Positions 1 to 64,000 of a stretch of DNA of 64,000 nucleotides are shown one piece after another (positions within the stretch are counted from its first letter, which is position 1; every line of letters begins with the position of its first letter). The notes under the pieces were generated by a model. It was not told where the DNA came from and searched no databases. It worked only from the letters and a program-made list of their open reading frames with translations. This DNA comes from Chitinophagales bacterium (GTDB lineage Bacteria > Bacteroidota > Bacteroidia > Chitinophagales > Saprospiraceae): contig JAAFIM010000016.1 of the NCBI GenBank assembly GCA_013297745.1, positions 1 through 64,000 of the forward strand, given 5' to 3'. Made by a program: the position numbers and the translations under genes.

Positions 1-208
1 TAATCTGGCTTTTGAGCAGCCTTTGGAAAATGATGCGACTTTCCATATTTTTGATATGAACGGGGTTGTCGTCCAAACGGGGCAAATCGCACAAGGACAA
101 AATAGTTTGCAAATTAATACCTACAATTTACCACAAGCGCCTTATGTTATCTCTGTTCAAACCCAATCTTACAGAATACAGCGCAAGTTTGTTATCACCA
201 GACCTTAA
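1..208 (+). CDS. T9SS type A sorting-domain protein, C-terminal fragment
   Basis: The 5' end lies outside the window; the reading frame is open from base 2. The visible ~68 residues form a type A Por secretion-system C-terminal sorting domain: a beta-rich stretch with an IFDMNG turn, a NLPQAPYVISV strand and a final basic strand ending KFVITRP. In the family this domain directs a Sec-exported protein through the T9SS to the cell surface and is then removed. Nothing can be said of the functional part. A strong bidirectional terminator follows the stop codon. Confidence 0.75.
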   Translation, partial: NLAFEQPLENDATFHIFDMNGVVVQTGQIAQGQNSLQINTYNLPQAPYVISVQTQSYRIQRKFVITRP

Positions 209-222
209 TCTTTTTTAGCAAT

Positions 223-262
223 AAAAAAACGGTTACTTCTCGCGAAGCAACCGTTTTTTTTT
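223..262. terminator. Bidirectional intrinsic terminator
   Basis: Inverted repeat AACGGTTRCTT with a CTCGCG loop, with an A-run on the left and a T-run on the right. It lies between two convergent genes and can serve both. Confidence 0.85.
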
Positions 263-276
263 ATTAGTTTTTATTC

Positions 277-3200
277 TTACCAGTTGGGTAGTTTGAGCAG
301 GGTAACATCCCCTTTGAATTGGGCTAATTCTCCATCTAAGTATTCGACCTCTACCAAGTACATAAATACGCCCGCTTCCATTTCTTTGCCTCTAAAAGTA
401 CCATCCCAGCCTATATTATCTCGTTCGATGGGGATATTATTTCTGCTATAAACCAACTCGCCCCAACGGTCAAAAACTTGCATTTGACGCACTTGACGCA
501 CGGTTTTATTCCCAAAAACTCTAAATATATCATTTATACCATCATTGTTAGGGGTAAAAGCATTGGGGATAAACACAGAATAATTTTTTCTAACCACCAC
601 TTTTAAGGAGTCAAATGCTAGACAGCCATCCTGATTTTGAATTTGTAAGTAAATGCTACCATTTTCAAACGGGCTTACACTTGTAGCGCGGCAACTGTCA
701 CAACCAAATTGCATATTTGAGCTACTGCTCCAATTATAATTATAAAAATCAATATAACTTAAATCTGCACGCAAATTGAAAGTATCTCCTAATTCAATGA
801 ATTTATCTGCGCCGATTTCTACCCAAAATGGGGCTGGTTCATTAACGGTAATGGGGGCTGAAACCACACAACCTGCACTATCCCGAACATAAATTGTATA
901 AACGCCTGCCCCTTTGCCCTGAAATTCATTATTGTTGGTATACTTAAAGGTTTGATTGAATGAATACTCGTACCCATCAGCATCAGGACGCCCACCAGCT
1001 GCTTGGACGGTAACGGTTGCATCAAAATATCCATAACAGGTAGGCGCGGTATAACTTAAATTGGTTATAAACAATTGCGCGGGTTCGGCTATAGTCGCTG
1101 TATTTGTGGCGGTGCAACCGTTGGCATCAGTAACCAAGATCCGATAAAAAGAAGGTGGCAGATTAAACTGCGCGCTATCCACTACCAAATTATTCCACAG
1201 ATAAGTGTATAATGGCGTCCCGCCCGCTGCCCGCGCTAATATCCATCCATTCGCATCCCCAAAACAGCTAACTTCTTGACTATCAGTTGCGACTGTTAAT
1301 AATGTAGGCTCTGTTAGGGTAAAACTGAACGCGCCTCCTCTACATTGGTTGGCATCGGTGATATTATTGAGGGTATAAACCCCAGCTGTTAAACTGGTAA
1401 TTTGGCGGGTAGTTGCCCCATTTGCCCATTGATAAGTATAAGGTGCAAGCCCGTTGCTGACGATAGCATCAATCCGCCCATTTGCATCCGAAAAACAGGC
1501 TGGATTTTGTATAATTGCCAATAAACTATCTATTTCTAAAACCAACTCTCGTACGTTAAACTGTACTGTAGTATCACAGTTTAACCTATCGCGAACAACA
1601 AGCGAATAAGTGCCATTGGGTAGATTGGATAAAAAGGGGTTATTGATAAAACCTTGATTGTTCCAATTGTATGAATAGGCGCCCCCATTAGAACCCGATA
1701 CTGAAGTGATACTGATTGCGCCATCTCTTCCCCCTGCACAAGTGGGGCGGACTATAGTGTCGTTGATACTCCACGCGATAGGCTGACTAACCACAAAGCT
1801 GTCTATTCTATTACAAATGCCGTTGCTGACTGTGAGTTGATAACCGCCGCCTGCTATATTCTGATTGTTTTGGGTGATGCGCCCGTTAGACCAATTATAA
1901 GTTAGTGGCAATCGGCTACTGGGGTTATTGATTAGAATGCTGCCTGTACTTGCCCCTCTGCATATAGCGGCGTTAATTTGTGGGGTATAATTAATGGCAT
2001 TAACCGTTTGGCAGCAAGAATCTGCGACTGCGTACTTAGTTTTGGTTACTACACAACCCGCATCTGTTTGTATGGTCAAAGTGATGGCTTTAATCCCCGC
2101 TTGAGTAAATTGTACCGCGCTTGGGTTGCGTTGGTTGCTGCTGCTGGGGTTGGCTGCTACCCCAAAACTCCAAAACCAGTTGTTGATATTGCCGAATGAG
2201 GAAGTGGATAAATCCTGTAGATTGACGTTATCGCCCGCACAAAAACGGGGGGGGCTTACGCTAAAGTCTGCATTGGGACCTTTAAACGTGCCTGAACCGC
2301 CCCACTCTACCCCAAAACCGCTACCAGAGGCGGAAAAATTATTCACTACCAGCGCATAGCTTCTACCCGCTACCATATTGATAGCCGCCACAAAGTTATC
2401 TTTATTCCCCCCACAACCTGATGATTCGGTGTTATCAGTAGCTCCCAACCTCAACCCTGTGGGTCCCATACAGGGGCTAGGAAAGTTGAAATCGCCCGCC
2501 GCCATACATCTCAATTCTTGCCGAGAGGCGCAATCGTTCAAACCGTTTAATTCGTACACCACAAAATCTAAGTCATCGGCTATACTGTTTGGGGTCAAAG
2601 TCATCGATAAAGTTCCCGCTTGGTCGCAAGTCCATTTAAACCAGGTAGAATTTGATTCCGAACTCGTCCCTAATCCCCCCAAACAAGTGCCCGCTGCTTC
2701 GTCGTTATCGTTGCCCGCGCCCGTTACGCTGGCTACATTGAAAGGGGATTTATCGCATAATACGGCTGCTTGGGGACAATCCGAACCCGCTTGGGCTGGT
2801 GCGTTATAGTTGTTCAAACATATTTGAAAAGTACCCGTACTTCCATTTTCGCCCTGTACTCTTAACAGATAAGTTTGCCCGATTATCAACCCTCCTTTGT
2901 ACATATTGGCTACGTTATTGCCTGAATTGTGGTTGCCACAGGCTAATTGGTTAATTGTACCCGTACAACTGCCCAAATACAGCGCAACTTGGGGGTTATT
3001 CAGCGTTCCTCCCGCCGCTGGGGGCTGATTTCCGATAATGGTAACGTTAATATCTGTAGCCAGAGCGGTAAAACTAAACCATACATCGTTGCTTGCGTTG
3101 CCCCAACAGGTAGCCGCGCCGTAACCAGAGGGAGTTGCGCCCGCGTTGGTATAAGCCGCTACGCCCGTACAGAGAGGCGACCCAACCTGCAAAGGGATTG

Positions 3201-3315
3201 TACCCGCGCAGTTGTCGTTTGAGGGTTGGGCGAATAGCGAATGAAATGGGTTGAGCGCGCAAAAAAGGGCGAAAAATGCCCGATAATAAAGGGTTTGGGT
3301 TAAAAGATGTTTCAT
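277..3315 (-). CDS. Gliding-motility/T9SS type B surface protein with PKD domain and SprB-like repeats
   Basis: 1012-aa secreted protein. Residues 1-29 are a signal peptide ending LFAQ. Two N-terminal regions rich in paired cysteines (about 30-330) look like beta-sandwich modules. A PKD-like domain follows (about 345-430; FSPP-type start, WFWSFG, tail ITLTIQTDAGC). Several repeats of about 75-85 residues then occur (about 440-870), each with a conserved Cys, YxWxNG and GxYxLxVxDxxxC, as in SprB-type adhesin repeats. The end (about 915-1012) is the CHU_C gliding-motility type B sorting domain: FIPNAFTPNNDGINDIF, FDRWGELVY, GWDGTFRGK. By family knowledge it is exported by the T9SS and kept at the surface; adhesin is an inference. 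It is monocistronic, with a terminator shared with the convergent gene. Family is certain, ligand unknown. Confidence 0.9.
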   Translation of the reverse strand: MKHLLTQTLYYRAFFALFCALNPFHSLFAQPSNDNCAGTIPLQVGSPLCTGVAAYTNAGATPSGYGAATCWGNASNDVWFSFTALATDINVTIIGNQPPAAGGTLNNPQVALYLGSCTGTINQLACGNHNSGNNVANMYKGGLIIGQTYLLRVQGENGSTGTFQICLNNYNAPAQAGSDCPQAAVLCDKSPFNVASVTGAGNDNDEAAGTCLGGLGTSSESNSTWFKWTCDQAGTLSMTLTPNSIADDLDFVVYELNGLNDCASRQELRCMAAGDFNFPSPCMGPTGLRLGATDNTESSGCGGNKDNFVAAINMVAGRSYALVVNNFSASGSGFGVEWGGSGTFKGPNADFSVSPPRFCAGDNVNLQDLSTSSFGNINNWFWSFGVAANPSSSNQRNPSAVQFTQAGIKAITLTIQTDAGCVVTKTKYAVADSCCQTVNAINYTPQINAAICRGASTGSILINNPSSRLPLTYNWSNGRITQNNQNIAGGGYQLTVSNGICNRIDSFVVSQPIAWSINDTIVRPTCAGGRDGAISITSVSGSNGGAYSYNWNNQGFINNPFLSNLPNGTYSLVVRDRLNCDTTVQFNVRELVLEIDSLLAIIQNPACFSDANGRIDAIVSNGLAPYTYQWANGATTRQITSLTAGVYTLNNITDANQCRGGAFSFTLTEPTLLTVATDSQEVSCFGDANGWILARAAGGTPLYTYLWNNLVVDSAQFNLPPSFYRILVTDANGCTATNTATIAEPAQLFITNLSYTAPTCYGYFDATVTVQAAGGRPDADGYEYSFNQTFKYTNNNEFQGKGAGVYTIYVRDSAGCVVSAPITVNEPAPFWVEIGADKFIELGDTFNLRADLSYIDFYNYNWSSSSNMQFGCDSCRATSVSPFENGSIYLQIQNQDGCLAFDSLKVVVRKNYSVFIPNAFTPNNDGINDIFRVFGNKTVRQVRQMQVFDRWGELVYSRNNIPIERDNIGWDGTFRGKEMEAGVFMYLVEVEYLDGELAQFKGDVTLLKLPNW

Positions 3316-3464
3316 ATTAGACCAGTTTTTGGTTATAAAAAATAATTCAGTAATTTTAACGCAAAAATTATGCCCACAGTTGGTTTATTGGGTTGCAAAT
3401 GGGATAAAATACGCTTTAAATGGGATAAATTATCCGTTTTTTTTATTTTTATAACATAAATTAC

Positions 3465-3472
3465 TACCTTTG
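3465..3472 (+). promoter_or_regulatory. Bacteroidota -7 promoter element TACCTTTG
   Basis: Matches TAnnTTTG, the primary sigma factor -7 element of Bacteroidota. It is the only such site between the 1012-aa gene and pssA, so pssA transcripts may start near 3480 and include the 42-bp repeat array in their leader. No clear -33 TTTG is seen. Confidence 0.5.
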
Positions 3473-3490
3473 TGCGCAATTTTTACCTTC

Positions 3491-3691
3491 TTTTTTTGGG
3501 CAAACACATAGGTTTGCCCCTACATTATACACCTTTTCGGGCGAATACCTACGTTTATCCCCACGTTATGCACTTTTTTCGGGCGAATACCTACGTTTAT
3601 CCCCACGTTATGCACCTTTTTCGGGCAAACACCTACGTTTATCCCCACGTTATGCACTTTTTTCGGGCAAACACATAGGTTTTCCCCTACT
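3491..3691. repeat. Tandem array, 42-bp period, about five units
   Basis: The word CGGGC(G/A)AA recurs at 3538, 3580, 3622 and 3664, exactly 42 bp apart, with a more diverged first unit near 3497. The core is ACGTTTATCCCCACGTTATGCA. The first unit holds a clean hairpin GGGCAAAC-acatag-GTTTGCCC (about 3498-3519) that has decayed in later units. An open frame of 68 codons runs through it only because 42 is a multiple of three; it has no signal of coding. The rest of the 3316-3724 gap is AT-rich with no gene. Confidence 0.8.
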
Positions 3692-3724
3692 CATCACTGA
3701 TAACTAACAACTAATCACTATTAT

Positions 3725-4465
3725 ATGCGCGCTGCTATCCCCAATACACTAACCCTGACCAATTTATTCTGTGGTTGTATGTGTCTAATCTGTATTTTTA
3801 CCCAACAAATTCAACTCTTACCCGTCTTTTTTGGCTTGGCTTTATTGATGGATTATGTGGATGGGTTTGTGGCTCGGGCGTTGAAAGTTAGCTCTGACTT
3901 GGGCAAAGAGTTAGATTCTTTGGCTGATATGGTTTCTTTCGGGGTAGTGCCTGGGGCTTTGTTTTATACCCTTTTGAATAATACCCAAAACGTCAGCAAT
4001 GCCAACTTTTCCCAACCTGATACTTTGTGGGGTTTGATAGGTTTTGTGGTAACATTATTCTCTTGTTTGCGATTAGCCAAATTTAATTTAGACGACCGCC
4101 AAGCTGATGCGTTTATAGGTTTGAATACGCCCTCTTGCACCACTTTTGTGATGGGGATAACCCTTTGTGTGCATTATCAAATATACGATTTACAAACCAT
4201 TATCTCCAATTTCTACCTGTTGGTAGGGCTGGTGCTGGTTTTGTCGTATCTATTGATTTCCGAGATACCTATGTTTAGCTTTAAGTTCAAATCATTGGAT
4301 TGGAAAACAAACCGATTTAGATTCACTTTTATCGTGTGGGTGCTGCTGTCGTTGTTATTGTTGCCTTTGGGCTTGGCTATGGCGGCGGTGGTGTTGAGTT
4401 ATATTTTCTTTTCTATCATATTGTGGATTGGGGGCTATATTTCTATCCCTAAACGGGTAAAGTAG
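3725..4465 (+). CDS. pssA: CDP-diacylglycerol--serine O-phosphatidyltransferase
   Basis: Makes phosphatidylserine from CDP-diacylglycerol and serine at the inner membrane, the first committed step to phosphatidylethanolamine. The 246-aa protein carries the full CDP-alcohol phosphatidyltransferase motif: D43, D46-G47, A50-R51, G60, D64, D68, within DYVDGFVAR...GKELDSLAD. It is followed by SFG, typical of the PssA branch. Six or so hydrophobic segments span the rest (for example 80-105, 135-155, 160-185, 200-240). Length fits the family. It starts at ATG 3725 after the repeat array and is apparently transcribed alone. PS synthase rather than PGP synthase is chosen from the N-terminal IPNTLTLTNLFCG and the SFG context. 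Confidence 0.92.
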   Translation: MRAAIPNTLTLTNLFCGCMCLICIFTQQIQLLPVFFGLALLMDYVDGFVARALKVSSDLGKELDSLADMVSFGVVPGALFYTLLNNTQNVSNANFSQPDTLWGLIGFVVTLFSCLRLAKFNLDDRQADAFIGLNTPSCTTFVMGITLCVHYQIYDLQTIISNFYLLVGLVLVLSYLLISEIPMFSFKFKSLDWKTNRFRFTFIVWVLLSLLLLPLGLAMAAVVLSYIFFSIILWIGGYISIPKRVK

Positions 4466-4744
4466 TGATTAGTTGTTAGTTATTAATTGTTAATGGTTAG
4501 TTTATAAATTAATACATTCTCACAACAATTAAATAGCTGCTAATCGCTAACAACAACAGGTAAAATAATTATCAATTATTAGTTGTTAATGATTAATGGT
4601 TAGTTTGTAAATTAATACCATTTTTTACAACAATTAAATAGCTTCTAATCGCTAACCGCTAACAATTGATAATTAACCGCCAATAATTGATAATTAACCG
4701 CTAACAATTGATAATTAACCATTAACAATTAACCATTAAAAACT
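4466..4744. repeat. AT-rich degenerate direct and inverted word repeats
   Basis: The 279-bp spacer between pssA and pncB consists of variants of TTAGTTGTTAGTGATTAATGG on the left and TAACAATTGATAATTAACC on the right, so the halves are roughly complementary. Similar words follow pncB (6158-6195) and fill the MbnP-MbnH spacer. No gene, promoter or terminator is evident. Confidence 0.6.
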
Positions 4745-6157
4745 ATGTCCCTTTCTCTACTTACTGATTTATACCAATTGACGATGGCTTATGGCTATTG
4801 GCGCAACGGTATGCACACGCATCAGTCCGTTTTTCACTGGTTTTATCGCAAAAACCCCTTTAATAATCCCTACGTTATCGCCTGCGGTTTGGCTGAAGTG
4901 GTGGATTATTTGCAAAAATTTAGCTTTAACGCTGAAGAATTGGCTTATCTCTCCTCCCTTACGGGGAATAATGGGCAACCCTTATTTGATAATGGTTTTA
5001 TTGATTATTTATCCACCCTGCGATTTACGGGTTCTATCCACGCGGTAGAAGAAGGCACGCTGGTATTCCCCCAAGAACCCCTGTTGAGGGTAGAAGCGGA
5101 TTTGATACAAGCGCAAATTATAGAAACTGCGTTGTTAAATATGCTAAATTTCTCCTCTCTTATCGCCACCAAAGCGGCTCGCGTTTGCAAAGCTGCTGCT
5201 GGGGACAAAGTGCTGGAGTTTGGGCTGCGCCGCGCTCAAGGTGTCAATGGGGCTTTGGCTGCTTCTCGCGCTGCTTATATAGGCGGGGTTGATGCCACAA
5301 GCAATGTTTTGGCGGGCAAATTGTACGATATTCCCGTAAAGGGAACTCACGCCCACGCTTGGGTGATGTCTTTTGATACCGAATTAGATTCTTTTGAAGC
5401 TTACGCGGAAGCGATGCCCAACAACTGCACTTTTTTGGTGGATACTTACGATACTATAGAGGGGGTACGAAATGCGGTCAAGGTAGCCACCGATTTACGC
5501 GCCAAAGGGTACGAAATGCAGGGCATCCGCTTGGATAGCGGGGACTTGGTAGCCCTTAGCAAAGCAGCGAGGAAGATATTGGACGAAAGCGGTTTCCATA
5601 ACGCCGACATCGTAGCCAGCGACGACCTGAACGAGGATAAAATCGCCCAACTCAAATCCAATGGCGCAGCGATTAGCGTCTGGGGAGTGGGTACGCAGTT
5701 GGTTACGGGGTACAATCAGCCCGCATTGGGAGGGGTGTACAAATTGGCTGCTATTCGCCCCGATGAAAGTTCGGAATGGGCGTACAAGATTAAACTATCA
5801 GAAAACCCGATAAAAGTTTCCACACAGGGAATTTTGCAAGTTAGACGCTTTTTTATGACCAATGAAGCCCCCTTTGCGGATATGATTTTTAGCGAAACTA
5901 TCCCCGAAGTTAGCAATGAAATAGCCAGCTTTGACGGTCGGCAGGTGGTAGCTGCTACCCGCGAGTATGAAGATTTGTTAAAACCTATATTCGTAAAAGG
6001 TGAGTTGGTGTACAAACTGCCCGCTACCTCCGCCATTAGAGAAAAGACGCTGGCACAGATAAATTTATTCGCTGCTACCGATTTTAGCCTTTACCCTGTG
6101 GGGTTAGAAAAACAAACCAACGCGCAAAAGTTGGCTTTAATCCAAAAATACAGATAG
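4745..6157 (+). CDS. pncB: Nicotinate phosphoribosyltransferase
   Basis: Converts nicotinate, PRPP and ATP to nicotinate mononucleotide in the NAD salvage (Preiss-Handler) pathway in the cytosol. The 470-aa protein has the family hallmarks: N-terminal LLTDLYQLTMAYGYW, the central FLVDTYDT, the ribose-phosphate motif GIRLDSGDL (about residues 257-265), ASDDLNEDKI and the C-terminal phosphate-binding GVGTQLVTGYNQPALGGVYKL. Length fits the bacterial type with the C-terminal extension. The start ATG 4745 puts LLTDLYQL at residue 4, as usual. It stands alone between two AT-rich repeat regions and has its own terminator. Confidence 0.95.
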   Translation: MSLSLLTDLYQLTMAYGYWRNGMHTHQSVFHWFYRKNPFNNPYVIACGLAEVVDYLQKFSFNAEELAYLSSLTGNNGQPLFDNGFIDYLSTLRFTGSIHAVEEGTLVFPQEPLLRVEADLIQAQIIETALLNMLNFSSLIATKAARVCKAAAGDKVLEFGLRRAQGVNGALAASRAAYIGGVDATSNVLAGKLYDIPVKGTHAHAWVMSFDTELDSFEAYAEAMPNNCTFLVDTYDTIEGVRNAVKVATDLRAKGYEMQGIRLDSGDLVALSKAARKILDESGFHNADIVASDDLNEDKIAQLKSNGAAISVWGVGTQLVTGYNQPALGGVYKLAAIRPDESSEWAYKIKLSENPIKVSTQGILQVRRFFMTNEAPFADMIFSETIPEVSNEIASFDGRQVVAATREYEDLLKPIFVKGELVYKLPATSAIREKTLAQINLFAATDFSLYPVGLEKQTNAQKLALIQKYR

Positions 6158-6226
6158 TTATTAGTGGTTAGTTGTTAGTGATTAGTGATTGATTGTTATA
6201 AACGGTTACAAACTGTAAATTATTCG

Positions 6227-6256
6227 GCGTAAGGGTTTCCCTTGCGCTTTTTTTAT
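6227..6256 (+). terminator. Intrinsic terminator of pncB
   Basis: Stem GCGTAAGGG/CCCTTGCGC (one G-T pair), loop TTT, followed by seven Ts. Confidence 0.8.
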
Positions 6257-6266
6257 TTTTTATAAT

Positions 6267-6371
6267 CCCCACGCGGCGGCGTGGGGCTACTGCTATTCAA
6301 CCCCTTTGGGGTTGGCAATTTTGAACCCCTGAAAGGGTTCAATAATGGTAGCCCCACGTTACAACGTGGGG
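6267..6371. repeat. Composite palindromic (REP-like) cluster
   Basis: Four hairpins nested inside a larger inverted repeat. The outer arms are CCCCACG..CGTGGGGCTAC (6267-6290) and GTAGCCCCACG..CGTGGGG (6348-6371). Inside are AACCCC-ttt-GGGGTT (6299-6313) and TGAACCC-ctgaaa-GGGTTCA (6322-6341). A related half-site with a GTGGGGACAAAAAG tail recurs at about 6825-6838. Non-coding. Confidence 0.75.
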
Positions 6372-6455
6372 ACAAAAAGTATAGAAAAATATAGAATATT
6401 GATACATAATCGCTTTTAAAATTTATTTTTATACCAAAATCACCGCGCTACAGTC

Positions 6456-6640
6456 CGCCTCAATTTCTTTGCGGTACGGGTCAATTTCTCTGCAGTTCGG
6501 GTTAATTTCTTTGCGATACGCTGCCATTGCGTCAGGTTACGGGTTGATTTCTTTACGGTTCGGGTTAATTTCTTTGCGATACGCTGCCATTTCGTCAGGT
6601 TACGGGTCGATTTCTCTGCAGTCCGAGTTGATTTATTTTT
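6456..6640. repeat. 21-bp minisatellite, first family
   Basis: Degenerate units of the form (A/G)ATTTCTTTGCGGTACGGGTT repeat every 21 bp. Pairs of them form a 42-bp higher-order unit with the insert ATACGCTGCCATTGCGTCAGG. The multiple-of-three period leaves long frames open on both strands: 82 codons on the minus strand (Lys/Thr/Arg heptads) and 63 on the plus strand. I do not regard either as a gene, because both consist almost wholly of the repeat. Confidence 0.75.
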
Positions 6641-6649
6641 TCGCGGTCG

Positions 6650-6733
6650 GTTTGGATTGAGTAGCGGTCGGTTTAGATTAGATAGCAATTAGTTTGGATT
6701 AGATAACAATTAGTTTGGATTAAATAGCGGCTT
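6650..6733. repeat. 21-bp minisatellite, second family
   Basis: Four units of GTTTGGATTAGATAACAATTA at 6650, 6671, 6692 and 6713, exactly 21 bp apart. The word differs from the adjacent array but the period is the same. The remaining sequence to 6850 is AT-rich and holds no gene. Confidence 0.8.
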
Positions 6734-6853
6734 ATATAGATTTTAAATTTAATAATTGGGGGTGAAAATAGAATATAATTTATTGAATATATTTTTAAAA
6801 ATTTCTTTTGTCTCCACATTGCCGCGTGGGGACAAAAAGGGTAAAAAATTAAA

Positions 6854-6892
6854 TAAAAAAAATCCCCCGACTGCATAACACAATCAGGGGAT
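6854..6892 (-). terminator. Intrinsic terminator of pnp
   Basis: On the minus strand ATCCCC.GATTG pairs with CAGTCGGGGGAT (two mismatches) and is followed by a T-run. Confidence 0.8.
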
Positions 6893-6904
6893 ATATCAAT
6901 TTAA

Positions 6905-9130
6905 TTAGTCTCTACGCGGGCGGTCGTTGTTGTAAGGTTTTTTGAAATTGCCATCTTTTGGACGGTCATTGTCTGTGCGTACACGGGGAGCGGGCGCGAC
7001 ATAACCTTCAGGTTTTGGCAATAAAGCCTTGATAGAAAGTTTGTATTTGCCATTTTTCTCATCTTTGCCCAAGTATTTGACCCGAACAACATCCCCTGTT
7101 TTGACCACATCGGCGGGGTTTTCTACCCTATGCCAAGCCAATTCGGAAACATGCACTAAACCCTCTTTGGAGGGCAAAAATTCTACAAAAGCACCAAAAG
7201 CCATTATGGTAACTACTGTAGCTTCAAACTCTTCACCCTCTTCGGGGTCGGTTACAATCCCTTTGACAATTTTAAGCGCGGCGTTGACTTTGTCCATACC
7301 CACCCCAGAAATCAACACGTGTCCTTTGCCGTCTTTCTCTTCTATGGTGATGGTTGTGCCAGTGCGAGCTTGTATCCCCTGAATAACCTTTCCCCCCTGT
7401 CCAATCACCGCACCGATAGTATCAGCGGGAATTTCCAGCCCTACAATACGCGGAGCGTGAGGTTTAAGCTCAGGGTTGGCTACAGCTATAGTTTTGGACA
7501 TTTCGTTGAGAATATGCAAACGTCCAGCTTTAGCTTGGTTGAGGGCGCGAACTAATAGGTCATAGTCCAAACCTTCTATTTTTATATCCATTTGACAACC
7601 GCAAATCCCTTCACTTGTGCCAGTTACCTTAAAATCCATATCGCCCAAGTGGTCTTCGTCCCCTAATATGTCAGAAAGTACCACATCGCGCCCTTTATTG
7701 TCGGTAATCAATCCCATAGCTATCCCAGCTACAGCCTTACGAATAGGCACCCCAGCATCCATCAACGCCAACGAACCCGCACAAACCGTAGCCATAGAAG
7801 AAGAGCCGTTGGATTCTAATATATCCGAAACGATGCGCACCGTATAAGGATAATCTTGCGGCATCATTTGGTATAAAGAGCGACGGGCTAAATTGCCGTG
7901 TCCCACTTCGCGGCGGGATATACCCCTAACGGGTTTGACCTCGCCAGTAGAGAACGGGGGGAAGTTGTAATGTAATAAAAACCGCTCGTGATATTCTTCC
8001 AAAGCGTTATCAATTAAAGCTTCATCCAATTTAGAACCCAAAGTTACCGAAGTAAGCGATTGAGTTTCGCCCCGAGTGAATACAGCCGAGCCGTGAGCGG
8101 CGGGCAAATAATCCACTTCAGACCATATATTGCGGATTTCTTCGGGATTGCGTCCGTCTAAGCGGCGGCGTTCAGCCATAGCCATCTCGCGCACCGTATT
8201 ACGGTTGAGTTCGGAGATATAAAAAGAGATTAAACTTGCATTTTCGGATGCATATTCTGCCCCTTTTGTTTCGGTTAGGTGAGCAACGGTAGCTTTTTCC
8301 ACTTCAGAAAAGGCAGCTTTGCGCACAGCTTTGGAAGAACCAGCGCGAGCTACAGCTAAAAATTTGTCAGCAGCAAATGCTTTAACTTCAGCTTCAATCT
8401 CCGCATCAGCAGGCGCAACCAACACGGGGCGATTTTCTGTTATGCCTACAGTTTTGCGCAATTCCAGCTGTAGATTACATTGGGCTTTTATCGCTTCGTG
8501 TGCTATACGTATAGCTTCTACCAAGTCAGCCTCTTGTGCTTCTTTGGCTTCGCCCTCTACCATAACGATAGAGTCTAAACTACCCGCTACGATAAAATCC
8601 ATATCTGCATTTTTCAATTCAGTACGGCTGGGATTTACCACAAAAGCACCATTAATACGCGCTACCCGCACTTCAGATATAGGACCTAAAAATGGAATAT
8701 CAGAAACCATCAAGGCAGCCGATGCAGCAAAAGCAGCCCAAGCGTCGGGTAAGGTTTCGTATTCAGCAGAAATCAAAGTTACAAAAACTTGCGTTTCGTT
8801 CAAGTAAGTTTCTGGGAATAAAGGGCGAATAGCTCTATCTATCAAGCGGCTAACCAAGACCTCATAATCAGAAGGGCGGGTTTCGCGCTTGAAAAAATTG
8901 CCGGGAATACGCCCAGCCGAAGCAAATTTTTCCCGATACTCAACCGATAAAGGAAAAAAGCTTTGTCCTTCTTTAGCTTTGTGGTCAGACACCACTGTAG
9001 CCAAAATCATTGTATTGCCATAGCGTAGCACTACAGAACCATCAGCCAAGGCAGCCAATTTACCGTGTTCTAAGCTAATCGTTTGCCCCGCTATCGTAGC
9101 GGAAAGCGTGGTGGGGGTTTGTTTTCCCAT
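6905..9130 (-). CDS. pnp: Polyribonucleotide nucleotidyltransferase (PNPase)
   Basis: Phosphorolytic 3'-5' exoribonuclease of mRNA decay, a cytosolic trimer. The 741-aa protein has two RNase PH domains (about 10-230 and 320-545), with FFKRETRPSDYEVLVSRLIDR in the first and GDEDHLGDMDFKVTGT in the catalytic second one. A KH domain follows (IGAVIGQGGKVIQGIQ, about 580-640), then an S1 domain (about 645-715; FGAFVEFLPSKEGLVHVSEL) and a short basic tail with NNDRPRRD. Full length for the family. On the minus strand it follows rpsO with one unrelated gene between. The ATG at 9130 gives the usual N terminus. Confidence 0.97.
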   Translation of the reverse strand: MGKQTPTTLSATIAGQTISLEHGKLAALADGSVVLRYGNTMILATVVSDHKAKEGQSFFPLSVEYREKFASAGRIPGNFFKRETRPSDYEVLVSRLIDRAIRPLFPETYLNETQVFVTLISAEYETLPDAWAAFAASAALMVSDIPFLGPISEVRVARINGAFVVNPSRTELKNADMDFIVAGSLDSIVMVEGEAKEAQEADLVEAIRIAHEAIKAQCNLQLELRKTVGITENRPVLVAPADAEIEAEVKAFAADKFLAVARAGSSKAVRKAAFSEVEKATVAHLTETKGAEYASENASLISFYISELNRNTVREMAMAERRRLDGRNPEEIRNIWSEVDYLPAAHGSAVFTRGETQSLTSVTLGSKLDEALIDNALEEYHERFLLHYNFPPFSTGEVKPVRGISRREVGHGNLARRSLYQMMPQDYPYTVRIVSDILESNGSSSMATVCAGSLALMDAGVPIRKAVAGIAMGLITDNKGRDVVLSDILGDEDHLGDMDFKVTGTSEGICGCQMDIKIEGLDYDLLVRALNQAKAGRLHILNEMSKTIAVANPELKPHAPRIVGLEIPADTIGAVIGQGGKVIQGIQARTGTTITIEEKDGKGHVLISGVGMDKVNAALKIVKGIVTDPEEGEEFEATVVTIMAFGAFVEFLPSKEGLVHVSELAWHRVENPADVVKTGDVVRVKYLGKDEKNGKYKLSIKALLPKPEGYVAPAPRVRTDNDRPKDGNFKKPYNNDRPRRD

Positions 9131-9189
9131 TTTGTAAAAACGTTTTTTTTACGAATATAATAAAGATACTAAATGCTAAAGAATAGCGG

Positions 9190-10188
9190 CTACAATTTGA
9201 TAAAGGGGAAAGCGTGTGAATGGCTACCCCAACGCAGTTGCGCCGTGTAAAATCCCTGTGGTAGGGCGGAAATATCCACATCAACCGATTGATTGAGCGA
9301 ATGCTGCCCCCATAACTGCCCTAAACTGTTGTAAATATGCACCCGCACGGGGAGAATCTCCCATTCTTGGGGGAAGATAAACGCGAGCTGTTGAGCGTTA
9401 GGTTTATAAACACAGCGCAAAGGGGGTAAATTGGGTTGATATTCATCCACAGCTATAGCCCTATCGTAGTCATAGACCAACGCCCAGCAGGGAAAGTCGT
9501 CGTTTTGAGTGCTAAAAAAGCGATAATCGCGCAAACTGTCGTAGTAACAGTATAATTCTTGAGGCAAATCAGGCCCTCCATCTATAATGGATGTATCCCA
9601 ACCCAAATAATTAGGCACGGGATAAGGCACGTTTAGCCCGCCTATATTGCGGATAAATCGGCTTATGTTCCAATTGGGATTATATTGCACATTAACCAGG
9701 TCGTACTGGTAGTTAGTGGGTGGAGTTTGGCAGGTATAAGCCCCCAAAGAGCTAACCCTTACCGTATCGACCGTATCTAAAGGTTGGGTGTGTGCGTAGT
9801 AATAATAAGCGTCCGTTTCATAAATTGGCCAACTATCCCCCACTTGCGCCGAGAATATGTACAAAGGCTCAAACCCATTCCGCTGTAGCCAGTAAACAGT
9901 GTCGTTGCTCTGATAGAACAAGTCGCTTCTTTTCAACGCTTCCCTGCTTCTGTTCCAATTGGGGCCGATAGGGTAATAATCCACCTGGTATAAATTCAGC
10001 TTCTTAACCAATAAGCCGTTATAAAGGGTGTCGCCTTCATATTTTAGCTTCCAAAAGTACTGTATTTGCCAACCAGAAGCCGAGTAAATCCAAGTAGCTC
10101 CAGGGGGCGACCAAGCGAATGTATCGCGCGTTTGTGCAGAAGCGAAAAAGGTATAACAAATTAACAAAGAAAATAGGAATAATTTCAC
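9190..10188 (-). CDS. Secreted protein with T9SS type A sorting domain, function unknown
   Basis: 332-aa protein with a signal peptide (residues 1-18, cleavage after FASA). The body is aromatic-rich (many Tyr, Trp and Asp) and matches no family I recognise. The last ~75 residues (PVRVHIYNSLGQLWGQ, ALPQGFYTAQL) are a type A sorting domain, so the product should leave by the T9SS. It stands 59 bp upstream of pnp and 84 bp downstream of rpsO on the same strand, splitting the common rpsO-pnp pair. A terminator after rpsO suggests it has its own promoter, which I cannot identify. Confidence 0.75.
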   Translation of the reverse strand: MKLFLFSLLICYTFFASAQTRDTFAWSPPGATWIYSASGWQIQYFWKLKYEGDTLYNGLLVKKLNLYQVDYYPIGPNWNRSREALKRSDLFYQSNDTVYWLQRNGFEPLYIFSAQVGDSWPIYETDAYYYYAHTQPLDTVDTVRVSSLGAYTCQTPPTNYQYDLVNVQYNPNWNISRFIRNIGGLNVPYPVPNYLGWDTSIIDGGPDLPQELYCYYDSLRDYRFFSTQNDDFPCWALVYDYDRAIAVDEYQPNLPPLRCVYKPNAQQLAFIFPQEWEILPVRVHIYNSLGQLWGQHSLNQSVDVDISALPQGFYTAQLRWGSHSHAFPFIKL

Positions 10189-10208
10189 AATATAGCATAA
10201 TTTAGGTT

Positions 10209-10252
10209 AAAAAAAACGTGCAAAGAACCCTAAAAGTTAGTTCTTCGCACGT
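10209..10252 (-). terminator. Intrinsic terminator of rpsO
   Basis: Stem ACGTGCgAAGAAC/GTTCTTtGCACGT around an 11-nt loop (one mismatch), followed on the minus strand by a T-run (As at 10209-10216). It separates rpsO from the downstream T9SS gene. Confidence 0.85.
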
Positions 10253-10272
10253 ATAGAAAGTTAAACAACAGC

Positions 10273-10557
10273 CTATTTAAGGAAGTCGCGAATACCCAAT
10301 TTAGCAATAAGCGCGCGATATGCTACAATATCTTTGGCTGCTATGTATTTGAGTAGTCTTCTGCGCTTGCCCACCAATGTAAGCAACGCACGACGGGTAG
10401 AATGGTCTTTGTGGTTGGCTTTTAGGTGTGCTGAAAGGCTGGTAATGCGGAAAGTGAACAAAGCTGCTTGTCCTTCAGCTGAACCTGTGTTTTTGGCGTC
10501 ACCGCCGTAGTTAGCGAAAATTTCGCTCATTTTTTCTTTAGGAAGATACGTTGCCAT
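10273..10557 (-). CDS. rpsO: 30S ribosomal protein S15
   Basis: Binds 16S rRNA in the platform of the small subunit. The 94-aa sequence has the S15 signature region (ITSLSAHLKANHKDHSTRRALLTLVGKRRRLLKYI). The first ~20 residues are the slightly variant N terminus seen in Bacteroidota (MATYLPKEKMSEIFANYGG). Full length. It has a strong promoter and its own terminator. Confidence 0.97.
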   Translation of the reverse strand: MATYLPKEKMSEIFANYGGDAKNTGSAEGQAALFTFRITSLSAHLKANHKDHSTRRALLTLVGKRRRLLKYIAAKDIVAYRALIAKLGIRDFLK

Positions 10558-10624
10558 TTGTTATGTTAAGGCGTTTTAAAAGGTTACTAATTGAGATTAC
10601 GAAAATCATTGCTTAGCGCGGGGG

Positions 10625-10655
10625 CAAAGGTAACTGTTTTTTCTATAGTTGCAAA
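10625..10655 (-). promoter_or_regulatory. Bacteroidota promoter of rpsO
   Basis: On the minus strand, TTTG (10655-10652), 19-bp spacer, TACCTTTG (10632-10625). This is the textbook -33/-7 layout of the phylum. The leader to the rpsO start is about 60 nt, enough for S15 autoregulation, but no specific structure is claimed. Confidence 0.8.
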
Positions 10656-10807
10656 CAATTTATTATAAAAAAGCTATTTTTTTTGCCTTTTTTGATAAAA
10701 AAAGTATTTTAAAAGCTATTTTATGTAAAAAAAAGCTATTTTTGCCCCGTTATTTTTACCTTTTTAATATCATTTAGCTAAATCCAAGTTTAATTCCCTT
10801 TTTAATT

Positions 10808-12064
10808 ATGGCCAAGACCAGTGCTAATCCAATAGCGGATTCTAACCGCGAATTTAACCAAAAAACGCTACGCGAATGCGAAGCTATGCTTAATTATGCA
10901 CTTTCCAACGGCAAAAAGGTAAAGCCTGCTGCTTTGGAAAAACTAAAAAAGCTAAAAAATGATATGGCTGCTGCCGAAGCATCGGGTATAGCCGACCGCG
11001 ATTCCAAAGCGGATAATTTGGCAGAAGTGCATTCTTTGCTTGCCGAAAGTATAAGCCCTGCAACCCCCGCTACGGTGGTTTTGCTGGAAGATACAGCCAA
11101 AAGCGGTCCTAGATTTTTAGGCCCAGTACCTTTGGTGCGGCGGATGTTGTTGGTTACTATTATTTGTTTATTTGTATTTTTAGGCTTATTTGGTTTTCCT
11201 GAAGTAGATGCTTCCACCATAAATGGGGATATTCTAAACTATGAAGGGTTAAAATTTGTCTATAACGAATTATTTATTGTATCTGCTGCCGCTTTGGGGG
11301 CTGCTTTTTACGCTTTATTTGAAGCCTACAAATATATTGCTACCTCTTCTTATGATAGCCGCTACGATTCTATTTATTGGATACGCTTTATTTTGGGGGT
11401 GGTCGCTGGGGTTATATTAGCCCAATTTATTTTTTCTGCCCAGCCTATAGACCCCAGCCAATTGAACGAGGCTACAGGCACAACTTTTAGTATGACTTAT
11501 AAGCCTTTGTTAGCTTTTTTGGGGGGATTTTCAGCCCGCGTTGTGCATAAAATACTCAATTCATTGGTCGATAGCGTCGAAACATTTATTAGCGGTTCGG
11601 CTCGCGATGCGATAAGAGCAAGAGAAGAAGCAGCAAGAACCCAATTGCAGGATAAAGTTAGCTCTATTCAACAAGAAAATAAACGCAAAGATGCAGCAGC
11701 TCGGCTACAAATGGTGGTTACTTTGATGCAATTGCAAGAAAAAATGGCTAAAGGTCAAAGTAGTGCAGACATACAAGCTGCTTTCAAGTCGGTTATCAAC
11801 GAAACCATACAACCTGTAAGCGGGCAAGGTATTTATACCGATGTTAATAATAACTCAAACTCTGCGGGTGCTGATTTTATAAACAACCTAAATAACAATC
11901 CTGTACAGCCTATTACAGAGCCAAACAATAGTACGAACGGCAATAATCAACCAATAAACGAAAATGTGGTGCCGCCTTTGACCGATTTTGAAATACCCGA
12001 ACACCCAGATAATATGCTTGGAGATTTGAATAATCCTAATCCCAACAACGAATTTAAACCTTAA
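10808..12064 (+). CDS. Membrane protein with cytosolic coiled coil, function unknown
   Basis: I do not recognise a family for this 418-aa protein. The N-terminal ~100 residues are charged and helical. Four hydrophobic segments follow at about 112-130, 155-173, 192-210 and 232-250. Then comes a long coiled coil (about 262-318; ARDAIRAREEAARTQLQ, QLQEKMAKG). The C-terminal ~75 residues are Asn/Pro-rich and probably disordered. There is no signal peptide, so both large soluble parts probably face the cytosol. A 250-bp AT-rich spacer separates it from rpsO, and no TAnnTTTG site is evident. A mobile repeat begins 8 bp past its stop. A scaffold or sensor role would be guesswork. Confidence 0.75.
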   Translation: MAKTSANPIADSNREFNQKTLRECEAMLNYALSNGKKVKPAALEKLKKLKNDMAAAEASGIADRDSKADNLAEVHSLLAESISPATPATVVLLEDTAKSGPRFLGPVPLVRRMLLVTIICLFVFLGLFGFPEVDASTINGDILNYEGLKFVYNELFIVSAAALGAAFYALFEAYKYIATSSYDSRYDSIYWIRFILGVVAGVILAQFIFSAQPIDPSQLNEATGTTFSMTYKPLLAFLGGFSARVVHKILNSLVDSVETFISGSARDAIRAREEAARTQLQDKVSSIQQENKRKDAAARLQMVVTLMQLQEKMAKGQSSADIQAAFKSVINETIQPVSGQGIYTDVNNNSNSAGADFINNLNNNPVQPITEPNNSTNGNNQPINENVVPPLTDFEIPEHPDNMLGDLNNPNPNNEFKP

Positions 12065-12066
12065 CT

Positions 12067-12439
12067 TAGTTAACTGGAATTACGCGCTTTAGCTATTTTT
12101 TAATAAAAGTTAAGTACAAAAGCCTAATTTTCGCCATGCGACGCCAAAACCAGCGTATGTCGCGGAAAGCCGACCAACCGAGCGCAGCGAGGGCAGTAGC
12201 TTTTTTGCATAGCAAAAAACGTCGGCTTGTAGCGACGGTTTTGCGCTTTTTGCGCAATGAAATGAAGCAAAATAAGCAAAAACGCCTTTTTGGCGTTGGC
12301 TTTTTTGGTACTTTTTTGCCATCAAAAAAGTACGAAAGATAAATTTTTTAGGCGTAAGCCGTTAAAAAAAATTCTACCCGATTTTACTTACAGCTATTTT
12401 GTGCCAAATTTAAACCTCAAGCGCAACTCCAGTTAGTTA
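12067..12439. mobile_element. MITE-like element A1 with 6-bp target duplication
   Basis: Element at 12073-12433 (361 bp). The ends are inverted: ACTGGAATTACGCG on the left and the reverse complement of ACTGGAGTTGCGC on the right. The direct repeat TAGTTA flanks it at 12067-12072 and 12434-12439. The core contains TGCGACGCCAAAACCAGCGTATGTCG, a GACGGTTTTGCGC arm, AACGCC-ttttt-GGCGTT and GTACTTTTTTg-ccat-cAAAAAAGTAC hairpins. It holds no transposase; the short frames on either strand recur in every copy and are best read as by-products. It fills most of the 453-bp gap. Confidence 0.8.
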
Positions 12440-12460
12440 AGCACAAAAACATATCAAAAT

Positions 12461-12498
12461 AAAAAAAGCAAGTTACAACCCTGTAGCTTGCTTTTTTT
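12461..12498. terminator. Terminator of the subtilase gene
   Basis: AAAAAAAGCAAGTTAC pairs with GTAGCTTGCTTTTTTT across a short loop. A-run and T-run make it bidirectional. Confidence 0.85.
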
Positions 12499-12517
12499 AT
12501 CCGACATCCGTTTATTA

Positions 12518-14188
12518 TCAATAAAGTTGCTGTTGATAAAAAGGAATATGAAAGATTTTTTTGTCCATATTAATTTTTATGGTATAAACCCCATTCGCTA
12601 AATTTTGGGTGGGAATAATCAACTGCGAAAAATCCCCAAAAGGGCTAAATTGCAACTCGTCTTGATACACCAGCGTCCCCCAACTATCAGATATGCTTAA
12701 TTGGGCTGGCAACGGTTGTTGGTGGCTATGGATGATTTTAATCTGCTTACTGGCTATTTTTTTGTTATAAAAACATTGTCCTTGTTCATAAGCTACCCAA
12801 AAATCATCTTGAGCTTCTAAATAACTTGCCAAAAAATTAGGAATGCCATAACCCAACAGCGAGTCTGGTTTTTCCCATTGCGAAGCAGATTTTTCTAACA
12901 AAAACTTTAGCTCAAAGTTTGTTTTATTGGGACAAGCAGACCAAAGAGAGCTGATAGCCCCAGCTAAAATAGGCGCAGAAAAAGAAGTCCCACTTATCGC
13001 TTTGGTAGCAAACCCGAACATAGACGCGGTAAAGACATCTTGACCTTGTGCGGAAAGATTGGGCTTGATTCTAGCATCGGGGGTAGGACCAAAAGAGCTA
13101 AATCCAGCTTTAAATCCTAAGTTATTGGTTGCTCCTACCGCTATAACATTAAATCCGTCAGCGGGCACGCCTATATAACGCCAACTTCCTCTCCCTTCAT
13201 TGCCTGCCGAATTGATAACCAACATCCCTTTTTGGGTGGCAATATCTGCGCCTATAGTTGCTATCCCTGTGCGCCCGTTTAAGTCTTTATACTTATAGTT
13301 CATAGCCGTATCGCGAAAAGAGGTATAACCTAAGGAAGAGTTGATAACATCAACCCCCAAACTATCCGCTTTTTCGGCAGCCACTACCCAATTAAACTCT
13401 TCTGTCCAAAATTCCCCCTTGGTATCTTCAGTTTTAAACAGAAAATACCCAGCATTGGGCGAAGTCCCCAAAAGTCTATAAGGCATATTTCCCCCCATTA
13501 CCCCCAAAACATCGGTGCCGTGCCCACTCGCTTCATACACCCATTCGTCGCCCTCTACTATATCATAAGTGCCCAATATCCTGTGGTTTAAAAATAAAGA
13601 ATCAAAGGCTACCATTCTATACGCTTGTTCAAACCCCCCATCAAAAATGGCTATGTATTGACCTTCCCCTTTATATCCAAAATTATGCAGATGATGTATT
13701 TGCAGCATTTTATTCTGATTTTCTGCCCAACCGTACACACTTTCTTTCAACTTGGAGGTATCTTTTACCGCCCTGTCATAGATTTTATAATTTTGTATAG
13801 GTCGGTCATAACCTAAGGGTTTAATATACTGCACAAAAGGCAACTTTTTTATCAACTCTCGCTTATTAGCGTCTGGGCAAAGTACAGCCACCGCATTTAA
13901 CCATTTAGAAGAATGTTCGATAGCAACCCCCAAAGATTCTATTTGGGCAATATAAGCAGGATTTATGGGCAAATCGCTCTCATTCAACTGTATATTTTGA
14001 CGCTTCCGACGGGCTATAGAACGTTCAGACAAAAAATCGTGGGGACGCAATAGGCTAAATGGGGTGTTTTGTTTGTTGGTCAGTTGGACATAATAGACAT
14101 CGTGTTGGTGTTGGGCTAAAATTTTATTCGGGCAAATATAAACTAAAAGCCCCAGTACAAAAGCTAAAAAGTTGGTTTTAATCGGCAT
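12518..14188 (-). CDS. Secreted S8 (subtilisin-like) serine peptidase with T9SS sorting domain
   Basis: 556-aa protease precursor. Signal peptide at 1-25 (ends ILAQ), a propeptide-like region at about 30-125, and the catalytic domain at about 175-450. The triad is visible as D183 (IAIFDGG), H223 (SGHGTDVLG) and S402 (ISGTSFSAP), with oxyanion Asn330 (SAGNEG). The last ~70 residues (ISDSWGTLVYQ, LANGVYTIKI) resemble a type A sorting domain, so export by the T9SS and action at the surface or outside is expected. A -7 element lies upstream at 14239-14246, arranged divergently with the next gene's promoter. Substrate unknown. Confidence 0.92.
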   Translation of the reverse strand: MPIKTNFLAFVLGLLVYICPNKILAQHQHDVYYVQLTNKQNTPFSLLRPHDFLSERSIARRKRQNIQLNESDLPINPAYIAQIESLGVAIEHSSKWLNAVAVLCPDANKRELIKKLPFVQYIKPLGYDRPIQNYKIYDRAVKDTSKLKESVYGWAENQNKMLQIHHLHNFGYKGEGQYIAIFDGGFEQAYRMVAFDSLFLNHRILGTYDIVEGDEWVYEASGHGTDVLGVMGGNMPYRLLGTSPNAGYFLFKTEDTKGEFWTEEFNWVVAAEKADSLGVDVINSSLGYTSFRDTAMNYKYKDLNGRTGIATIGADIATQKGMLVINSAGNEGRGSWRYIGVPADGFNVIAVGATNNLGFKAGFSSFGPTPDARIKPNLSAQGQDVFTASMFGFATKAISGTSFSAPILAGAISSLWSACPNKTNFELKFLLEKSASQWEKPDSLLGYGIPNFLASYLEAQDDFWVAYEQGQCFYNKKIASKQIKIIHSHQQPLPAQLSISDSWGTLVYQDELQFSPFGDFSQLIIPTQNLANGVYTIKINMDKKIFHIPFYQQQLY

Positions 14189-14238
14189 AAAATATCTTTA
14201 AAAAATAACTAAAAGGGTTAATAATCTCGCTATCGGCA

Positions 14239-14246
14239 CAAAAGTA
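14239..14246 (-). promoter_or_regulatory. -7 element of the subtilase gene
   Basis: TACTTTTG on the minus strand (TAnnTTTG), about 50 bp upstream of the start. The -33 element is not clear. Confidence 0.5.
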
Positions 14247-14267
14247 ATTTTTTTTGTAGAAATTTAT

Positions 14268-14275
14268 TATCTTTG
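14268..14275 (+). promoter_or_regulatory. -7 element TATCTTTG of the BtuF-like gene
   Basis: Perfect TAnnTTTG, 31 bp before ATG 14307, back to back with the promoter of the divergent subtilase gene. A transcript would start near 14282. Confidence 0.65.
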
Positions 14276-14306
14276 CGCAATTTTTACCCGCTTAAACATT
14301 TAACAA

Positions 14307-15125
14307 ATGCCGCATAAATTAGTGAGTGACCAATTGGGGCAAGTTTTTGAACTTTTGAAAAGCCCAGAGCGGATAATATCTTTGGTGCCAAGTATTACCG
14401 AGTTGATTGTTGATTTGGGGCAAGGGGACAAATTGGTTGGCATTACCAAATTTTGCACCCACGGGGGGCTAGACCGAAAAAAGTTGGCTGTAGGTGGTAC
14501 CAAAAACCCTAATTTATTGAAGATACAAAAATTAGCTCCCGATTGGATTTTTGCCAACAAAGAAGAGAATAGATATGAAGATGTGGAAACATTGCGCCAG
14601 TTCGCTAACGTTTGGGTCTCCGAGGTCAAAAATTTAAATGATAATTTGGAACTGATAAACCGTTTTGGCACGATTTTTGACCGCACGGAAAAGGCTACAG
14701 ATATGGTGGGGCGTATACAAGCCGAGTTTAGCGCGTTAGAGGATTATTTAGCCCCCAAACCTCGCCCTAAAGTCGCCTATTTGATTTGGGAAAATCCCAT
14801 TATGGTAGCTGGTGGGGATACATTTATACAAGATATGCTCAATTGGGCTGGTTTTGATAATGTGTTTGAACCCCAAAATCGTTATCCTGTGGTTAGCGAA
14901 GCAGAATTAGCCCAATGCGGGGCGGATTTGCTGTTATTATCTTCAGAACCCTACCCTTTTTCCCCCTCCCACCTGCAAAAATACGCAGCTAATTATCCCC
15001 AAACGGGCTGTTTTTTGGCTGACGGGGAGTTTTTTAGCTGGTATGGTAGCCGCCCATTGCTGGCTGCTGCTTATTTTCGCCAATTATGGGAAGAAAATGG
15101 GGCAAAGTTTATCCCCAAAGGCTAA
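14307..15125 (+). CDS. BtuF-like helical-backbone metal/cobalamin-binding protein without signal peptide
   Basis: 272-aa member of the periplasmic-binding fold class used for vitamin B12 and haem/siderophore binding. Seen are RIISLVPSITELIVDLGQGDKLVGITKFC at about 22-50, the long linking helix (FDRTEKATDMVGRIQAEFSAL, about 125-145) and the second lobe with PKVAYLIWENPIMVAGGDTFIQDML. The protein starts MPHKLVSDQLGQVFEL with no signal peptide or lipobox, and the upstream promoter leaves no room for one, so it appears cytosolic. No permease or ATPase gene is adjacent. Family is clear; binding cobalamin specifically is an inference. Confidence 0.8.
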   Translation: MPHKLVSDQLGQVFELLKSPERIISLVPSITELIVDLGQGDKLVGITKFCTHGGLDRKKLAVGGTKNPNLLKIQKLAPDWIFANKEENRYEDVETLRQFANVWVSEVKNLNDNLELINRFGTIFDRTEKATDMVGRIQAEFSALEDYLAPKPRPKVAYLIWENPIMVAGGDTFIQDMLNWAGFDNVFEPQNRYPVVSEAELAQCGADLLLLSSEPYPFSPSHLQKYAANYPQTGCFLADGEFFSWYGSRPLLAAAYFRQLWEENGAKFIPKG

Positions 15126-15184
15126 ATAGCCGACATGCTCCCGACTAAAATTAAAAATCTATTTAAATCAATCCTTTATAATCA

Positions 15185-17227
15185 ATGAAAAGTTTAAAAA
15201 AAACACCCATTTATGCCCTTTTGGGGGGCTTGTGTTGGGGGCTTGGTACCCATTCAACCCTTAATGCGCAAGGTTTTAGCGATTTTCAATGGAAAGACGC
15301 GCAGATGCAAGCCGGCTACACCATCCCTAACGAGTTTGCCAAAGCAGACGCGGTGATTATCCGCAACGAAACATACAGCAAAGGTATATTTTCGGGAGAA
15401 TTTCCTTATATAGAACAGTTGGCTACTTTGCGCGAACAAACCCATCTCAAAATCCTAACCCAAAAAGCATTGGACGAGTATAAACGGTTAGAAATTCCCC
15501 GCTTTAAGGGGCAAATAGCCGATTATGTGCAGCTCAAAGAGTATGATATACGCATCAAGAAAAAAGATGGTAGCCAAAAAGATTATGTGGTTAAAGATTT
15601 GCCCAAAATAGAACTTGCCGAAGATGATAAATTGTACGATAGCCGCGAGGATTATTACTTTTTTGCGGTCAATGATTTGGAGATTGGGGACGAGATAGAA
15701 ATTGTATCCGTTATCGAATCCAAATTTTTGGACAATGGGCGTTTGGTGACTTTATACCAAGAATATCCTAGCTTGGAAAGCCGCTTTGTGATTTCTATCC
15801 CCAATAAAGTGGGGCTAATAGGTAGCGTCTACAACAAAATGCCCGCTCCTGAAACGCGGGTGGTGGGCGAACAAACCGTTTATAGCTGGACACAAAAAAA
15901 TTTGGCAGCCGTACCCGAAGCCAATAGTGCGGGGAGTATAGTATCCACAAGTTTAGACCACTTTGTGTATGAGCTAAATTTTGACAAATTTAGAGCTTCT
16001 GAATTTATCCCCAAAAACTTCCGCGACTTAGGCTTACAGTTTATGGACGATTATTTACTTTCGCGGATAGCCAACAAAAGCAAACTGGAAGAGTTTTATG
16101 CCAACTTATTCAAAGACAAAAACAGCACTTTAGAAAAAGCGGTGGCTTTGAACGACTACGTGGTCAAAAATATCAAATTGGTAGGACGGCGTGATTTGGG
16201 CAAAGACAACGATTTTGTGGATTTGTGCTTAATCAACAAACGCACGGATAATTTGGGGATTATGAAAATATACCGCGATTTTTTCACCCGTTACAAAATA
16301 CCTTTTTATTTGGGATTTGCCAAAGATAGATTTTCTGGCGCATTTGACTTTAAGTTTTTATCCTCTACCCAGATTGCCGACTATTTTTTCGTGTTTGAAA
16401 CCGAAGACGGGGGAATGTTTACCCTTATGGGGCTCAATGGGGTCAATGAAATAGCCCCAAGCCTTACAGGGGTGCCTTTTTACCTGATTAATTTGAAAGA
16501 CATCAGCAAAAAAGATTTGGAATCGTTAGAATTTCCCAACGATGCGCTCAAATCTTTGGACGACAACCAAACCTATGGCAGCAGCAACTTTGATATAAAA
16601 TTGGCTACCAACACCGCCACGATGAAAAATACCACGTCTATAATGGGCTGTTATTCTACCGAGCAAAGAAACGGTTATATCAATATGTATAAAAAAGACT
16701 CTTTGGTTAAGTTGTTCCAAAATGGGTATGAAAATAACAATTCTTGGAAAAAACACGAACCGCAAGTGAGCAGCGCTTTGGTCAAAGAGTTTGAATTGAT
16801 GCCCCCTTATCCGTTCAAAGTAGAGCATATTGTCAGCCTAAAAAATATAACCCAACAAAAAGGGGAAGAATATAGCTTGGAGTTGAAAAACTTCATCAGC
16901 CATAATCTCCGCAATGTAAATAATGCCGATGCGCGGGTGTTGGATTATCACGTTGATTATATGGGCAAAGAGATAGAAAATATCATTTTGACCTTTGACA
17001 AGGATATAGTTGTTAGCAATTTATCCAGCCTGACCACCAACATCAGCAACGAGTATGGAAGCTATACTTGCACCGCTATGCAACCAAAACCCAATATAAT
17101 CCAGATTAAGTCCACTTATACCATCAAACAACTTTTTGTGGAAAAAACCAAATGCCCAGAGTTGGATGCGCTCAATAAAGCCGCAAAAAACGTGCGCGAT
17201 ACCAAATTGCAGATTAAAGCTAAATAA
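15185..17227 (+). CDS. Secreted DUF3857/transglutaminase-like protein
   Basis: 680-aa protein with a signal peptide (1-29, ends LNAQ). The N-terminal region (about 45-270) resembles DUF3857: beta-rich, with YDIRIKKKDGSQKDYVV and a long stretch on surface charge patterns. The middle (about 300-450) is where a transglutaminase-like core would lie (ATLEKAVALNDYVVKNIKL-type helix), but I do not find an intact Cys-His-Asp triad. The C-terminal beta-rich part ends without a sorting domain. It starts 59 bp after the BtuF-like gene on the same strand, possibly co-transcribed. Such proteins are common and uncharacterised in Bacteroidota. The assignment is moderate. Confidence 0.6.
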   Translation: MKSLKKTPIYALLGGLCWGLGTHSTLNAQGFSDFQWKDAQMQAGYTIPNEFAKADAVIIRNETYSKGIFSGEFPYIEQLATLREQTHLKILTQKALDEYKRLEIPRFKGQIADYVQLKEYDIRIKKKDGSQKDYVVKDLPKIELAEDDKLYDSREDYYFFAVNDLEIGDEIEIVSVIESKFLDNGRLVTLYQEYPSLESRFVISIPNKVGLIGSVYNKMPAPETRVVGEQTVYSWTQKNLAAVPEANSAGSIVSTSLDHFVYELNFDKFRASEFIPKNFRDLGLQFMDDYLLSRIANKSKLEEFYANLFKDKNSTLEKAVALNDYVVKNIKLVGRRDLGKDNDFVDLCLINKRTDNLGIMKIYRDFFTRYKIPFYLGFAKDRFSGAFDFKFLSSTQIADYFFVFETEDGGMFTLMGLNGVNEIAPSLTGVPFYLINLKDISKKDLESLEFPNDALKSLDDNQTYGSSNFDIKLATNTATMKNTTSIMGCYSTEQRNGYINMYKKDSLVKLFQNGYENNNSWKKHEPQVSSALVKEFELMPPYPFKVEHIVSLKNITQQKGEEYSLELKNFISHNLRNVNNADARVLDYHVDYMGKEIENIILTFDKDIVVSNLSSLTTNISNEYGSYTCTAMQPKPNIIQIKSTYTIKQLFVEKTKCPELDALNKAAKNVRDTKLQIKAK

Positions 17228-17240
17228 ATTCACTTTATCC

Positions 17241-17280
17241 AAAAAAACCGCTACTTTAACTAAAGTGGCGGTTTTTTTAA
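17241..17280 (+). terminator. Intrinsic terminator
   Basis: AAAACCGCTACTTT pairs with AAAGTGGCGGTTTT around AACT, followed by Ts. Ends the 680-aa gene transcript. Confidence 0.85.
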
Positions 17281-17282
17281 TT

Positions 17283-17656
17283 TACTGTACTGGAGTTACG
17301 CTCCAGCCAATAAGTTTAAAAAAGTTAAGTAAAAACACTAATTTTCGCCGTGCGACGCCAAAACCAGCGTATGTCGCGAAAAGACGACCAACCGAGCGCA
17401 GCGAGGGCAGTAGCTTTTTTGCATAGCAAAAAACGTCGGCTTGTAGCGACGGTTTTGCGCTTTTTGCGTAATAAAATGAAGCAAAATAAGCAAAAACGCC
17501 TTTTTGGCGTTGGCTTTTTTGGTACTTTTTTGCCATCAAAAAAGTACAGAAAAATAAATTTTTTAGGCGTAAGCCGTCAAAAAAAATTTCCTAACCTATT
17601 TAACTTTTAGCTTTTTTGTACTAAAATCAAGCCTCAAGCGTAACTCCAGTTACTGT
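17283..17656. mobile_element. MITE-like element A2 with 6-bp target duplication, nested in A3
   Basis: Element at 17289-17650 (362 bp, one base longer than A1), ends ACTGGAGTTACGCT and its inverted copy. TACTGT flanks it at 17283-17288 and 17651-17656. The right duplicate is also the start of element A3 (TACTGTAGTTACGC), so A2 inserted into the left end of A3. Its core is nearly identical to A1. No transposase. Confidence 0.8.
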
Positions 17657-18046
17657 AGTTACGCTTAAGCTATTTTGTGATAAAAATCAAGTTGAAAAGC
17701 TAAATTTTCGCTGTGCGACGCCAAAACCAGCGTATGTCGCGGAAAGACGACCAACCGAGCGCAGCGAGGGCAGTAGCTTTTTTGCGTAGCAAAAAACGTC
17801 GGCTTGTAGCGACGGTTTTGCGCTTATTTTTGAAAAAAATATAAGCAACACGGCGAAGCCCTCCCGAAGGAAACGCCTTTTTCCTTACGGGAGGGCTTCG
17901 CCGTTGGCGTTGGCTTTTTTGGTACTTTTTTGCCATCAAAAAAGTACGAAAGATAATTTTTTTAGGCGCAAGCCGTTAAAAAAATTCTACTCAATTTAAC
18001 TTATAGCTATTTTGTACTAAAATTAAACCTATAGCGTAACTCCAGT
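17652..18046. mobile_element. MITE-like element A3 carrying an extra GC-rich palindrome
   Basis: 395 bp. The right end AGCGTAACTCCAGT (to 18046) matches the inverted left end ACTGTAGTTACGCT. Compared with A2 it has an added hairpin: CGGCGAAGCCCTCCCG (17851-17866) and its exact inverted copy (17888-17903), with the stem extended by AAGGAAA/TTTCCTT. It ends four bases before the stop codon of the next (convergent) gene, so it may supply that gene's transcript end. Confidence 0.75.
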
Positions 18047-18049
18047 TAT

Positions 18050-20485
18050 TTATTTTCCTGTATTTATTCTTTGCCCCTTTTGCGCATAAATCACCTCTGC
18101 ATTGGTCCAAATCAAAGGTTCATATTCATTTGTGCCAAATTTAGCCGCGAAAGGGATAAAAATAAGCGCCAAAGACTCGTTATAGGCTGTATCTGGTTGG
18201 ATAAATTTAAACTCGTGTTTTAAACAGCTTCCCATACTATCAGTTATAGCCGCGCTAAACTGTTTAATCCGCATATTTTTATCCATCAACACAAACCCAG
18301 CCTTGGCACGCATCCAATCCGCTCCCTTGGTCTGGGATATATCTACTGGGCAAGCCCAACAACTTGCGCTCAACTCGTCCCCTGCCCGCATCTCTTGATT
18401 GGATAAAATCTGTTGCCCCTGCACCAATTGCTTATAATCAAACTCAAAAATATTGGGCTTATTTTGCCCCGCAAATATGGGTTGGCAAGCGGCTAAATTA
18501 GGCTGGAAATAGCTGCTGTCATATTTCAAAAAATTAACTTTTTGATAAATATAAATCGTGTCATAACTTAAACTTAAAGTTCTAAAAAATGGATATTTGC
18601 TTTGGTTGGTTTTAGATTCGTTTTTTGCCCAAAGTTGATAATTGCGCATAGGCTTACAGCCAATTATATACTCATCTTTATCCACAAACCACCAACTCGT
18701 ATAACTGCTATGGTCATAACCCTGAGGGCGTAAATGATAACTATTTTCCCAGCCGTTAAATTCAAACCCACCATCTATCAACTTAGCGTTTATTTTCTCC
18801 TCTTTGGTCAAATAATCAGTGGCTTCCTTTCTAGCGCGGTTGAAATTGATAAAATCGCTGGTCGCCAATCCCGCAAAAAGCGCATAAACCGCTAGAATTT
18901 TTGCCCCCAAGCGCAATTTTCTTAACCTCAAGTCTAAAATATAAGGGGTCAATCCATAGGCTACAAATAAAAATAGGGGCAAATGATAACGGTCAAAATA
19001 ATACTGCCCCAGTATCAAAATTCCCATATACAAAATACAACCCACCAACCCCAAAATTTGTATAAAATACATATCCAACTTATCATATCTGTACTGAAAG
19101 GGAACATCCAACCTAAAAAAAACAGCGTCTATAATTGTGGTTTTTCTACTCAATACATTGGTGGAGTCTATCCCCGCGGTTTGCGCGCTTGTATTTTTTT
19201 CGCCGCTAAATTTTGCTTGATTATTCACCAAATCTGCGATGTGCGCGCGTCTGTGTGCGATAACTTCAGCCAATATCTGCGGTTTGGGCAAAAATATCCG
19301 CTTCAATATATTCAATATAAATATGATTTTTTTTACCCCCACAAGCCCCACAAGCCAATATAATAACAAAGAGTTGAACACAGCCACCCATTTTATCAAC
19401 TTCCAGATATTGTGAGACACCAGCACCGAGTTATTTTTTTCTACAGTATCTTTCAATAATTCAGGATTTAAACCCCAATTATAAAACACATTGCCTATAG
19501 TATGCCGATGCCAAGTATTTAGATAATAAACTAAGCCCAATATAAAATAAGCTAAAAAAAAGAACCGCAACCGCCAGCTAAATTGTCGCCAGCAACGGGC
19601 AAAAACATGGTATAAAACTGGGGCAAAAAACAAACCTAGATAAAAGCCTATAGTCCCCAATCTGATAAATAATAAATTCACCCAACTGCCATCTTTTAGG
19701 GCTACGGTTAGCGATTCTGCTTGCCCATAAGCAGCCGATAAGCCAAAATTAACCTCGCGCCAATGGTTATAAATTAGCAAAGTGGCTAAGTTGGCAACCA
19801 AAGGTAGAATTGCTATCCCATAATTGCCCAATAAATTCAGCCTGTTTTGGGCGGGATATAAATGCTTGGCTCGTGCAGCAAATGTAAACAACCAAGCCAC
19901 CGCAAATCCAATAGGTAATAAAACCCCGTGTTGGCGCACCAACAAAGCAATTAGGGTGTAAATAAGCCCAATAAGATAATCTACTTTTTTATCTTTTTTA
20001 AAGAATTTAACCCAATGATAAAATGCCCCCATAGTAGCCGCCAAAAAGGGAATTTCGGTCATAAAACTATAGGAGAGGGTAAAATAAAAAGGGTTAAACA
20101 TCAATAAAAGGGTTATAAAAATGCTTGTGCTGGACTTCGCGCCTGCCATTAACCAGGTTTTATACCAATAAATAAGCCCTATAGCTGAAGCCACAAGGGT
20201 AGAAAAACGCAATACACTAAAAGAAAAACCAAATAACTGGGTAAAAAATGCCCCCCATATCGTTTGCGCTATCAACGTTTGCGCAGGCCAAGGGTCAAAA
20301 TAAATCTCGCCCCGCTCTGACAAATGATAAACATTGCGAGCATAAGCCCAATCATCATTGAGGGGGAAATCGCCCCAAAAATTAACCGCCCAAGCGGAAA
20401 AAAACCACAAAAAAAGCAACCATAACTCTACCGTTACGGCTGCTTTTTTCCCCTTAACAAGGGGTGTATTTGCTATAATTTGCAC
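18050..20485 (-). CDS. GT-C fold membrane glycosyltransferase-like protein
   Basis: 811-aa integral membrane protein. An early periplasmic loop carries the acidic pair D44-D45 (FPLNDDWAYARNV) after the first helix, as in GT39/ArnT-type transferases that use lipid-linked sugars. About ten to twelve hydrophobic segments occupy residues 20-540. The C-terminal ~260 residues are soluble and probably periplasmic. An arginine/histidine-rich cytosolic loop lies near 405-450. By family it would transfer a sugar from a polyprenyl phosphate donor to an acceptor outside the membrane; donor and acceptor are unknown. It is transcribed alone, between ffh and the A3 repeat. Confidence 0.7.
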   Translation of the reverse strand: MQIIANTPLVKGKKAAVTVELWLLFLWFFSAWAVNFWGDFPLNDDWAYARNVYHLSERGEIYFDPWPAQTLIAQTIWGAFFTQLFGFSFSVLRFSTLVASAIGLIYWYKTWLMAGAKSSTSIFITLLLMFNPFYFTLSYSFMTEIPFLAATMGAFYHWVKFFKKDKKVDYLIGLIYTLIALLVRQHGVLLPIGFAVAWLFTFAARAKHLYPAQNRLNLLGNYGIAILPLVANLATLLIYNHWREVNFGLSAAYGQAESLTVALKDGSWVNLLFIRLGTIGFYLGLFFAPVLYHVFARCWRQFSWRLRFFFLAYFILGLVYYLNTWHRHTIGNVFYNWGLNPELLKDTVEKNNSVLVSHNIWKLIKWVAVFNSLLLYWLVGLVGVKKIIFILNILKRIFLPKPQILAEVIAHRRAHIADLVNNQAKFSGEKNTSAQTAGIDSTNVLSRKTTIIDAVFFRLDVPFQYRYDKLDMYFIQILGLVGCILYMGILILGQYYFDRYHLPLFLFVAYGLTPYILDLRLRKLRLGAKILAVYALFAGLATSDFINFNRARKEATDYLTKEEKINAKLIDGGFEFNGWENSYHLRPQGYDHSSYTSWWFVDKDEYIIGCKPMRNYQLWAKNESKTNQSKYPFFRTLSLSYDTIYIYQKVNFLKYDSSYFQPNLAACQPIFAGQNKPNIFEFDYKQLVQGQQILSNQEMRAGDELSASCWACPVDISQTKGADWMRAKAGFVLMDKNMRIKQFSAAITDSMGSCLKHEFKFIQPDTAYNESLALIFIPFAAKFGTNEYEPLIWTNAEVIYAQKGQRINTGK

Positions 20486-20535
20486 AAATAGCCAATTTTA
20501 TTAAGTGAAAAATAAAATGAACAAATTTAGCCCAT

Positions 20536-21873
20536 TTACATACCAGGAAGTTTGGGAAATTTTGTCCCTTTGGGCATATTGCTCATCTGGAACATCATTT
20601 GGCGCATTTGCTCAAACTGTTTCAAAAATTGGGTGATTTGGTCGGCAGAATTACCGCTACCTTTGGCGATACGCTTGCGGCGGCTGCCATTAAGTAATGC
20701 TGGGCTGCTGCGCTCTTCTGGAGTCATAGATAAGATAATCGCTTCTATTTTATTAAAAGATTTATCGTCAATATCCACATTTTGTGCCAATTTGCCCATA
20801 CCAGGTATCATCCCGATTAAAGATTTGATGTTGCCCATTTTTTTGATATGTCCCAATTGGGTAAGAAAATCGTTGAAATCAAACTCATTCTTTTTGATTT
20901 TTTTCTCCAATTTTTTGGCTTCTTTCTCATCAAATTCTTCTTGCGCTTTTTCCACCAAACCCACAATATCCCCCATCCCCAAAATACGCTGCGCCATCCG
21001 CTCGGGATAAAAAATATCCAAAGTATCCAATTTTTCGCCCATACTGACGAATTTAATCGGTTTGCCTACTGTATATTTAATCGTCAATGCTGCCCCCCCG
21101 CGGGTATCCCCATCCAATTTGGTTAATACCACCCCATCAAAGTTCAATCGGTCATTAAATGCTTTGGCGGTATTGACTGCGTCTTGCCCTGTCATCGCAT
21201 CTACCACAAACAAAGTTTCGGTGGGTTGAATAGAGTTTTTAACCTCTGTAACCTCTGCCATCATTTGCTCGTCGATAGCCAAACGTCCTGCCGTATCCAC
21301 GACAATCACATCATAACCGCGTTTTTTGCCATATTCAATCGCATTTTTAGCTATTTCTACCGCATTTTTGTTATCCACCTCTTTGTATATTTCCGCGCCT
21401 ACTTGTTGCGCCAATACAGTAAGCTGGTCTATTGCGGCAGGGCGATACACATCGCAAGCTACCAACAATACCCTTTTGCTTCTTTTTTGGGATAGAAATT
21501 TCGCCAACTTGCCACAAAAGGTGGTTTTACCCGAACCTTGTAGACCAGCCACCAAAATTACCCCTAAATTATTGCCTGCGCCTTTTATGTTGATACCGAC
21601 AGACTGCCCGCCCATCAAATTGATAAGTTCGTCATTAACGATTTTCACCATCAACTCGCCAGGCTTAACTGAAGCTAATACATTTCTTCTCCCTAAAGCT
21701 TCTTCTTTTATCTTATCAGTAAAATCTTTGGCAATTTTATAATTGACGTCCGCATCTACCAAAGCACGGCGGATTTCTTTTATAGAACTTGCCACATTCA
21801 ACTCCGTTAATCTGCCCTCGCCACGCAAGGATTTAAATGCTGATTCCAGCTTGTCGGATAGATTTTCAAACAT
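20536..21873 (-). CDS. ffh: Signal recognition particle protein Ffh (SRP54)
   Basis: GTPase that binds 4.5S RNA and signal sequences to target membrane proteins co-translationally. The 445-aa protein has the N domain (1-90), the G domain with P-loop GLQGSGKTT (about 109-117), DTAGRL and TKLDGDTRGGAAL, and the M domain (about 300-445) with RSSPALLNGSRRKRIAKGSG and the Met-rich C-terminal helix (MRQMMFQM). Complete and of normal length. Its promoter is at 21925-21932. Confidence 0.97.
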   Translation of the reverse strand: MFENLSDKLESAFKSLRGEGRLTELNVASSIKEIRRALVDADVNYKIAKDFTDKIKEEALGRRNVLASVKPGELMVKIVNDELINLMGGQSVGINIKGAGNNLGVILVAGLQGSGKTTFCGKLAKFLSQKRSKRVLLVACDVYRPAAIDQLTVLAQQVGAEIYKEVDNKNAVEIAKNAIEYGKKRGYDVIVVDTAGRLAIDEQMMAEVTEVKNSIQPTETLFVVDAMTGQDAVNTAKAFNDRLNFDGVVLTKLDGDTRGGAALTIKYTVGKPIKFVSMGEKLDTLDIFYPERMAQRILGMGDIVGLVEKAQEEFDEKEAKKLEKKIKKNEFDFNDFLTQLGHIKKMGNIKSLIGMIPGMGKLAQNVDIDDKSFNKIEAIILSMTPEERSSPALLNGSRRKRIAKGSGNSADQITQFLKQFEQMRQMMFQMSNMPKGTKFPKLPGM

Positions 21874-21924
21874 TTTTTTTGGTTGTTTTTAGCTCTTTTG
21901 ATGATAGAAATTAAATTCAGGGCG

Positions 21925-21932
21925 CAAAGATA
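21925..21932 (-). promoter_or_regulatory. -7 element TATCTTTG of ffh
   Basis: Perfect TAnnTTTG on the minus strand, 52 bp before the ffh start; the upstream side is very AT-rich. Confidence 0.65.
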
Positions 21933-22044
21933 AACTTTTTTTATAAAAAAATAACTTTGCTGCTATTTTTTTTATCTTTTTTCTAAATTATCCCAGCCAT
22001 TTCATCGGTAATTTTCCCCCTTTTCATACTTGTTAGCTTAAATT

Positions 22045-23103
22045 TTAGTAACTGTTGCTCACTTGGCAGTTGGGTTTATACTTTTGAAGGGCTTTGGCTT
22101 GGGGCGAAGTGTGGTTATCTAGCTTTACATTGGTTAATTTTTCGCATTTGTACAAAGGGGTTAAATCCAATTCGTATAAATTCCCACTTAAATGCACATT
22201 TTCTAAATTTTTGATATTCTGCAGCGGGGTTAGGTCTTTAATCCTGTTAGACGATAGGTTGATAAAGGTTATTTTATCGTGTGCTATGCCCTCCAAGGAT
22301 TCGATATCGCAGTTGCTAACGTGCAAATAGGTTAGATTTTCCACCCCGTTGATGCCGCTAAGGTCGCGGATAAAATTACCCGTTAGGCTCAAACTGCGCA
22401 AGTTTTTGTACTGCTCTATATTTTCTACCTTTGTGATAAAATTATTGCATAAATCCAAACTGGTCAGATTGGGCAAAGGGGGTAATTTGCTCGGGTAAAA
22501 ATCTTTTATCTCGCTATAACATAATTTATTTATGGGCAGATTTGCTAACGAGGATAAAATCACCTCTTGGCTGTTGCTGATAACCAACCCTTGCAATCGG
22601 GGGCTATTTTGTAGCGGGGAAAAATCTCGGATGCGACTTTGGTAAAAATTGACCGTTTCCAACCTTTCCAACGCACTAATTGGGGTTATATTTTCCAACT
22701 CGGTGTATTGTGCGATAATAGATTTCAAGCTGGGCGCGCGTTCTATCCCACCAAGGGAAGTGATGGGATTTTTGCTAATTTCTAAAGTTTCTAATTGGGG
22801 CAAATAGGGCAAAGTTTCTAAAGATTTCAGCTTATTCCCCCCCAAATAGGCAGATTGTAATCGGTTAAAATTCGCCAATGGGGTAAGGTTCTGAACGCCC
22901 GAGTTGTAAGCGTTTAGACCATTTTTTAGCACATTTTTCAACCCTTCAAAACTGTATATTTTAAAAGACGATAATCCCCAATGGTTGAAAAACTGCTCTT
23001 CGGTGATGTCCAACCCGTCTAATATCGTTTTGACTAAAGCGGTATTAGACGGGTCGCCGCTTAGGGCTAATTTTTGTAAATTTTCAAACTCTAACCTATC
23101 CAT
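22045..23103 (-). CDS. Cytosolic leucine-rich-repeat protein, paralogue 1
   Basis: 352-aa protein with a helical cap (1-65; LALSGDPSNTALVKTIL) followed by about a dozen LRRs of 20-22 residues in the SDS22-like form (LxxLxxLxxLxxNxIxxIxxI). There is no signal peptide, membrane segment or cell-wall anchor, so it appears cytosolic and binds partners by its concave face. Last gene of a three-paralogue run on the minus strand, spaced 33 bp from the next; the three are probably one transcript. Function unknown. Confidence 0.8.
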   Translation of the reverse strand: MDRLEFENLQKLALSGDPSNTALVKTILDGLDITEEQFFNHWGLSSFKIYSFEGLKNVLKNGLNAYNSGVQNLTPLANFNRLQSAYLGGNKLKSLETLPYLPQLETLEISKNPITSLGGIERAPSLKSIIAQYTELENITPISALERLETVNFYQSRIRDFSPLQNSPRLQGLVISNSQEVILSSLANLPINKLCYSEIKDFYPSKLPPLPNLTSLDLCNNFITKVENIEQYKNLRSLSLTGNFIRDLSGINGVENLTYLHVSNCDIESLEGIAHDKITFINLSSNRIKDLTPLQNIKNLENVHLSGNLYELDLTPLYKCEKLTNVKLDNHTSPQAKALQKYKPNCQVSNSY

Positions 23104-23136
23104 AATTTTATAATTGTGTTTTTTATCCTCAATATT

Positions 23137-24195
23137 TTAATAACCCCAGATATTATGCCGAGCTGATTTTTCTGCTCTAGCTATATTTATTACTTCAGGG
23201 TTTAAATTTTGGACATTTATATGCGTTAAATTGGGCAAAGATAATAAAGGGCGCAAATCTTTTATATGGCTGTTGCTCACGTCCAGATATTTTAATCGGG
23301 GTAAATTTTCCAAATTCCGGATATATTTGAGCGGATTATAGCTTAAATCAAGCTTTTCTATGCTGGTAGGTTGGGTAAAACTCACTTTTTGGATTTGGTT
23401 GTGGGCAAATTCAGCCGTTTTGAGCAAGGGCAATTCTTGCAAAGCGGTAATGTCTTTTATCCCGTTGTTGCCAAGTTGCAAATGGATTAAATTAGCAAAT
23501 TTTGGAACGTGGTTGATGTGCGCGAATTGGTTTTTAGCCGCGTAAAAATAGGCTAAATTGGTTAATTTGTGCATCTTTTTGAACGAGTTTAAACCCATAT
23601 TTTCCGCGTAAATCGTTTGTAGGTAAGGATTGTTCAAACTGCTAATATCTACGGTTTGGGTATCGTTGAGGTAAAGAAACTCCAACCGCTGCAAGTGGTT
23701 AATTGGGGACAAATCTATTACCGAAGTACCGTTGAGATAGAGGCGGGTGAGCGCGGATAAATTTTGTAGCGGGCTTATATCCACAACGGGATTATGGCTT
23801 AAAGATAGCATATTTAAATTCTTACAATGGCTAATTTGCGCTATCTTTTTTATGTTGTTGATGGATAAATTTAGCTGTTCTAATTGGGGAAAATCGGGTA
23901 AAAATCGCAGCGTTTTCAGCCCTTGGTCAATAATCGTTATCTTCTTGAAAAAATTGTACTGTTTTAGCACTTGTAGGCTGTTTTTTGTCAACTTTTTCAG
24001 CAACAAACCGCTCTTAATCGCCTTTTGCAACTCGCTAAAATAGCGTATTCCGAATAAATTAAACCCCAACAGTTTGCTAAATTCTTCCTGTTCCATCCCT
24101 TGCGCATCAGCCAGCACCCGCGCCAATTTTTCGTTCTCGTTGTCGCAAGTTATCAACAATTCCAACAGTTTTTGGGCTATATTTAGTCTTTCCAT
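23137..24195 (-). CDS. Cytosolic leucine-rich-repeat protein, paralogue 2
   Basis: 352 aa, the same length and plan as its downstream neighbour: a helical cap (1-65; LLITCDNENEKLARVL) and SDS22-like repeats to the end (for example LEQLNLSINNIKKIAQI, LTRLYLNGTSVIDLSPI). Identity to the other two is modest outside the LRR consensus, so the duplications are old. No export signal. Confidence 0.8.
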   Translation of the reverse strand: MERLNIAQKLLELLITCDNENEKLARVLADAQGMEQEEFSKLLGFNLFGIRYFSELQKAIKSGLLLKKLTKNSLQVLKQYNFFKKITIIDQGLKTLRFLPDFPQLEQLNLSINNIKKIAQISHCKNLNMLSLSHNPVVDISPLQNLSALTRLYLNGTSVIDLSPINHLQRLEFLYLNDTQTVDISSLNNPYLQTIYAENMGLNSFKKMHKLTNLAYFYAAKNQFAHINHVPKFANLIHLQLGNNGIKDITALQELPLLKTAEFAHNQIQKVSFTQPTSIEKLDLSYNPLKYIRNLENLPRLKYLDVSNSHIKDLRPLLSLPNLTHINVQNLNPEVINIARAEKSARHNIWGY

Positions 24196-24251
24196 AGTTA
24201 ATTTTTCGTTTTTCTATAGTTGGTTTTTCTATCCGATAAAAATTAAAAACA

Positions 24252-25322
24252 TTAGTAAATAATCTCACAATTGGGTAATAAATTTTGGATATAAGTTACC
24301 ATTGCCGATTTTTCTCTGAAAATATACAACTGTTTTAAATTAGGCAATAGGGTTAAAACCTCCCAATCTTCTACAGGGCAATTAATTAGCAATAATTTGC
24401 GCAAAGCGGTTAAATTTTGGATAGAATTTATCCTTTTTAGCGGATTTTTGGATAAATTTAACTCTATTATGGATTGGTTTTGAACGCTAAAATTAACGGC
24501 GGTTATTTTATTATTGGATAAGTCAATATGTTTTAATTTTGGCATATCGCTGATTATATTTATATCCGTTAATTGGTTGTTTATAGCGTCTAAAACTTCT
24601 ATATTTTCGCAATTTTTCAACCCGTTTAAACCGTTTAATCTGTTTCTGTTCAAATTTAACAAATATAATTTATCCAGCTTGGGCAAATGGTGTAAATCGG
24701 TTAAATTAATTTTATTCAGGTATAAAACGATTAAAGTTAAAGAGTTGATAAAGGATAAATCAAATACAATAGCTGGGTTAAGGTTTTCAACGTTTAAAGT
24801 GGTTAGCAAACGAAGCCCTTTGAGGGGGGACATATCCACTATTTGGGTTAAATCGCTTAATCTTAAACTTTCCAATTTGGGCAATTCTTGCAAAGGGCTA
24901 ATATCTTGAATATCAACAATATCCATAACCAAGCTGGTTAAATTTGGGCAGTTTTTTACCCCGTTGATATTCTTTATTTTAGAGTTGCTTATGTACAGAC
25001 TTTCTAATTTTTCCCAATAGGGTAAAAAATTAAAATCTAAAATATCCGCTTCGTATAAATGCAACGAATTGGCAAAATCAACCGCTTTTATATGCGCAAA
25101 AATATCCGATTTGGGGTAAAAAAGGTCTATGCCCTCGTTACAGACGGTTTCAAATTTACTAAAATTATTTATCCCAAATATGGATAAATTAAGCCGCTCA
25201 AAAAAACTTTTTTGGCTTATTCTTTTCCCCTTTAAGAGGCTTTTTATCAGGTTGAAATTATCTACAGAACAAGTAAGTAATAATTTTTTCAACTGCATTA
25301 GCTCGTTATCATCTAAAGGCAT
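24252..25322 (-). CDS. Cytosolic leucine-rich-repeat protein, paralogue 3
   Basis: 356 aa; cap region with LLLTCSVDNFNLIKSLLKG, then LRRs of the SDS22 type (LESLYISNSKIKNINGV, LKHIDLSNNKITAVNF). First gene of the LRR run. A 309-bp mobile repeat lies immediately upstream (25340-25648), so its promoter is either in that repeat or further up beyond the membrane-protein genes. The shared cap motif LL.(S/T).D..N..L...L.(D/K)G also appears in the LRR protein at 42.5 kb. Confidence 0.8.
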   Translation of the reverse strand: MPLDDNELMQLKKLLLTCSVDNFNLIKSLLKGKRISQKSFFERLNLSIFGINNFSKFETVCNEGIDLFYPKSDIFAHIKAVDFANSLHLYEADILDFNFLPYWEKLESLYISNSKIKNINGVKNCPNLTSLVMDIVDIQDISPLQELPKLESLRLSDLTQIVDMSPLKGLRLLTTLNVENLNPAIVFDLSFINSLTLIVLYLNKINLTDLHHLPKLDKLYLLNLNRNRLNGLNGLKNCENIEVLDAINNQLTDINIISDMPKLKHIDLSNNKITAVNFSVQNQSIIELNLSKNPLKRINSIQNLTALRKLLLINCPVEDWEVLTLLPNLKQLYIFREKSAMVTYIQNLLPNCEIIY

Positions 25323-25339
25323 AATTTATTTTAAGACTT

Positions 25340-25648
25340 ATACAGGATTTAAAAAGTGAGTGCGTATAAATTACGTAAGTTCCCGCCGTGCGACGCCAAA
25401 ACCAGCGTATGTCGGAGCAGCCGAACGAACGAGCGTAGCGAGTGATGCAGATTGAGATTTTGTAAAAAATCTCAACTTCGGCGCGGCGAACGACGGTTTT
25501 GCGCTTATTTTCTACGAAAATACAGCAAAAACGCCTTTTTGGCGTTGGTTTTTTTGGTTACTTTTTTGCCACCAAAAAAGTAATAAAAATAAAAATGCAG
25601 CGCGCAGCGCAAATTTTTTAATACATATTTATTTTTTCAAATCAGTAT
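25340..25648. mobile_element. MITE-like element B1
   Basis: 309 bp with inverted ends ATACAGGATTTAAAAAG and the reverse complement of ATACTGATTTGAAAAA. The core (TGCGACGCCAAAACCAGCGTATGTCGG, GACGGTTTTGCGC, AACGCC-ttttt-GGCGTT, ACTTTTTTGCC hairpin) is the family A core, but the ends differ. No clear target duplication. It fills the 357-bp gap between an LRR gene and a membrane-protein gene. Confidence 0.7.
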
Positions 25649-25679
25649 TGTTTTAATTTTTTATATCAATCTTTTAAGT

Positions 25680-26306
25680 TTAAATATCCTCATTGCCATC
25701 CAATAAATGTTGGTCGAGGGTGCTATCAAATTTTTTATTATCTTTTATTTCAGTTATCAACGGTTTAGGTTTGGAAATTAACGCCCAGCCGTATAAAATA
25801 AACCAACACAAACCAGCTAAAATTTGACTACCCGCAGCACAGCCTGCAAAAGTGTATAAATAATAGGGCGTTTTTATCGAATTTAAGATGATAATAAATA
25901 ATAAAATTCCCCAAAATGCTAAATTAATTACAAAAGCGAGTATCCAATATTGTAGCGTATTTTTGACCAGCATACGCGCGATGCCGTGTCCTACACCAGC
26001 CCCAATATGTATCAGAGGCCAAAATACAGCAGCTAATTCTATTAAAAATATAACTACAAGTATCAAAACAACATTAACACCAGCATTAGCCAAATTAAAT
26101 AAGCTTTCTTTATCAATACTAAAATACAATGAAAATAGACACGCCACCAACCCAAACAAGCCCGCGATAAAATACATACTTCTATAAGAGGGCAGGTTAT
26201 ATTCGGCTTTTCTATCTTCTGTGTATTGGAACAAAAAATCCAGCCTATCCTCTTTATACGATTTAAACCAACCCCACAGCATCAAAAAAAAACCAGATTC
26301 GCGCAT
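25680..26306 (-). CDS. Four-helix membrane protein, tandem paralogue 1
   Basis: 208-aa protein of unknown family. A cytosolic N-terminal ~45 residues (RESGFFLMLWGWFKSYKEDR, then DFLFQYTEDRK) precede four hydrophobic segments (about 45-65, 80-102, 118-140, 150-175). The cytosolic tail ends with the motif DQHLLDGNEDI. Its first ~45 and last ~45 residues are almost identical to those of the upstream neighbour while the middle differs throughout. The minus-strand spacer between them is 34 bp, consistent with an operon. Function unknown. Confidence 0.75.
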   Translation of the reverse strand: MRESGFFLMLWGWFKSYKEDRLDFLFQYTEDRKAEYNLPSYRSMYFIAGLFGLVACLFSLYFSIDKESLFNLANAGVNVVLILVVIFLIELAAVFWPLIHIGAGVGHGIARMLVKNTLQYWILAFVINLAFWGILLFIIILNSIKTPYYLYTFAGCAAGSQILAGLCWFILYGWALISKPKPLITEIKDNKKFDSTLDQHLLDGNEDI

Positions 26307-26340
26307 TTTTTTTTAATTTTGCTAAATGATTGCTAATATA

Positions 26341-26967
26341 TTATAAATCTTCGTCCCCGTCCAATAAATGTTGGTCGAGGGTGCTATCAAATTTTTTATT
26401 ATCTTTTATTTCAGTTATCAACGGTTTAGGTTTAGAAATTAACGCCCAGCCGTATAAAATAAACCACAATATGGTTATTGCGAGTTGAAAAATGAGCATA
26501 AATAAAACCACCTTGGATAGATTTTTATCGTGATTATCGGTTAAATATACGATTAGGCTTATCCCTCCCCAAAATAAAAAGTTGGTTAAATGACTAATTA
26601 TCCAATAAGATAGCGTATTTTTGGCTGCCATACGCGCTGCTACGTGTCCCAATCCCGTGCCTATTTGCATAAACGGCCACATTATCGCGCAAATTTCTAT
26701 AGTAAATATACCCAAAAAAACAAACACTATACTTATCCCAATATCCGTCCCGCTTATCAGCTGTCGGGAAGAAAATAGCGAATAAACAAGCGCCCCAAAC
26801 CAGATTGTAGAGAAAACAAGCCCTACCACAAAATACATACTTCTATACGAGGGTAGGTTATAATCCACCTTTCTATCTTCTGTATATTGGAACAAAAAAT
26901 CCAGCCTATCCTCTTTATACGATTTAAACCAACCCCACAGCATCAAAAAAAAACCAGATTCGCGCAT
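26341..26967 (-). CDS. Four-helix membrane protein, tandem paralogue 2
   Basis: 208 aa, the same length and plan as its downstream neighbour: near-identical N-terminal region (WGWFKSYKEDRLDFLFQYTE) and tail (KPKPLITEIKDNKKFDSTL then DQHLLDGDEDL), but divergent membrane helices. The GxGHxxARMxxKNTLxYWI element between helices 2 and 3 is kept in both. The 34-bp spacers on its two sides are nearly the same sequence, pointing to tandem duplication. Confidence 0.75.
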   Translation of the reverse strand: MRESGFFLMLWGWFKSYKEDRLDFLFQYTEDRKVDYNLPSYRSMYFVVGLVFSTIWFGALVYSLFSSRQLISGTDIGISIVFVFLGIFTIEICAIMWPFMQIGTGLGHVAARMAAKNTLSYWIISHLTNFLFWGGISLIVYLTDNHDKNLSKVVLFMLIFQLAITILWFILYGWALISKPKPLITEIKDNKKFDSTLDQHLLDGDEDL

Positions 26968-27001
26968 TTTTCTTTAATTTTGCTAAATGATTGCTAATAT
27001 A

Positions 27002-27613
27002 TTATAAATCTTCGTCCCCGTCCAATAAATGTTGGTCTAATGAATGCCCCGCGCTCACACTAGATTGAGCCGATAAAGCCCAAATGTACAAACCCGACCA
27101 CAAAGCGCAACAGATTAGTTGGGGTGCAAGCAAACCCAACAACCACCAATCCAAACTCAACACATCGGGCAAAATCAACCTAATGAGCAACACTATAGCC
27201 GCCCAATACAAGCCATTAGCCAAAAAGGATAAAGCCCAATAAGATTTAAGCCCCACGGATTTATTCTTTGCCAACCATTGCCCCAAACTCATCCCCAAAA
27301 ATATCAGCACAAAAAACGCAAAAAATCCTATTACAAACATCAACGCCATATATAAAAACGTCAATACCAATATCATAAAAGAGGTTTGCTCCAAATTGGG
27401 TGTTGTGTAGAAAAGGTATAAAAGATAACCCAATCCCAACACCAACAACCCAGAGTAAAAACAACCCTGCACCAACTTGAGGCTTTTGTCCGTAGGTTGG
27501 TTATTTTGGTACAAAAAACTAACTTTGTGCTCATTATCCGATTTATACAAATCCCATAATTCTGCATAACCCCCCACCCAATTCCCCAACAACCAGATAA
27601 AACCTTTGCTCAT
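27002..27613 (-). CDS. Four-helix membrane protein, tandem paralogue 3
   Basis: 203 aa when started at ATG 27613. The frame stays open to 27874, but the extra 87 codons come from the adjacent mobile repeat, so I place the start at MSKGFIWLLGNW. It shares the plan (soluble N terminus with FLYQNNQPTDKSLK, four helices, GxSLGQWLAKNK between helices 2 and 3, tail DQHLLDGDEDL) but is more diverged than the other two. First gene of the run. Only 38 bp separate it from the MITE end, so its promoter may be inside the repeat. Confidence 0.75.
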   Translation of the reverse strand: MSKGFIWLLGNWVGGYAELWDLYKSDNEHKVSFLYQNNQPTDKSLKLVQGCFYSGLLVLGLGYLLYLFYTTPNLEQTSFMILVLTFLYMALMFVIGFFAFFVLIFLGMSLGQWLAKNKSVGLKSYWALSFLANGLYWAAIVLLIRLILPDVLSLDWWLLGLLAPQLICCALWSGLYIWALSAQSSVSAGHSLDQHLLDGDEDL

Positions 27614-27651
27614 ATTAAATATAAGATTATTTTTGCGAAAAAAATACAGTA

Positions 27652-28060
27652 ACTGGAGTGCTGCTCCAGCCATTAAGTTAAAAAAAGTTACATAAAACAC
27701 TAAATTTACGCCGTGCGACGCCAAAACCAGCGTATGTCGCGGAAAGACGACCAACCGAGCGTAGCGAGGGCAGCAGCTTTTTTGCAACGCAAACACGGCG
27801 AAGCCCTCCCGAAGGAAACGTCGGCTTGTAGCGACGGTTTTGCGCTTTTTGCGTAATAAAATGAAGCAAAACAAGCAACACGGCGAAGCCCTCCCGAAGG
27901 AAACGCCTTTTTCCTTACGGGAGGGCTTCGCCGTTGGCGTTGGCTTTTTTGGTTACTTTTTTGCCATCAAAAAAGTAATAAAAATAAATTTTTTAGGCGT
28001 GAGCCGTCAAAAAATTTCTAACCTATTCAACTTTTTTGTACTATCAAGTATAACTCCAGT
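27652..28060. mobile_element. MITE-like element A4 in a divergent intergenic region
   Basis: 409 bp, ends ACTGGAG...CTCCAGT; core as in A1-A3. It carries the GC-rich module CGGCGAAGCCCTCCCG three times: at 27796-27811, at 27881-27896, and inverted at 27918-27933, the last two forming a long hairpin. It fills almost all the space between two divergent genes (38 bp and 14 bp remain). A clean target duplication is not seen. Confidence 0.75.
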
Positions 28061-28074
28061 AATACGTAAAAATT

Positions 28075-28887
28075 ATGCCCCCAATTATAACCAGAATAGA
28101 GAACATTATCAGCGGCGATAAAGCCCAACCCCTTTTCTACACCGAAGCGGGCAGCCGTTTGTTGGGAATTAGCACAGAGAGCAGCGACTACGACGTGCGC
28201 GGGGTGCATTTATTATCCAAAGGGGATTATTTTAGCTTTTTGCCCCAACTCGATAGTATAGAAATGGTAGAAAATAAACCCATCACCTCTTCAAAAGCGG
28301 AAAAGGATATTTCTTGGGCGAAAGTTCCCAACCAGTTGGATTTAGTGTCTTACGAATGGGACAAATTTATGAATATGATGCTCAAATCTAACCCCAGCGT
28401 TTGGGAGTTTTGGCGCAGCGGGCAATTTTATCTCAACCATTTGCCCAACTTTAGCTATTGGCAACAAGAGGCGATAAAGTGGATAGATTACAAAATTTTA
28501 TATTTTTACTATATAAGTATAGCTAAAAATCACGCCCATTTGTTAAAAAAGAAACCCAGCCCTAAAGTTTTATTCTATGGGCTTCGAGCTTTGCTTTGCG
28601 CCCAAGTGTTGTTGAAAAATCAACTCCCGCCTTTGATTATCAGCGAGTTGTTTACTTTATTTAACAACGAAAACGAACTATTGACACACGCCCAAATCGC
28701 ATTGCACGACAAACAAAATCAGCCCGATAAAGAATTAGGGGCAAAAATACAAACTTTTTTTATAGATTGGATAGCAAAAGAAACAGAAAAGTTGTTATCT
28801 TTGCGCCCATTATTTCCCGATGTCGAAAAACAACTCACCGATTGTCTAAAACAACTCAATTGGGAGGTAAAAACTGCCTTTTATTAA
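28075..28887 (+). CDS. RlaP/YcgL-type predicted nucleotidyltransferase
   Basis: 270-aa protein of the DNA polymerase beta-like nucleotidyltransferase superfamily. The core motif is visible as G26-S27 (EAGSRLLGIS) followed by S37-D38-x-D40-x-R42 (SSDYDVRGVHL), giving the two metal-binding aspartates. The helical C-terminal half with IKWIDYKILYFYYISIAKNH fits the RNA-repair-associated RlaP family. The family is predicted to act on nucleic-acid or protein ends; the substrate here is unknown. The ATG stands 14 bp past the end of MITE A4 and 22 bp before the AIPR gene on the same strand, so both are probably co-transcribed. Confidence 0.75.
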   Translation: MPPIITRIENIISGDKAQPLFYTEAGSRLLGISTESSDYDVRGVHLLSKGDYFSFLPQLDSIEMVENKPITSSKAEKDISWAKVPNQLDLVSYEWDKFMNMMLKSNPSVWEFWRSGQFYLNHLPNFSYWQQEAIKWIDYKILYFYYISIAKNHAHLLKKKPSPKVLFYGLRALLCAQVLLKNQLPPLIISELFTLFNNENELLTHAQIALHDKQNQPDKELGAKIQTFFIDWIAKETEKLLSLRPLFPDVEKQLTDCLKQLNWEVKTAFY

Positions 28888-28909
28888 AATTAAAATTAAT
28901 ACTAAGTTT

Positions 28910-30829
28910 ATGCGCCGAGAAGATTTTTACCCAATAATAGACACGGAAATTGAAGCCGTCTTAAAGTTACCACAATATACTTCATCAGATATTTTCGCGC
29001 AAATCGTAAAAGGTAAAAATGAACCACAGTTAAAAAGTTTGGGATTTTTATTATGGTTTCTAGATAAATACACCCAAAACGGCTATACAATGGATTGCAT
29101 CACAGAAGGGGCAAAAGATGGGGGCGTTGATATTATTTTTAACAAAATAGACAGCCAAAAAAACAGGATATTTTATCTTGTGCAATCCAAGTGGAACAAC
29201 CAAAAAAATAGTGCTAACCAACTCCAAAAGGCTGAAATTAACAATTATATTTCTCAATTGGAAACTTTAATCCGCAACGGTAAAGCTAATCCTAATGAAG
29301 GGTTAAAAAAACAGTTGGAAAGCTTAAAAAAACACATCAGCGAAAACGGAGAAATTAGAATTATTTTCTTGTGTTTATGCAAAAATGAAAAATCGTATCA
29401 ATTTAAGGAAGAAATAGCGAGTTTTGAACAGCGTAATCCCAAAACTAATTTCACTATAATTGATATTGATAGACTACGGCTGGATTACATAGAACGCGAG
29501 TATAAACAATCCGTTTTGCTTAATAATCCCTTGCAAAAATACTACAAACCAGAGGACGAAATAATTAAATTAAAAATTGAGTCTTTGGGAGAATCTCATA
29601 ATTTTGTAAAAGTTAGCCAGCCTTATCCCGCGTATATTTTTACTGTTTCAGCACAACAAATATACGATTGGTTTGATAAATATCGTTTTTTTTTATTCCA
29701 CGAAAATGTACGCAATCCTTTACTTAATTCACACTACAATAAAGATATAGAACGCAGCGCATTGCAAGAAATGGACTTGTTTTGGTATTTTAATAATGGA
29801 ATTACTGCTATTACTGATGAATTACCCAGCGAATTGCGCAACAGCGACCAGCCCTTAACAATAAAACTTAAAAATCTGCAAATTATTAATGGGGCGCAAA
29901 CTGTTTATAGCATATATAATGCAATGGCAAACAATCCAAACAAAAGTAAATCTATTGGTAAAAATTTGAAAATACAAGTTCGTGTTTTAGCCATTGGTAG
30001 CAATAGCACAGCTGAACAAATTATTCGCTATAATAACTCTCAAAATCCTATAGAAGACCGCGATTTCTGGTCTTATGATGCGCAGCAGAATAGATTGCAA
30101 GAAGAATTTTACCAACTGGGCTTTTTTTATGAAAAAAGACGGGGTGAATTTAGAACTTTGCCCCGCAATACAAAAAGTATAGACAATGTTCACGCTGCTA
30201 ATGCGTATTTAGCTTTTTTCCTACAAAAACCTTACTTAGTGGTACAAAATTATGTTAATTTAAATGCCAATATTAGCATAAAAAACAATTTATTTGTTTC
30301 TACTAAGCAAGGCGGATTTTATGAAACCATCTTTAATGAAAACACTAAATTAGAAGACATTTTAGCGGCTTGGTGTATGTACCAACTTGTGTATATGACA
30401 GAGTTTTTTTTAATGAATACGCATATTGCTATTTGGTTGGGTTCTTTTAACATACTGATTTTAGCCTCCATAAAGCATTTTATTAGCTATTTTATGAACA
30501 CCCGCACAACAAGAAGGAAGAATGAACGCGGCGAAACAGAAACAGTAAGCGATTTTGTACTTCGTCATTTCCGAACCGAACAGGATTTATTATTGTTGGT
30601 AAAATTTCTTGTTTTTACGTACTCTTGTTTAAATCAACAAATTTCTTTGCTCTCAGATTTTAAAACTGAGTTTATGAAAGAAGAAATTTATTTACAGTTT
30701 TTGTCGGAATATACCAAAGAATTCTCTAATTTCCAGCCTAATAAATTTAAAAGTGGAGAATATGAAGAGCTTTTTGATAGCCTCGCCAAAAATTTCAAAA
30801 ACAACATCAAAGACTTTTTACTACCTTAA
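28910..30829 (+). CDS. AIPR-family protein (abortive phage resistance type)
   Basis: 639-aa protein. The N-terminal ~160 residues resemble a PD-(D/E)xK nuclease: D70-GGVD74-IIF followed by Q92-S-K94, the Mrr-like arrangement. The AIPR domain (about 230-530) shows FWYFNNGITAI, LQIINGAQTVYSIYNA and RYNNSQNPIEDRDFWSYD, which are its most conserved stretches. The family is named from an abortive-infection phage-resistance protein; defence here is an inference from family and from the paired nucleotidyltransferase gene. A gap of 22 bp upstream and 32 bp downstream to sucC leaves little room for a separate sucC promoter. Lower GC than sucC next to it fits horizontal arrival. Confidence 0.85.
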   Translation: MRREDFYPIIDTEIEAVLKLPQYTSSDIFAQIVKGKNEPQLKSLGFLLWFLDKYTQNGYTMDCITEGAKDGGVDIIFNKIDSQKNRIFYLVQSKWNNQKNSANQLQKAEINNYISQLETLIRNGKANPNEGLKKQLESLKKHISENGEIRIIFLCLCKNEKSYQFKEEIASFEQRNPKTNFTIIDIDRLRLDYIEREYKQSVLLNNPLQKYYKPEDEIIKLKIESLGESHNFVKVSQPYPAYIFTVSAQQIYDWFDKYRFFLFHENVRNPLLNSHYNKDIERSALQEMDLFWYFNNGITAITDELPSELRNSDQPLTIKLKNLQIINGAQTVYSIYNAMANNPNKSKSIGKNLKIQVRVLAIGSNSTAEQIIRYNNSQNPIEDRDFWSYDAQQNRLQEEFYQLGFFYEKRRGEFRTLPRNTKSIDNVHAANAYLAFFLQKPYLVVQNYVNLNANISIKNNLFVSTKQGGFYETIFNENTKLEDILAAWCMYQLVYMTEFFLMNTHIAIWLGSFNILILASIKHFISYFMNTRTTRRKNERGETETVSDFVLRHFRTEQDLLLLVKFLVFTYSCLNQQISLLSDFKTEFMKEEIYLQFLSEYTKEFSNFQPNKFKSGEYEELFDSLAKNFKNNIKDFLLP

Positions 30830-30861
30830 ATTCTCACACAACTTAACAAAATCATTATATT

Positions 30862-32073
30862 ATGAATTTACACGAATATCAAGCTAAGGAGTTATTAAGC
30901 CGTTACGGCGTACCCGTCCAACGCGGATTGGTAGCTTATACAGCCGAAGAAGCGGTAAGCAACTACGCACAATTGCAACAAACCACAGGCACAAAATGGG
31001 CTGTAGTGAAAGCCCAAATTCACGCGGGCGGACGCGGCAAAGGCGGCGGGGTGAAATTGGCTAAAAACGCGGATGAAGTGCGCGAAAAAGCGGGAAATAT
31101 CATCGGTATGATGCTCAAAACCCCCCAAACTCCAGGCGGTATGGATGGCGAGGGCAAATTGGTGCGCAAAGTGCTAATCACTGAAGACGTGTATTATCCC
31201 AACGCCGAAGGCAAAATGGATACCAAAGAGTTTTATATGTCCATTCTCACCGACCGCGCTACTAAAACCAACGTTATCGTTTACTCTACCGAAGGGGGTA
31301 TGGATATTGAAAAAGTGGCAGAAGAAACCCCCCATTTAGTACATAAAGAATACGCACACCCCCATTTGGGTATTCAAGGCTACCAAATGCGCAAAATAGC
31401 GTTTAATTTGGGCTTGTCTGGTGCTGCGTTCAAAAGTATGGTGAAATTTGTAGAACAATTATACAACGCTTACACTCAAGCTGATTGTGCTTTGATAGAA
31501 ATCAACCCTTGCTTAAAAACTTCTGATGATAAAATCATCGCCGCTGATGGCAAAATCACTTTAGATGGTAACGCTTTATACCGCCACCCAGATTTGGCTG
31601 CTTATCGCGACACAGATGAAGAAGACCCCACAGAGGTAGAAGCGGGTTCTTTTGACCTTAACTTTGTCAAATTGGACGGCAACGTGGGCTGTATGGTCAA
31701 TGGTGCTGGTTTGGCTATGGCAACTATGGATATTATCCAATTATCGGGCGGCCAACCCGCTAACTTTTTGGACGTGGGCGGTACTGCTGATGCCAAAAGG
31801 GTAGAAAATGCTTTCCGCATCATCCTTAAAGACCCTAATGTTAAAGCTATCCTTATCAATATATTCGGGGGTATCGTGCGCTGCGAGCGCGTAGCTCAAG
31901 GGGTTATCGATGCTTACAACAACATCGGGAATATACAAGTGCCCATTATCGTTCGCTTGCAAGGTACTAACGCCGACATAGCCAAAGAGTTGATAGATAA
32001 ATCGGGCTTGGCTGTACATTCTGCTATCACTTTGCAAGAAGCTGCCGACTTGGTGAAAAAATTGGTAAAATAA
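30862..32073 (+). CDS. sucC: Succinyl-CoA ligase [ADP-forming] beta subunit
   Basis: TCA-cycle enzyme that with SucD makes succinate and ATP/GTP from succinyl-CoA. The 403-aa protein begins with the hallmark MNLHEYQAKELLSRYGVP, has the ATP-grasp lysine region (VVKAQIHAGGRGKGGGVKLA), the LIEINPC metal-binding stretch and the C-terminal NIFGGIVRCERVAQGVI. Slightly longer than the E. coli protein, as usual in Bacteroidota. sucD is not adjacent downstream, as is common in this phylum. Confidence 0.97.
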   Translation: MNLHEYQAKELLSRYGVPVQRGLVAYTAEEAVSNYAQLQQTTGTKWAVVKAQIHAGGRGKGGGVKLAKNADEVREKAGNIIGMMLKTPQTPGGMDGEGKLVRKVLITEDVYYPNAEGKMDTKEFYMSILTDRATKTNVIVYSTEGGMDIEKVAEETPHLVHKEYAHPHLGIQGYQMRKIAFNLGLSGAAFKSMVKFVEQLYNAYTQADCALIEINPCLKTSDDKIIAADGKITLDGNALYRHPDLAAYRDTDEEDPTEVEAGSFDLNFVKLDGNVGCMVNGAGLAMATMDIIQLSGGQPANFLDVGGTADAKRVENAFRIILKDPNVKAILINIFGGIVRCERVAQGVIDAYNNIGNIQVPIIVRLQGTNADIAKELIDKSGLAVHSAITLQEAADLVKKLVK

Positions 32074-32117
32074 GCCTAACACTAAATTAAATAAGCATTT
32101 ATAGTAAACAATACAAT

Positions 32118-32154
32118 AAAGCCCTGCCATAGGAAATTCCTACGGTGGGGCTTT
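32118..32154 (+). terminator. Likely terminator of sucC
   Basis: AAAGCCCTGCC and GGTGGGGCTTT pair around an inner AGGAAATTCCT hairpin. The T-run is short. Confidence 0.6.
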
Positions 32155-32297
32155 GTCATTGGCGTTATATAGCAAACACTTACTTTTAGTTTTTTTTGCA
32201 ATTATCATCTTATTTGAATCGTACAAATACTAATAAAATAGTTTTATGTTTTGCAGTGATATAGAAACAAAGGTATACACATAATTAAATAAAATTT

Positions 32298-32305
32298 TAT
32301 CTTTG
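32298..32305 (+). promoter_or_regulatory. -7 element TATCTTTG of the 1129-aa surface protein
   Basis: Perfect TAnnTTTG, 42 bp before ATG 32348; no -33 TTG at a good distance. Confidence 0.6.
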
Positions 32306-32347
32306 TGCCGCAGTTTAAACTAACCAAATCCAACTGCACATAAATAT

Positions 32348-35300
32348 ATGAAAATATATAATTTTACCAAAATGTGGCAAGCCACAGCGCAGCCACAGCG
32401 CAGCCACAGCGCAGCCACAGCGCAGCCACAGCGCAGCGCCCAATCTTTATTGTCTAATTTTTTAAACGTTGGACTTATGGCAATTTTTTTATTGTTAGGC
32501 GTAAGCCAAAGCGTAGGGCAAACAGGTATTAACTGTTTATCTGTAACCAAAGCGGTCAATGTAGCTACTGCATCAGAGGGAAATTTTGTAAAATACGAAA
32601 TTACTGTTTGTAATACTTGCAATACAGCAGCTAATAACATAACAGTTTCTGATGTATTGCCGCGTGGCTTGCTATTTCAGACATCTGCTAACTTAAACTA
32701 TGCAAATCAAACAGTAAGCAGCACTTTTAATTTAGCTCCTAATAGTTGCCAAACGTTTAAATACGATGTATTGGTTTTGTTAGCGACTTGTGCCAATAAT
32801 AGAAATGTAGGCAATCGCGCTCGTATCAATTACAATAATCAAAATAGAAATTCCAATAATGCAAATTTTACGCTTGTGGATGTTAGCGCACCTAATTGTC
32901 AGCCTGCCAACTTTAGCTATACACTAAGCCAAGCTATAGAATGTGGGCTTTTGTTGCCTGCTGCTCAATCCGTAAATACTGCTCAAAACGTAATTTTAGG
33001 CGGCAATTTAATCATGGATAAAAACTATACGTTTCTTGCAAGACTTGATATGAAAGCTGGTGCGCAAATCAATGTATTAAATGGGGTTAATGTAAATATC
33101 CTTTCTTCCACTATTGGTGGTGCTTGTCAAAATTGTATGTGGCGCGGTTTTGTATTAGAAAGTAAAGCCAACGTAGTAGTTGGTGCTTTGAGTGGCAACG
33201 GAGCAAGTGAAATATCAGCAGCGCAATATGGTTTTGAATTAAAGAGTGATGCCCAATTGGCTTTAAATGGGGTAGACCTTAGAGATAATTTTGTAGATGT
33301 GTATATGGCACCGCTTAATAATCCTGTTTTGCAAGCACCACAGCGTTTAAATTTAAAAACAGGCAGAATAAGAACTTCAAGTAATTTTATGCAAAAACCG
33401 TTTATTGGTATAATCCCTACACCTGTACAAAGAACTAATCCGTTGGGAGGTTTATTAAATAATCCTGCGCCTGCTGTGCCTATTGCCACAAAAAGCGGTT
33501 TAGCATCTATTTACGTATCTGATGCGGAGATATTAGATGTTAGAGTTCAAAATTCTGCATTACCTTTTAATCAATTTTTTGAAATGGCAGATTGTATGAG
33601 TGGTATAGTAGCTGTGCGGGTAGGAAAAGTGTTTGCTAATTCAAATTCCTATATTCGCATAAATGAAGACATAGCCTACAACACGGGTGGAAATATCGCT
33701 TGGCAAGGCACAGGTTTATACGCACAAGGCGTAGCTAATAGCGCAGCGTATAATGTAGATGTAACAAATACAGCAGCTTTTCTAACTCACGAACGCTGCG
33801 ATAATGGTGTAGTAGGGCGTTCTGTCAATATGATTGTGCGCGGGCAAAATATGCGCAACATTAGTAAAGCGGGCATAACCTCTCGCTTAGCTGTCAATTG
33901 CACCGTCATATTAGAAAGTAATCAACTAAATTGCCAAACTACAGGCATTGATTTATTGTTTAATGACCCAGCCGCCAAAATAGAAGCCAAAGGCAACAGC
34001 ATAAGCGTAACGCCCCCGAGTACTTTTACGGGTACAACGGCAGCTATCCGTATATTGGAAGGGGGAAACGCCTACAATAACTTAGATATACAAAATAATA
34101 CGCTGGTATGCAATAACGCCCGCGCCCAAGTAGGCTTATTGGTGAATGGACACACTGGAGGCAAGATATTCAACAACGATGTATATTTACAAGGTACTGG
34201 CAATAGCCCCTTTTTCCCTAATTCTATACGTACAGCTATGGGCTTCCAAAATACCAATACGGATATAGATTGCAATAGTGTAAATCCAAGCGGTACAGGC
34301 ATCAATAGCGGCAATAATACCAGAATACAAAATATAATGGCTATCAATATAAGCGGCGCAAGTGGCGGGCGGCTATCTTGCAATACAGTAGATAGAACTT
34401 TTGGTGGGATACGATTTGAAAATACTAATACTATGCTCGTACAAGGCAATGTACTACAAGACCATACCTATGGGCTTTGGTTCACGCCTAATGCTGCACT
34501 TAATCCACAATTTTTTACAGGTAATAGATTTATAGGTACAAATATACCTAATAACGGGTTTGAGGCGTATAATCAAAGTATAGGAATGGGTGGGCAATTT
34601 AAATATAGTCCCACAGCTACGGCAGATTTAATACCTTTTCCACAAGGAGGAATAAACGCTTTATTTGTAACGCAGCTAACAACAAATAGTGATTTTAATT
34701 GTAACATCATTAGTCCTGTCTGGGCTGGTTGTGGTTTAGACGTATTTCGTTTAGCGGCTATTGACGATAAAGATAGAGCAGTAGCCAATGGCAGTTATGC
34801 AGCCACTAATCAAGCGGATATGTTTGAGAATAAAAAACAACTGTATAGAAAATTGCGCCGACATAATTATCTATTGCAAAATGAGCCTACTATGCAGCAA
34901 TTTGACAATACAGAAAGCCAAACCAATATAGGGGCGTTTGATTGGGTAAATACAGAAACGGCAACAGTTTTGCGCTTGGATAGTTTGGATAGTCTGCAAA
35001 TACAAAACTATCAAAATCAAGCCTTGTCTTTGTTGGATTCTATGGCTTTATTGGATAGTTTGCGCGCTTGGGCTGCTGCCAACAACACCACGCAGCGCGA
35101 TAATTTATCTGCACAGTGGGTAACTTTGCAACAACAACAAAACGCACTTTGCCAAAATAAGAAAATGCAACAAGTGCAGGCTATTGATGCGCAGCTACTG
35201 CCAGCTAATCAGGCTATAAATGCTGTGCTTGACCACGAAACCGCAGAAAAATTGGTGAATGAAATCTATCTACAAACTTTAGCCAAAGGTATAGATGTGT

Positions 35301-35737
35301 ATAATAGCAATCAAGAACAAACGCTACAATTAATAAGCGCGCAATGTCCCGATGTATTGGGTACTGTCGTGTACAAAGCCCGCGCTATGTACGCAATGGC
35401 TGCCTATGTGGATATGTTTGATAAATCGGCTTGTGTAAGTGCTAATAATTTGGAGGCACAACCTACAAATGTAACGGAAACGGTAGCAGAAAGTGCTGTT
35501 TTACTGTATCCGAACCCTGCCCAAGATATGTTAATTTTGCAAAATAATATAGCTTTTGAAGAGGGTACTATTGTAGAAATTTATAATAGTTTAGGCCAAC
35601 TTATGCAGACACAAAATATAACAACTCCGAGCCAAAGAGTAGAACTTAATGTATCTACTTTTTCAAATGGTAGCTATTTTGTGCGTATTAGCAACGGCGA
35701 AACTGTATTATCTAAATTATTCATCATTTCTAAATAA
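32348..35737 (+). CDS. Large T9SS surface protein: DUF11-like domain, beta-helix, type A sorting domain
   Basis: 1129 aa from ATG 32348. Residues 12-32 are encoded by five 11-bp repeats (ATAQPQRS twice). A signal-peptide core follows at about 37-57 (MAIFLLLGVSQSVGQ). A DUF11-like domain lies at about 60-180 (NNITVSDVLPRGLLF), then a parallel beta-helix region (about 200-800) rich in Asn and short strands such as IFNNDVYL and GIRFENTNTMLVQGN. A helical Gln/Leu-rich part (about 830-1030) precedes the type A sorting domain (AVLLYPNPAQDMLILQ, SLGQLMQTQ, NGSYFVRISNG). By family it should be displayed at the surface by the T9SS. The n-region is unusually long because of the repeat. Confidence 0.88.
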   Translation: MKIYNFTKMWQATAQPQRSHSAATAQPQRSAQSLLSNFLNVGLMAIFLLLGVSQSVGQTGINCLSVTKAVNVATASEGNFVKYEITVCNTCNTAANNITVSDVLPRGLLFQTSANLNYANQTVSSTFNLAPNSCQTFKYDVLVLLATCANNRNVGNRARINYNNQNRNSNNANFTLVDVSAPNCQPANFSYTLSQAIECGLLLPAAQSVNTAQNVILGGNLIMDKNYTFLARLDMKAGAQINVLNGVNVNILSSTIGGACQNCMWRGFVLESKANVVVGALSGNGASEISAAQYGFELKSDAQLALNGVDLRDNFVDVYMAPLNNPVLQAPQRLNLKTGRIRTSSNFMQKPFIGIIPTPVQRTNPLGGLLNNPAPAVPIATKSGLASIYVSDAEILDVRVQNSALPFNQFFEMADCMSGIVAVRVGKVFANSNSYIRINEDIAYNTGGNIAWQGTGLYAQGVANSAAYNVDVTNTAAFLTHERCDNGVVGRSVNMIVRGQNMRNISKAGITSRLAVNCTVILESNQLNCQTTGIDLLFNDPAAKIEAKGNSISVTPPSTFTGTTAAIRILEGGNAYNNLDIQNNTLVCNNARAQVGLLVNGHTGGKIFNNDVYLQGTGNSPFFPNSIRTAMGFQNTNTDIDCNSVNPSGTGINSGNNTRIQNIMAINISGASGGRLSCNTVDRTFGGIRFENTNTMLVQGNVLQDHTYGLWFTPNAALNPQFFTGNRFIGTNIPNNGFEAYNQSIGMGGQFKYSPTATADLIPFPQGGINALFVTQLTTNSDFNCNIISPVWAGCGLDVFRLAAIDDKDRAVANGSYAATNQADMFENKKQLYRKLRRHNYLLQNEPTMQQFDNTESQTNIGAFDWVNTETATVLRLDSLDSLQIQNYQNQALSLLDSMALLDSLRAWAAANNTTQRDNLSAQWVTLQQQQNALCQNKKMQQVQAIDAQLLPANQAINAVLDHETAEKLVNEIYLQTLAKGIDVYNSNQEQTLQLISAQCPDVLGTVVYKARAMYAMAAYVDMFDKSACVSANNLEAQPTNVTETVAESAVLLYPNPAQDMLILQNNIAFEEGTIVEIYNSLGQLMQTQNITTPSQRVELNVSTFSNGSYFVRISNGETVLSKLFIISK
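32381..32435 (+). repeat. 11-bp tandem repeat (five exact copies) within the start region
   Basis: GCCACAGCGCA at 32381, 32392, 32403, 32414 and 32425, perfectly tandem, 33 bp after the ATG and before the signal-peptide core. Eleven is not a multiple of three, so gain or loss of one unit shifts the frame. Confidence 0.9.
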
Positions 35738-35741
35738 ATAC

Positions 35742-35775
35742 AAAAAGCAGGCTTATGAAAATAAGCCTGCTTTTT
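35742..35775 (+). terminator. Intrinsic terminator
   Basis: AAAAAGCAGGCTTA/TAAGCCTGCTTTTT with a 6-nt loop. It lies between two same-strand T9SS genes, which are therefore separately transcribed or attenuated. Confidence 0.85.
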
Positions 35776-35786
35776 GCTATAAAATA

Positions 35787-35795
35787 AAGGAGGAC
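35787..35795 (+). promoter_or_regulatory. Strong Shine-Dalgarno that fixes the start at 35799
   Basis: AAAGGAGGA just upstream of ATG 35799. Most genes in the window lack a comparable site. Confidence 0.75.
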
Positions 35796-35798
35796 TTT

Positions 35799-37289
35799 AT
35801 GAAATACGCATTTTTATTTTGTTTGATACTAAATAGTTTATCATATGCTCAGCAATATGATAACAACGTCATCATTAGATATGGATTTGGAGGCTCAAAT
35901 TCTACCAAGTTATCTTTTAATAACGATAGTCTGTACGTAGATACTAATTTTATTTGTAATAATTTACCTGTTTGTAATACTTTGCTTTCTATGTCAGACG
36001 CCAACGGGGATTTTATTTTTTATACCAATGGTATCTATGTGCATAATGCCAACTGCCAAAAAATAAACAGTGCAGATACCAATAAACTAAATCCTGGTCT
36101 TTATACTAATCTATGGGAGCCTTGTGGGCTTGATTTTATGCGTAGTATGTTGTCTTTGCCACATACAGATTCAAGTAATTTGTATTATTTGTTTCATACT
36201 TCTGCTGACTTCAACAATGGAGGATGGGGCGAGCTTTTTTATTATACGCTGATAGATATGGCAGATGCAAGCGGCTATATTCGGGCTAAAAATCAAATTA
36301 TGTTATCTGCGCCTGATAGTTTTGCAGCGCATAGTTTTCCTGTTGCGACTAAACACGCCAACGGTAAAGACTGGTGGTTGGTCATACCAGCAGTAAGCCA
36401 CCAAAGGGCTTTTTATAGCTTTTTGATAAAAGGCGATAGTATTATTAGACAGCCCACGCAAGTAATGGCTGATACTTTTGTACATTCAGGCATTGCCAAA
36501 GAATTTACCTTTAATCATAAAGGCGATAAACTTATCTATTTTGGATACAGAAACCAGTTGCAAATTTATGATTTTAATAGATGTACAGGAGCTATTAGTC
36601 TTGCTGCTAATATATTTGTGGAAGATACAACTGCGAATAGAGATTTACTATATGGTGGTGCTGCTGTATCTGCCAATGATAGGTTTTTGTATTTGGGTAC
36701 AAAGTGGCATATTTTACAATATGATTTAGAAGCTGTGGATATAGCAGCCAGCAAAGAAATTGTGGCGACTTACAACAATTGGAACGTAATGCACCAATTT
36801 GGTTTTCCTCGTTTAGCGGCTATGCCAGACGGTAAAATATATGGTCATTTTGACCCTTCTTATTTGCACGTAATAGATAGTCCTAACCTAAAAGGTATGG
36901 CTTGTAATGTAAGGCAAAGAGCTATTTATGTGGGACAGTATTTAGGGTGGAATGATGTATTAGTTACGTATCCCAACTATCGCTTAGGTGCAGATACAAG
37001 CTGCTGGCAGGGTACTGCTGTGCATAGTGTAGCGGAAAGGGCTAACGATATTATTTTATATCCAAACCCTGCGCGCACGGTTATTTATTTGCAAAGTGAT
37101 TTGGCTATGGGCGAAAATACCAAAATTTTTATCTATAATCAGTTGGGGCAGTTGCTAAAAACTGTAATTGTAGAAAATGCTAGCACTTTGTTAGAAATCA
37201 ATGTAGCCGATTTGCCCAATGGGGCGTATACTGTGCGCATAGATAGCAAGCTGACAACTGTAAGTATGCAGTTTAGTATTGATAGATGA
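35799..37289 (+). CDS. Secreted T9SS type A protein with beta-propeller-like body
   Basis: 496 aa from ATG 35799. This start is chosen because AAAGGAGGA stands 6-8 bp before it and it begins a signal peptide (MKYAFLFCLILNSLSYAQ); the upstream extension overlaps the previous gene and the terminator. The body (about 20-415) has repeated blade-like stretches (CNTLLSMSDANGDFIFYTNG, AAMPDGKIYGHFD), suggesting a beta-propeller. The tail is a type A sorting domain (DIILYPNPARTVIYLQ, QLGQLLKTV, LPNGAYTVRI). The purine-rich Shine-Dalgarno is unusually strong for this phylum. Function unknown. Confidence 0.85.
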   Translation: MKYAFLFCLILNSLSYAQQYDNNVIIRYGFGGSNSTKLSFNNDSLYVDTNFICNNLPVCNTLLSMSDANGDFIFYTNGIYVHNANCQKINSADTNKLNPGLYTNLWEPCGLDFMRSMLSLPHTDSSNLYYLFHTSADFNNGGWGELFYYTLIDMADASGYIRAKNQIMLSAPDSFAAHSFPVATKHANGKDWWLVIPAVSHQRAFYSFLIKGDSIIRQPTQVMADTFVHSGIAKEFTFNHKGDKLIYFGYRNQLQIYDFNRCTGAISLAANIFVEDTTANRDLLYGGAAVSANDRFLYLGTKWHILQYDLEAVDIAASKEIVATYNNWNVMHQFGFPRLAAMPDGKIYGHFDPSYLHVIDSPNLKGMACNVRQRAIYVGQYLGWNDVLVTYPNYRLGADTSCWQGTAVHSVAERANDIILYPNPARTVIYLQSDLAMGENTKIFIYNQLGQLLKTVIVENASTLLEINVADLPNGAYTVRIDSKLTTVSMQFSIDR

Positions 37290-37365
37290 TAAATGTATAA
37301 GGGTGTAAAATAAATTATTTGTGGTTATACGACATTCAAAAAATTGGCGGCGTTGGTGTAGAGAC

Positions 37366-37382
37366 GAAACGTATTGCGTTTC
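37366..37382. repeat. Small hairpin
   Basis: GAAACG-tattg-CGTTTC within GTAGAGACGAAACG, a 6-bp perfect stem. It lies between the end of the 496-aa gene and the dyad array; the rest of 37290-37430 shows nothing else. Confidence 0.5.
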
Positions 37383-37427
37383 CGCTAAATTATGGGTCTA
37401 AAATTTATTTTTAAGCCCATAATTATT

Positions 37428-37650
37428 TTGTTGGTGGTATTCATATCCTGTACGAAGCCTATAATTATTTTGTCGGTGGTATTCGTATCCTGTACGAAGC
37501 CTATAATTTTTTTGTCGGTGGTATTCATATCCTGTACGAAGCCCATAATTATTTTGTCTGTGGTATTCATATCCTGTACGAAGCCCATAATTATTTTGTC
37601 GGTGGTATTCATATCCTGTACGAAGCCTATAATTATTTTGTCAGTGGTAT
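37428..37650. promoter_or_regulatory. Array of five phased dyads, 42-bp period (putative enhancer)
   Basis: Each 42-bp unit (TTGTCGGTGGTATTC...GAAGCC.ATAATTATT) contains a 17-bp dyad TTC(A/G)TA-TCCTG-TACGAA. Dyads sit at 37440, 37482, 37524, 37566 and 37608, exactly 42 bp apart. The second is a perfect palindrome, the others have one mismatch. A sixth unit has decayed at 37650. The last dyad is 60 bp from the sigma54 element. Frames on both strands stay open only because 42 is a multiple of three. Enhancer function is an inference. Confidence 0.75.
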
Positions 37651-37683
37651 TAATTTTAAAAAAAATAGCAAAAAAATAATTAT

Positions 37684-37700
37684 TTGGCACGATTTTTGCT
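37684..37700 (+). promoter_or_regulatory. Sigma54 (RpoN) promoter, perfect -24/-12 match
   Basis: TTGGCACGATTTTTGCT fits YTGGCACG-N4-TTGCW at every fixed position. The GG and GC are 12 bp apart as required. The transcript would begin about 37711, 44 nt before ATG 37755. Known sigma54 promoters need upstream activator sites, which the adjacent dyad array could provide. Confidence 0.8.
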
Positions 37701-37754
37701 GTGTTTAAAAACAAATTTACAACATTTTTTAACAACTTTTATAATTTTCAAATT

Positions 37755-38495
37755 ATGGAAAAAAAACCAAAATTGGAAGAAAATCTAACAACCGAAAATA
37801 AGAAGGTTAAATTAGACAACAATCCCAAAGTCAAATCTGTAAGCAAAATTCCCCAACAACAAGCTAATTCAGCTTTATTATGTTTGGAAATTAGCAGACG
37901 TTGGGCTAATAATCACGCACAATGGCAAACGCCTTTTGCAGACGCTGGCTTAATGCAGCGAGAAGGGCAAACACTGGCTACTTTATTGCAAGAAGTAGAT
38001 GCTAACGAAACCAGCAAAAAACGAAATACTCAAGCGCTAAAAGATGCTAATTTAGCCATCAATAAAGCTGTGTCTAAACTTAAAGCGTATATAAAAACTG
38101 AATACGATAACAGTAAAGACTGGGACGAGTATTTTAAAGAATACGGTTTAGAACCAAACAAAAACAACATTTATATTTTATTATCTGATAATGCTTTGCG
38201 CCAAGTAGCTTTGCAAAAACTAATCAATAAATTGCAAGAGCCAAACAATCCTTTTGCGAATAGAAGTTTGGGATTAGCACAATGGCAAAATTTGCAACGA
38301 ACCCACAATCAATTATGGGAAGAAAGCAACGATTTGCGCGGCAATCGCAGTTCTTTAACCCCAAAAGTGGGCGAACAGTACGCGAAAATACAAGAGTTGC
38401 TAAAAAAACTGCTTAAATATATAGATTTATCTTTTAATAAAGAACAGGCTACAGGCTTAAAGCGTAGTTTGGGCTTTTTAAAAGAAAGTTTTTAA
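37755..38495 (+). CDS. Helical cytosolic protein of unknown function behind a sigma54 promoter
   Basis: 246 aa from ATG 37755. The in-frame ATG at 37701 lies upstream of the expected sigma54 transcript start and is rejected. No family is recognised. The first ~30 residues are Lys/Glu/Asn-rich and probably disordered. The rest is predicted helical, with Leu/Ala heptad stretches (AINKAVSKLKAYIK, about 100-115; KIQELLKKLLKYIDLSF, about 215-235) and an aromatic motif ISRRWANNHAQWQ. No signal peptide or membrane segment, so cytosolic. It is monocistronic, with a bidirectional terminator after it. A stress or nutrient response role is plausible given sigma54 but unproven. Confidence 0.75.
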   Translation: MEKKPKLEENLTTENKKVKLDNNPKVKSVSKIPQQQANSALLCLEISRRWANNHAQWQTPFADAGLMQREGQTLATLLQEVDANETSKKRNTQALKDANLAINKAVSKLKAYIKTEYDNSKDWDEYFKEYGLEPNKNNIYILLSDNALRQVALQKLINKLQEPNNPFANRSLGLAQWQNLQRTHNQLWEESNDLRGNRSSLTPKVGEQYAKIQELLKKLLKYIDLSFNKEQATGLKRSLGFLKESF

Positions 38496-38508
38496 TCGGT
38501 CTCAAGCT

Positions 38509-38547
38509 AAAAACCCTAACCTTCTATTACGAGGGTTAGGGTTTTTT
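38509..38547. terminator. Bidirectional intrinsic terminator
   Basis: AAAAACCCTAACC pairs with GGTTAGGGTTTTT; serves the convergent genes on both sides. Confidence 0.85.
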
Positions 38548-38565
38548 ACGTTTTGGATATTCTTT

Positions 38566-40014
38566 TTATCCTTTTACTATTTTTTGGGTATAAATTTGCC
38601 CCTGTTCGGTGGTTATTTTTAGCGTATAAATAGCGGCGGGCAAATCTAAATTTAAAATAAGCGGCTGCAACGGATTTAATCGCTGTTGGGTTTCCAACAC
38701 TATCTGCCCTTGAGCGTTGATTATGCTAACGGTAGCTTTTCCGTCAAGTTGATGTTGTACAAAAAGCTGATTTTTGGTCGGGTTGGGATATACAACCAAC
38801 GTTTGCGGGGGTAAAGAGTTGGCGGCTACAGCTTTTATCTCCGAATAACTAAACTGACCGTTATTATCAACCTGTTTGATGCGGTAATAACTAAGCCCTT
38901 GATAAGCGTTTTCGTCTTCTTGTTGATAAAATTTGTTGTTAGCGTTATCATTTTTGGGCTGTTGTTGGGCGATTATTTGAAAATCAACCTCATTATCCAA
39001 CATACGTTCTATTTCAAATCGGTTATTATCCACTTCAGTGGCAGTTTCCCAGCGCAAAACGACCCATTGATTATTTTCTCTTTGGGCGACGAACGACAAC
39101 CATTTAAGCGGCAAAGTTGGGGGAAGGCTATTATCAACCACCGCAAAGGGGGAAAAGTTGGTTACTGCGCTGCGGGTTTGGCTATAACGCCCTGCGGATA
39201 AAACAGCAGCAGAATACGCGCCCACATCCCAACTGCTACCGTTCCAATGTTTGATAGCGCAATTATTCCTATCAAAGGTTGCCAACTCTTGCGCTGCAAC
39301 CCATTCTACGGATATATCCATATTATTGCCGCCCGCTACCGTTTCATCAATATGCCAAGTTGTATTGACGTGGTCGGCGGTTTCGTTGATACCCGCGTTG
39401 CCGTTGGTTAGTATCTGGTCTTGCACTCTTACCGAAAAGTTATCGGTTGCGCCCCCGTTAGATAACAAAATAACAGGGTTATAACCCAAATTGCCTACAG
39501 GATACTCTTTAATATCGCCAGCAGCGAGCGTTTGGATTAAAGCCCCCGTGCCGTTGCTGATGATGTAATTAAGCGCGTTGTAGTTGTTTATGTTGGTATT
39601 GGGACACAGTAGATTAAAGTTGCCCAACTGAACACTGCTGTTATTGTTGAGGTCTAAAGTATTGCTCACTTGCAGATTACTACCCAAAATCAAACGGTTG
39701 GCATTTTGCACCCGCAAGCGGGCAATATCGATGGGATTGCTACTTTGTACGGTTTGATTGCTTGCTCCCTCAAAAACTAACCAACTGCTTGCTGCGCCCG
39801 CATAAGTGCCAGCCGCGTTTTGGCTAAAATTTCTATCCAAATAGATAAACCCTGCATTGTTGATAGTGCCATTGTTTGCAATATCCCCCTGCTCTACCCG
39901 CAGCCTATACCCAGCCGATACGCGGATGGTTGCGCCCTCATTTTTTAGTATAGTTTGGGCAAAACTCCCCGTATAAGGTAGCAAACCTAAACCCAATAAT
40001 ACATATTTTATCAT
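38566..40014 (-). CDS. Secreted T9SS type A protein, function unknown
   Basis: 482 aa. Signal peptide at 1-19 (ends GSFAQ). A repeat-like beta region at about 20-150 (INNAGFIYLDRNF, ASNQTVQSSNPIDIARLRV) resembles the polymorphic beta-strand ladder of Bacteroidota surface proteins. A fibronectin-III-like module follows (about 300-395; VLRWETATEVDNNRFEIER, LSYYRIKQVDNNGQFSYSE), typically placed next to the sorting domain (LVVYPNPTKNQLFVQH, AAIYTLKITTEQG). T9SS export is expected. It is 48 bp downstream of another secreted-protein gene on the same strand, and the two may be co-transcribed. Confidence 0.85.
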   Translation of the reverse strand: MIKYVLLGLGLLPYTGSFAQTILKNEGATIRVSAGYRLRVEQGDIANNGTINNAGFIYLDRNFSQNAAGTYAGAASSWLVFEGASNQTVQSSNPIDIARLRVQNANRLILGSNLQVSNTLDLNNNSSVQLGNFNLLCPNTNINNYNALNYIISNGTGALIQTLAAGDIKEYPVGNLGYNPVILLSNGGATDNFSVRVQDQILTNGNAGINETADHVNTTWHIDETVAGGNNMDISVEWVAAQELATFDRNNCAIKHWNGSSWDVGAYSAAVLSAGRYSQTRSAVTNFSPFAVVDNSLPPTLPLKWLSFVAQRENNQWVVLRWETATEVDNNRFEIERMLDNEVDFQIIAQQQPKNDNANNKFYQQEDENAYQGLSYYRIKQVDNNGQFSYSEIKAVAANSLPPQTLVVYPNPTKNQLFVQHQLDGKATVSIINAQGQIVLETQQRLNPLQPLILNLDLPAAIYTLKITTEQGQIYTQKIVKG

Positions 40015-40062
40015 AACTTATTTTTTTATTGATGAACAAAAAGCTGCGTTTTGATAAATAGA

Positions 40063-41007
40063 TTACTGTATTTTTTGTATAATAAGCCTCGAAGACATAC
40101 CCGCATTTAGGTCACAAGTCGCATTTAGCCCGTTTTGCCCTTTTATTTTTATCTCATCGCCTACATTTAGATAAATAACCGTATTGAGTTGTCCGCGCGC
40201 TTTACCGTGAGTTTGCCAATAAGGAACATTGGCCTGACCTGTTCCGTAGATACGCTGGGTTGTAACATTATTTAATTCTAAGATGGGGACGGGATAGGAA
40301 TTAGTGGTCATTGGCGCCGCCAAACTTGCCCACACCTCATAATAACCAGCCGAACCGCAAACAAAAGTAGTGTCGCCGCGCCAAGTGCTGCCATTATTGG
40401 GGCTAATTCCGTTGGGAACGGCAGTAGAAAACCGCACTACAGCAGGATTGGTAGTAGAAACCGCAGCGGGTAGAGTTTGTACGGCGATAGTATTGGTCGC
40501 ATAAAGTTGTATGCTATTGCTACCACCTCCAGCAGCAGCTTGCCAACTAAGCACGCCCGCGCCATCTGTGGTGAGTACTTGCCCATTAGTGCCTGTATTG
40601 GTGGGGTAAGCGTTGCCGCTAATGCTGGTGTTGCCCGTGGTGGTAAGCCCGCTTGCGTTGCTGATGTTTTGCCCGTTCATATTTAGGGTGGTGGTGGCTG
40701 TGTGATTGCCCAAGTTATCCCCGCCCCCGCCACTGAGTGAAACCCAAGCTGTGCCGTTGTAAAAATAAAATCCAGCCGTGCCGTCGGTTTGGTAAACCAA
40801 TAAGCCTGTAGCGGGTGTGGCGATAATTGCGCGTTGGGCTGCTGTCATACGCGGCACGAGCATCCCTTGAGTGGTGGATTTGACATCCAGAGCAGCCGAA
40901 GCGTCAGGGTTAGAATTATCGGTGTTGATAGCTACCCCGCCCTGTGCGGATAGAAACGATAAGCTGCTAAATAATAGGCTGATTAGCAAAAAAATAATTT
41001 TTTTCAT
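40063..41007 (-). CDS. Secreted protein with tail-fibre-like N-terminal module
   Basis: 314 aa. Signal peptide at 1-21 (ends LSAQ). The next ~75 residues form a module very common in Bacteroidota secreted proteins: GVAINTDNSNPDASAALDV, TQGMLVPRMT.AQR and ATGLLVYQTDG..GFYFYNGTAWVSL. A Gly/Thr/Asn-rich linker (NISNASGLTTTGNTSISG) follows, then a C-terminal beta-sandwich-like domain (about 170-314; C1q/TNF-like in pattern, ending SSRLIIQKIQ). No sorting domain. It probably forms a trimeric fibre-like product; this is inferred from the pattern. Upstream gene of a probable pair with the 482-aa T9SS protein. Confidence 0.7.
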   Translation of the reverse strand: MKKIIFLLISLLFSSLSFLSAQGGVAINTDNSNPDASAALDVKSTTQGMLVPRMTAAQRAIIATPATGLLVYQTDGTAGFYFYNGTAWVSLSGGGGDNLGNHTATTTLNMNGQNISNASGLTTTGNTSISGNAYPTNTGTNGQVLTTDGAGVLSWQAAAGGGSNSIQLYATNTIAVQTLPAAVSTTNPAVVRFSTAVPNGISPNNGSTWRGDTTFVCGSAGYYEVWASLAAPMTTNSYPVPILELNNVTTQRIYGTGQANVPYWQTHGKARGQLNTVIYLNVGDEIKIKGQNGLNATCDLNAGMSSRLIIQKIQ

Positions 41008-41134
41008 AAAAATGTTGATTTTGATTTATAATAATCAATGATTAAAATATGCTACAAATTAACGGCTAATTGTTGATATAGTTCTATTCTTTTCCCCTAT
41101 TTTTTTGATTGTCCAACATTTGTCCAACCATTTT

Positions 41135-41183
41135 AACAAAAAAAAGCAACTTATTGGCCTAATGTGCCAATAAGTCGCTTTTT
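41135..41183 (-). terminator. Terminator of rfbB
   Basis: AAAAAGCRACTTATTGGC pairs with GCCAATAAGTCGCTTTTT (one mismatch); followed by Ts on the minus strand. Also has Ts on the plus side. Confidence 0.75.
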
Positions 41184-41247
41184 GGGTGGTTGTTATTTAT
41201 ACACCCAACGCAAGAATAAAATTTTATAAAATATGTATATTTTTGGT

Positions 41248-41316
41248 GTGTTGGGTGTAAAACCCAACACTAATAAGGTTTATTTTATCCACCGCACGGG
41301 GTATAAAACCCCGTGC
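41248..41316. repeat. Pair of REP-like hairpins with the same loop
   Basis: GTGTTGGGT-gtaaa-ACCCAACAC (41248-41270) and GCACGGGGT-ataaa-ACCCCGTGC (41294-41316). Both have 9-bp perfect stems closing on GGGT/ACCC with a 5-nt (g/a)TAAA loop. A further half-site ACACCCAACGC is at 41201-41211. They lie between rfbB and its terminator in the 356-bp gap, which has no gene. Confidence 0.75.
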
Positions 41317-41363
41317 TATTGTAAAAACCTACACTCTACTCTCGTAACCCTATTACGATAAAA

Positions 41364-42422
41364 TTATCTTTGCGCGTATTGTTGCTGATAATAGCGTTGA
41401 TATTCGCCAGAGGTGATATTATTCAACCAAGTTTCATTATGTAAATACCAGCGCAAGGTTGCCAATAATCCCTCTTGGAAAGTTACTGAAGGTCGCCAGC
41501 CCAATTCGCGCTCAATTTTGGTTGCATCAATAGCGTATCTTTTATCGTGTCCTGCGCGGTCTTTGACGAAAGTTATCAACTGCTGCGAACTGCCCACTGC
41601 TTTGCCCAATTCGGCATCGGCCAAGTCGCACAATAAGCGCACCAAATCTATATTTTTCCACTCATTATGTCCCCCTACATTATAATTTTCGCCCAAAATT
41701 CCTTTATGGAATATGGTATCAATCGCCCTTGCGTGGTCTTCTACCCAAAGCCAATCGCGGGTATAATCTCCATTGCCGTAAATGGGCAAAGGGCGGTTGT
41801 TTTTGATATTATGAATACACAAAGGGATTAGTTTTTCGGGGAATTGATTAGCACCGTAATTATTACTACAGTTGGAAATCAGCGCGGGCAGGTTGTAAGT
41901 GTGATAATAAGCCATAACCAAATGGTCGGCAGCAGCTTTGGAGGCTGAATAAGGCGAGCGGGGCGAATAAGGGGTGGTTTCGGTAAAAAAGCCCGTTTCC
42001 CCCAAAGAACCGTACACTTCGTCGGTAGAAACTTGATAAAATAATCTTCTAAAATCCCCTTTGGCTGGATATTTCGCCCAAGCGTGGCGGGCAGCATCCA
42101 ACAAGTTCATCGTGCCGATAACGTTGGTATCTACAAAATCGGTGGGGCTTTCTATAGACCTATCCACGTGCGACTCTGCCGCCAAGTGGATAACCGCATC
42201 AAATTGGTGTTTTTCAAACAGCGAAAACATAGCCGCGCGGTCGCGGATGTCCGCTTTTACAAACTCGTAATTGCTGGAGTTGATGTCTGCCAAATTTTCT
42301 AAATTGCCCGCATAGGTCAAAGCGTCCAAATTAACGATTTTATACGCTGGGTATTTATTAACGAATAATCTAACTACGTGCGAGCCGATAAACCCCGCCC
42401 CGCCTGTGATGAGTATTTGCAT
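41364..42422 (-). CDS. rfbB: dTDP-glucose 4,6-dehydratase
   Basis: NAD-dependent enzyme converting dTDP-glucose to dTDP-4-keto-6-deoxyglucose for rhamnose and related surface sugars. The 352-aa protein has the Rossmann motif GGAGFIGSHV (7-16), DALTYAGN, the STDEVYGSL active-site region, the YSASKAAADH catalytic Tyr-Lys (about residues 161-165), and NNYGANQFPEKLIPL. Full length. No rfbA, rfbC or rfbD is adjacent, so the gene is separated from the rest of the pathway. Confidence 0.96.
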   Translation of the reverse strand: MQILITGGAGFIGSHVVRLFVNKYPAYKIVNLDALTYAGNLENLADINSSNYEFVKADIRDRAAMFSLFEKHQFDAVIHLAAESHVDRSIESPTDFVDTNVIGTMNLLDAARHAWAKYPAKGDFRRLFYQVSTDEVYGSLGETGFFTETTPYSPRSPYSASKAAADHLVMAYYHTYNLPALISNCSNNYGANQFPEKLIPLCIHNIKNNRPLPIYGNGDYTRDWLWVEDHARAIDTIFHKGILGENYNVGGHNEWKNIDLVRLLCDLADAELGKAVGSSQQLITFVKDRAGHDKRYAIDATKIERELGWRPSVTFQEGLLATLRWYLHNETWLNNITSGEYQRYYQQQYAQR

Positions 42423-42456
42423 TGATTGTTGTTTTTTTAGTAAGCTAATTCGGGCG

Positions 42457-42486
42457 CAAAGTTAGCATTTTTATTCTTTCTATCAA
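42457..42486 (-). promoter_or_regulatory. Bacteroidota promoter of rfbB
   Basis: TTG (42486-42484), 19-bp spacer, TAACTTTG (42464-42457) on the minus strand, about 35 bp before the rfbB start. Confidence 0.75.
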
Positions 42487-42517
42487 GAAGCAAAGGGGAA
42501 AATTTAACCGCCGATGT

Positions 42518-43282
42518 TTATAAAATTATCTCAATATGGTTTTTGACCCTGGCGGGAATGTGCAAAAATGGGATTTTTTTAACCACTATAGCGCGCAAAT
42601 TGGGCAACGCGGAGGGCAAATTGTCGGGCAGACTGTACATATAATTGTCGCTAATATCTAGATAATTTAGCTGTTTTAGCGCGAAAATAGCGGTAGGAAA
42701 GGTGTAAAATCTATTATTAGCAATATCCAACCATTGCAAATTGGGCATATTTTCGACCACTTTAGGGGAAAAATGTTCTGCGCATATTTTATTATCAGCC
42801 AAAACCAACTCTTCCAAATTGGTTAAAAATCGCAACCCTGCGGGCAAATGGCACAAACTTTTCCCCGTTATGGTTAGTTTTTTCAAAGAAAAAAACCGCT
42901 GGAGTTGAAACCCCATAAGGCTGTCCTCTGAAGTGGAAATGGTTAATTTTTTGATATAATGGGCGTTGCGGTAAATATCCGCTTTTTGCTCCCAAGACAA
43001 GCCGTGTTGGGTAGTCTCCCAATCCCTATTCCCCAAATGCTGTAGATATTCAACCCCAAAACGCAAGTATAATTGCTGTGCAGCGCGGATAAATTTCCAA
43101 TCTTTGTTGGCAATGAGCTGGTGGTATAAAGAATAGTGGGTCAAAAAGTCGTACAAGGGGGGATTTTCTGCCGCTGGGGGGAAAGTTTCCGCGTTATCAA
43201 ACAACTCCCAAGCTAATTGGCGGCTGCTATCGTCGTTGGATTTGAATAAAGCTAATAAGCTGTTGGTTTGGGCTAAGTCCAT
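42518..43282 (-). CDS. Cytosolic leucine-rich-repeat protein
   Basis: 254 aa from ATG 43282. The in-frame TTG at 43312 falls inside the terminator hairpin of the preceding gene and is not used. A helical cap (1-~130; LLALFKSNDDSSRQLAWELFD) precedes about five LRRs of 22-23 residues (LTNLEELVLADNKI, LNYLDISDNYMYSLP). No export signal. The cap motif and size recall the three LRR genes at 22-25 kb, but the repeats are of the longer canonical type. It lies downstream of the HNH gene on the same strand. Function unknown. Confidence 0.75.
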   Translation of the reverse strand: MDLAQTNSLLALFKSNDDSSRQLAWELFDNAETFPPAAENPPLYDFLTHYSLYHQLIANKDWKFIRAAQQLYLRFGVEYLQHLGNRDWETTQHGLSWEQKADIYRNAHYIKKLTISTSEDSLMGFQLQRFFSLKKLTITGKSLCHLPAGLRFLTNLEELVLADNKICAEHFSPKVVENMPNLQWLDIANNRFYTFPTAIFALKQLNYLDISDNYMYSLPDNLPSALPNLRAIVVKKIPFLHIPARVKNHIEIIL

Positions 43283-43289
43283 AGGGGTA

Positions 43290-43327
43290 AAAAAATAAAA
43301 ACTATCAAGCAAAATACCTGATAGTTT
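43290..43327 (-). terminator. Terminator of the HNH gene
   Basis: AAACTATCA and TGATAGTTT pair around an 11-nt loop, followed by a T-rich run on the minus strand just before ATG 43282. Confidence 0.75.
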
Positions 43328-43372
43328 GTGGAAAAGGAAAGAATTAGATGTGTTTTTATCAACGCAAACCGC

Positions 43373-43666
43373 TTATTTTTTGCGGCTGTGTCTATCGTTT
43401 CGGTCGTGGTAATTGGCGGGTTTTGCACTTACCCATTTTACGAATTTGGCGATTTCTTCGTTGGCTAATAGCTGCTCTATAGTAGAAAAGCTTTTGGCGA
43501 GTTCTTTTTCGGTAAAAACCGAGTGTATTTTGGAGTGGCAAATTTGATGTAGCAAAACCGTATGTTCTTGCTTACCGCCTTGAGAACGGGGCAACAAATG
43601 GTGCAAACTGGCTGGTTCGGCTATTTCCCGCTGACAAAGGGGACAAATTTTGCTATTATCTTCCAT
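43373..43666 (-). CDS. Small HNH endonuclease-like protein
   Basis: 97 aa from ATG 43666; longer in-frame starts run back into the OsmC gene. It has the zinc-binding CPLCQ, the catalytic pair in SLHHLLPRSQGG and HQICHSKIH, giving an HNH (ββα-metal) core of about 50 residues at 5-55. A basic C-terminal tail (NYHDRNDRHSRKK) could bind DNA. The family covers many stand-alone nucleases of unknown role. It lies 41 bp after the OsmC gene on the same strand. Confidence 0.8.
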   Translation of the reverse strand: MEDNSKICPLCQREIAEPASLHHLLPRSQGGKQEHTVLLHQICHSKIHSVFTEKELAKSFSTIEQLLANEEIAKFVKWVSAKPANYHDRNDRHSRKK

Positions 43667-43707
43667 ATAGAGGGTAAAAAAATTTAGGGGTGAAAAAATT
43701 CCCCTTT

Positions 43708-44118
43708 CTACAACCAGATAAATTGTATATCTTGTTCCAAATCGGGGTGTAAACTTTTGGAAACGGGGCAAGCGCGGGCTGCATTTTCCAGCAGGGTTTT
43801 GTCCTTGTCGGAAAAATTATTGGCGGGCATAGACACTTGTACGGCGATTTTCACAATTCGGCGGGGTGCGTCGCTGGACATTATTTTATCCACTGTAGCG
43901 GTTGCGCCTTTCATATCCAAACTGTGGCGGGCTGCGCTTATTCCCATTATGGTAAGCATACAATTTGCCAAAGCGGTAGCCACCAAATCTGTAGGCGAAA
44001 AGGCTTCTCCCTTGCCCTGATTATCTACGGGCGCATCGGTTAAAATCTCGGTATGAGAAGCGGTATGAACGGATTGGCAGCGCAAATCGCCAAGATAAAT
44101 AACGGAGGATGTGGGCAT
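43708..44118 (-). CDS. OsmC-family peroxiredoxin-like protein
   Basis: 136 aa from ATG 44118 (an in-frame TTG lies two codons earlier). OsmC/Ohr fold: GKGEAFSPTDLVATALANCMLTIM carries the first redox Cys (about residue 50), and ARACPVSKSLHPDLEQDI the second (about residue 118). By family it reduces organic hydroperoxides in the cytosol with thiols; the sequence fits the OsmC rather than the Ohr branch. Cys spacing and length are normal. It is 29 bp downstream of the SH3-type gene on the same strand. Confidence 0.88.
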   Translation of the reverse strand: MPTSSVIYLGDLRCQSVHTASHTEILTDAPVDNQGKGEAFSPTDLVATALANCMLTIMGISAARHSLDMKGATATVDKIMSSDAPRRIVKIAVQVSMPANNFSDKDKTLLENAARACPVSKSLHPDLEQDIQFIWL

Positions 44119-44147
44119 AAACAAGATAACTAAAATGAATTATTAAA

Positions 44148-45446
44148 TTAATATTGGGTTGGAAATGAGATTTCTTTGCTCAAGTTGTACAACTCTTCAG
44201 CGTACATTTCACCGCTTTCTTCCCTAAATTGATAAAAATATAAGCCACGCCCTTCTTCTTCTGGGTCTCCCCAAATTAAGAATAGCCGCATCTTATTTTC
44301 TTGAATAGAATGGTCTAAAATTAAACCAGAACCGCCATCTTCATAGAAACTATATTCAATAAAACGGCTGGCATATAAATCGTTTTGAGAAGCTGGAGCT
44401 GTAGATACGATTGGTTTGGCTTTTCCCCAACTTCCACTTTCAACCAATAACACCATTAAATACACGCCCTCCATAGACATATCTATTTTTGAGGCTGTAA
44501 CCAATTGATAAGTTTTATCTTTGATTTGAACGGTATTATCATCTTCACTGTTAAAAAATAACAAGTTGTTATCTTCACTGCAGTGATAAGTGTAATTGAT
44601 GTAGCCTATTTGCCCATTTTTGAGTAAAATTTTTGTTTTGCAATTATTATCGTCAGAGGAACTTATAGCAGCCGTTTCCCAACTATTGAGATAAGTTTTT
44701 ATCGTTTTGCTGTAAGCGTCCGCATAAACTGGTATTTTAGTTTTGGCTACCACAAAGGCGTAACTATCAGCCATTTGATACTCGCCTTCGGAAATTGAGC
44801 GCACCGCATAAATTTTATTATCAACAAGCCCAAAGTTATAAGCAAAATTAGACTCTTCCGTTTCAAAAGTCGCTGTATTAACATATTCGCAAGAAACGGC
44901 CAAGCTATTATTTTTTATTTGAAAATTCCAATTCACAGTAGGCGATTCTTGTTCTCCAAATTGGATAAAATCGCTAGATAATTCTTGCCCCCTAAGCATA
45001 TCTTGGCTTTTACCGTCAAACGGTTTGATTAAAAAAACAGCCTTATTATTTTTTCTCCAAAGTATAGGCGTTATCAATTCATCGTCATAGGCAGCTTTTG
45101 AATAAGTTAGATAACAATCATAAGGCTCGTTATTGATAACAAAAGAACCTAAAAGGTTTTGTGCTGTGTAAATACCTATATCTTCGGACAAAACATAACC
45201 CATTTGTTCATTTCCAGTTTTTACCACCACCCAATGTTCCTCTTCAATATTGGCTTCGTTGTAATTAATAGCATAAACGCTGGTTTCGCTGGGTAAATTT
45301 GCAATTACGCTGGCATTCTCACGCGGTTGCGACCTCAAAGCGGTTTGGTTTAGTACAATTCCGTAGTTATTTTTACTTGGAAACTGCGCTTGCAATTGGC
45401 TGCCAAAACAAAGCGCGAAAAAGAGACAAAAAGATATGATTTTCAT
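44148..45446 (-). CDS. Secreted SH3-domain protein, function unknown
   Basis: 432 aa. Signal peptide at 1-20 (ends LQAQ). A bacterial SH3 domain (about 30-95; TALRSQPRENASVIANLPSE, GYVLSEDIGIY) is followed by a beta-rich middle and possibly a second degenerate SH3-like module (about 230-290; KTKIPVYADAYSKTI, LKNGQIGYINYTYHC). It ends FYQFREESGEMYAEELYN without a sorting domain, so it is likely periplasmic or exported by another route. Bacterial SH3 domains often bind peptidoglycan. It follows miaB by 39 bp on the same strand. Confidence 0.7.
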   Translation of the reverse strand: MKIISFCLFFALCFGSQLQAQFPSKNNYGIVLNQTALRSQPRENASVIANLPSETSVYAINYNEANIEEEHWVVVKTGNEQMGYVLSEDIGIYTAQNLLGSFVINNEPYDCYLTYSKAAYDDELITPILWRKNNKAVFLIKPFDGKSQDMLRGQELSSDFIQFGEQESPTVNWNFQIKNNSLAVSCEYVNTATFETEESNFAYNFGLVDNKIYAVRSISEGEYQMADSYAFVVAKTKIPVYADAYSKTIKTYLNSWETAAISSSDDNNCKTKILLKNGQIGYINYTYHCSEDNNLLFFNSEDDNTVQIKDKTYQLVTASKIDMSMEGVYLMVLLVESGSWGKAKPIVSTAPASQNDLYASRFIEYSFYEDGGSGLILDHSIQENKMRLFLIWGDPEEEGRGLYFYQFREESGEMYAEELYNLSKEISFPTQY

Positions 45447-45485
45447 CCGAAATAGGGTTTTAAAAAGATAAAATAACGGTTGAAT

Positions 45486-46943
45486 TTATACAGGTTTTTC
45501 CACCAACTCGCCCCGAAGCGTGCCTTGAGAAAAATCGGTGATTTTAACCCAAACATAATCGCCCACTTTGGCCTCTTGGCGGGGGAAAACGACCATTTTA
45601 TTCTGAGAATTGCGCCCGCAAAGTTCTAAATCTGAACGTTTAGAATCTTTTTCCACCAAAATTTTATGTATTTTACCCACTTCTTGGCGGTTATGTTCCA
45701 AAGAAAGTTGATTTTGAAGCTGAATAACCTCCTCCAATCTCCGCTTTTTGGTTTCCATATCCACATCGTCCGCGTATTTGCGCGCTGCCAAAGTGCCAGG
45801 GCGTTCTGAATAATAGAACATATACGACATATAGTAGTTGGACAAGCGCATTACCTCCAACGTTTCTTGGTGGTCTTCTTCCGTTTCGGTGCAAAATCCG
45901 GTGATAATATCCGCAGAAAGGACACAATCGGGGATAATTCTGTACACAGCTTCCACCCGTTCCATATACCAAGCGCGGTCGTAGGTGCGATTCATCTTTT
46001 TGAGTATGCGCGAACTACCCGATTGAGGGGGTAAATGGATATATTTGCAGATGTTTTCGCGGCTGGACATAGCGTACAACACCTTATCGGTCATATCTTT
46101 GGGGTGCGAGGTGGTAAAACGAACCCGCAAATCGGGGTGAATATCTGCTACCATCAACAATAAGTCGGCAAAATCTACCTTTTGGTTGGTTTCGGGATTG
46201 TCCCATTTGTAAGAATCTACATTTTGTCCCAACAAAGTAACCTCTTTATACCCGTTGGCGAACAATTCGCTACATTCGGCAAGGATAGAAAACGCATCGC
46301 GGCTGCGCTCGCGCCCTCTCGTGAAAGGCACCACACAAAATGAGCACATATTATCACAACCGCGCATAATGGTAACAAAGGCAGAAATCCCGTTCCCTCC
46401 CAATCGTACAGGGTTGATGTCGGCATAAGTCTCCTCTCTGGATAAAAATACGTTCATTCCCTTGTCCCCATCTTCAGCTGTCGCCACCAAACGGGGCAAA
46501 TCTCTGTACGCATCAGGGCCTAAAACCATATCCACTATCTTTTCTTGCTCCAAAAATGCCCCTTTTAGCCGCTCTGCCATACAACCCAAAACCCCCACGA
46601 GCAAATGCGGGCGGTGGCGTTTGAGCGAGTTGAAGTATTGTAAGCGTTTGCGGACGGTTTCTTCCGCTTTTTCGCGAATAGAGCAGGTATTTATTAAAAT
46701 TAGGTCAGTTTGGTCTATATCTCTTGTGGGTTCAAACCCAACTTCGGACAGGATAGCGGCTACAATTTCGCTGTCGCTAAAATTCATCTGGCAACCGTAA
46801 CTTTCTATATAAAATTTTTTCCCGTTTCGGTTGGGGTTGGTGAGCATCTGCTCTTTGAAAAACACATCCCCTTGTAACTCTTCTTTGATAACTTTATCCT
46901 CTGTAGCTATATCTTGGTGCTTGTGGTTGTGATTGTGTCCCAT
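45486..46943 (-). CDS. miaB: tRNA-2-methylthio-N6-dimethylallyladenosine synthase
   Basis: Radical-SAM enzyme that adds the methylthio group to i6A37 of tRNAs reading UNN codons, in the cytosol. 485 aa from ATG 46943; the longer frame begins above the promoter at 46993-47000. The N-terminal UPF0004 domain has the three cluster cysteines ([31 protein letters not shown]). The radical-SAM motif is [14 protein letters not shown] (CxxxCxxC), and the C-terminal TRAM domain ends the protein. A histidine-rich leader [10 protein letters not shown] precedes the core. All key residues are present. Confidence 0.97.
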
Positions 46944-46992
46944 ATTATTAACAATATAATGATTTGGCAATGATAAAAAATGAATTTCGGGG

Positions 46993-47000
46993 CAAAGATA
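46993..47000 (-). promoter_or_regulatory. -7 element TATCTTTG of miaB
   Basis: Perfect TAnnTTTG on the minus strand, 50 bp before ATG 46943; it rules out starts further upstream. Confidence 0.65.
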
Positions 47001-47064
47001 GCATATTTTAACCAAAAAACATTCTTACAATCAAAAAAAGGGTAGAAAGTTATCAAAAAAGTTT

Positions 47065-47072
47065 TACCTTTG
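47065..47072 (+). promoter_or_regulatory. -7 element TACCTTTG of the ABC-F gene
   Basis: TAnnTTTG, 53 bp before ATG 47125, divergent from the miaB promoter about 65 bp away. Confidence 0.65.
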
Positions 47073-47124
47073 CGGCAAAATGGGGATTTATCCCCGAATA
47101 AACAGCTTTTAATTATCTTTTTTT

Positions 47125-49101
47125 ATGCTTAATATCAACAACATCTACGTTCAATACGGCGATAGGATAGTTTTGGACAGGGTTTCTTTCGCCATAGGGG
47201 AAAAAGACCGCATTGGTTTGGTGGGGGTCAATGGGGCGGGCAAATCTACCCTGATGAAAATTTTGGCGCGTCAATCCCAACCGCAAGAAGGCAATATAGC
47301 CTATCCAAGCGAGACGACTATAGGTTTTTTGCACCAAGATATGAACATACCCAAGGGCAAAACCGTAATTGAGGAAACGATGACCGCTTTTGATGAGGTC
47401 AAAACTATAGAAACGCGTTTGGCTTATTTGGAAAATCACCTTTCGGAGCGCACAGATTACGAAAGCGACGAATATATGCGCTTGATAGAGGAGTTTTCCG
47501 AGCTAAATGACCGCTTCCAGCAGATAGGGGGGCAAACTAACCTTGCCGATACGGAAAAAGTGTTGATGGGCTTAGGGTTTAAAACGGCTGATTTTCAACG
47601 GCTTACAGATACATTTAGCGGCGGTTGGCAGATGCGGATTGAGTTGGCTAAAATGTTGTTGAAAAATCCCCATTATTTGTTATTGGACGAACCCACCAAC
47701 CACTTGGATATAGAATCTATCATCTGGTTGGAGTATTTTTTGCAAAATTATGAGGGTTGTGTGGTGGTAATTTCCCACGATAAAACCTTTTTGGATAATG
47801 TAACCCGCCGCACTATAGAGATAGAATTGGGTAGAGTTTATGACTACAAAGCCAACTATAGCCGTTACTTGGAATTGCGCGCTGACCGACAAGAACAGCT
47901 GCAAAATGCTTACGACAACCAACAGCGCGATATTGCCCAAAAAGAGCGACTCATTGAGCGTTTCCGCGCCAAAGCGAACAAAGCCAAAATGGCGCAATCG
48001 TTGATAAAAGAACTCAATCGGATGGAAAGGGTAGAAATGGAAGACACCAACGATGCAACAATGCGGTTGAGATTTCCGCCCGCGCCCCGCTCAGGAGAAG
48101 TCGTGGCAGAAAGTAAGGGCTTGTCCAAAAGTTATGACAAAAATCTAATTTTAGATAATATAGAGTTCCAAATCGTGCGCGGCGACCGCGTGGCTTTTGT
48201 GGGCAAAAATGGAGAAGGTAAATCTACTTTGACCAAAATTTTGGTGGATAAACTCCAATACGATGGCGATTTAAACCTAGGGCATAATGTGTTTGTGGGC
48301 TATTATGCTCAAAATCAAGCTGATGTGTTGCAACCCAATATCACCGTGTTGCAAACTATAGAACAGGTTGCCCCGTTGGAAACTACAGCCAAATTGCGCA
48401 CAGTTTTAGGCTCTTTTCTCTTCACCCGCGACGATGTGGATAAGAAAGTTTCCGTACTCTCTGGGGGCGAGCGCGCGCGGTTGGCTTTGGCTTGTATGCT
48501 GATGCGCCCTATCAATTTGCTGGTTTTGGACGAGCCCACCAATCACTTGGATATGCGCTCAAAAGAGGTATTGAAACAGGCTTTATTAGAATACGACGGC
48601 ACTTTGTTGGTGGTTTCCCACGACCGCGACTTCTTGACCGATTTGACCACCACCACTATAGAATTTGCGAACAAAAAGCTAAAAACTTATCTCGGAGATA
48701 TTAACTATTTCTTGGAAAAACGCGACTTTGGTTCCTTGCGCGAGGTGAGTTTGGGCAAAAATACCACCATCGCCCATCTTCAAGCCAATCCCAACGAACA
48801 GCCAAAAAATACAGCGCAACCTATACAAAATAATAACAAACTAGCCATCAACAATGGCCAACCGCTTAATCCAGAGCGGGTAAAAGAGTTGAAAAAAATT
48901 GTTCAGAACAGCGAGAAAAAAATCAACCGTTTGGAACAAGAGCTAAAAACTTGCGAGCAAAAATTGGGTGATAATAGCTTGTTCAACAAACCAGAGTATA
49001 AAACGTTGGAACAACGCCACCGCGAGCTCAAATCACAGTTGGATGAAGCCGTCCAAGAGTGGGAAAGCGCAGAAATGGAATTGGATAAAGCAAACGGGTA
49101 A
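47125..49101 (+). CDS. ABC-F family ATPase (Uup/YdiF type)
   Basis: 658-aa soluble protein with two fused ABC domains and no membrane part, the ABC-F layout. Walker A GVNGAGKST (about 35-43) and GKNGEGKST (about 358-366). Signature motifs FSGGWQMR and LSGGERAR, and LLLDEPTNHLD / LVLDEPTNHLD. The P-site tRNA interaction motif linker lies at about 250-300 (rich in Arg/Lys/Gln). A C-terminal coiled coil (about 580-658; KKIVQNSEKKINRLEQELK) is of the Uup kind. These proteins act on ribosomes stalled or needing E-site regulation. Housekeeping rather than resistance is likely, because no drug-resistance linker features stand out. Confidence 0.93.
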   Translation: MLNINNIYVQYGDRIVLDRVSFAIGEKDRIGLVGVNGAGKSTLMKILARQSQPQEGNIAYPSETTIGFLHQDMNIPKGKTVIEETMTAFDEVKTIETRLAYLENHLSERTDYESDEYMRLIEEFSELNDRFQQIGGQTNLADTEKVLMGLGFKTADFQRLTDTFSGGWQMRIELAKMLLKNPHYLLLDEPTNHLDIESIIWLEYFLQNYEGCVVVISHDKTFLDNVTRRTIEIELGRVYDYKANYSRYLELRADRQEQLQNAYDNQQRDIAQKERLIERFRAKANKAKMAQSLIKELNRMERVEMEDTNDATMRLRFPPAPRSGEVVAESKGLSKSYDKNLILDNIEFQIVRGDRVAFVGKNGEGKSTLTKILVDKLQYDGDLNLGHNVFVGYYAQNQADVLQPNITVLQTIEQVAPLETTAKLRTVLGSFLFTRDDVDKKVSVLSGGERARLALACMLMRPINLLVLDEPTNHLDMRSKEVLKQALLEYDGTLLVVSHDRDFLTDLTTTTIEFANKKLKTYLGDINYFLEKRDFGSLREVSLGKNTTIAHLQANPNEQPKNTAQPIQNNNKLAINNGQPLNPERVKELKKIVQNSEKKINRLEQELKTCEQKLGDNSLFNKPEYKTLEQRHRELKSQLDEAVQEWESAEMELDKANG

Positions 49102-49102
49102 A

Positions 49103-49138
49103 AAAAAACCTCTAAATTTTTATATTTAGAGGTTTTTT
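49103..49138 (+). terminator. Intrinsic terminator of the ABC-F gene
   Basis: AAACCTCTAAAT/ATTTAGAGGTTT with a short T-rich loop, followed by a T-run. Confidence 0.85.
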
Positions 49139-49154
49139 TCTGTATTTACGCCTT

Positions 49155-49461
49155 ATACAGAATTTAAAAAGTAAGTGTGTAATAAAATGTGTCGCGCGAA
49201 GCGCGTAACTACACTATTCCGTTGAGTTTTTATACTGTCTGAACGGCGAAGCCCTCCCGTAGGAAGTGAGCCGGAGCGCAGCGGAGCGAACAAGTTTATA
49301 AAAACAAGGCGTTTTTGGTACTTTTTGCGCCTGCAAAAAGTACGAATAAAAAAATTTTTTAGGCGTAAGCCGTTAGAAAAAATTTCAAAACACAAGTTTT
49401 TATAACTAATCTCTTTAATAATTTACGCTATTATTGCACACTTACTTTTTCAAATTAGTAT
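49155..49461. mobile_element. MITE-like element B2
   Basis: 307 bp. Left end ATACAGAATTTAAAAAGTAAGTGTG and right end (inverted) ATACTAATTTGAAAAAGTAAGTGTG match at almost every base. The interior is shorter than family A: it keeps one CGGCGAAGCCCTCCCG module (49244-49259) and the GGTACTTTTTGCGCC...AAAAAGTAC hairpin but lacks the GACGCCAAAACC arm. Length is within 2 bp of B1. The rest of the 540-bp gap holds the ABC-F terminator and the murD promoter; 49462-49580 shows nothing. Confidence 0.75.
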
Positions 49462-49562
49462 TAGGTTAAGTTTTATCCCAAAATTGTGCAAGGTGGTTAA
49501 AATTAAGCGTTTTTTTGCAGGATAAAAGCACAAAAAAATGTCTATCCTAGCAGCTATTGCAT

Positions 49563-49589
49563 TTGATTAGCAAAAAACAAGTATATTTG
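49563..49589 (+). promoter_or_regulatory. Promoter of murD-ftsW
   Basis: TTG (49563-49565), 16-bp spacer, TATATTTG (49582-49589), 52 bp before ATG 49642. Confidence 0.55.
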
Positions 49590-49641
49590 CAGCCAGATTT
49601 TATAAATTTATATCCTATTAACACAAGAAAAATATATTTGT

Positions 49642-51063
49642 ATGAAAACGAAAACTATAGTCGTTTTGGGAGCTGGCGAAAGTGGCGTGGGAGCAGCTAT
49701 ATTAGCCCAAAAACAAGGTTTTGACGTATTTGTATCCGACGCTGGCTTAATTCGTCCCGAACACATAAGCCTTTTGCAACAATATAAAATCAACTATGAA
49801 CAAGAAAAACATAGCGAAAGCAAATTGCTGCAGATAGCCGATTTGGTGATAAAATCTCCAGGCATAGCCACCGAAAATGTATTGGTACAAGCATTTATAA
49901 AAAAAGGGATAGCAGTCATAGACGAGATAGAATTAGCCTATAGATACGCAACAAGCAAAAGCAAAATTGTGGCTATCACAGGCAGCAATGGCAAAACAAC
50001 CAGCACGTTATTGATTTATCATTTATTAAAAACAGCAGGTTATAACGCAGCATTGGTAGGCAATATCGGCTTTTCTTTTGCCAAGTGCGTGGCAGAAAAC
50101 CCAGCTGATTATTATGTGGTGGAAACCTCCAGCTTTCAATTGGATGCTATAGATAAATTCGCGCCTGACGTGGCTTTATTATTGAATATAAGCCCAGACC
50201 ATTTGGATAGATATAATTATGAAATGGATAATTATATAGCCGCTAAGTTTAAAATTATCCAGAATAAAAAAGCCAGCGATTATTTTATTTATAACCGCGA
50301 AAACGAGTATGTAAAAGCAGGTTTAGCCCGTTTTTATCCCCAAGCTAATCAAAATATGATTGGTTTATCCGAAAGCCATATTCGCAATTTGGGCGAAATA
50401 CTACAGGTAGAAAACAGCAATTTTGCCATAGCTAAAAGCAATTTGACTTTGGAAGGCAAACACAATTATTTCAATATCAGCGCGGCTGTACAAGCAGTTT
50501 TGGCATTGGGGCTGAATGACGAACAAATCCGTCAAGGTTTAGCAACGTTTAAAAATGAAGCCCATCGGTTGGAGTTTGTAGCCAATATCAACGGGGTGGA
50601 TTATATCAACGACAGCAAAGCCACCAATGTAGATTCGGTTTGGTATGCTTTGGATGCTATGCAAAAGCCTATAGTTTGGATTGTTGGCGGGGTGGACAAA
50701 GGGAACGATTACAGCGTTTTATTCCCGTTGGTAAAAGAAAAGGTGAGGGCTATAGTTTGTTTGGGCAAAGACAACAGCAAGATAAAATCCGCTTTTCAAG
50801 ACATACAACCGCTTATAGAAGAGACCATTTCGGTTGGCGAAGCGATAAAAGTAGCCAGTTTGTATGCTGAAAATGGCGATGTGGTGTTGTTGTCTCCCGC
50901 TTGTGCAAGTTTTGATTTGTTTAAAAACTACATAGACAGAGGCAATCAATTCCGCAATTTATTGCTACAAGAACAAAAGACGCTCAAAGAAGGGATAAAA
51001 ATAACCTTGAATATCCCCTTAGAAATGAACCCAGCCCAACAAAATACAGACACTAATCATTAA
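49642..51063 (+). CDS. murD: UDP-N-acetylmuramoylalanine--D-glutamate ligase
   Basis: Adds D-Glu to UDP-MurNAc-L-Ala in the cytosolic phase of peptidoglycan synthesis. The 473-aa protein has the N-terminal Rossmann-type GAGESGVGAA, the P-loop AITGSNGKTTS (about 113-123), the ETSSFQLD signature, SPDHLDRY and the C-terminal DSKATN and SPACASFDLFKNYIDRGNQF motifs. Complete. It starts 17 bp before ftsW on the same strand and is the upstream member of a dcw-type pair. Confidence 0.96.
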   Translation: MKTKTIVVLGAGESGVGAAILAQKQGFDVFVSDAGLIRPEHISLLQQYKINYEQEKHSESKLLQIADLVIKSPGIATENVLVQAFIKKGIAVIDEIELAYRYATSKSKIVAITGSNGKTTSTLLIYHLLKTAGYNAALVGNIGFSFAKCVAENPADYYVVETSSFQLDAIDKFAPDVALLLNISPDHLDRYNYEMDNYIAAKFKIIQNKKASDYFIYNRENEYVKAGLARFYPQANQNMIGLSESHIRNLGEILQVENSNFAIAKSNLTLEGKHNYFNISAAVQAVLALGLNDEQIRQGLATFKNEAHRLEFVANINGVDYINDSKATNVDSVWYALDAMQKPIVWIVGGVDKGNDYSVLFPLVKEKVRAIVCLGKDNSKIKSAFQDIQPLIEETISVGEAIKVASLYAENGDVVLLSPACASFDLFKNYIDRGNQFRNLLLQEQKTLKEGIKITLNIPLEMNPAQQNTDTNH

Positions 51064-51080
51064 CCAATAATCACTAAAAA

Positions 51081-52274
51081 ATGAGTTTAGAAGTTATACG
51101 CAGCCGTTTTGCAGCCTTATTGCAAGGCGATAAATTTATTTGGTTGATAGCCACTTTGTTGGCATTGGTATCAATATTGGTAGTTTATAGCTCATCGGAA
51201 GCATTGGCTATGCGCCAAAATGCAGGCACAGAATCTTTTTTGGTCAAACACGTGGTTATTTTGGTCTCCTCTATGGTGCTTATGTATGTTTGCCACAACA
51301 TTAATTTCACCCGTTATTCCAAATACTCCAAGTATATGCTAATAGCAGCCATCATTATGCTAGCTTATACCTTGTTGTTTGGAGCCAATATAAACGGGGC
51401 GGCGCGGTGGATAAAAATTCCTTTTATAGGCATCACCGTACAAACATCGGATTTTGCCAAAGTGGCGCTGATTATGTACGTGGCTAGAACCTTAGCATTG
51501 ATGCAAGAAGCGGCAGCAGACCCCAAAAACCCAGCCAAACAAATATCTTTGGGCGAGTTAGTTTTGCCCATTTTGATGGTTTGTGGGCTAATTGCGCCTG
51601 TGGATTTATCTACAGCCCTATCTTTATTTTTTACCTGTATGTTATTGATGATAATCGGCTCGGCCAATTTACGCGATATTTTCTCTTTGCTTATGCTTGG
51701 GTTGGGATTATTTGCCTGTTTGGTCGCGTTGGAAGATTATATACCAGCGATACGGGTCAAGACTTGGGAAAGCCGCGTAAGTGATTTTTTCACCGCACCA
51801 GCAGATTTGACCACGGCAGAAATGGGCGGTCAAGTGATACAAGCTAAAATGGCTATAGCAAAGGGGGGATTATTGGGAGCAGGTCCAGGCAATGGCACCC
51901 AAGCCCATTTTTTGCCCCACGCCTATTCAGATTATATTTTTTGTATCATCATAGAAGAATATGGATTTATAGGCGCGGTGGCGGTATTGGCATTATATTT
52001 GATGCTGTTGCTTCGCTGTATTCGTTTGGTTACCAAAAGCCCAAAAGCCTTTGGTTCTATGCTAGCTATAGGATTTTGTTTGGCTATTATTGTGCAAGCT
52101 TTTATCCATATGTCGGTCAATGTAAGCCTAGTGCCTGTGACCGGTTTGACCTTACCTTTTGTCAGTATGGGGGGCACTTCGTTGATTTTCACCGGGATTA
52201 TGTTTGGGATTATACTGAGCGTAAGCCGTTATATAGAAACAACCGCTAACCCAGAAGACTTGGCAGCTAAATAG
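51081..52274 (+). CDS. ftsW: Peptidoglycan glycosyltransferase FtsW
   Basis: SEDS-family polymerase acting at the division septum from lipid II. The 397-aa protein has about ten membrane segments, the early YSSSEALAMRQ, the GAARWIK loop, the large periplasmic loop with the GPGNGTQAHFLPHAYSDYIF region and the C-terminal PVTGLTLPFVSMGGTSL signature. Adjacent to murD. FtsW is chosen over RodA because of that pairing; sequence alone would allow either. Confidence 0.93.
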   Translation: MSLEVIRSRFAALLQGDKFIWLIATLLALVSILVVYSSSEALAMRQNAGTESFLVKHVVILVSSMVLMYVCHNINFTRYSKYSKYMLIAAIIMLAYTLLFGANINGAARWIKIPFIGITVQTSDFAKVALIMYVARTLALMQEAAADPKNPAKQISLGELVLPILMVCGLIAPVDLSTALSLFFTCMLLMIIGSANLRDIFSLLMLGLGLFACLVALEDYIPAIRVKTWESRVSDFFTAPADLTTAEMGGQVIQAKMAIAKGGLLGAGPGNGTQAHFLPHAYSDYIFCIIIEEYGFIGAVAVLALYLMLLLRCIRLVTKSPKAFGSMLAIGFCLAIIVQAFIHMSVNVSLVPVTGLTLPFVSMGGTSLIFTGIMFGIILSVSRYIETTANPEDLAAK

Positions 52275-52360
52275 AGTTGGGGCAGCAGCTAAATAAAGTT
52301 AGGTCGTCTTGCCCCTTGTCCGCGCTTTCGTATTAAATTTATGTATAAAATTTGTCTTCT

Positions 52361-53194
52361 ATGCGCTATTTATGTTTTTTTTTCATCAGTTTTCTAACCC
52401 AAATCTGCCCCTTACAAGCTTGTAGTTATGCTTATCAATACAGCTTATTCCCTATGGGGCTAAGTGGGGATAAATTGATATTGATAGAGGTAGAAATGGA
52501 ACGATATGTCAACACCCCTGACGCTGGCATCCCCCGCCCGAGATATGAACGCCCAATCGAAATTAGCGTACGCTGGAAAGGCAATCTAAAATTAAGAGCT
52601 TGGAATTTGTCCAGCCAAAGGTTGGAAACGGAAATTTTGTCCGAAATAGCCAACCAAATTGATATTGACGACAAAACCTACCACGAAGAACTGCGCCCGT
52701 ATTTTCAGCAAGGGTATGAAATGGCAGAAAAATTACCCTTTTTCAAACCTAGTACTTTGCCATTGGTGGGCAACTGCCGCTATGATATAAGTTGTACATT
52801 CTTAAAAAAAGAAATAGATAGCATAAGCCCCAATCTTTATTTTTTTATCAACAAAGAAGAATATAAAGACAAAAAAATAAAGGTAGAATTTCCCCCCATT
52901 TTGCTGCAAAAGTTTGAAAATATGAGCAAACAAAATTTTAGCGATATGGAAACGGTAGCCAATCAATCCCAAGTGGAGTATTTTAAATCGTGGAAAGCGC
53001 ACAGCGTCCGCATTTATGAAATCAACGGGTTGAAGTTTGCTTTCTATAGTTTCGGTTGGGGACAAAGACGCTTTTACACGGGTACAAAATCTACAGATTG
53101 GGAGTTTCCCACCGTTGGCAATATAGGCGAATATGTGGAAGGCAACGATGTATTATTTCACGGGCAGCGGTTTGATATGATACAAATTTTATAA
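52361..53194 (+). CDS. Secreted protein or lipoprotein, function unknown
   Basis: 277 aa from ATG 52361 (an in-frame TTG lies three codons earlier). A signal sequence MRYLCFFFISFLTQICPLQAC has Cys21 in a position that could be lipidated, though LQAC is a weak lipobox. The rest is beta-rich with no family I recognise; a stretch of Trp, Phe and Tyr near the C terminus (FAFYSFGWGQRRFYTG) stands out. There is no sorting domain. It lies 86 bp after ftsW on the same strand and is probably not part of the cell-wall unit. Confidence 0.65.
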   Translation: MRYLCFFFISFLTQICPLQACSYAYQYSLFPMGLSGDKLILIEVEMERYVNTPDAGIPRPRYERPIEISVRWKGNLKLRAWNLSSQRLETEILSEIANQIDIDDKTYHEELRPYFQQGYEMAEKLPFFKPSTLPLVGNCRYDISCTFLKKEIDSISPNLYFFINKEEYKDKKIKVEFPPILLQKFENMSKQNFSDMETVANQSQVEYFKSWKAHSVRIYEINGLKFAFYSFGWGQRRFYTGTKSTDWEFPTVGNIGEYVEGNDVLFHGQRFDMIQIL

Positions 53195-53209
53195 AAGTAG
53201 GATTAAAAG

Positions 53210-53238
53210 TTGTTTTTTAAAAAAAACGCTTAACTTTG
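53210..53238 (+). promoter_or_regulatory. Bacteroidota promoter of the HD-PycTM gene
   Basis: TTG (53210-53212), 18-bp spacer, TAACTTTG (53231-53238). The transcript start near 53245 leaves a 35-nt leader and supports the TTG start at 53280. Confidence 0.75.
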
Positions 53239-53279
53239 CCCCCTCAAAAAAAATTACGGATTTTACAAATAAGCACAAA

Positions 53280-54518
53280 TTGGAAACGCTACTAATCAAA
53301 CAAGCCAAATCTGCCCTGCTTGAACAATTCAATCAAAAACAGCCCAGCTATCTGCTTTATCATAACTATCAACACAGCATAGAAGTGGCAGAAACCTGCT
53401 TATTGATTGCCCAATATGAAAATTTAAGCCCACAAGAGTATGAAAATTTGCTTATTGCTGCTTATTTTCACGACATAGGTTATTTGCAAGGTTATCAACA
53501 CCACGAAGACAGCAGCAAAATTTTTGCTCAGCAATGGTTAGAAGCCAAACAATTTGACCCAAAAAGCATCAATCAAGTTTTAGCTTGTATAGAAGCTACC
53601 CGCTTTGGTAGCCAGCCCCAAAATTTATTAGAACAAATTATAGCGGACGCTGATATTTCTTATGGGATAAAAAAATACAAGTTGCGTTCTCGTCTATTGC
53701 GTAGTGAATGGGAAAATCAATTTACTTTAGGCAAAATTTACCCCAAAGGAGAATGGCTCAAACTACAAAAACAATTTTTATCCCATTTGCGTTTTTATAC
53801 AGATTATGGCCGCCAACATTTTGCCCCTTTGGCCGCCCAGCATTTACTAACAGAAAGTAAAAAACTTGAAGTATGGGAAAAAGAAAAGAAAAAGGAAAAA
53901 GAACAAGCTAAAAAAGCCAACAAATTAAGCAATAATATAGCCGCTGACAACGGTAGCATTTATGCGCAAATAGAAACAGGCATCCCAAGCAAGGGCATAC
54001 AATCTTTTTTTAGGGCTGCTTATCCCAATCTGATAAGTTTGAGCGCAATAGCCGACAATAAAGCCAATTTTATGATAAGTATCAATTCTATAGTTTTGAC
54101 CTTATTGGTGGCTATTTTTTCGGTTGGGGGTTTATCTTTTGATTATGTAAGCCATTCAGCGTATGTAATGCCTGTTGGGTTATTTGTCGGCACGGCTATT
54201 TTATCCCTAATTTTAGCGGTGTTATCTGTGATGCCCAACAATAAATACAAAAAAGGGAATCAGGGATTAAACCGCCCACAGGTAGAAAACATCATCGCCT
54301 ACACCGAATTTTCCCGATTGCCGCTACAAGAATACGAAACACTCATCCAGCAGGTTTTGGGCAGTAGTGAGTTATTATATGGCAATATGAGCCGCGATTT
54401 GTACCAATTGGGTTGTCAGCTACAGTATAAATATAAACTGTTACGTTTTGCCTATCTATCCTTTTTATTTGGGTTTGCTTTTAGCTCGTTGTTACTAATT
54501 GTGGTATTTTTTATATAA
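53280..54518 (+). CDS. HD-domain phosphohydrolase fused to a PycTM (Pycsar effector, DUF5706) membrane domain
   Basis: 412 aa, apparently from TTG 53280, since no ATG lies between the promoter and the HD domain. The N-terminal HD domain (1-~190) shows H32 region (YHNYQHSIEVAE), H64-D65 (AAYFHDIGY), HHEDS and D123-x-D125 (IIADADISYG), a full metal site. A charged coiled coil (about 195-215) leads to the PycTM domain (about 240-412): AAYPNLISLSAIADNKANFM, two central helices (271-285, 296-317) and a last helix (385-410). By family, PycTM binds a cyclic pyrimidine mononucleotide signal and disrupts the membrane in Pycsar defence. No cyclase gene is adjacent. HD-PycTM fusions are widespread in the phylum, so a housekeeping role is also possible. 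Confidence 0.85.
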   Translation: METLLIKQAKSALLEQFNQKQPSYLLYHNYQHSIEVAETCLLIAQYENLSPQEYENLLIAAYFHDIGYLQGYQHHEDSSKIFAQQWLEAKQFDPKSINQVLACIEATRFGSQPQNLLEQIIADADISYGIKKYKLRSRLLRSEWENQFTLGKIYPKGEWLKLQKQFLSHLRFYTDYGRQHFAPLAAQHLLTESKKLEVWEKEKKKEKEQAKKANKLSNNIAADNGSIYAQIETGIPSKGIQSFFRAAYPNLISLSAIADNKANFMISINSIVLTLLVAIFSVGGLSFDYVSHSAYVMPVGLFVGTAILSLILAVLSVMPNNKYKKGNQGLNRPQVENIIAYTEFSRLPLQEYETLIQQVLGSSELLYGNMSRDLYQLGCQLQYKYKLLRFAYLSFLFGFAFSSLLLIVVFFI

Positions 54519-54531
54519 AAAAATGTTAGAA

Positions 54532-56190
54532 ATGAGAAAAAAAATCTTAATTTCCCTATTTCACTTATCTACTGTTATAGGATTACAAGCCCAAAGCAAG
54601 CAGCAATTTTTCCCCTGCGTGGATATGTCCACAGCTTCTTCTTATAAAGCGTTTTCCATTTATTACGCGCTGCCCGAAAACAAGCGGGACGAGCTCAATA
54701 ACAACGTGCTTTGGTTGCGTACGGAAGCCAATTGCGCGCAAGAAAACGAGCAGCGTAAGATGATGCCCATCGCTTCGTCTAGTATACCGCTGGAAGTTTC
54801 GGGCGCATTCCAAGATATAAAAGTATCCTCACAATCCAATCTACAAAGCCAAATTTCAGGCAATGTGCGCCTATCCAACCAAACCATTTACGCCACAGAA
54901 ACACAGTTTTTTACCAGCCCTTTTTATGAAAATACGGGACTGCAAGGCGAGGCTTTGTTTGAGTGTGTAACAGGAATACGGGTGGATAAAAATGATTTTT
55001 TGCGCAGTGCTACCAATTATTTTGAACAAACCATATTTCATATCAAATACCTACAAAATACTTTAGGCTATTCATTTAATATCCACAACAAAAAATATGA
55101 TTGTGTGCTGTTGAATAACCCTCAAGGTTTGGACAGATACTTTGCCGATGCGGATAGTTTGGCTTGGATAGTAAGCATAAAAGGCGGGCATAGCCTATTG
55201 TATGGGCCTAGCTGGGTAAGCCTTAAAGATAATTTAGATTTCAAAAATATGGTTTTAGAGAATGTAGACCGGCTAAAAGGCATAAAAGAATTGAACGGGA
55301 GACAAAATCCAAAGCTAAAAAATGAATTATTGGATGTTCCTATCTTTTCTATGAGTTTTGGTGGATATTTTGCTGATGGGCTTTGTGGCAAAGCCGCCAA
55401 TTTTTTGCCAAGCGAAAGGGAAGCCTTTGAACCCGAAGACCTCAACACAGAAGTTACCGAAGCTGGGCAGGCTGCTATCAGCCGATTATTGGATAAAAAA
55501 GTGGGGCGGCGGATTTTGATGGATATGGCTGGGATGAATGTTAAAAGCCGCTTTTGGTATTATAATTTTGTCAAAGATGCGCGTTACCGAAAAGATAGTA
55601 TTCCCATTTTATACACCAACGCGGGCGTAAGTGGGCTTAAAGATACCGATAATGAGTATGAAAATAATAATGAGGTGGTCAAAAACAATCAAAATACTTA
55701 TTTAAACCATAGAAAGTATAACCTGTGCCGCCAAGATATTCTAGAACTGGTCAACTCGCAGGGACTTTTTGGCTTGTCTTTAGAAAGGGACAAACTAATG
55801 GGTAAAATGTTTCAGACCCGCTATGGGGCAGCTTCAGCCAATTCAGCAGAAAGAAGAAAAATAGCGGTGGAAGCTATAGTCGCGAATATATACACGTTTA
55901 TAAAAACAGCCCAAACCATAGATGCTTGGGATATGATTTGTATCAGTTCCAACTTCGATATGTACAGCCGCCATTTAGAAATTTACGATTCAGCCGACAA
56001 AATGAGCCAATTAGGCAAAGATTTATACCAATTTTTTAGCAATCCTTACGATATAGAGGATGTAGCCAAAAAAAGCGAGATTATTTCCATAATGTATAAA
56101 ATCCCCGCGCAAGAGTTGGTGGAAAAAATTATGTACAAAAATGCGCTCAACTTTATCAAAAAACATTTCCCCAAAAACCCCAATAAATAG
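54532..56190 (+). CDS. Secreted protein of unknown function, next to HD-PycTM
   Basis: 552 aa from ATG 54532 (ATG 54523 is the alternative), which starts a signal peptide MRKKILISLFHLSTVIGLQAQ. No family is recognised. The body is helical/beta mixed, with conserved-looking MGFGGYFADG-type and RILMDMAGMNVKSRFWY stretches around residues 270-340 and a helical C terminus (from about 440). There is no sorting domain or lipobox. Only 13 bp separate it from the HD-PycTM stop, so the two should be one transcript. Why a predicted periplasmic protein accompanies a membrane effector is unexplained. Confidence 0.7.
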   Translation: MRKKILISLFHLSTVIGLQAQSKQQFFPCVDMSTASSYKAFSIYYALPENKRDELNNNVLWLRTEANCAQENEQRKMMPIASSSIPLEVSGAFQDIKVSSQSNLQSQISGNVRLSNQTIYATETQFFTSPFYENTGLQGEALFECVTGIRVDKNDFLRSATNYFEQTIFHIKYLQNTLGYSFNIHNKKYDCVLLNNPQGLDRYFADADSLAWIVSIKGGHSLLYGPSWVSLKDNLDFKNMVLENVDRLKGIKELNGRQNPKLKNELLDVPIFSMSFGGYFADGLCGKAANFLPSEREAFEPEDLNTEVTEAGQAAISRLLDKKVGRRILMDMAGMNVKSRFWYYNFVKDARYRKDSIPILYTNAGVSGLKDTDNEYENNNEVVKNNQNTYLNHRKYNLCRQDILELVNSQGLFGLSLERDKLMGKMFQTRYGAASANSAERRKIAVEAIVANIYTFIKTAQTIDAWDMICISSNFDMYSRHLEIYDSADKMSQLGKDLYQFFSNPYDIEDVAKKSEIISIMYKIPAQELVEKIMYKNALNFIKKHFPKNPNK

Positions 56191-56196
56191 TAGTTT

Positions 56197-56655
56197 ATGT
56201 TCACCCAAATAATAGCCTTTGCCAGCCCAGAGTACGATGAACTGCTAGCCTTGCGTTATGAAATTTTAAGACAGCCATTAGGGTTGGAATACCACACGGA
56301 CGAAATAAGCCGCGAGTATAAAAACATCCATTTTGCTTGTTATGACCATAATTTTAGCTTATTGGGGGGGCTTTTATTCCAAGATAATGGGGATAACTGT
56401 TGCCAAATGCGGCAAGTAGCGGTCAAAACCGAAGCTCAAAACAAAGGCGTGGGCAAACTATTGGTGCAAACATTCGAACAATATGCTTTAGCGCAAGGCT
56501 TTAAGGCTGTATTTTTGGAAGCGCGCCAAAATGCTATCCCTTTTTATACCCAACTCAACTATCAACCTGAAGGGGATATTTATAATAAAATTGGTATTCC
56601 TCACCAAAATATGCACAAGTTGCTTTTGTCTAACCTATCCAATCCGAATGTATAA
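56197..56655 (+). CDS. GNAT-family N-acetyltransferase
   Basis: 152 aa. The acetyl-CoA motif A is clear: MRQVAVKTEAQNKGVGKLLV (Q/RxxGxG/A as QNKGVGK), followed by motif B AVFLEARQNAIPFYTQLNYQ. The fold is the ElaA/YjcF-like branch by its N-terminal ALRYEILRQPLGL. Substrate cannot be named. It starts 6 bp after the secreted-protein gene and its end overlaps the next gene by 8 bp, so all four genes may form one operon. Confidence 0.85.
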   Translation: MFTQIIAFASPEYDELLALRYEILRQPLGLEYHTDEISREYKNIHFACYDHNFSLLGGLLFQDNGDNCCQMRQVAVKTEAQNKGVGKLLVQTFEQYALAQGFKAVFLEARQNAIPFYTQLNYQPEGDIYNKIGIPHQNMHKLLLSNLSNPNV

Positions 56656-57094
56656 TTTACCCGTAGTAGAAACTATAGCTTGGGAAGAAATTATTGGCTT
56701 TTGCCAAGAGGTGGAATTAGCCACGTTATTTTTTGCCGATACTCAAGTGTTGCAAAGCTATGTAATACGCCTTCAAATACAGTTTAATGCTGACGATGAG
56801 CCCGTTTTTGTGGGTGCTATCCCCTCGCAATTTTTGCCCGCAGATATGGATTGCCAACAAGGGCGGGTTTTGGTCGTTTTTCAGCACGAAAGCCAACAAA
56901 GTTTCTTCGCAGCGCATATTTCGGGCACACTAAAAGCTTGTTATTCGCATCAGGAAACTAAAATTTGCAGGGTAGAAATTAGCCCAAAACAAAGCCAGAT
57001 TTTTCACCATATCAACCCGAAAATTCAAGCAGATTTAGCTGAACAGGAATTAGCCGATGCTGCCAGAATGCTGCAATTGTTATCGCCTAATTAG
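56648..57094 (+). CDS. Small cytosolic protein, function unknown
   Basis: 148 aa from ATG 56648, which overlaps the acetyltransferase stop by 8 bp (translational coupling). Longer in-frame starts would lie inside that gene. It is beta-rich with an acidic surface and no signal or membrane segment (LATLFFADTQVLQSYVIRLQIQ, KQSQIFHHINPKIQAD). No family is recognised. Last gene of the run, followed by a strong terminator. Confidence 0.65.
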   Translation: MYNLPVVETIAWEEIIGFCQEVELATLFFADTQVLQSYVIRLQIQFNADDEPVFVGAIPSQFLPADMDCQQGRVLVVFQHESQQSFFAAHISGTLKACYSHQETKICRVEISPKQSQIFHHINPKIQADLAEQELADAARMLQLLSPN

Positions 57095-57118
57095 CTAAAA
57101 GTTAAAAAAAACAGGATA

Positions 57119-57158
57119 AAAAAAGCCTTTCCCAATTTTGTACGGGAAAGGCTTTTTT
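57119..57158. terminator. Bidirectional intrinsic terminator
   Basis: AAAAGCCTTTCCC/GGGAAAGGCTTTT with A-run and T-run, between convergent genes. Confidence 0.85.
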
Positions 57159-57181
57159 GTATAATTTTATCAATAATAGCG

Positions 57182-58654
57182 TTAGTTTTTTCTAAGGGGT
57201 AGAAATCTACCCTCTTCCAATTTATACTCTTTTCCCCCTATGGAGATGGTTTTTCCCTCTGCTACTTTAGCCAAATCCCAAATATCTTCTTTTATCGTGT
57301 GAATAGAACCCCCAGTGGCGCGAGCGAGGTTGATATATTGTATATTGGGTTCTCCCCCCCAACTGTATTCACCCGTTACCCCGCACAAAATAACCCGCAC
57401 GGGAACTTGCAAAGCTACCAATTTATCCAACAAAATCATATCGCGCACAGGGCTGTTGTTGTCGGCAATCAACACCAATTCTTCCCCTTTTGATTTTTTG
57501 GCTGCTGCACCCAATAATGCTTCTATATCGTTTTCGGGGCAAGAACCGCCCCCACCAGCATTATAACTTCTTTTCATAACCCCTGCTATGATTTTTAAAT
57601 CTTTTACATTGCCAAAACAATGATATAAGCCCCCTGATTTTCCTATAGGTCCATCAGGCTTGTTATCGCCATCATTGAAAAAAGTATATTGGGTTGTATT
57701 TTTAGGCACAAGATTCAGCGCGTGCCAAATCATCACCTCGCGAATATACGGCGACATACTCCCAGTAACATCAGTAACTATAATCTGTTTGGGGATTCGT
57801 TTGGCTATGCGCTGAAGCGGCGCAAGTACAGCTTTGGATTTATCCACAAATACATTAGGATTTTTAGCCAATTCTCTTTTATACGTATCAGCCAATTTTT
57901 GTATAGCTTTGGAGAATAACACGCTGTCACTAGCCAAAGGCATTTCTTCCATCATTCCCACCGAATCCGCTTTCCAACGCGCTGCTAATTCTGCCTCACG
58001 CGCGCGGGCTATAGAATCTGCTATGGCTGCTCTGCGGTCGACTTCTTTTGAACCCATCCAACTAAAACTGGTAATCAGCTGGTTGCGGGCTTCCTTGGGC
58101 TTGGCGTAGATAGTTTTGTAATTTTCCCAGTATTTAAGACTAATTTTATAATCAGCTGCTGGTACGATAAATGAAGCTACCCCTTTTTTGTCCGTCATTT
58201 GTTTATAAACTTTGCTGCTGTCTTTGATATTTTGTAGCGTAACCTCCTCGCCCTCCAACGGTTGTCCTTTGGGGTTGGTATAGTTTAGCTTGAACAACCA
58301 ATGCGGTTCTGTGTAGGCGGAATAGTCATAAGTTACATAAGGCACTTGGTTAAGTTCTAACACGCTAAGGCTGGTTTTATCCCCAGTTTTTATCGTGTAC
58401 TTGTCATCAAAAGGCAATTTGACCTTCACAAAACCCTCGTCGTTGGTTTGGGTTTTGACCGTATTGCGCGAACCTACCAAAGTAACCTGCCCTTTATAGG
58501 GTTTATCGTCAGGCTGGCGAAGTTTTAGTTTTACAAAAGCGAAGGTGTCTTCTGGGTTATTTTTTAGCTCAAAAGTTGCACCGTTTTCTTGCGCAGAAAT
58601 TGGGTTATTATAAGCTAATGTTAATAAAAAGAGCGCGAAAATTGAATTTTTCAT
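57182..58654 (-). CDS. Secreted von Willebrand factor A domain protein
   Basis: 490 aa. Signal peptide at 1-21 (ends ISAQ). Two carboxypeptidase-regulatory/beta-sandwich-like modules (about 35-105 and 110-180; YKGQVTLVGSRNTVKT, GEEVTLQNIKDSSKVY-like) precede a charged linker rich in Arg/Ala/Asp. The vWA-like domain lies at about 285-460, with the MIDAS motif DVTGSMS (D-x-T/S-G-S-x-S) and ADNNSPVRDM. No sorting domain is seen. A periplasmic or surface protein that binds metal-dependent partners is likely; target unknown. Transcribed alone. Confidence 0.8.
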   Translation of the reverse strand: MKNSIFALFLLTLAYNNPISAQENGATFELKNNPEDTFAFVKLKLRQPDDKPYKGQVTLVGSRNTVKTQTNDEGFVKVKLPFDDKYTIKTGDKTSLSVLELNQVPYVTYDYSAYTEPHWLFKLNYTNPKGQPLEGEEVTLQNIKDSSKVYKQMTDKKGVASFIVPAADYKISLKYWENYKTIYAKPKEARNQLITSFSWMGSKEVDRRAAIADSIARAREAELAARWKADSVGMMEEMPLASDSVLFSKAIQKLADTYKRELAKNPNVFVDKSKAVLAPLQRIAKRIPKQIIVTDVTGSMSPYIREVMIWHALNLVPKNTTQYTFFNDGDNKPDGPIGKSGGLYHCFGNVKDLKIIAGVMKRSYNAGGGGSCPENDIEALLGAAAKKSKGEELVLIADNNSPVRDMILLDKLVALQVPVRVILCGVTGEYSWGGEPNIQYINLARATGGSIHTIKEDIWDLAKVAEGKTISIGGKEYKLEEGRFLPLRKN

Positions 58655-58805
58655 CGGAAAGTTTTTTTATGTTTTTTTTGAATATATGCTTAACGCTATT
58701 TTTAGAATTTGTTACATAAAACTGGTATAATTATAGGTAAAAATACGCTATTGTCATCAATTTGTCAAAAAAATATAATTTTTTCATCTTTTTTATGCAA
58801 AGATG

Positions 58806-58834
58806 TTGCAAATAGGGAAAAAGTTGTATCTTTG
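58806..58834 (+). promoter_or_regulatory. Bacteroidota promoter of the copper-linked cluster
   Basis: TTG (58806-58808), 18-bp spacer, TATCTTTG (58827-58834), leader about 50 nt to ATG 58890. No other -7 element is evident before the WD40 gene, so it probably drives the first genes of the cluster. Confidence 0.75.
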
Positions 58835-58889
58835 CGTCCAAATAATTTATTATTCAAACCTAAATTCAATTTAATCTAAATTTTCTGTT

Positions 58890-59348
58890 ATGCGCAAAGC
58901 GTTGGTATTTTCTTTAATCGCCATTATAGCTATCAGCACCCTATACAAAGGGCTGTTGGTGGGTTATTATGTGCTGAATAAAGAGTATATCGCCGCTAAT
59001 CTTTGCGAAAATAGAGATACTCCAGCCCTTAAATGCGATGGCAAATGCTATCTAAAGAGAAATTTGCGGGTAGAAAATAACCCCACAGAAACCAAAAAGG
59101 AAAGAAATCTCAACGATTATCTACAAAATGCTAATAAATCAGTATTTTTATACTGCCAAGCGGTTAGCAAATTCCCAACAACAAATTTTTTCCATTATCA
59201 ATTTTCCCTTCTCCCTGAAGGGACAGCTTCGGCTTATTTGCAGCTCGCGCTCGCGGGCAAAAGCCAAGGCTATAGCGAGGATATTCTACATCCGCCCGCT
59301 ATAAATCCCCCTTATTTGGGCGTGTCAGCCCTACAATTTTTTATTTAA
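58890..59348 (+). CDS. Small membrane-anchored Cys protein of copper-linked clusters
   Basis: 152 aa with an N-terminal hydrophobic helix (7-28). A conserved cysteine cluster follows, LCENRDTPALKCDGKCYLKRNL (about 39-59), with the CxGKCYL signature found in an uncharacterised Bacteroidota family next to metal-uptake or copper genes. The C-terminal half is variable. The Cys arrangement suggests metal binding on the outer face of the inner membrane, an inference. First gene of the cluster, 30 bp before the next. Confidence 0.75.
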   Translation: MRKALVFSLIAIIAISTLYKGLLVGYYVLNKEYIAANLCENRDTPALKCDGKCYLKRNLRVENNPTETKKERNLNDYLQNANKSVFLYCQAVSKFPTTNFFHYQFSLLPEGTASAYLQLALAGKSQGYSEDILHPPAINPPYLGVSALQFFI

Positions 59349-59378
59349 GAACAACCTTTAGGTTTTTTCTACTTCAAA

Positions 59379-60272
59379 ATGAAACATTTATTTTGGGGTT
59401 GGCTATCTATTGGGTTAATTTTTCCCTACATCGCATTAGCTTGTGATGTATGCGGCAGTGCTTTGTCTGGAAGTTCGTGGGGCGTATTGCCCCCATTCCG
59501 CAAAGGTCTACTCAATACAAGGACAAATTACCAACAAATTAGCCAACTCAGCAACAAAACAAGCCAGTATTTTCTCTCTCAAGATTTTTCCGCGCGATTT
59601 TATCCCCAACAGCGTTGGCAATTGATGGCCAGCGTTAGCTTTTTGCACGCCCAACAGCGGAGTTATGTGCTTGGGGACGAAAGCAGAACGGGTATGGGCG
59701 ATTTGCAGCTAATGGGCAGCTATCTTTGGGTAGATAATAGCCGCGACACCAGCGCAAGCCGTTTCAAACATAGCTTTTTGACCAGCGCGGGGCTAAAAAT
59801 ACCCACGGGCAGCTACCGAAAATTGAGTGCGGATGGGCTTATCAACCCTTATTTCCAACTCGGCACAGGCAGTTGGGACTTTCCACTCAACGCAATTTAC
59901 ACCTGCCGAAGCGCAAAGTATGGTTTTAGTACAGAATTTTTCTATAAAATCAACACAGAGAACAAAACCCATTTCCAATTTGGGGATAGAATGGGGCTGG
60001 CGCAAAGATTTTTTCTACTGCGCAAACTCTCCCGCTTTTCGCTGATGCCACAAGCAGGTTTTTTGTACGAATATAATTCCACTGACACCCACAGAGGGCA
60101 AAAAATGCTCCCTAGTGGCGGGCAAACTTTGCAAGGTTTGGTCAGTTTGGATATGTATCGCAAAAACCTACTGTTTGGATTACAGGCGCAAATACCTCTA
60201 TATCAGCACAATGCAAGCGGGGAAGTGTTGCGTGGGGCAACGTATAGCTTAAATTTTAGCTATATTTTTTAA
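59379..60272 (+). CDS. Outer-membrane beta-barrel protein (putative transporter)
   Basis: 297 aa. Signal peptide at 1-21, then a short Cys pair CDVCGSALS right after cleavage. The rest is beta-barrel-like: alternating amphipathic strands with aromatic girdles and a terminal strand ATYSLNFSYIF ending in Phe. This matches the transporter-like barrels that carry CxVCG and sit beside MbnP in Bacteroidota. Copper handling is inferred from the neighbours. 18 bp before the WD40 gene. Confidence 0.75.
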   Translation: MKHLFWGWLSIGLIFPYIALACDVCGSALSGSSWGVLPPFRKGLLNTRTNYQQISQLSNKTSQYFLSQDFSARFYPQQRWQLMASVSFLHAQQRSYVLGDESRTGMGDLQLMGSYLWVDNSRDTSASRFKHSFLTSAGLKIPTGSYRKLSADGLINPYFQLGTGSWDFPLNAIYTCRSAKYGFSTEFFYKINTENKTHFQFGDRMGLAQRFFLLRKLSRFSLMPQAGFLYEYNSTDTHRGQKMLPSGGQTLQGLVSLDMYRKNLLFGLQAQIPLYQHNASGEVLRGATYSLNFSYIF

Positions 60273-60290
60273 ACAACCAAATTTTTTATA

Positions 60291-61505
60291 ATGAAGAATA
60301 AATTCTTTTCAATTGGTGCTGCCTTTTGTTTATTAGGGTTAGATGTGTCCGCCCAAACAGCTATTTGGAGCAACAAAGCCAACTCCCAAACAAGAGAAGC
60401 ATACGCTGTAGCTTTTTCCTCTACTGGGGATAAAGTATTGAGCGGTTCTGAATGCCACGATGCCCGCGTCCGCGTATGGAATGGGCAAACGGGTAATTTG
60501 GACTGGGATTATCTCGTTTCCAACAACACAATGTGTCTTATGGGGGTTGGATTTAGTGCAGGTGGGGACTATTTCGCTGCGATTGAAGAAACGGGTAGAT
60601 TGCTAGTATTCAATAATACAGCGCAAGTTCCAACCTTGACCTATAATATCAATATAGGTTCTGGTGGCTCTCAAACCTTGGATTTTTCCGCCGACAACAG
60701 CAAAATAGCTATTGATGGCAACGACAACAGCGTAAGGATATTGAATATCAATGATGGTAGCCTTGTGCAAAGTTTATCAGGGCATAATGGTAGTGTTAAA
60801 AGCGTAGACTGGTCTATCAACGGCAATTTCTTAGTGTCAGGGAGTACAGATAACACGTTCAAAGTATGGGATGCAAACAACAATTATGCTGTATTGCACA
60901 CTTCAGCCAATTTAGGGGTGGATATTAACCATATCCGAATAAGTAGCGACAACAGCGTTATCGTTGTGGCGTTGACAAACGGGCAAATACATTGGTATAA
61001 TGCCAGCACTTTTGCCCTCATAGATAGCTTGACCTGCGCGGAAACGGTTTGGCAAGTAGATATTTCGGATGATATGAACTATATCGCCGCAGCTACTACA
61101 TCGGGCGTGCGCATATTCTCTACTGCGGATAAAGCCCAATTGGCCAACTTCAACCGCCCAAATGGGGGAAGAGTTTATTCGTTAGACTTTGCTCCTGATA
61201 ATCGCTTAGTTACGGGAAACTCTAACGGTGATGTTACCGTTTGGGATTTAGCGGGTATGGTTACTTCTGTATCTTCACTTGGAAAAGAGCCGTCTTTACA
61301 GATAGAACTCTTCCCCAACCCTACCCAATCGCGGCTTTTTGTTAAGCATCTTGACAACAACAGCAGCTTTTCTATTCTCAACCCACAAGGGCAAACGATA
61401 ATCTCAGCCGCCTATGACAATTCGGGTATTGATGTGAGCCAACTACCAGCAGGTTTATACTTTATCCAAGCACAAGGGCAAACTAAAATTTTCAACGTCT
61501 ATTAA
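60291..61505 (+). CDS. Secreted WD40-repeat protein with T9SS type A sorting domain
   Basis: 404 aa. Signal peptide at 1-22 (ends DVSAQ). Six to seven WD40 blades occupy about 30-320 (AYAVAFSSTGDKVLSGS, LSGHNGSVKSVDWSINGNFL, STDNTFKVWD, YSLDFAPDNRLVTGNSNGDVTVWD). The sorting domain follows (LQIELFPNPTQSRLFVK, LPAGLYFIQAQGQ). T9SS export to the surface is expected. It lies between the barrel gene and MbnP with short gaps (18 and 41 bp), so it belongs to the same transcript. Its part in copper handling is unknown. Confidence 0.9.
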   Translation: MKNKFFSIGAAFCLLGLDVSAQTAIWSNKANSQTREAYAVAFSSTGDKVLSGSECHDARVRVWNGQTGNLDWDYLVSNNTMCLMGVGFSAGGDYFAAIEETGRLLVFNNTAQVPTLTYNINIGSGGSQTLDFSADNSKIAIDGNDNSVRILNINDGSLVQSLSGHNGSVKSVDWSINGNFLVSGSTDNTFKVWDANNNYAVLHTSANLGVDINHIRISSDNSVIVVALTNGQIHWYNASTFALIDSLTCAETVWQVDISDDMNYIAAATTSGVRIFSTADKAQLANFNRPNGGRVYSLDFAPDNRLVTGNSNGDVTVWDLAGMVTSVSSLGKEPSLQIELFPNPTQSRLFVKHLDNNSSFSILNPQGQTIISAAYDNSGIDVSQLPAGLYFIQAQGQTKIFNVY

Positions 61506-61546
61506 CAACAAACCTTTTCTTTTAAACACACAAACATCTTTTAAAA

Positions 61547-62353
61547 ATGAACAACAAAATCGTTTTAATCGCGGCAATGGTTGCTGCAAGTTTCGCACAA
61601 GTAGGCTGCAACAAAGACAAAATTAACCCCAACGAAAAAGGCAGCCTTGGTTTGCACTTTGATAATCGCGCTGGGAATATGGATTTAACCCTGAATAACG
61701 CTCAAGGTTATAATACGCCACTAAACCAACAGATTACAATCAGCACGTTTGATTATTATATCAGCAATATACAACTGACTAATAAAGATGGCGGCGTGGT
61801 AACTTTGCCCCAAACTTACCATTTGGTGAAAGAAAGCGATACAGAATCGCAAGAATTTACCCTCAACGACATCCCTGAAGGGGATTATCAATCCATTACC
61901 TTTTTGGTGGGCGTAGATAGCGCACGCAGCACTATGCCTATAGCTGACCGCACAGGGGTATTAGACCCAGCAGGCGCAGGCGCGGGTATGTACTGGAGTT
62001 GGAACTCTGGGTATATTTTCGTAAAATTGGAGGGAACTTCCCCTCAAGCACCTTTGGATAGCGCAACCAACACCCGCCCGTTGTATTATCACGTGGGAGG
62101 TTTTGGCGGATACAGTTCTACAACCATCAATAATTTGCGTACTATCACCCTTCCTTTCGGTAGCAACGGGGATGTAGAAGTGCGAAAAGACGGCGAAGTG
62201 AGCAAATTGCATATCAATGTAGATGCGCTAAAAGTGATTTCAGGAACTACCAACGTGGATTTTTCTACCAATCCTGTAGCGCATTTTGGCACATTCTCGG
62301 GTAACTTGGCTAACAATTATACCCAAATGTTCGTTCTAGACCATATCCATTAG
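61547..62353 (+). CDS. MbnP-family copper-binding lipoprotein
   Basis: 268 aa. Signal peptide with lipobox QVGC (Cys21), so a lipoprotein. The MbnP domain covers the rest: GSLGLHFDNRAGNMDLTL, FDYYISNIQLTNKDG, YHLVKESD, VGVDSARS and the strongly conserved MYWSWNSGYIFVKLEG (W150, W152). In the founding example from methanotrophs, the partner MbnH oxidises a Trp of MbnP to kynurenine, which creates a Cu(I) site. The partner gene follows here 157 bp downstream, so the same chemistry is likely. Which Trp is modified is not shown. Confidence 0.9.
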   Translation: MNNKIVLIAAMVAASFAQVGCNKDKINPNEKGSLGLHFDNRAGNMDLTLNNAQGYNTPLNQQITISTFDYYISNIQLTNKDGGVVTLPQTYHLVKESDTESQEFTLNDIPEGDYQSITFLVGVDSARSTMPIADRTGVLDPAGAGAGMYWSWNSGYIFVKLEGTSPQAPLDSATNTRPLYYHVGGFGGYSSTTINNLRTITLPFGSNGDVEVRKDGEVSKLHINVDALKVISGTTNVDFSTNPVAHFGTFSGNLANNYTQMFVLDHIH

Positions 62354-62360
62354 TAAGTTT

Positions 62361-62504
62361 AGTGGTTAGTTATTAGCTGTTGGTTGTTGTGCAACGAAAA
62401 TTATTTAATAATTCTAATTGTGCTGACTATGAAATTTAATTTTGCAACCTTTTTTTTTCAAAAATAACCAGCGACTAATAACTAACCACTAATAACTAAC
62501 CACT
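62361..62504. repeat. Inverted and tandem word repeat between MbnP and MbnH genes
   Basis: AGTGGTTAGTTATTAG (62361-62376) is inverted as CTAATAACTAACCACT, present twice in tandem at 62475-62490 and 62489-62504 (14-bp period). The same words occur around pncB. It may fold into a hairpin that tunes expression of the downstream gene. Confidence 0.7.
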
Positions 62505-62510
62505 ATATTT

Positions 62511-63524
62511 ATGTATAAAATAAGCATTTTTTCGATTATCGTTAGCATATTGGAGTTAGTAGCTTGTGGGAAAGATAAGCCCAAACCTGTAGAATGGACT
62601 GGGTTTGAACGCCCTGCGCATTTTCCCAACCCTGTGTATGATTTTAGTAGCAATGTGGTTACAGAAGCTGGCTTTGCTTTGGGTAAAAAACTGTTTTATG
62701 ACGGCAAATTATCCCGCGATGGCTCTATCTCTTGCGGCAGTTGCCATATTCAGTATTCGGCTTTTACCCACCACGGACACGCAGTAAGCCACGGGATAGA
62801 CGAACAATTGGGGAGTAGAAACGCCCCTCCTATTCAAAACACAGCTTGGCAGGCTAATTTCTTCTGGGACGGCGGTGTGCAGCATTTGGATATGTTGTCT
62901 ATAGCCCCTATAGAAAATCCTGTAGAAATGGATGAAACGGTAGCAAATGTATTGCAAAAGTTACGCGCAGATAGCGAATATCCTGCTCTGTTTGAAAAAG
63001 CCTTTGGTACAACAGAAATCAACACAGCGCGAACTATGCAAGCCCTTTCCCAATTTATGAATATGCTGGTATCGGCGAATACCCGTTACGATAAGTTTGT
63101 ACAAGGGGATAATTCAGCCCTCAACGCTCAAGAACAGGCGGGATTGGCGGCTTTTAGGATAAAATGTGAAAGTTGTCATCGCGAACCTTTATTTATAGAC
63201 AATGAGTTTCACTACAATGGCTTATTCCGCACCAACGATTTGGGGCATTTTGGGATAACGCTCAACCCCTTAGATAGTTTTACGTTCAAAACGCCCAGTT
63301 TGCGCAATTTGGATAAAACTGCTCCCTATATGCACGATGGTAGATTTACCAACTTGGATATGGTTTTAGACCACTACCAATCGGGGATTTATCCCCACGC
63401 GAATTTGGATAGCCGTTTGACTAATGGTTTTAGTATTTCTAACCAAGAAAAGGCGGATATTAAGGCGTTTTTGTTAACTTTAACCGATGAGGAGTTTATT
63501 AGAAACCCGCTTTTTTCTGAATAG
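62511..63524 (+). CDS. MbnH-like di-haem cytochrome c peroxidase-family lipoprotein
   Basis: 337 aa. Lipobox LVAC (Cys19), so membrane-anchored in the periplasm. Two haem c motifs, CGSCH (75-79) and CESCH (219-223), define the di-haem peroxidase (MauG/BthA/MbnH) superfamily. QLGSRNAPPIQNTAWQ and FFWDGGVQHL are typical of it. Placement next to MbnP identifies it as MbnH rather than a classic peroxidase. In the characterised pair it uses peroxide to convert a Trp of MbnP to kynurenine. Complete, with its own terminator. Confidence 0.88.
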   Translation: MYKISIFSIIVSILELVACGKDKPKPVEWTGFERPAHFPNPVYDFSSNVVTEAGFALGKKLFYDGKLSRDGSISCGSCHIQYSAFTHHGHAVSHGIDEQLGSRNAPPIQNTAWQANFFWDGGVQHLDMLSIAPIENPVEMDETVANVLQKLRADSEYPALFEKAFGTTEINTARTMQALSQFMNMLVSANTRYDKFVQGDNSALNAQEQAGLAAFRIKCESCHREPLFIDNEFHYNGLFRTNDLGHFGITLNPLDSFTFKTPSLRNLDKTAPYMHDGRFTNLDMVLDHYQSGIYPHANLDSRLTNGFSISNQEKADIKAFLLTLTDEEFIRNPLFSE

Positions 63525-63540
63525 TGCAAATTATCAAATA

Positions 63541-63580
63541 AAAAAAACCGCCTACTTGTGATGAGTAAGCGGTTTTTTTA
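63541..63580. terminator. Bidirectional intrinsic terminator
   Basis: AAAAAACCGCcTACT/AGTAaGCGGTTTTTT (one mismatch) with flanking A- and T-runs, between the convergent MbnH-like and rocD genes. Confidence 0.85.
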
Positions 63581-63598
63581 TTGGGATTATTGTTGGGA

Positions 63599-64000
63599 TT
63601 AAGCTTTTTTGAAATTAACGATGACTTTTTCTATGATGTCGCAACATTCATTCAATTGGTCTTCGTTCATCACCAGCGGGGGCGCAAAGCGGATGATATT
63701 CCCGTGAGTGGGTTTGGCTAATAAGCCATTTTTAGCAAATTCTACACAAATATCCCAAGCTGTAGAACTATCGGGGCTATCGTTAATCACTATAGCGTTT
63801 AACAAACCACGTCCTCTTACCGTTTTGACCAAAGTGCAAACATCGGAGAGGTTTTGCATCCGTTGGCGGAAAATTTTACCCAAGCGGCGGGCATTTTGTG
63901 CTAATTTTTCATCTTTCACCACCTCCAAAGCAGCCATCGCAACGGCTGAAGCGAGTGGGTTGCCGCCATAAGTGCTGCCGTGTTGGCCTGGTTGGATAAC
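63599..64000 (-). CDS. rocD: Ornithine--oxo-acid transaminase, C-terminal part
   Basis: PLP-dependent class III aminotransferase converting ornithine to glutamate semialdehyde. The gene runs off the window end; 133 codons are seen. The first visible residues [20 protein letters not shown] are the phosphate-binding region after the PLP lysine, characteristic of ornithine aminotransferase. The C-terminal domain follows with [13 protein letters not shown] and [10 protein letters not shown]. The shorter frame starting at Met 63937 is internal. The catalytic lysine lies outside the window. Confidence 0.9.

Follow-up and report, generated by a model that had tools for sequence, protein, structure and literature searches.

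Type III toxin-antitoxin loci carry a few repeats of ~35–50 bp upstream of a stand-alone gene, and the sequence of the repeat unit is variable. Repeats placed with helical phasing upstream of a −24/−12 promoter are likewise a feature of sigma54 enhancers, the UAS of bacterial enhancer-binding proteins. BrickBuilt of Porphyromonas gingivalis is a minisatellite/MITE, namely an intergenic tandem repeat with a 23-nt unit and inverted-repeat ends (PMC4596501). Intergenic arrays of the heptamer TAACTGA occur in Beggiatoaceae, Cyanobacteria and five Bacteroidetes, and have been proposed as regulator binding sites (PMC4679880).

The arrays described here keep a period of ~42 (or 21) bp across many genomes, nearly all titled Bacteroidota, and their repeat sequence differs from gene to gene. 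The first of them lies in a 64,000-nucleotide stretch of DNA from a Chitinophagales bacterium (contig JAAFIM010000016.1, positions 1 to 64,000; hereafter the window), upstream of a gene whose family we call A:

37392-37414, no strand: incomplete first unit carrying the alternative half-unit GTCTAAAATTTATTTTTAA, which the related array of C16 (a contig of the same genome) also has
37413-37651, no strand: tandem array, 42 bp x 5.7 copies, 94% matches (TRF and sequence)
37684-37700, + strand: perfect sigma54 (−24/−12) element TTGGCAC-N5-TTGCT, exact match
37755-38495, + strand: family A gene, 246 aa, N-terminus Lys-rich and predicted to be disordered, 14 members in the genome

A dispersed repeat of ~45–55 bp (GACATTCAAAAAATTGGCGG...GTAGAGACG..., 37321-37376), with 12 more copies in the genome among the candidates scored, lies between the upstream gene and the array.

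B-DNA makes one turn in 10.5 bp, and 42 bp correspond to four turns and 21 bp to two. Five 17-mers, TTC(A/G)TA-TCCTG-TACGAA, occur in the window array at 37440, 37482, 37524, 37566 and 37608, spaced by exactly 42 bp. The repetition covers the entire 42-bp unit, beyond the 17-mer alone, and it is because of this whole-unit period that the 17-mer copies face one side. A sequence-only reading had described the 17-mers as five dyads; their sequence, positions and spacing are confirmed, but the dyad is not. Its arms match at 5/6 positions in four copies and at 6/6 in one (n = 5), and 76% of shuffled 42-mers hold a dyad at least as good as 5/6 with a loop of 0–8 (8% hold a 6/6 dyad). Two further tests of the symmetry of the window unit gave p = 0.56 (consensus test) and p = 0.758 (column test), and the 6-5-6 dyad is at chance level. 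The four-turn spacing that the same reading had singled out turned out to be the feature conserved across relatives. A repeat peptide was also considered and rejected: the 42-bp window array is open on both strands, yet the 41- and 43-bp arrays of paralogues shift the frame with each unit, so that coding cannot be a general property.

The sigma54 element lies 32 bp 3' of the array and 71 bp 5' of the ATG. It is an exact match, as first reported, and it proves to be the sole perfect site within the window, where 0.01 per strand is expected. The machinery that was to be looked for is present as well: the host genome (4.28 Mb searched, in 154 contigs) holds one copy of rpoN and four matches to the sigma54-activator domain PF00158 above 130 bits (three above 225, one of 133). 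Perfect sites number 25 genome-wide vs 1.3 expected from base composition, and sites with at most one mismatch number 156 vs 42 for the reversed pattern. The promoter side of the first reading is therefore well founded. Twelve of the 25 perfect sites lie inside open frames of at least 120 codons, and therefore not all need be promoters.

These observations, together with the place of the array just upstream of the element, favour the original proposal that the array is a multi-site enhancer where an AAA+ activator, bound to the five dyads, would drive the promoter at 37684. So does the recurrence of sigma54-like sites (at least 9/10 matches, −140 to −35) at other family A genes of this genome and of Flavobacterium: such sites occur at 13/54 family A loci vs 3/101 other ORFs, 0/54 antisense controls and 0.8% of shuffles. 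In these cases the array lies upstream of the element, except at L120, where a weak site falls inside the last unit. The genome-wide distribution argues against the proposal. An array of the 21n/42 type lies within 700 bp upstream of only 3/25 perfect sites, each before a gene of family A or B (the window locus, a second family A gene on C89 and a family B gene on C150); the other 22 have no such array, one of them, L053, having an unrelated 139-bp duplication upstream. Conversely, all 14 family A genes of the genome have an array but only 2/14 a perfect element, and a good sigma54 site is missing from roughly three in four family A loci. The dyads that the activator would bind are at chance level in the window unit, and the arrays of paralogues are dissimilar, so that a few activators could hardly read all of them by one motif. 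The array is thus not specifically a sigma54 enhancer, and we consider the enhancer proposal unlikely for the window array; sigma54 is a recurrent partner of family A, mostly in this genome and in Flavobacterium.

The array accompanies the gene family rather than the promoter. In the host genome, each of the 14 family A paralogues is preceded by a tandem array of 41 bp (three arrays), 42 bp (seven) or 43 bp (four), with 2.6–8.4 copies, at a position between −814 and −104 from the ATG. No pair of these 14 arrays is similar at E ≤ 1e-4; three pairs reach 0.002–0.005 over 19–62 bp. A lag test was used to score more distant loci, in which the best identity at any lag of 10–140 is sought in a 60-bp window over 700 bp upstream and a locus passes if a multiple of 42 reaches at least 0.65, a threshold set after the first loci had been inspected. 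By this test 48/51 testable family A loci pass (14/14 in the host genome, 34/37 in other genomes), vs 5/272 uncurated background ORFs of at least 150 aa from a 400-kb sample of the host genome that was unmatched for intergenic length. The failures are L130, L138 and L154; L125, L131, L147 and L151 are marginal passes (0.65–0.68), and L157 passes only via a 14-bp repeat and is doubtful. Among other ORFs inside family A loci 8/64 pass, seven of them because the 700 bp upstream reaches the same array. The 51 loci exclude the fragments L155 and L158, and L144, L146 and L148, which have less than 500 bp upstream; L111, a different protein matched at E 8e-4, was removed from the set, L106-L109 and L114 are counted once, as L157, L138, L142, L119 and L140, and the Flavobacterium loci L124, L127, L134 and L137 within the count are close relatives.

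A replication with criteria fixed beforehand gave 5/6 passes for family A, or 3/4 for new loci after removal of L188 and L189, which are 100% identical to the already counted L125 and L127. The replication is small; its criteria text specified full-length matches, and all loci outside the host genome were tested save L187 (= L119). At the missed locus the top three lags are 42, 84 and 126. The ~42-bp period is kept in other genera and orders. TRF alone overlooks several arrays, whose units are only ~65–75% identical, and the spacing there is still 42. Pooled autocorrelation of the family A arrays has a sharp peak at 42, with shoulders at 41 and 43 that come from arrays with those periods, and no sub-period of 7 or 10.5 bp. 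In 40 family A arrays delimited by hand, the distance from array to ATG ranges from 21 to 567 bp.

The association with arrays extends to a second family, B, found via genes that follow other arrays in the sampled DNA and having nine members in the host genome. Eight of these nine have an upstream array, of 21, 22, 42, 63 or 82 bp, and in other genomes of the order 17/20 testable loci pass at multiples of 21 (the host-genome background for 21- and 42-type lags together is 11/272). Pooled autocorrelation for family B peaks at 21, 42 and 63; lags of 20 and 22 show no signal. In a replication with criteria fixed beforehand, 12/19 family B loci pass and 7/19 fail; several of these loci are partial matches and many come from two genomes. 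A third case is DUF6261 (PF19775), tested after a marginal Pfam match: 4/8 loci (L226, L230, L232 and L233) have upstream arrays and pass, with lags of 41, 42, 82 and 83, and at a further locus of this set, L227, the start codon was not found.

These counts bear on the possibility that the array is a neutral minisatellite in a genome rich in repeats of 21-bp multiples, its link to the gene being a by-product of long unconstrained upstream regions. Tandem repeats are indeed many (in 464 kb of the genome, period 21 is the commonest, with 20/74 arrays), the arrays of the host genome are homogeneous, as if young, and some arrays lie near unrelated genes. A 42-bp array of 4.8 copies at 3490-3687 of the window lies 38 bp 5' of ORF 3725-4465, in which no family A similarity was seen and which we take to encode a CDP-alcohol phosphatidyltransferase, and another array lies beside an unrelated gene at C64:32279; some such arrays share units with family A arrays. 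The comparison of 48/51 family A loci with 5/272 background ORFs, the latter unmatched for intergenic length, contradicts the minisatellite feature of having no tie to gene identity, and the same period recurs across genera and orders. The existence of two families, each with its own period, and the replication results (3/4 new loci for family A, 12/19 for family B) argue in the same direction. The strongest argument against a neutral minisatellite is the conserved spacing in decayed arrays, whose units are only ~65–75% alike. A period that goes with the gene family is a poor fit to a neutral minisatellite, which we regard as very unlikely.

Further repeats occur in the window. Arrays with periods of 21, 42 and 63 lie at 4653-4739, 6460-6638 and 6643-6730, and an 11-bp repeat (AGCCACAGCGC, 5.3 perfect copies, 32380-32437) lies near the start of ORF 32348-35737, where a change in copy number would shift the reading frame.

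The proteins of the three families have no described function. The AlphaFold model of the window family A protein (pLDDT 85.6) is essentially all-helical and consists mostly of two 53-residue helices. Pfam and NCBIfam hold nothing above cut-off for family A and no known DNA-binding domain was found; a sequence search for solved relatives returned none, and a fold search of the PDB and viral models returned none at E ≤ 1e-3. The best VIA-align Z, 9.9, is in the range that the tool calls common for long helices. Two weak candidates for the window protein were set aside: PQLLE of NCBIfam (E 0.002, 17.7 of 80 bits, below cut-off) and HEC-01A, the best PADLOC match (E 9e-4, 16 bits). DUF6261 has at most marginal sequence homology to family A: hhalign of family A against PF19775 gave P of 0.0097 and 0.016 with a probability below 5%, and hmmscan gave E 0.23 for L065 and no match at E ≤ 1 for the window protein. 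The family B model combines a helical hairpin with an Fn3-like domain, and its solved relatives by sequence are three weak ones (best E 0.02). One family B member gave two matches below cut-off, to an ADP-ribosyltransferase exoenzyme (E 7e-4, 19.4 of 23.4 bits) and to MA-Mit; neither match was repeated in the other members scanned, and both were rejected.

A single-sequence search of 60 genomes, including the host's, found family A in the host genome only. A profile search found matches in 7/396 genomes of the order, counting the host genome and the weak L111 (another protein). A scan of 84,980 species genomes with one peptide pattern and tblastn yielded 40 family A loci, in records titled Bacteroidota or uncultured bacteria without lineage, whose taxa include Flavobacterium, Chitinophagaceae, Cytophagaceae, Prevotellaceae and Bacteroidales. 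Among the family A loci there is no viral contig and no plasmid or phage record, and family B has no plasmid record; a phage or plasmid origin was accordingly rejected. Apart from a single Flavobacterium group and certain large repetitive proteins, no neighbouring gene is common to three or more family A loci, and only the repetitive proteins span genera. The gene and its array are therefore the conserved unit.

A conserved unit of gene and array is also the layout of type III loci, and the array could be transcribed, fold, and bind the encoded protein as a repeat RNA in the manner of those systems. Single arrays do fold far better than their shuffles (L136, z −7.2; L113, z −4.3), but the mean z-score is only −0.58 on one strand and −0.65 on the other. 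Consensus scans of the 40 hand-delimited family A arrays, which were also those used in the consensus and column tests of symmetry, found terminator-like sites between array and ATG in 2/40 on the forward strand and in 5/40 in the reverse control. Within 37250-37800 of the window, a consensus scan found no terminator and Rfam gave no match, and no toxin family was found above cut-off. The position of the sigma54-like elements, downstream of the array, also argues against a repeat RNA.

Palindromes appear near-universal among the repeat units to the eye, but a universal dyad was rejected, the consensus test reaching p ≤ 0.05 in 7/40 family A arrays, and dyad symmetry is claimed solely for arrays that pass the test. 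By the column test, whose null shuffles columns without preserving runs of bases, 18/40 family A and 16/22 family B arrays reach p ≤ 0.05. Whole-unit symmetry at this level is found in other genomes in 15/15 family B and 15/26 family A arrays, and seldom in the host genome (3/14 for family A, 1/7 for family B); for family B the test used 15 of the 20 testable loci of other genomes and 7 of the 8 of the host. Mismatched dyad pairs are G-T in 43 and A-C in 58 cases for family A (a list of 18 arrays that includes L136, p = 0.20, and omits L143, p = 0.03), and G-T in 64 and A-C in 71 for family B (12/15 arrays listed). An RNA hairpin, being read from a single strand, should show more G-T than A-C, and no such excess is seen. 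We prefer a protein-bound DNA element to an RNA, and a repeat RNA of the type III kind appears quite improbable.

How the units diverge can be seen from three arrays with units in common with those of family A genes:

L014 (C16:7913-8165): orphan array
L084:12279-12464 (C64): orphan array
L023 from ~1592 (C3): orphan array

No family A gene is recognisable in the DNA examined around these arrays; C16 ends inside its array. The window array shares the constant part of its unit with the array at the end of C16; there, some of the remaining unit has given way to other sequence with no change in length, and both unit types are present, in variant form, at both loci. The L068 array is 80% alike to the array on C64 (157 bp), and the L074 array is 71% alike to that on C3 (190 bp), itself a mixture of two equally long unit types. 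Length is thus preserved where the sequence has changed. Occurrence of the same 42-bp array at many places without a sigma54 element had been named at the outset as what would mark it as a neutral minisatellite; with 40/126 candidates scored, the array on C16 is the one genomic relative found, and the feature of a MITE-type mobile repeat, the same sequence at many places, is absent.

The gene-family link, the conserved period, the dissimilar sequences, the dyads in many units of other genomes and the independence from sigma54 are observed. On this basis we propose that the window array is a helically phased protein-binding array that forms the upstream control region of the adjacent family A gene, an explanation to which we give about an even chance. 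Protein-binding sites would be set four helical turns apart (two in family B), which would place the bound proteins on a single face of the helix, where they would assemble in a row 5' of a promoter that is of the sigma54 type here and mostly not in the relatives. The row of bound proteins would then act as an activator or a repressor of the adjacent gene. Selection may hold the geometry, with a period of 41–43 bp and few insertions or deletions inside the array, and concerted evolution may turn over the unit sequence, giving each gene a unit of its own. Binding of protein to the array, its cooperativity and the regulation of the adjacent gene are the parts that we infer. Several results given above count against the proposal: the mostly asymmetric units of the host genome, the variable distance from array to ATG, the arrays beside unrelated genes, the lack of a known DNA-binding domain in family A, and the family A, family B and DUF6261 loci that fail the lag test.

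Since the sequence differs at each locus, the reader of such an array should either co-evolve with it or respond to its geometry. The encoded protein is therefore an obvious candidate binder, and another is a factor responding to DNA shape instead of sequence. We hypothesize, as a more specific and somewhat unlikely version of the proposed control region, that each array is recognised by the protein of the adjacent gene, making these loci self-recognising cassettes with a fixed four- or two-turn geometry and a freely co-evolving recognition sequence. If so, this genome would hold 14 family A and at least eight family B pairs with distinct specificities, and the few orphan arrays having a unit in common with a cassette could be its remote targets.

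An element whose period is conserved phylum-wide, whose sequence is free and which is tied to a gene family escapes standard motif and homology searches, and it would show selection on the geometry of DNA. The arrays offer a first functional handle on family A, family B and DUF6261, and natural variation supplies dozens of versions, some of them from named Flavobacterium species, with which to test what reads them.

Comparison with described systems places these arrays apart from each of them. They resemble sigma54 enhancers in having repeats upstream of a −24/−12 promoter with helical phasing, but follow a gene family with or without sigma54, and the arrays of paralogues have no common motif. 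With type III loci (ToxIN, CptIN and TenpIN) they share a short upstream tandem array, a stand-alone gene and a locus-specific unit, and differ in that no toxin homology above cut-off, no terminator excess and no RNA-type strand bias were found and the period is 41–43 bp. BrickBuilt is likewise an intergenic tandem repeat of the same phylum, but one unit sequence spread as an element, whereas here units differ and are linked to gene families (PMC4596501). The TAACTGA arrays are direct repeats upstream of genes as well, although they consist of one fixed heptamer beside many kinds of gene (PMC4679880), and the arrays here have no 7-bp sub-period. DUF6261 resembles family A in being a Bacteroidota protein of ~240 aa with arrays upstream in 4/8 loci, though its sequence homology is only marginal by the hhalign values given above. 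In the open-licence literature, a partial collection, we found no account of arrays that accompany gene families with a fixed period but a variable sequence. For each of the four classes considered, sigma54 enhancers, type III loci, neutral minisatellites and MITE-type repeats, at least one feature that was tested does not fit, and we rate the pattern as new in kind and its mechanism as a proposal.
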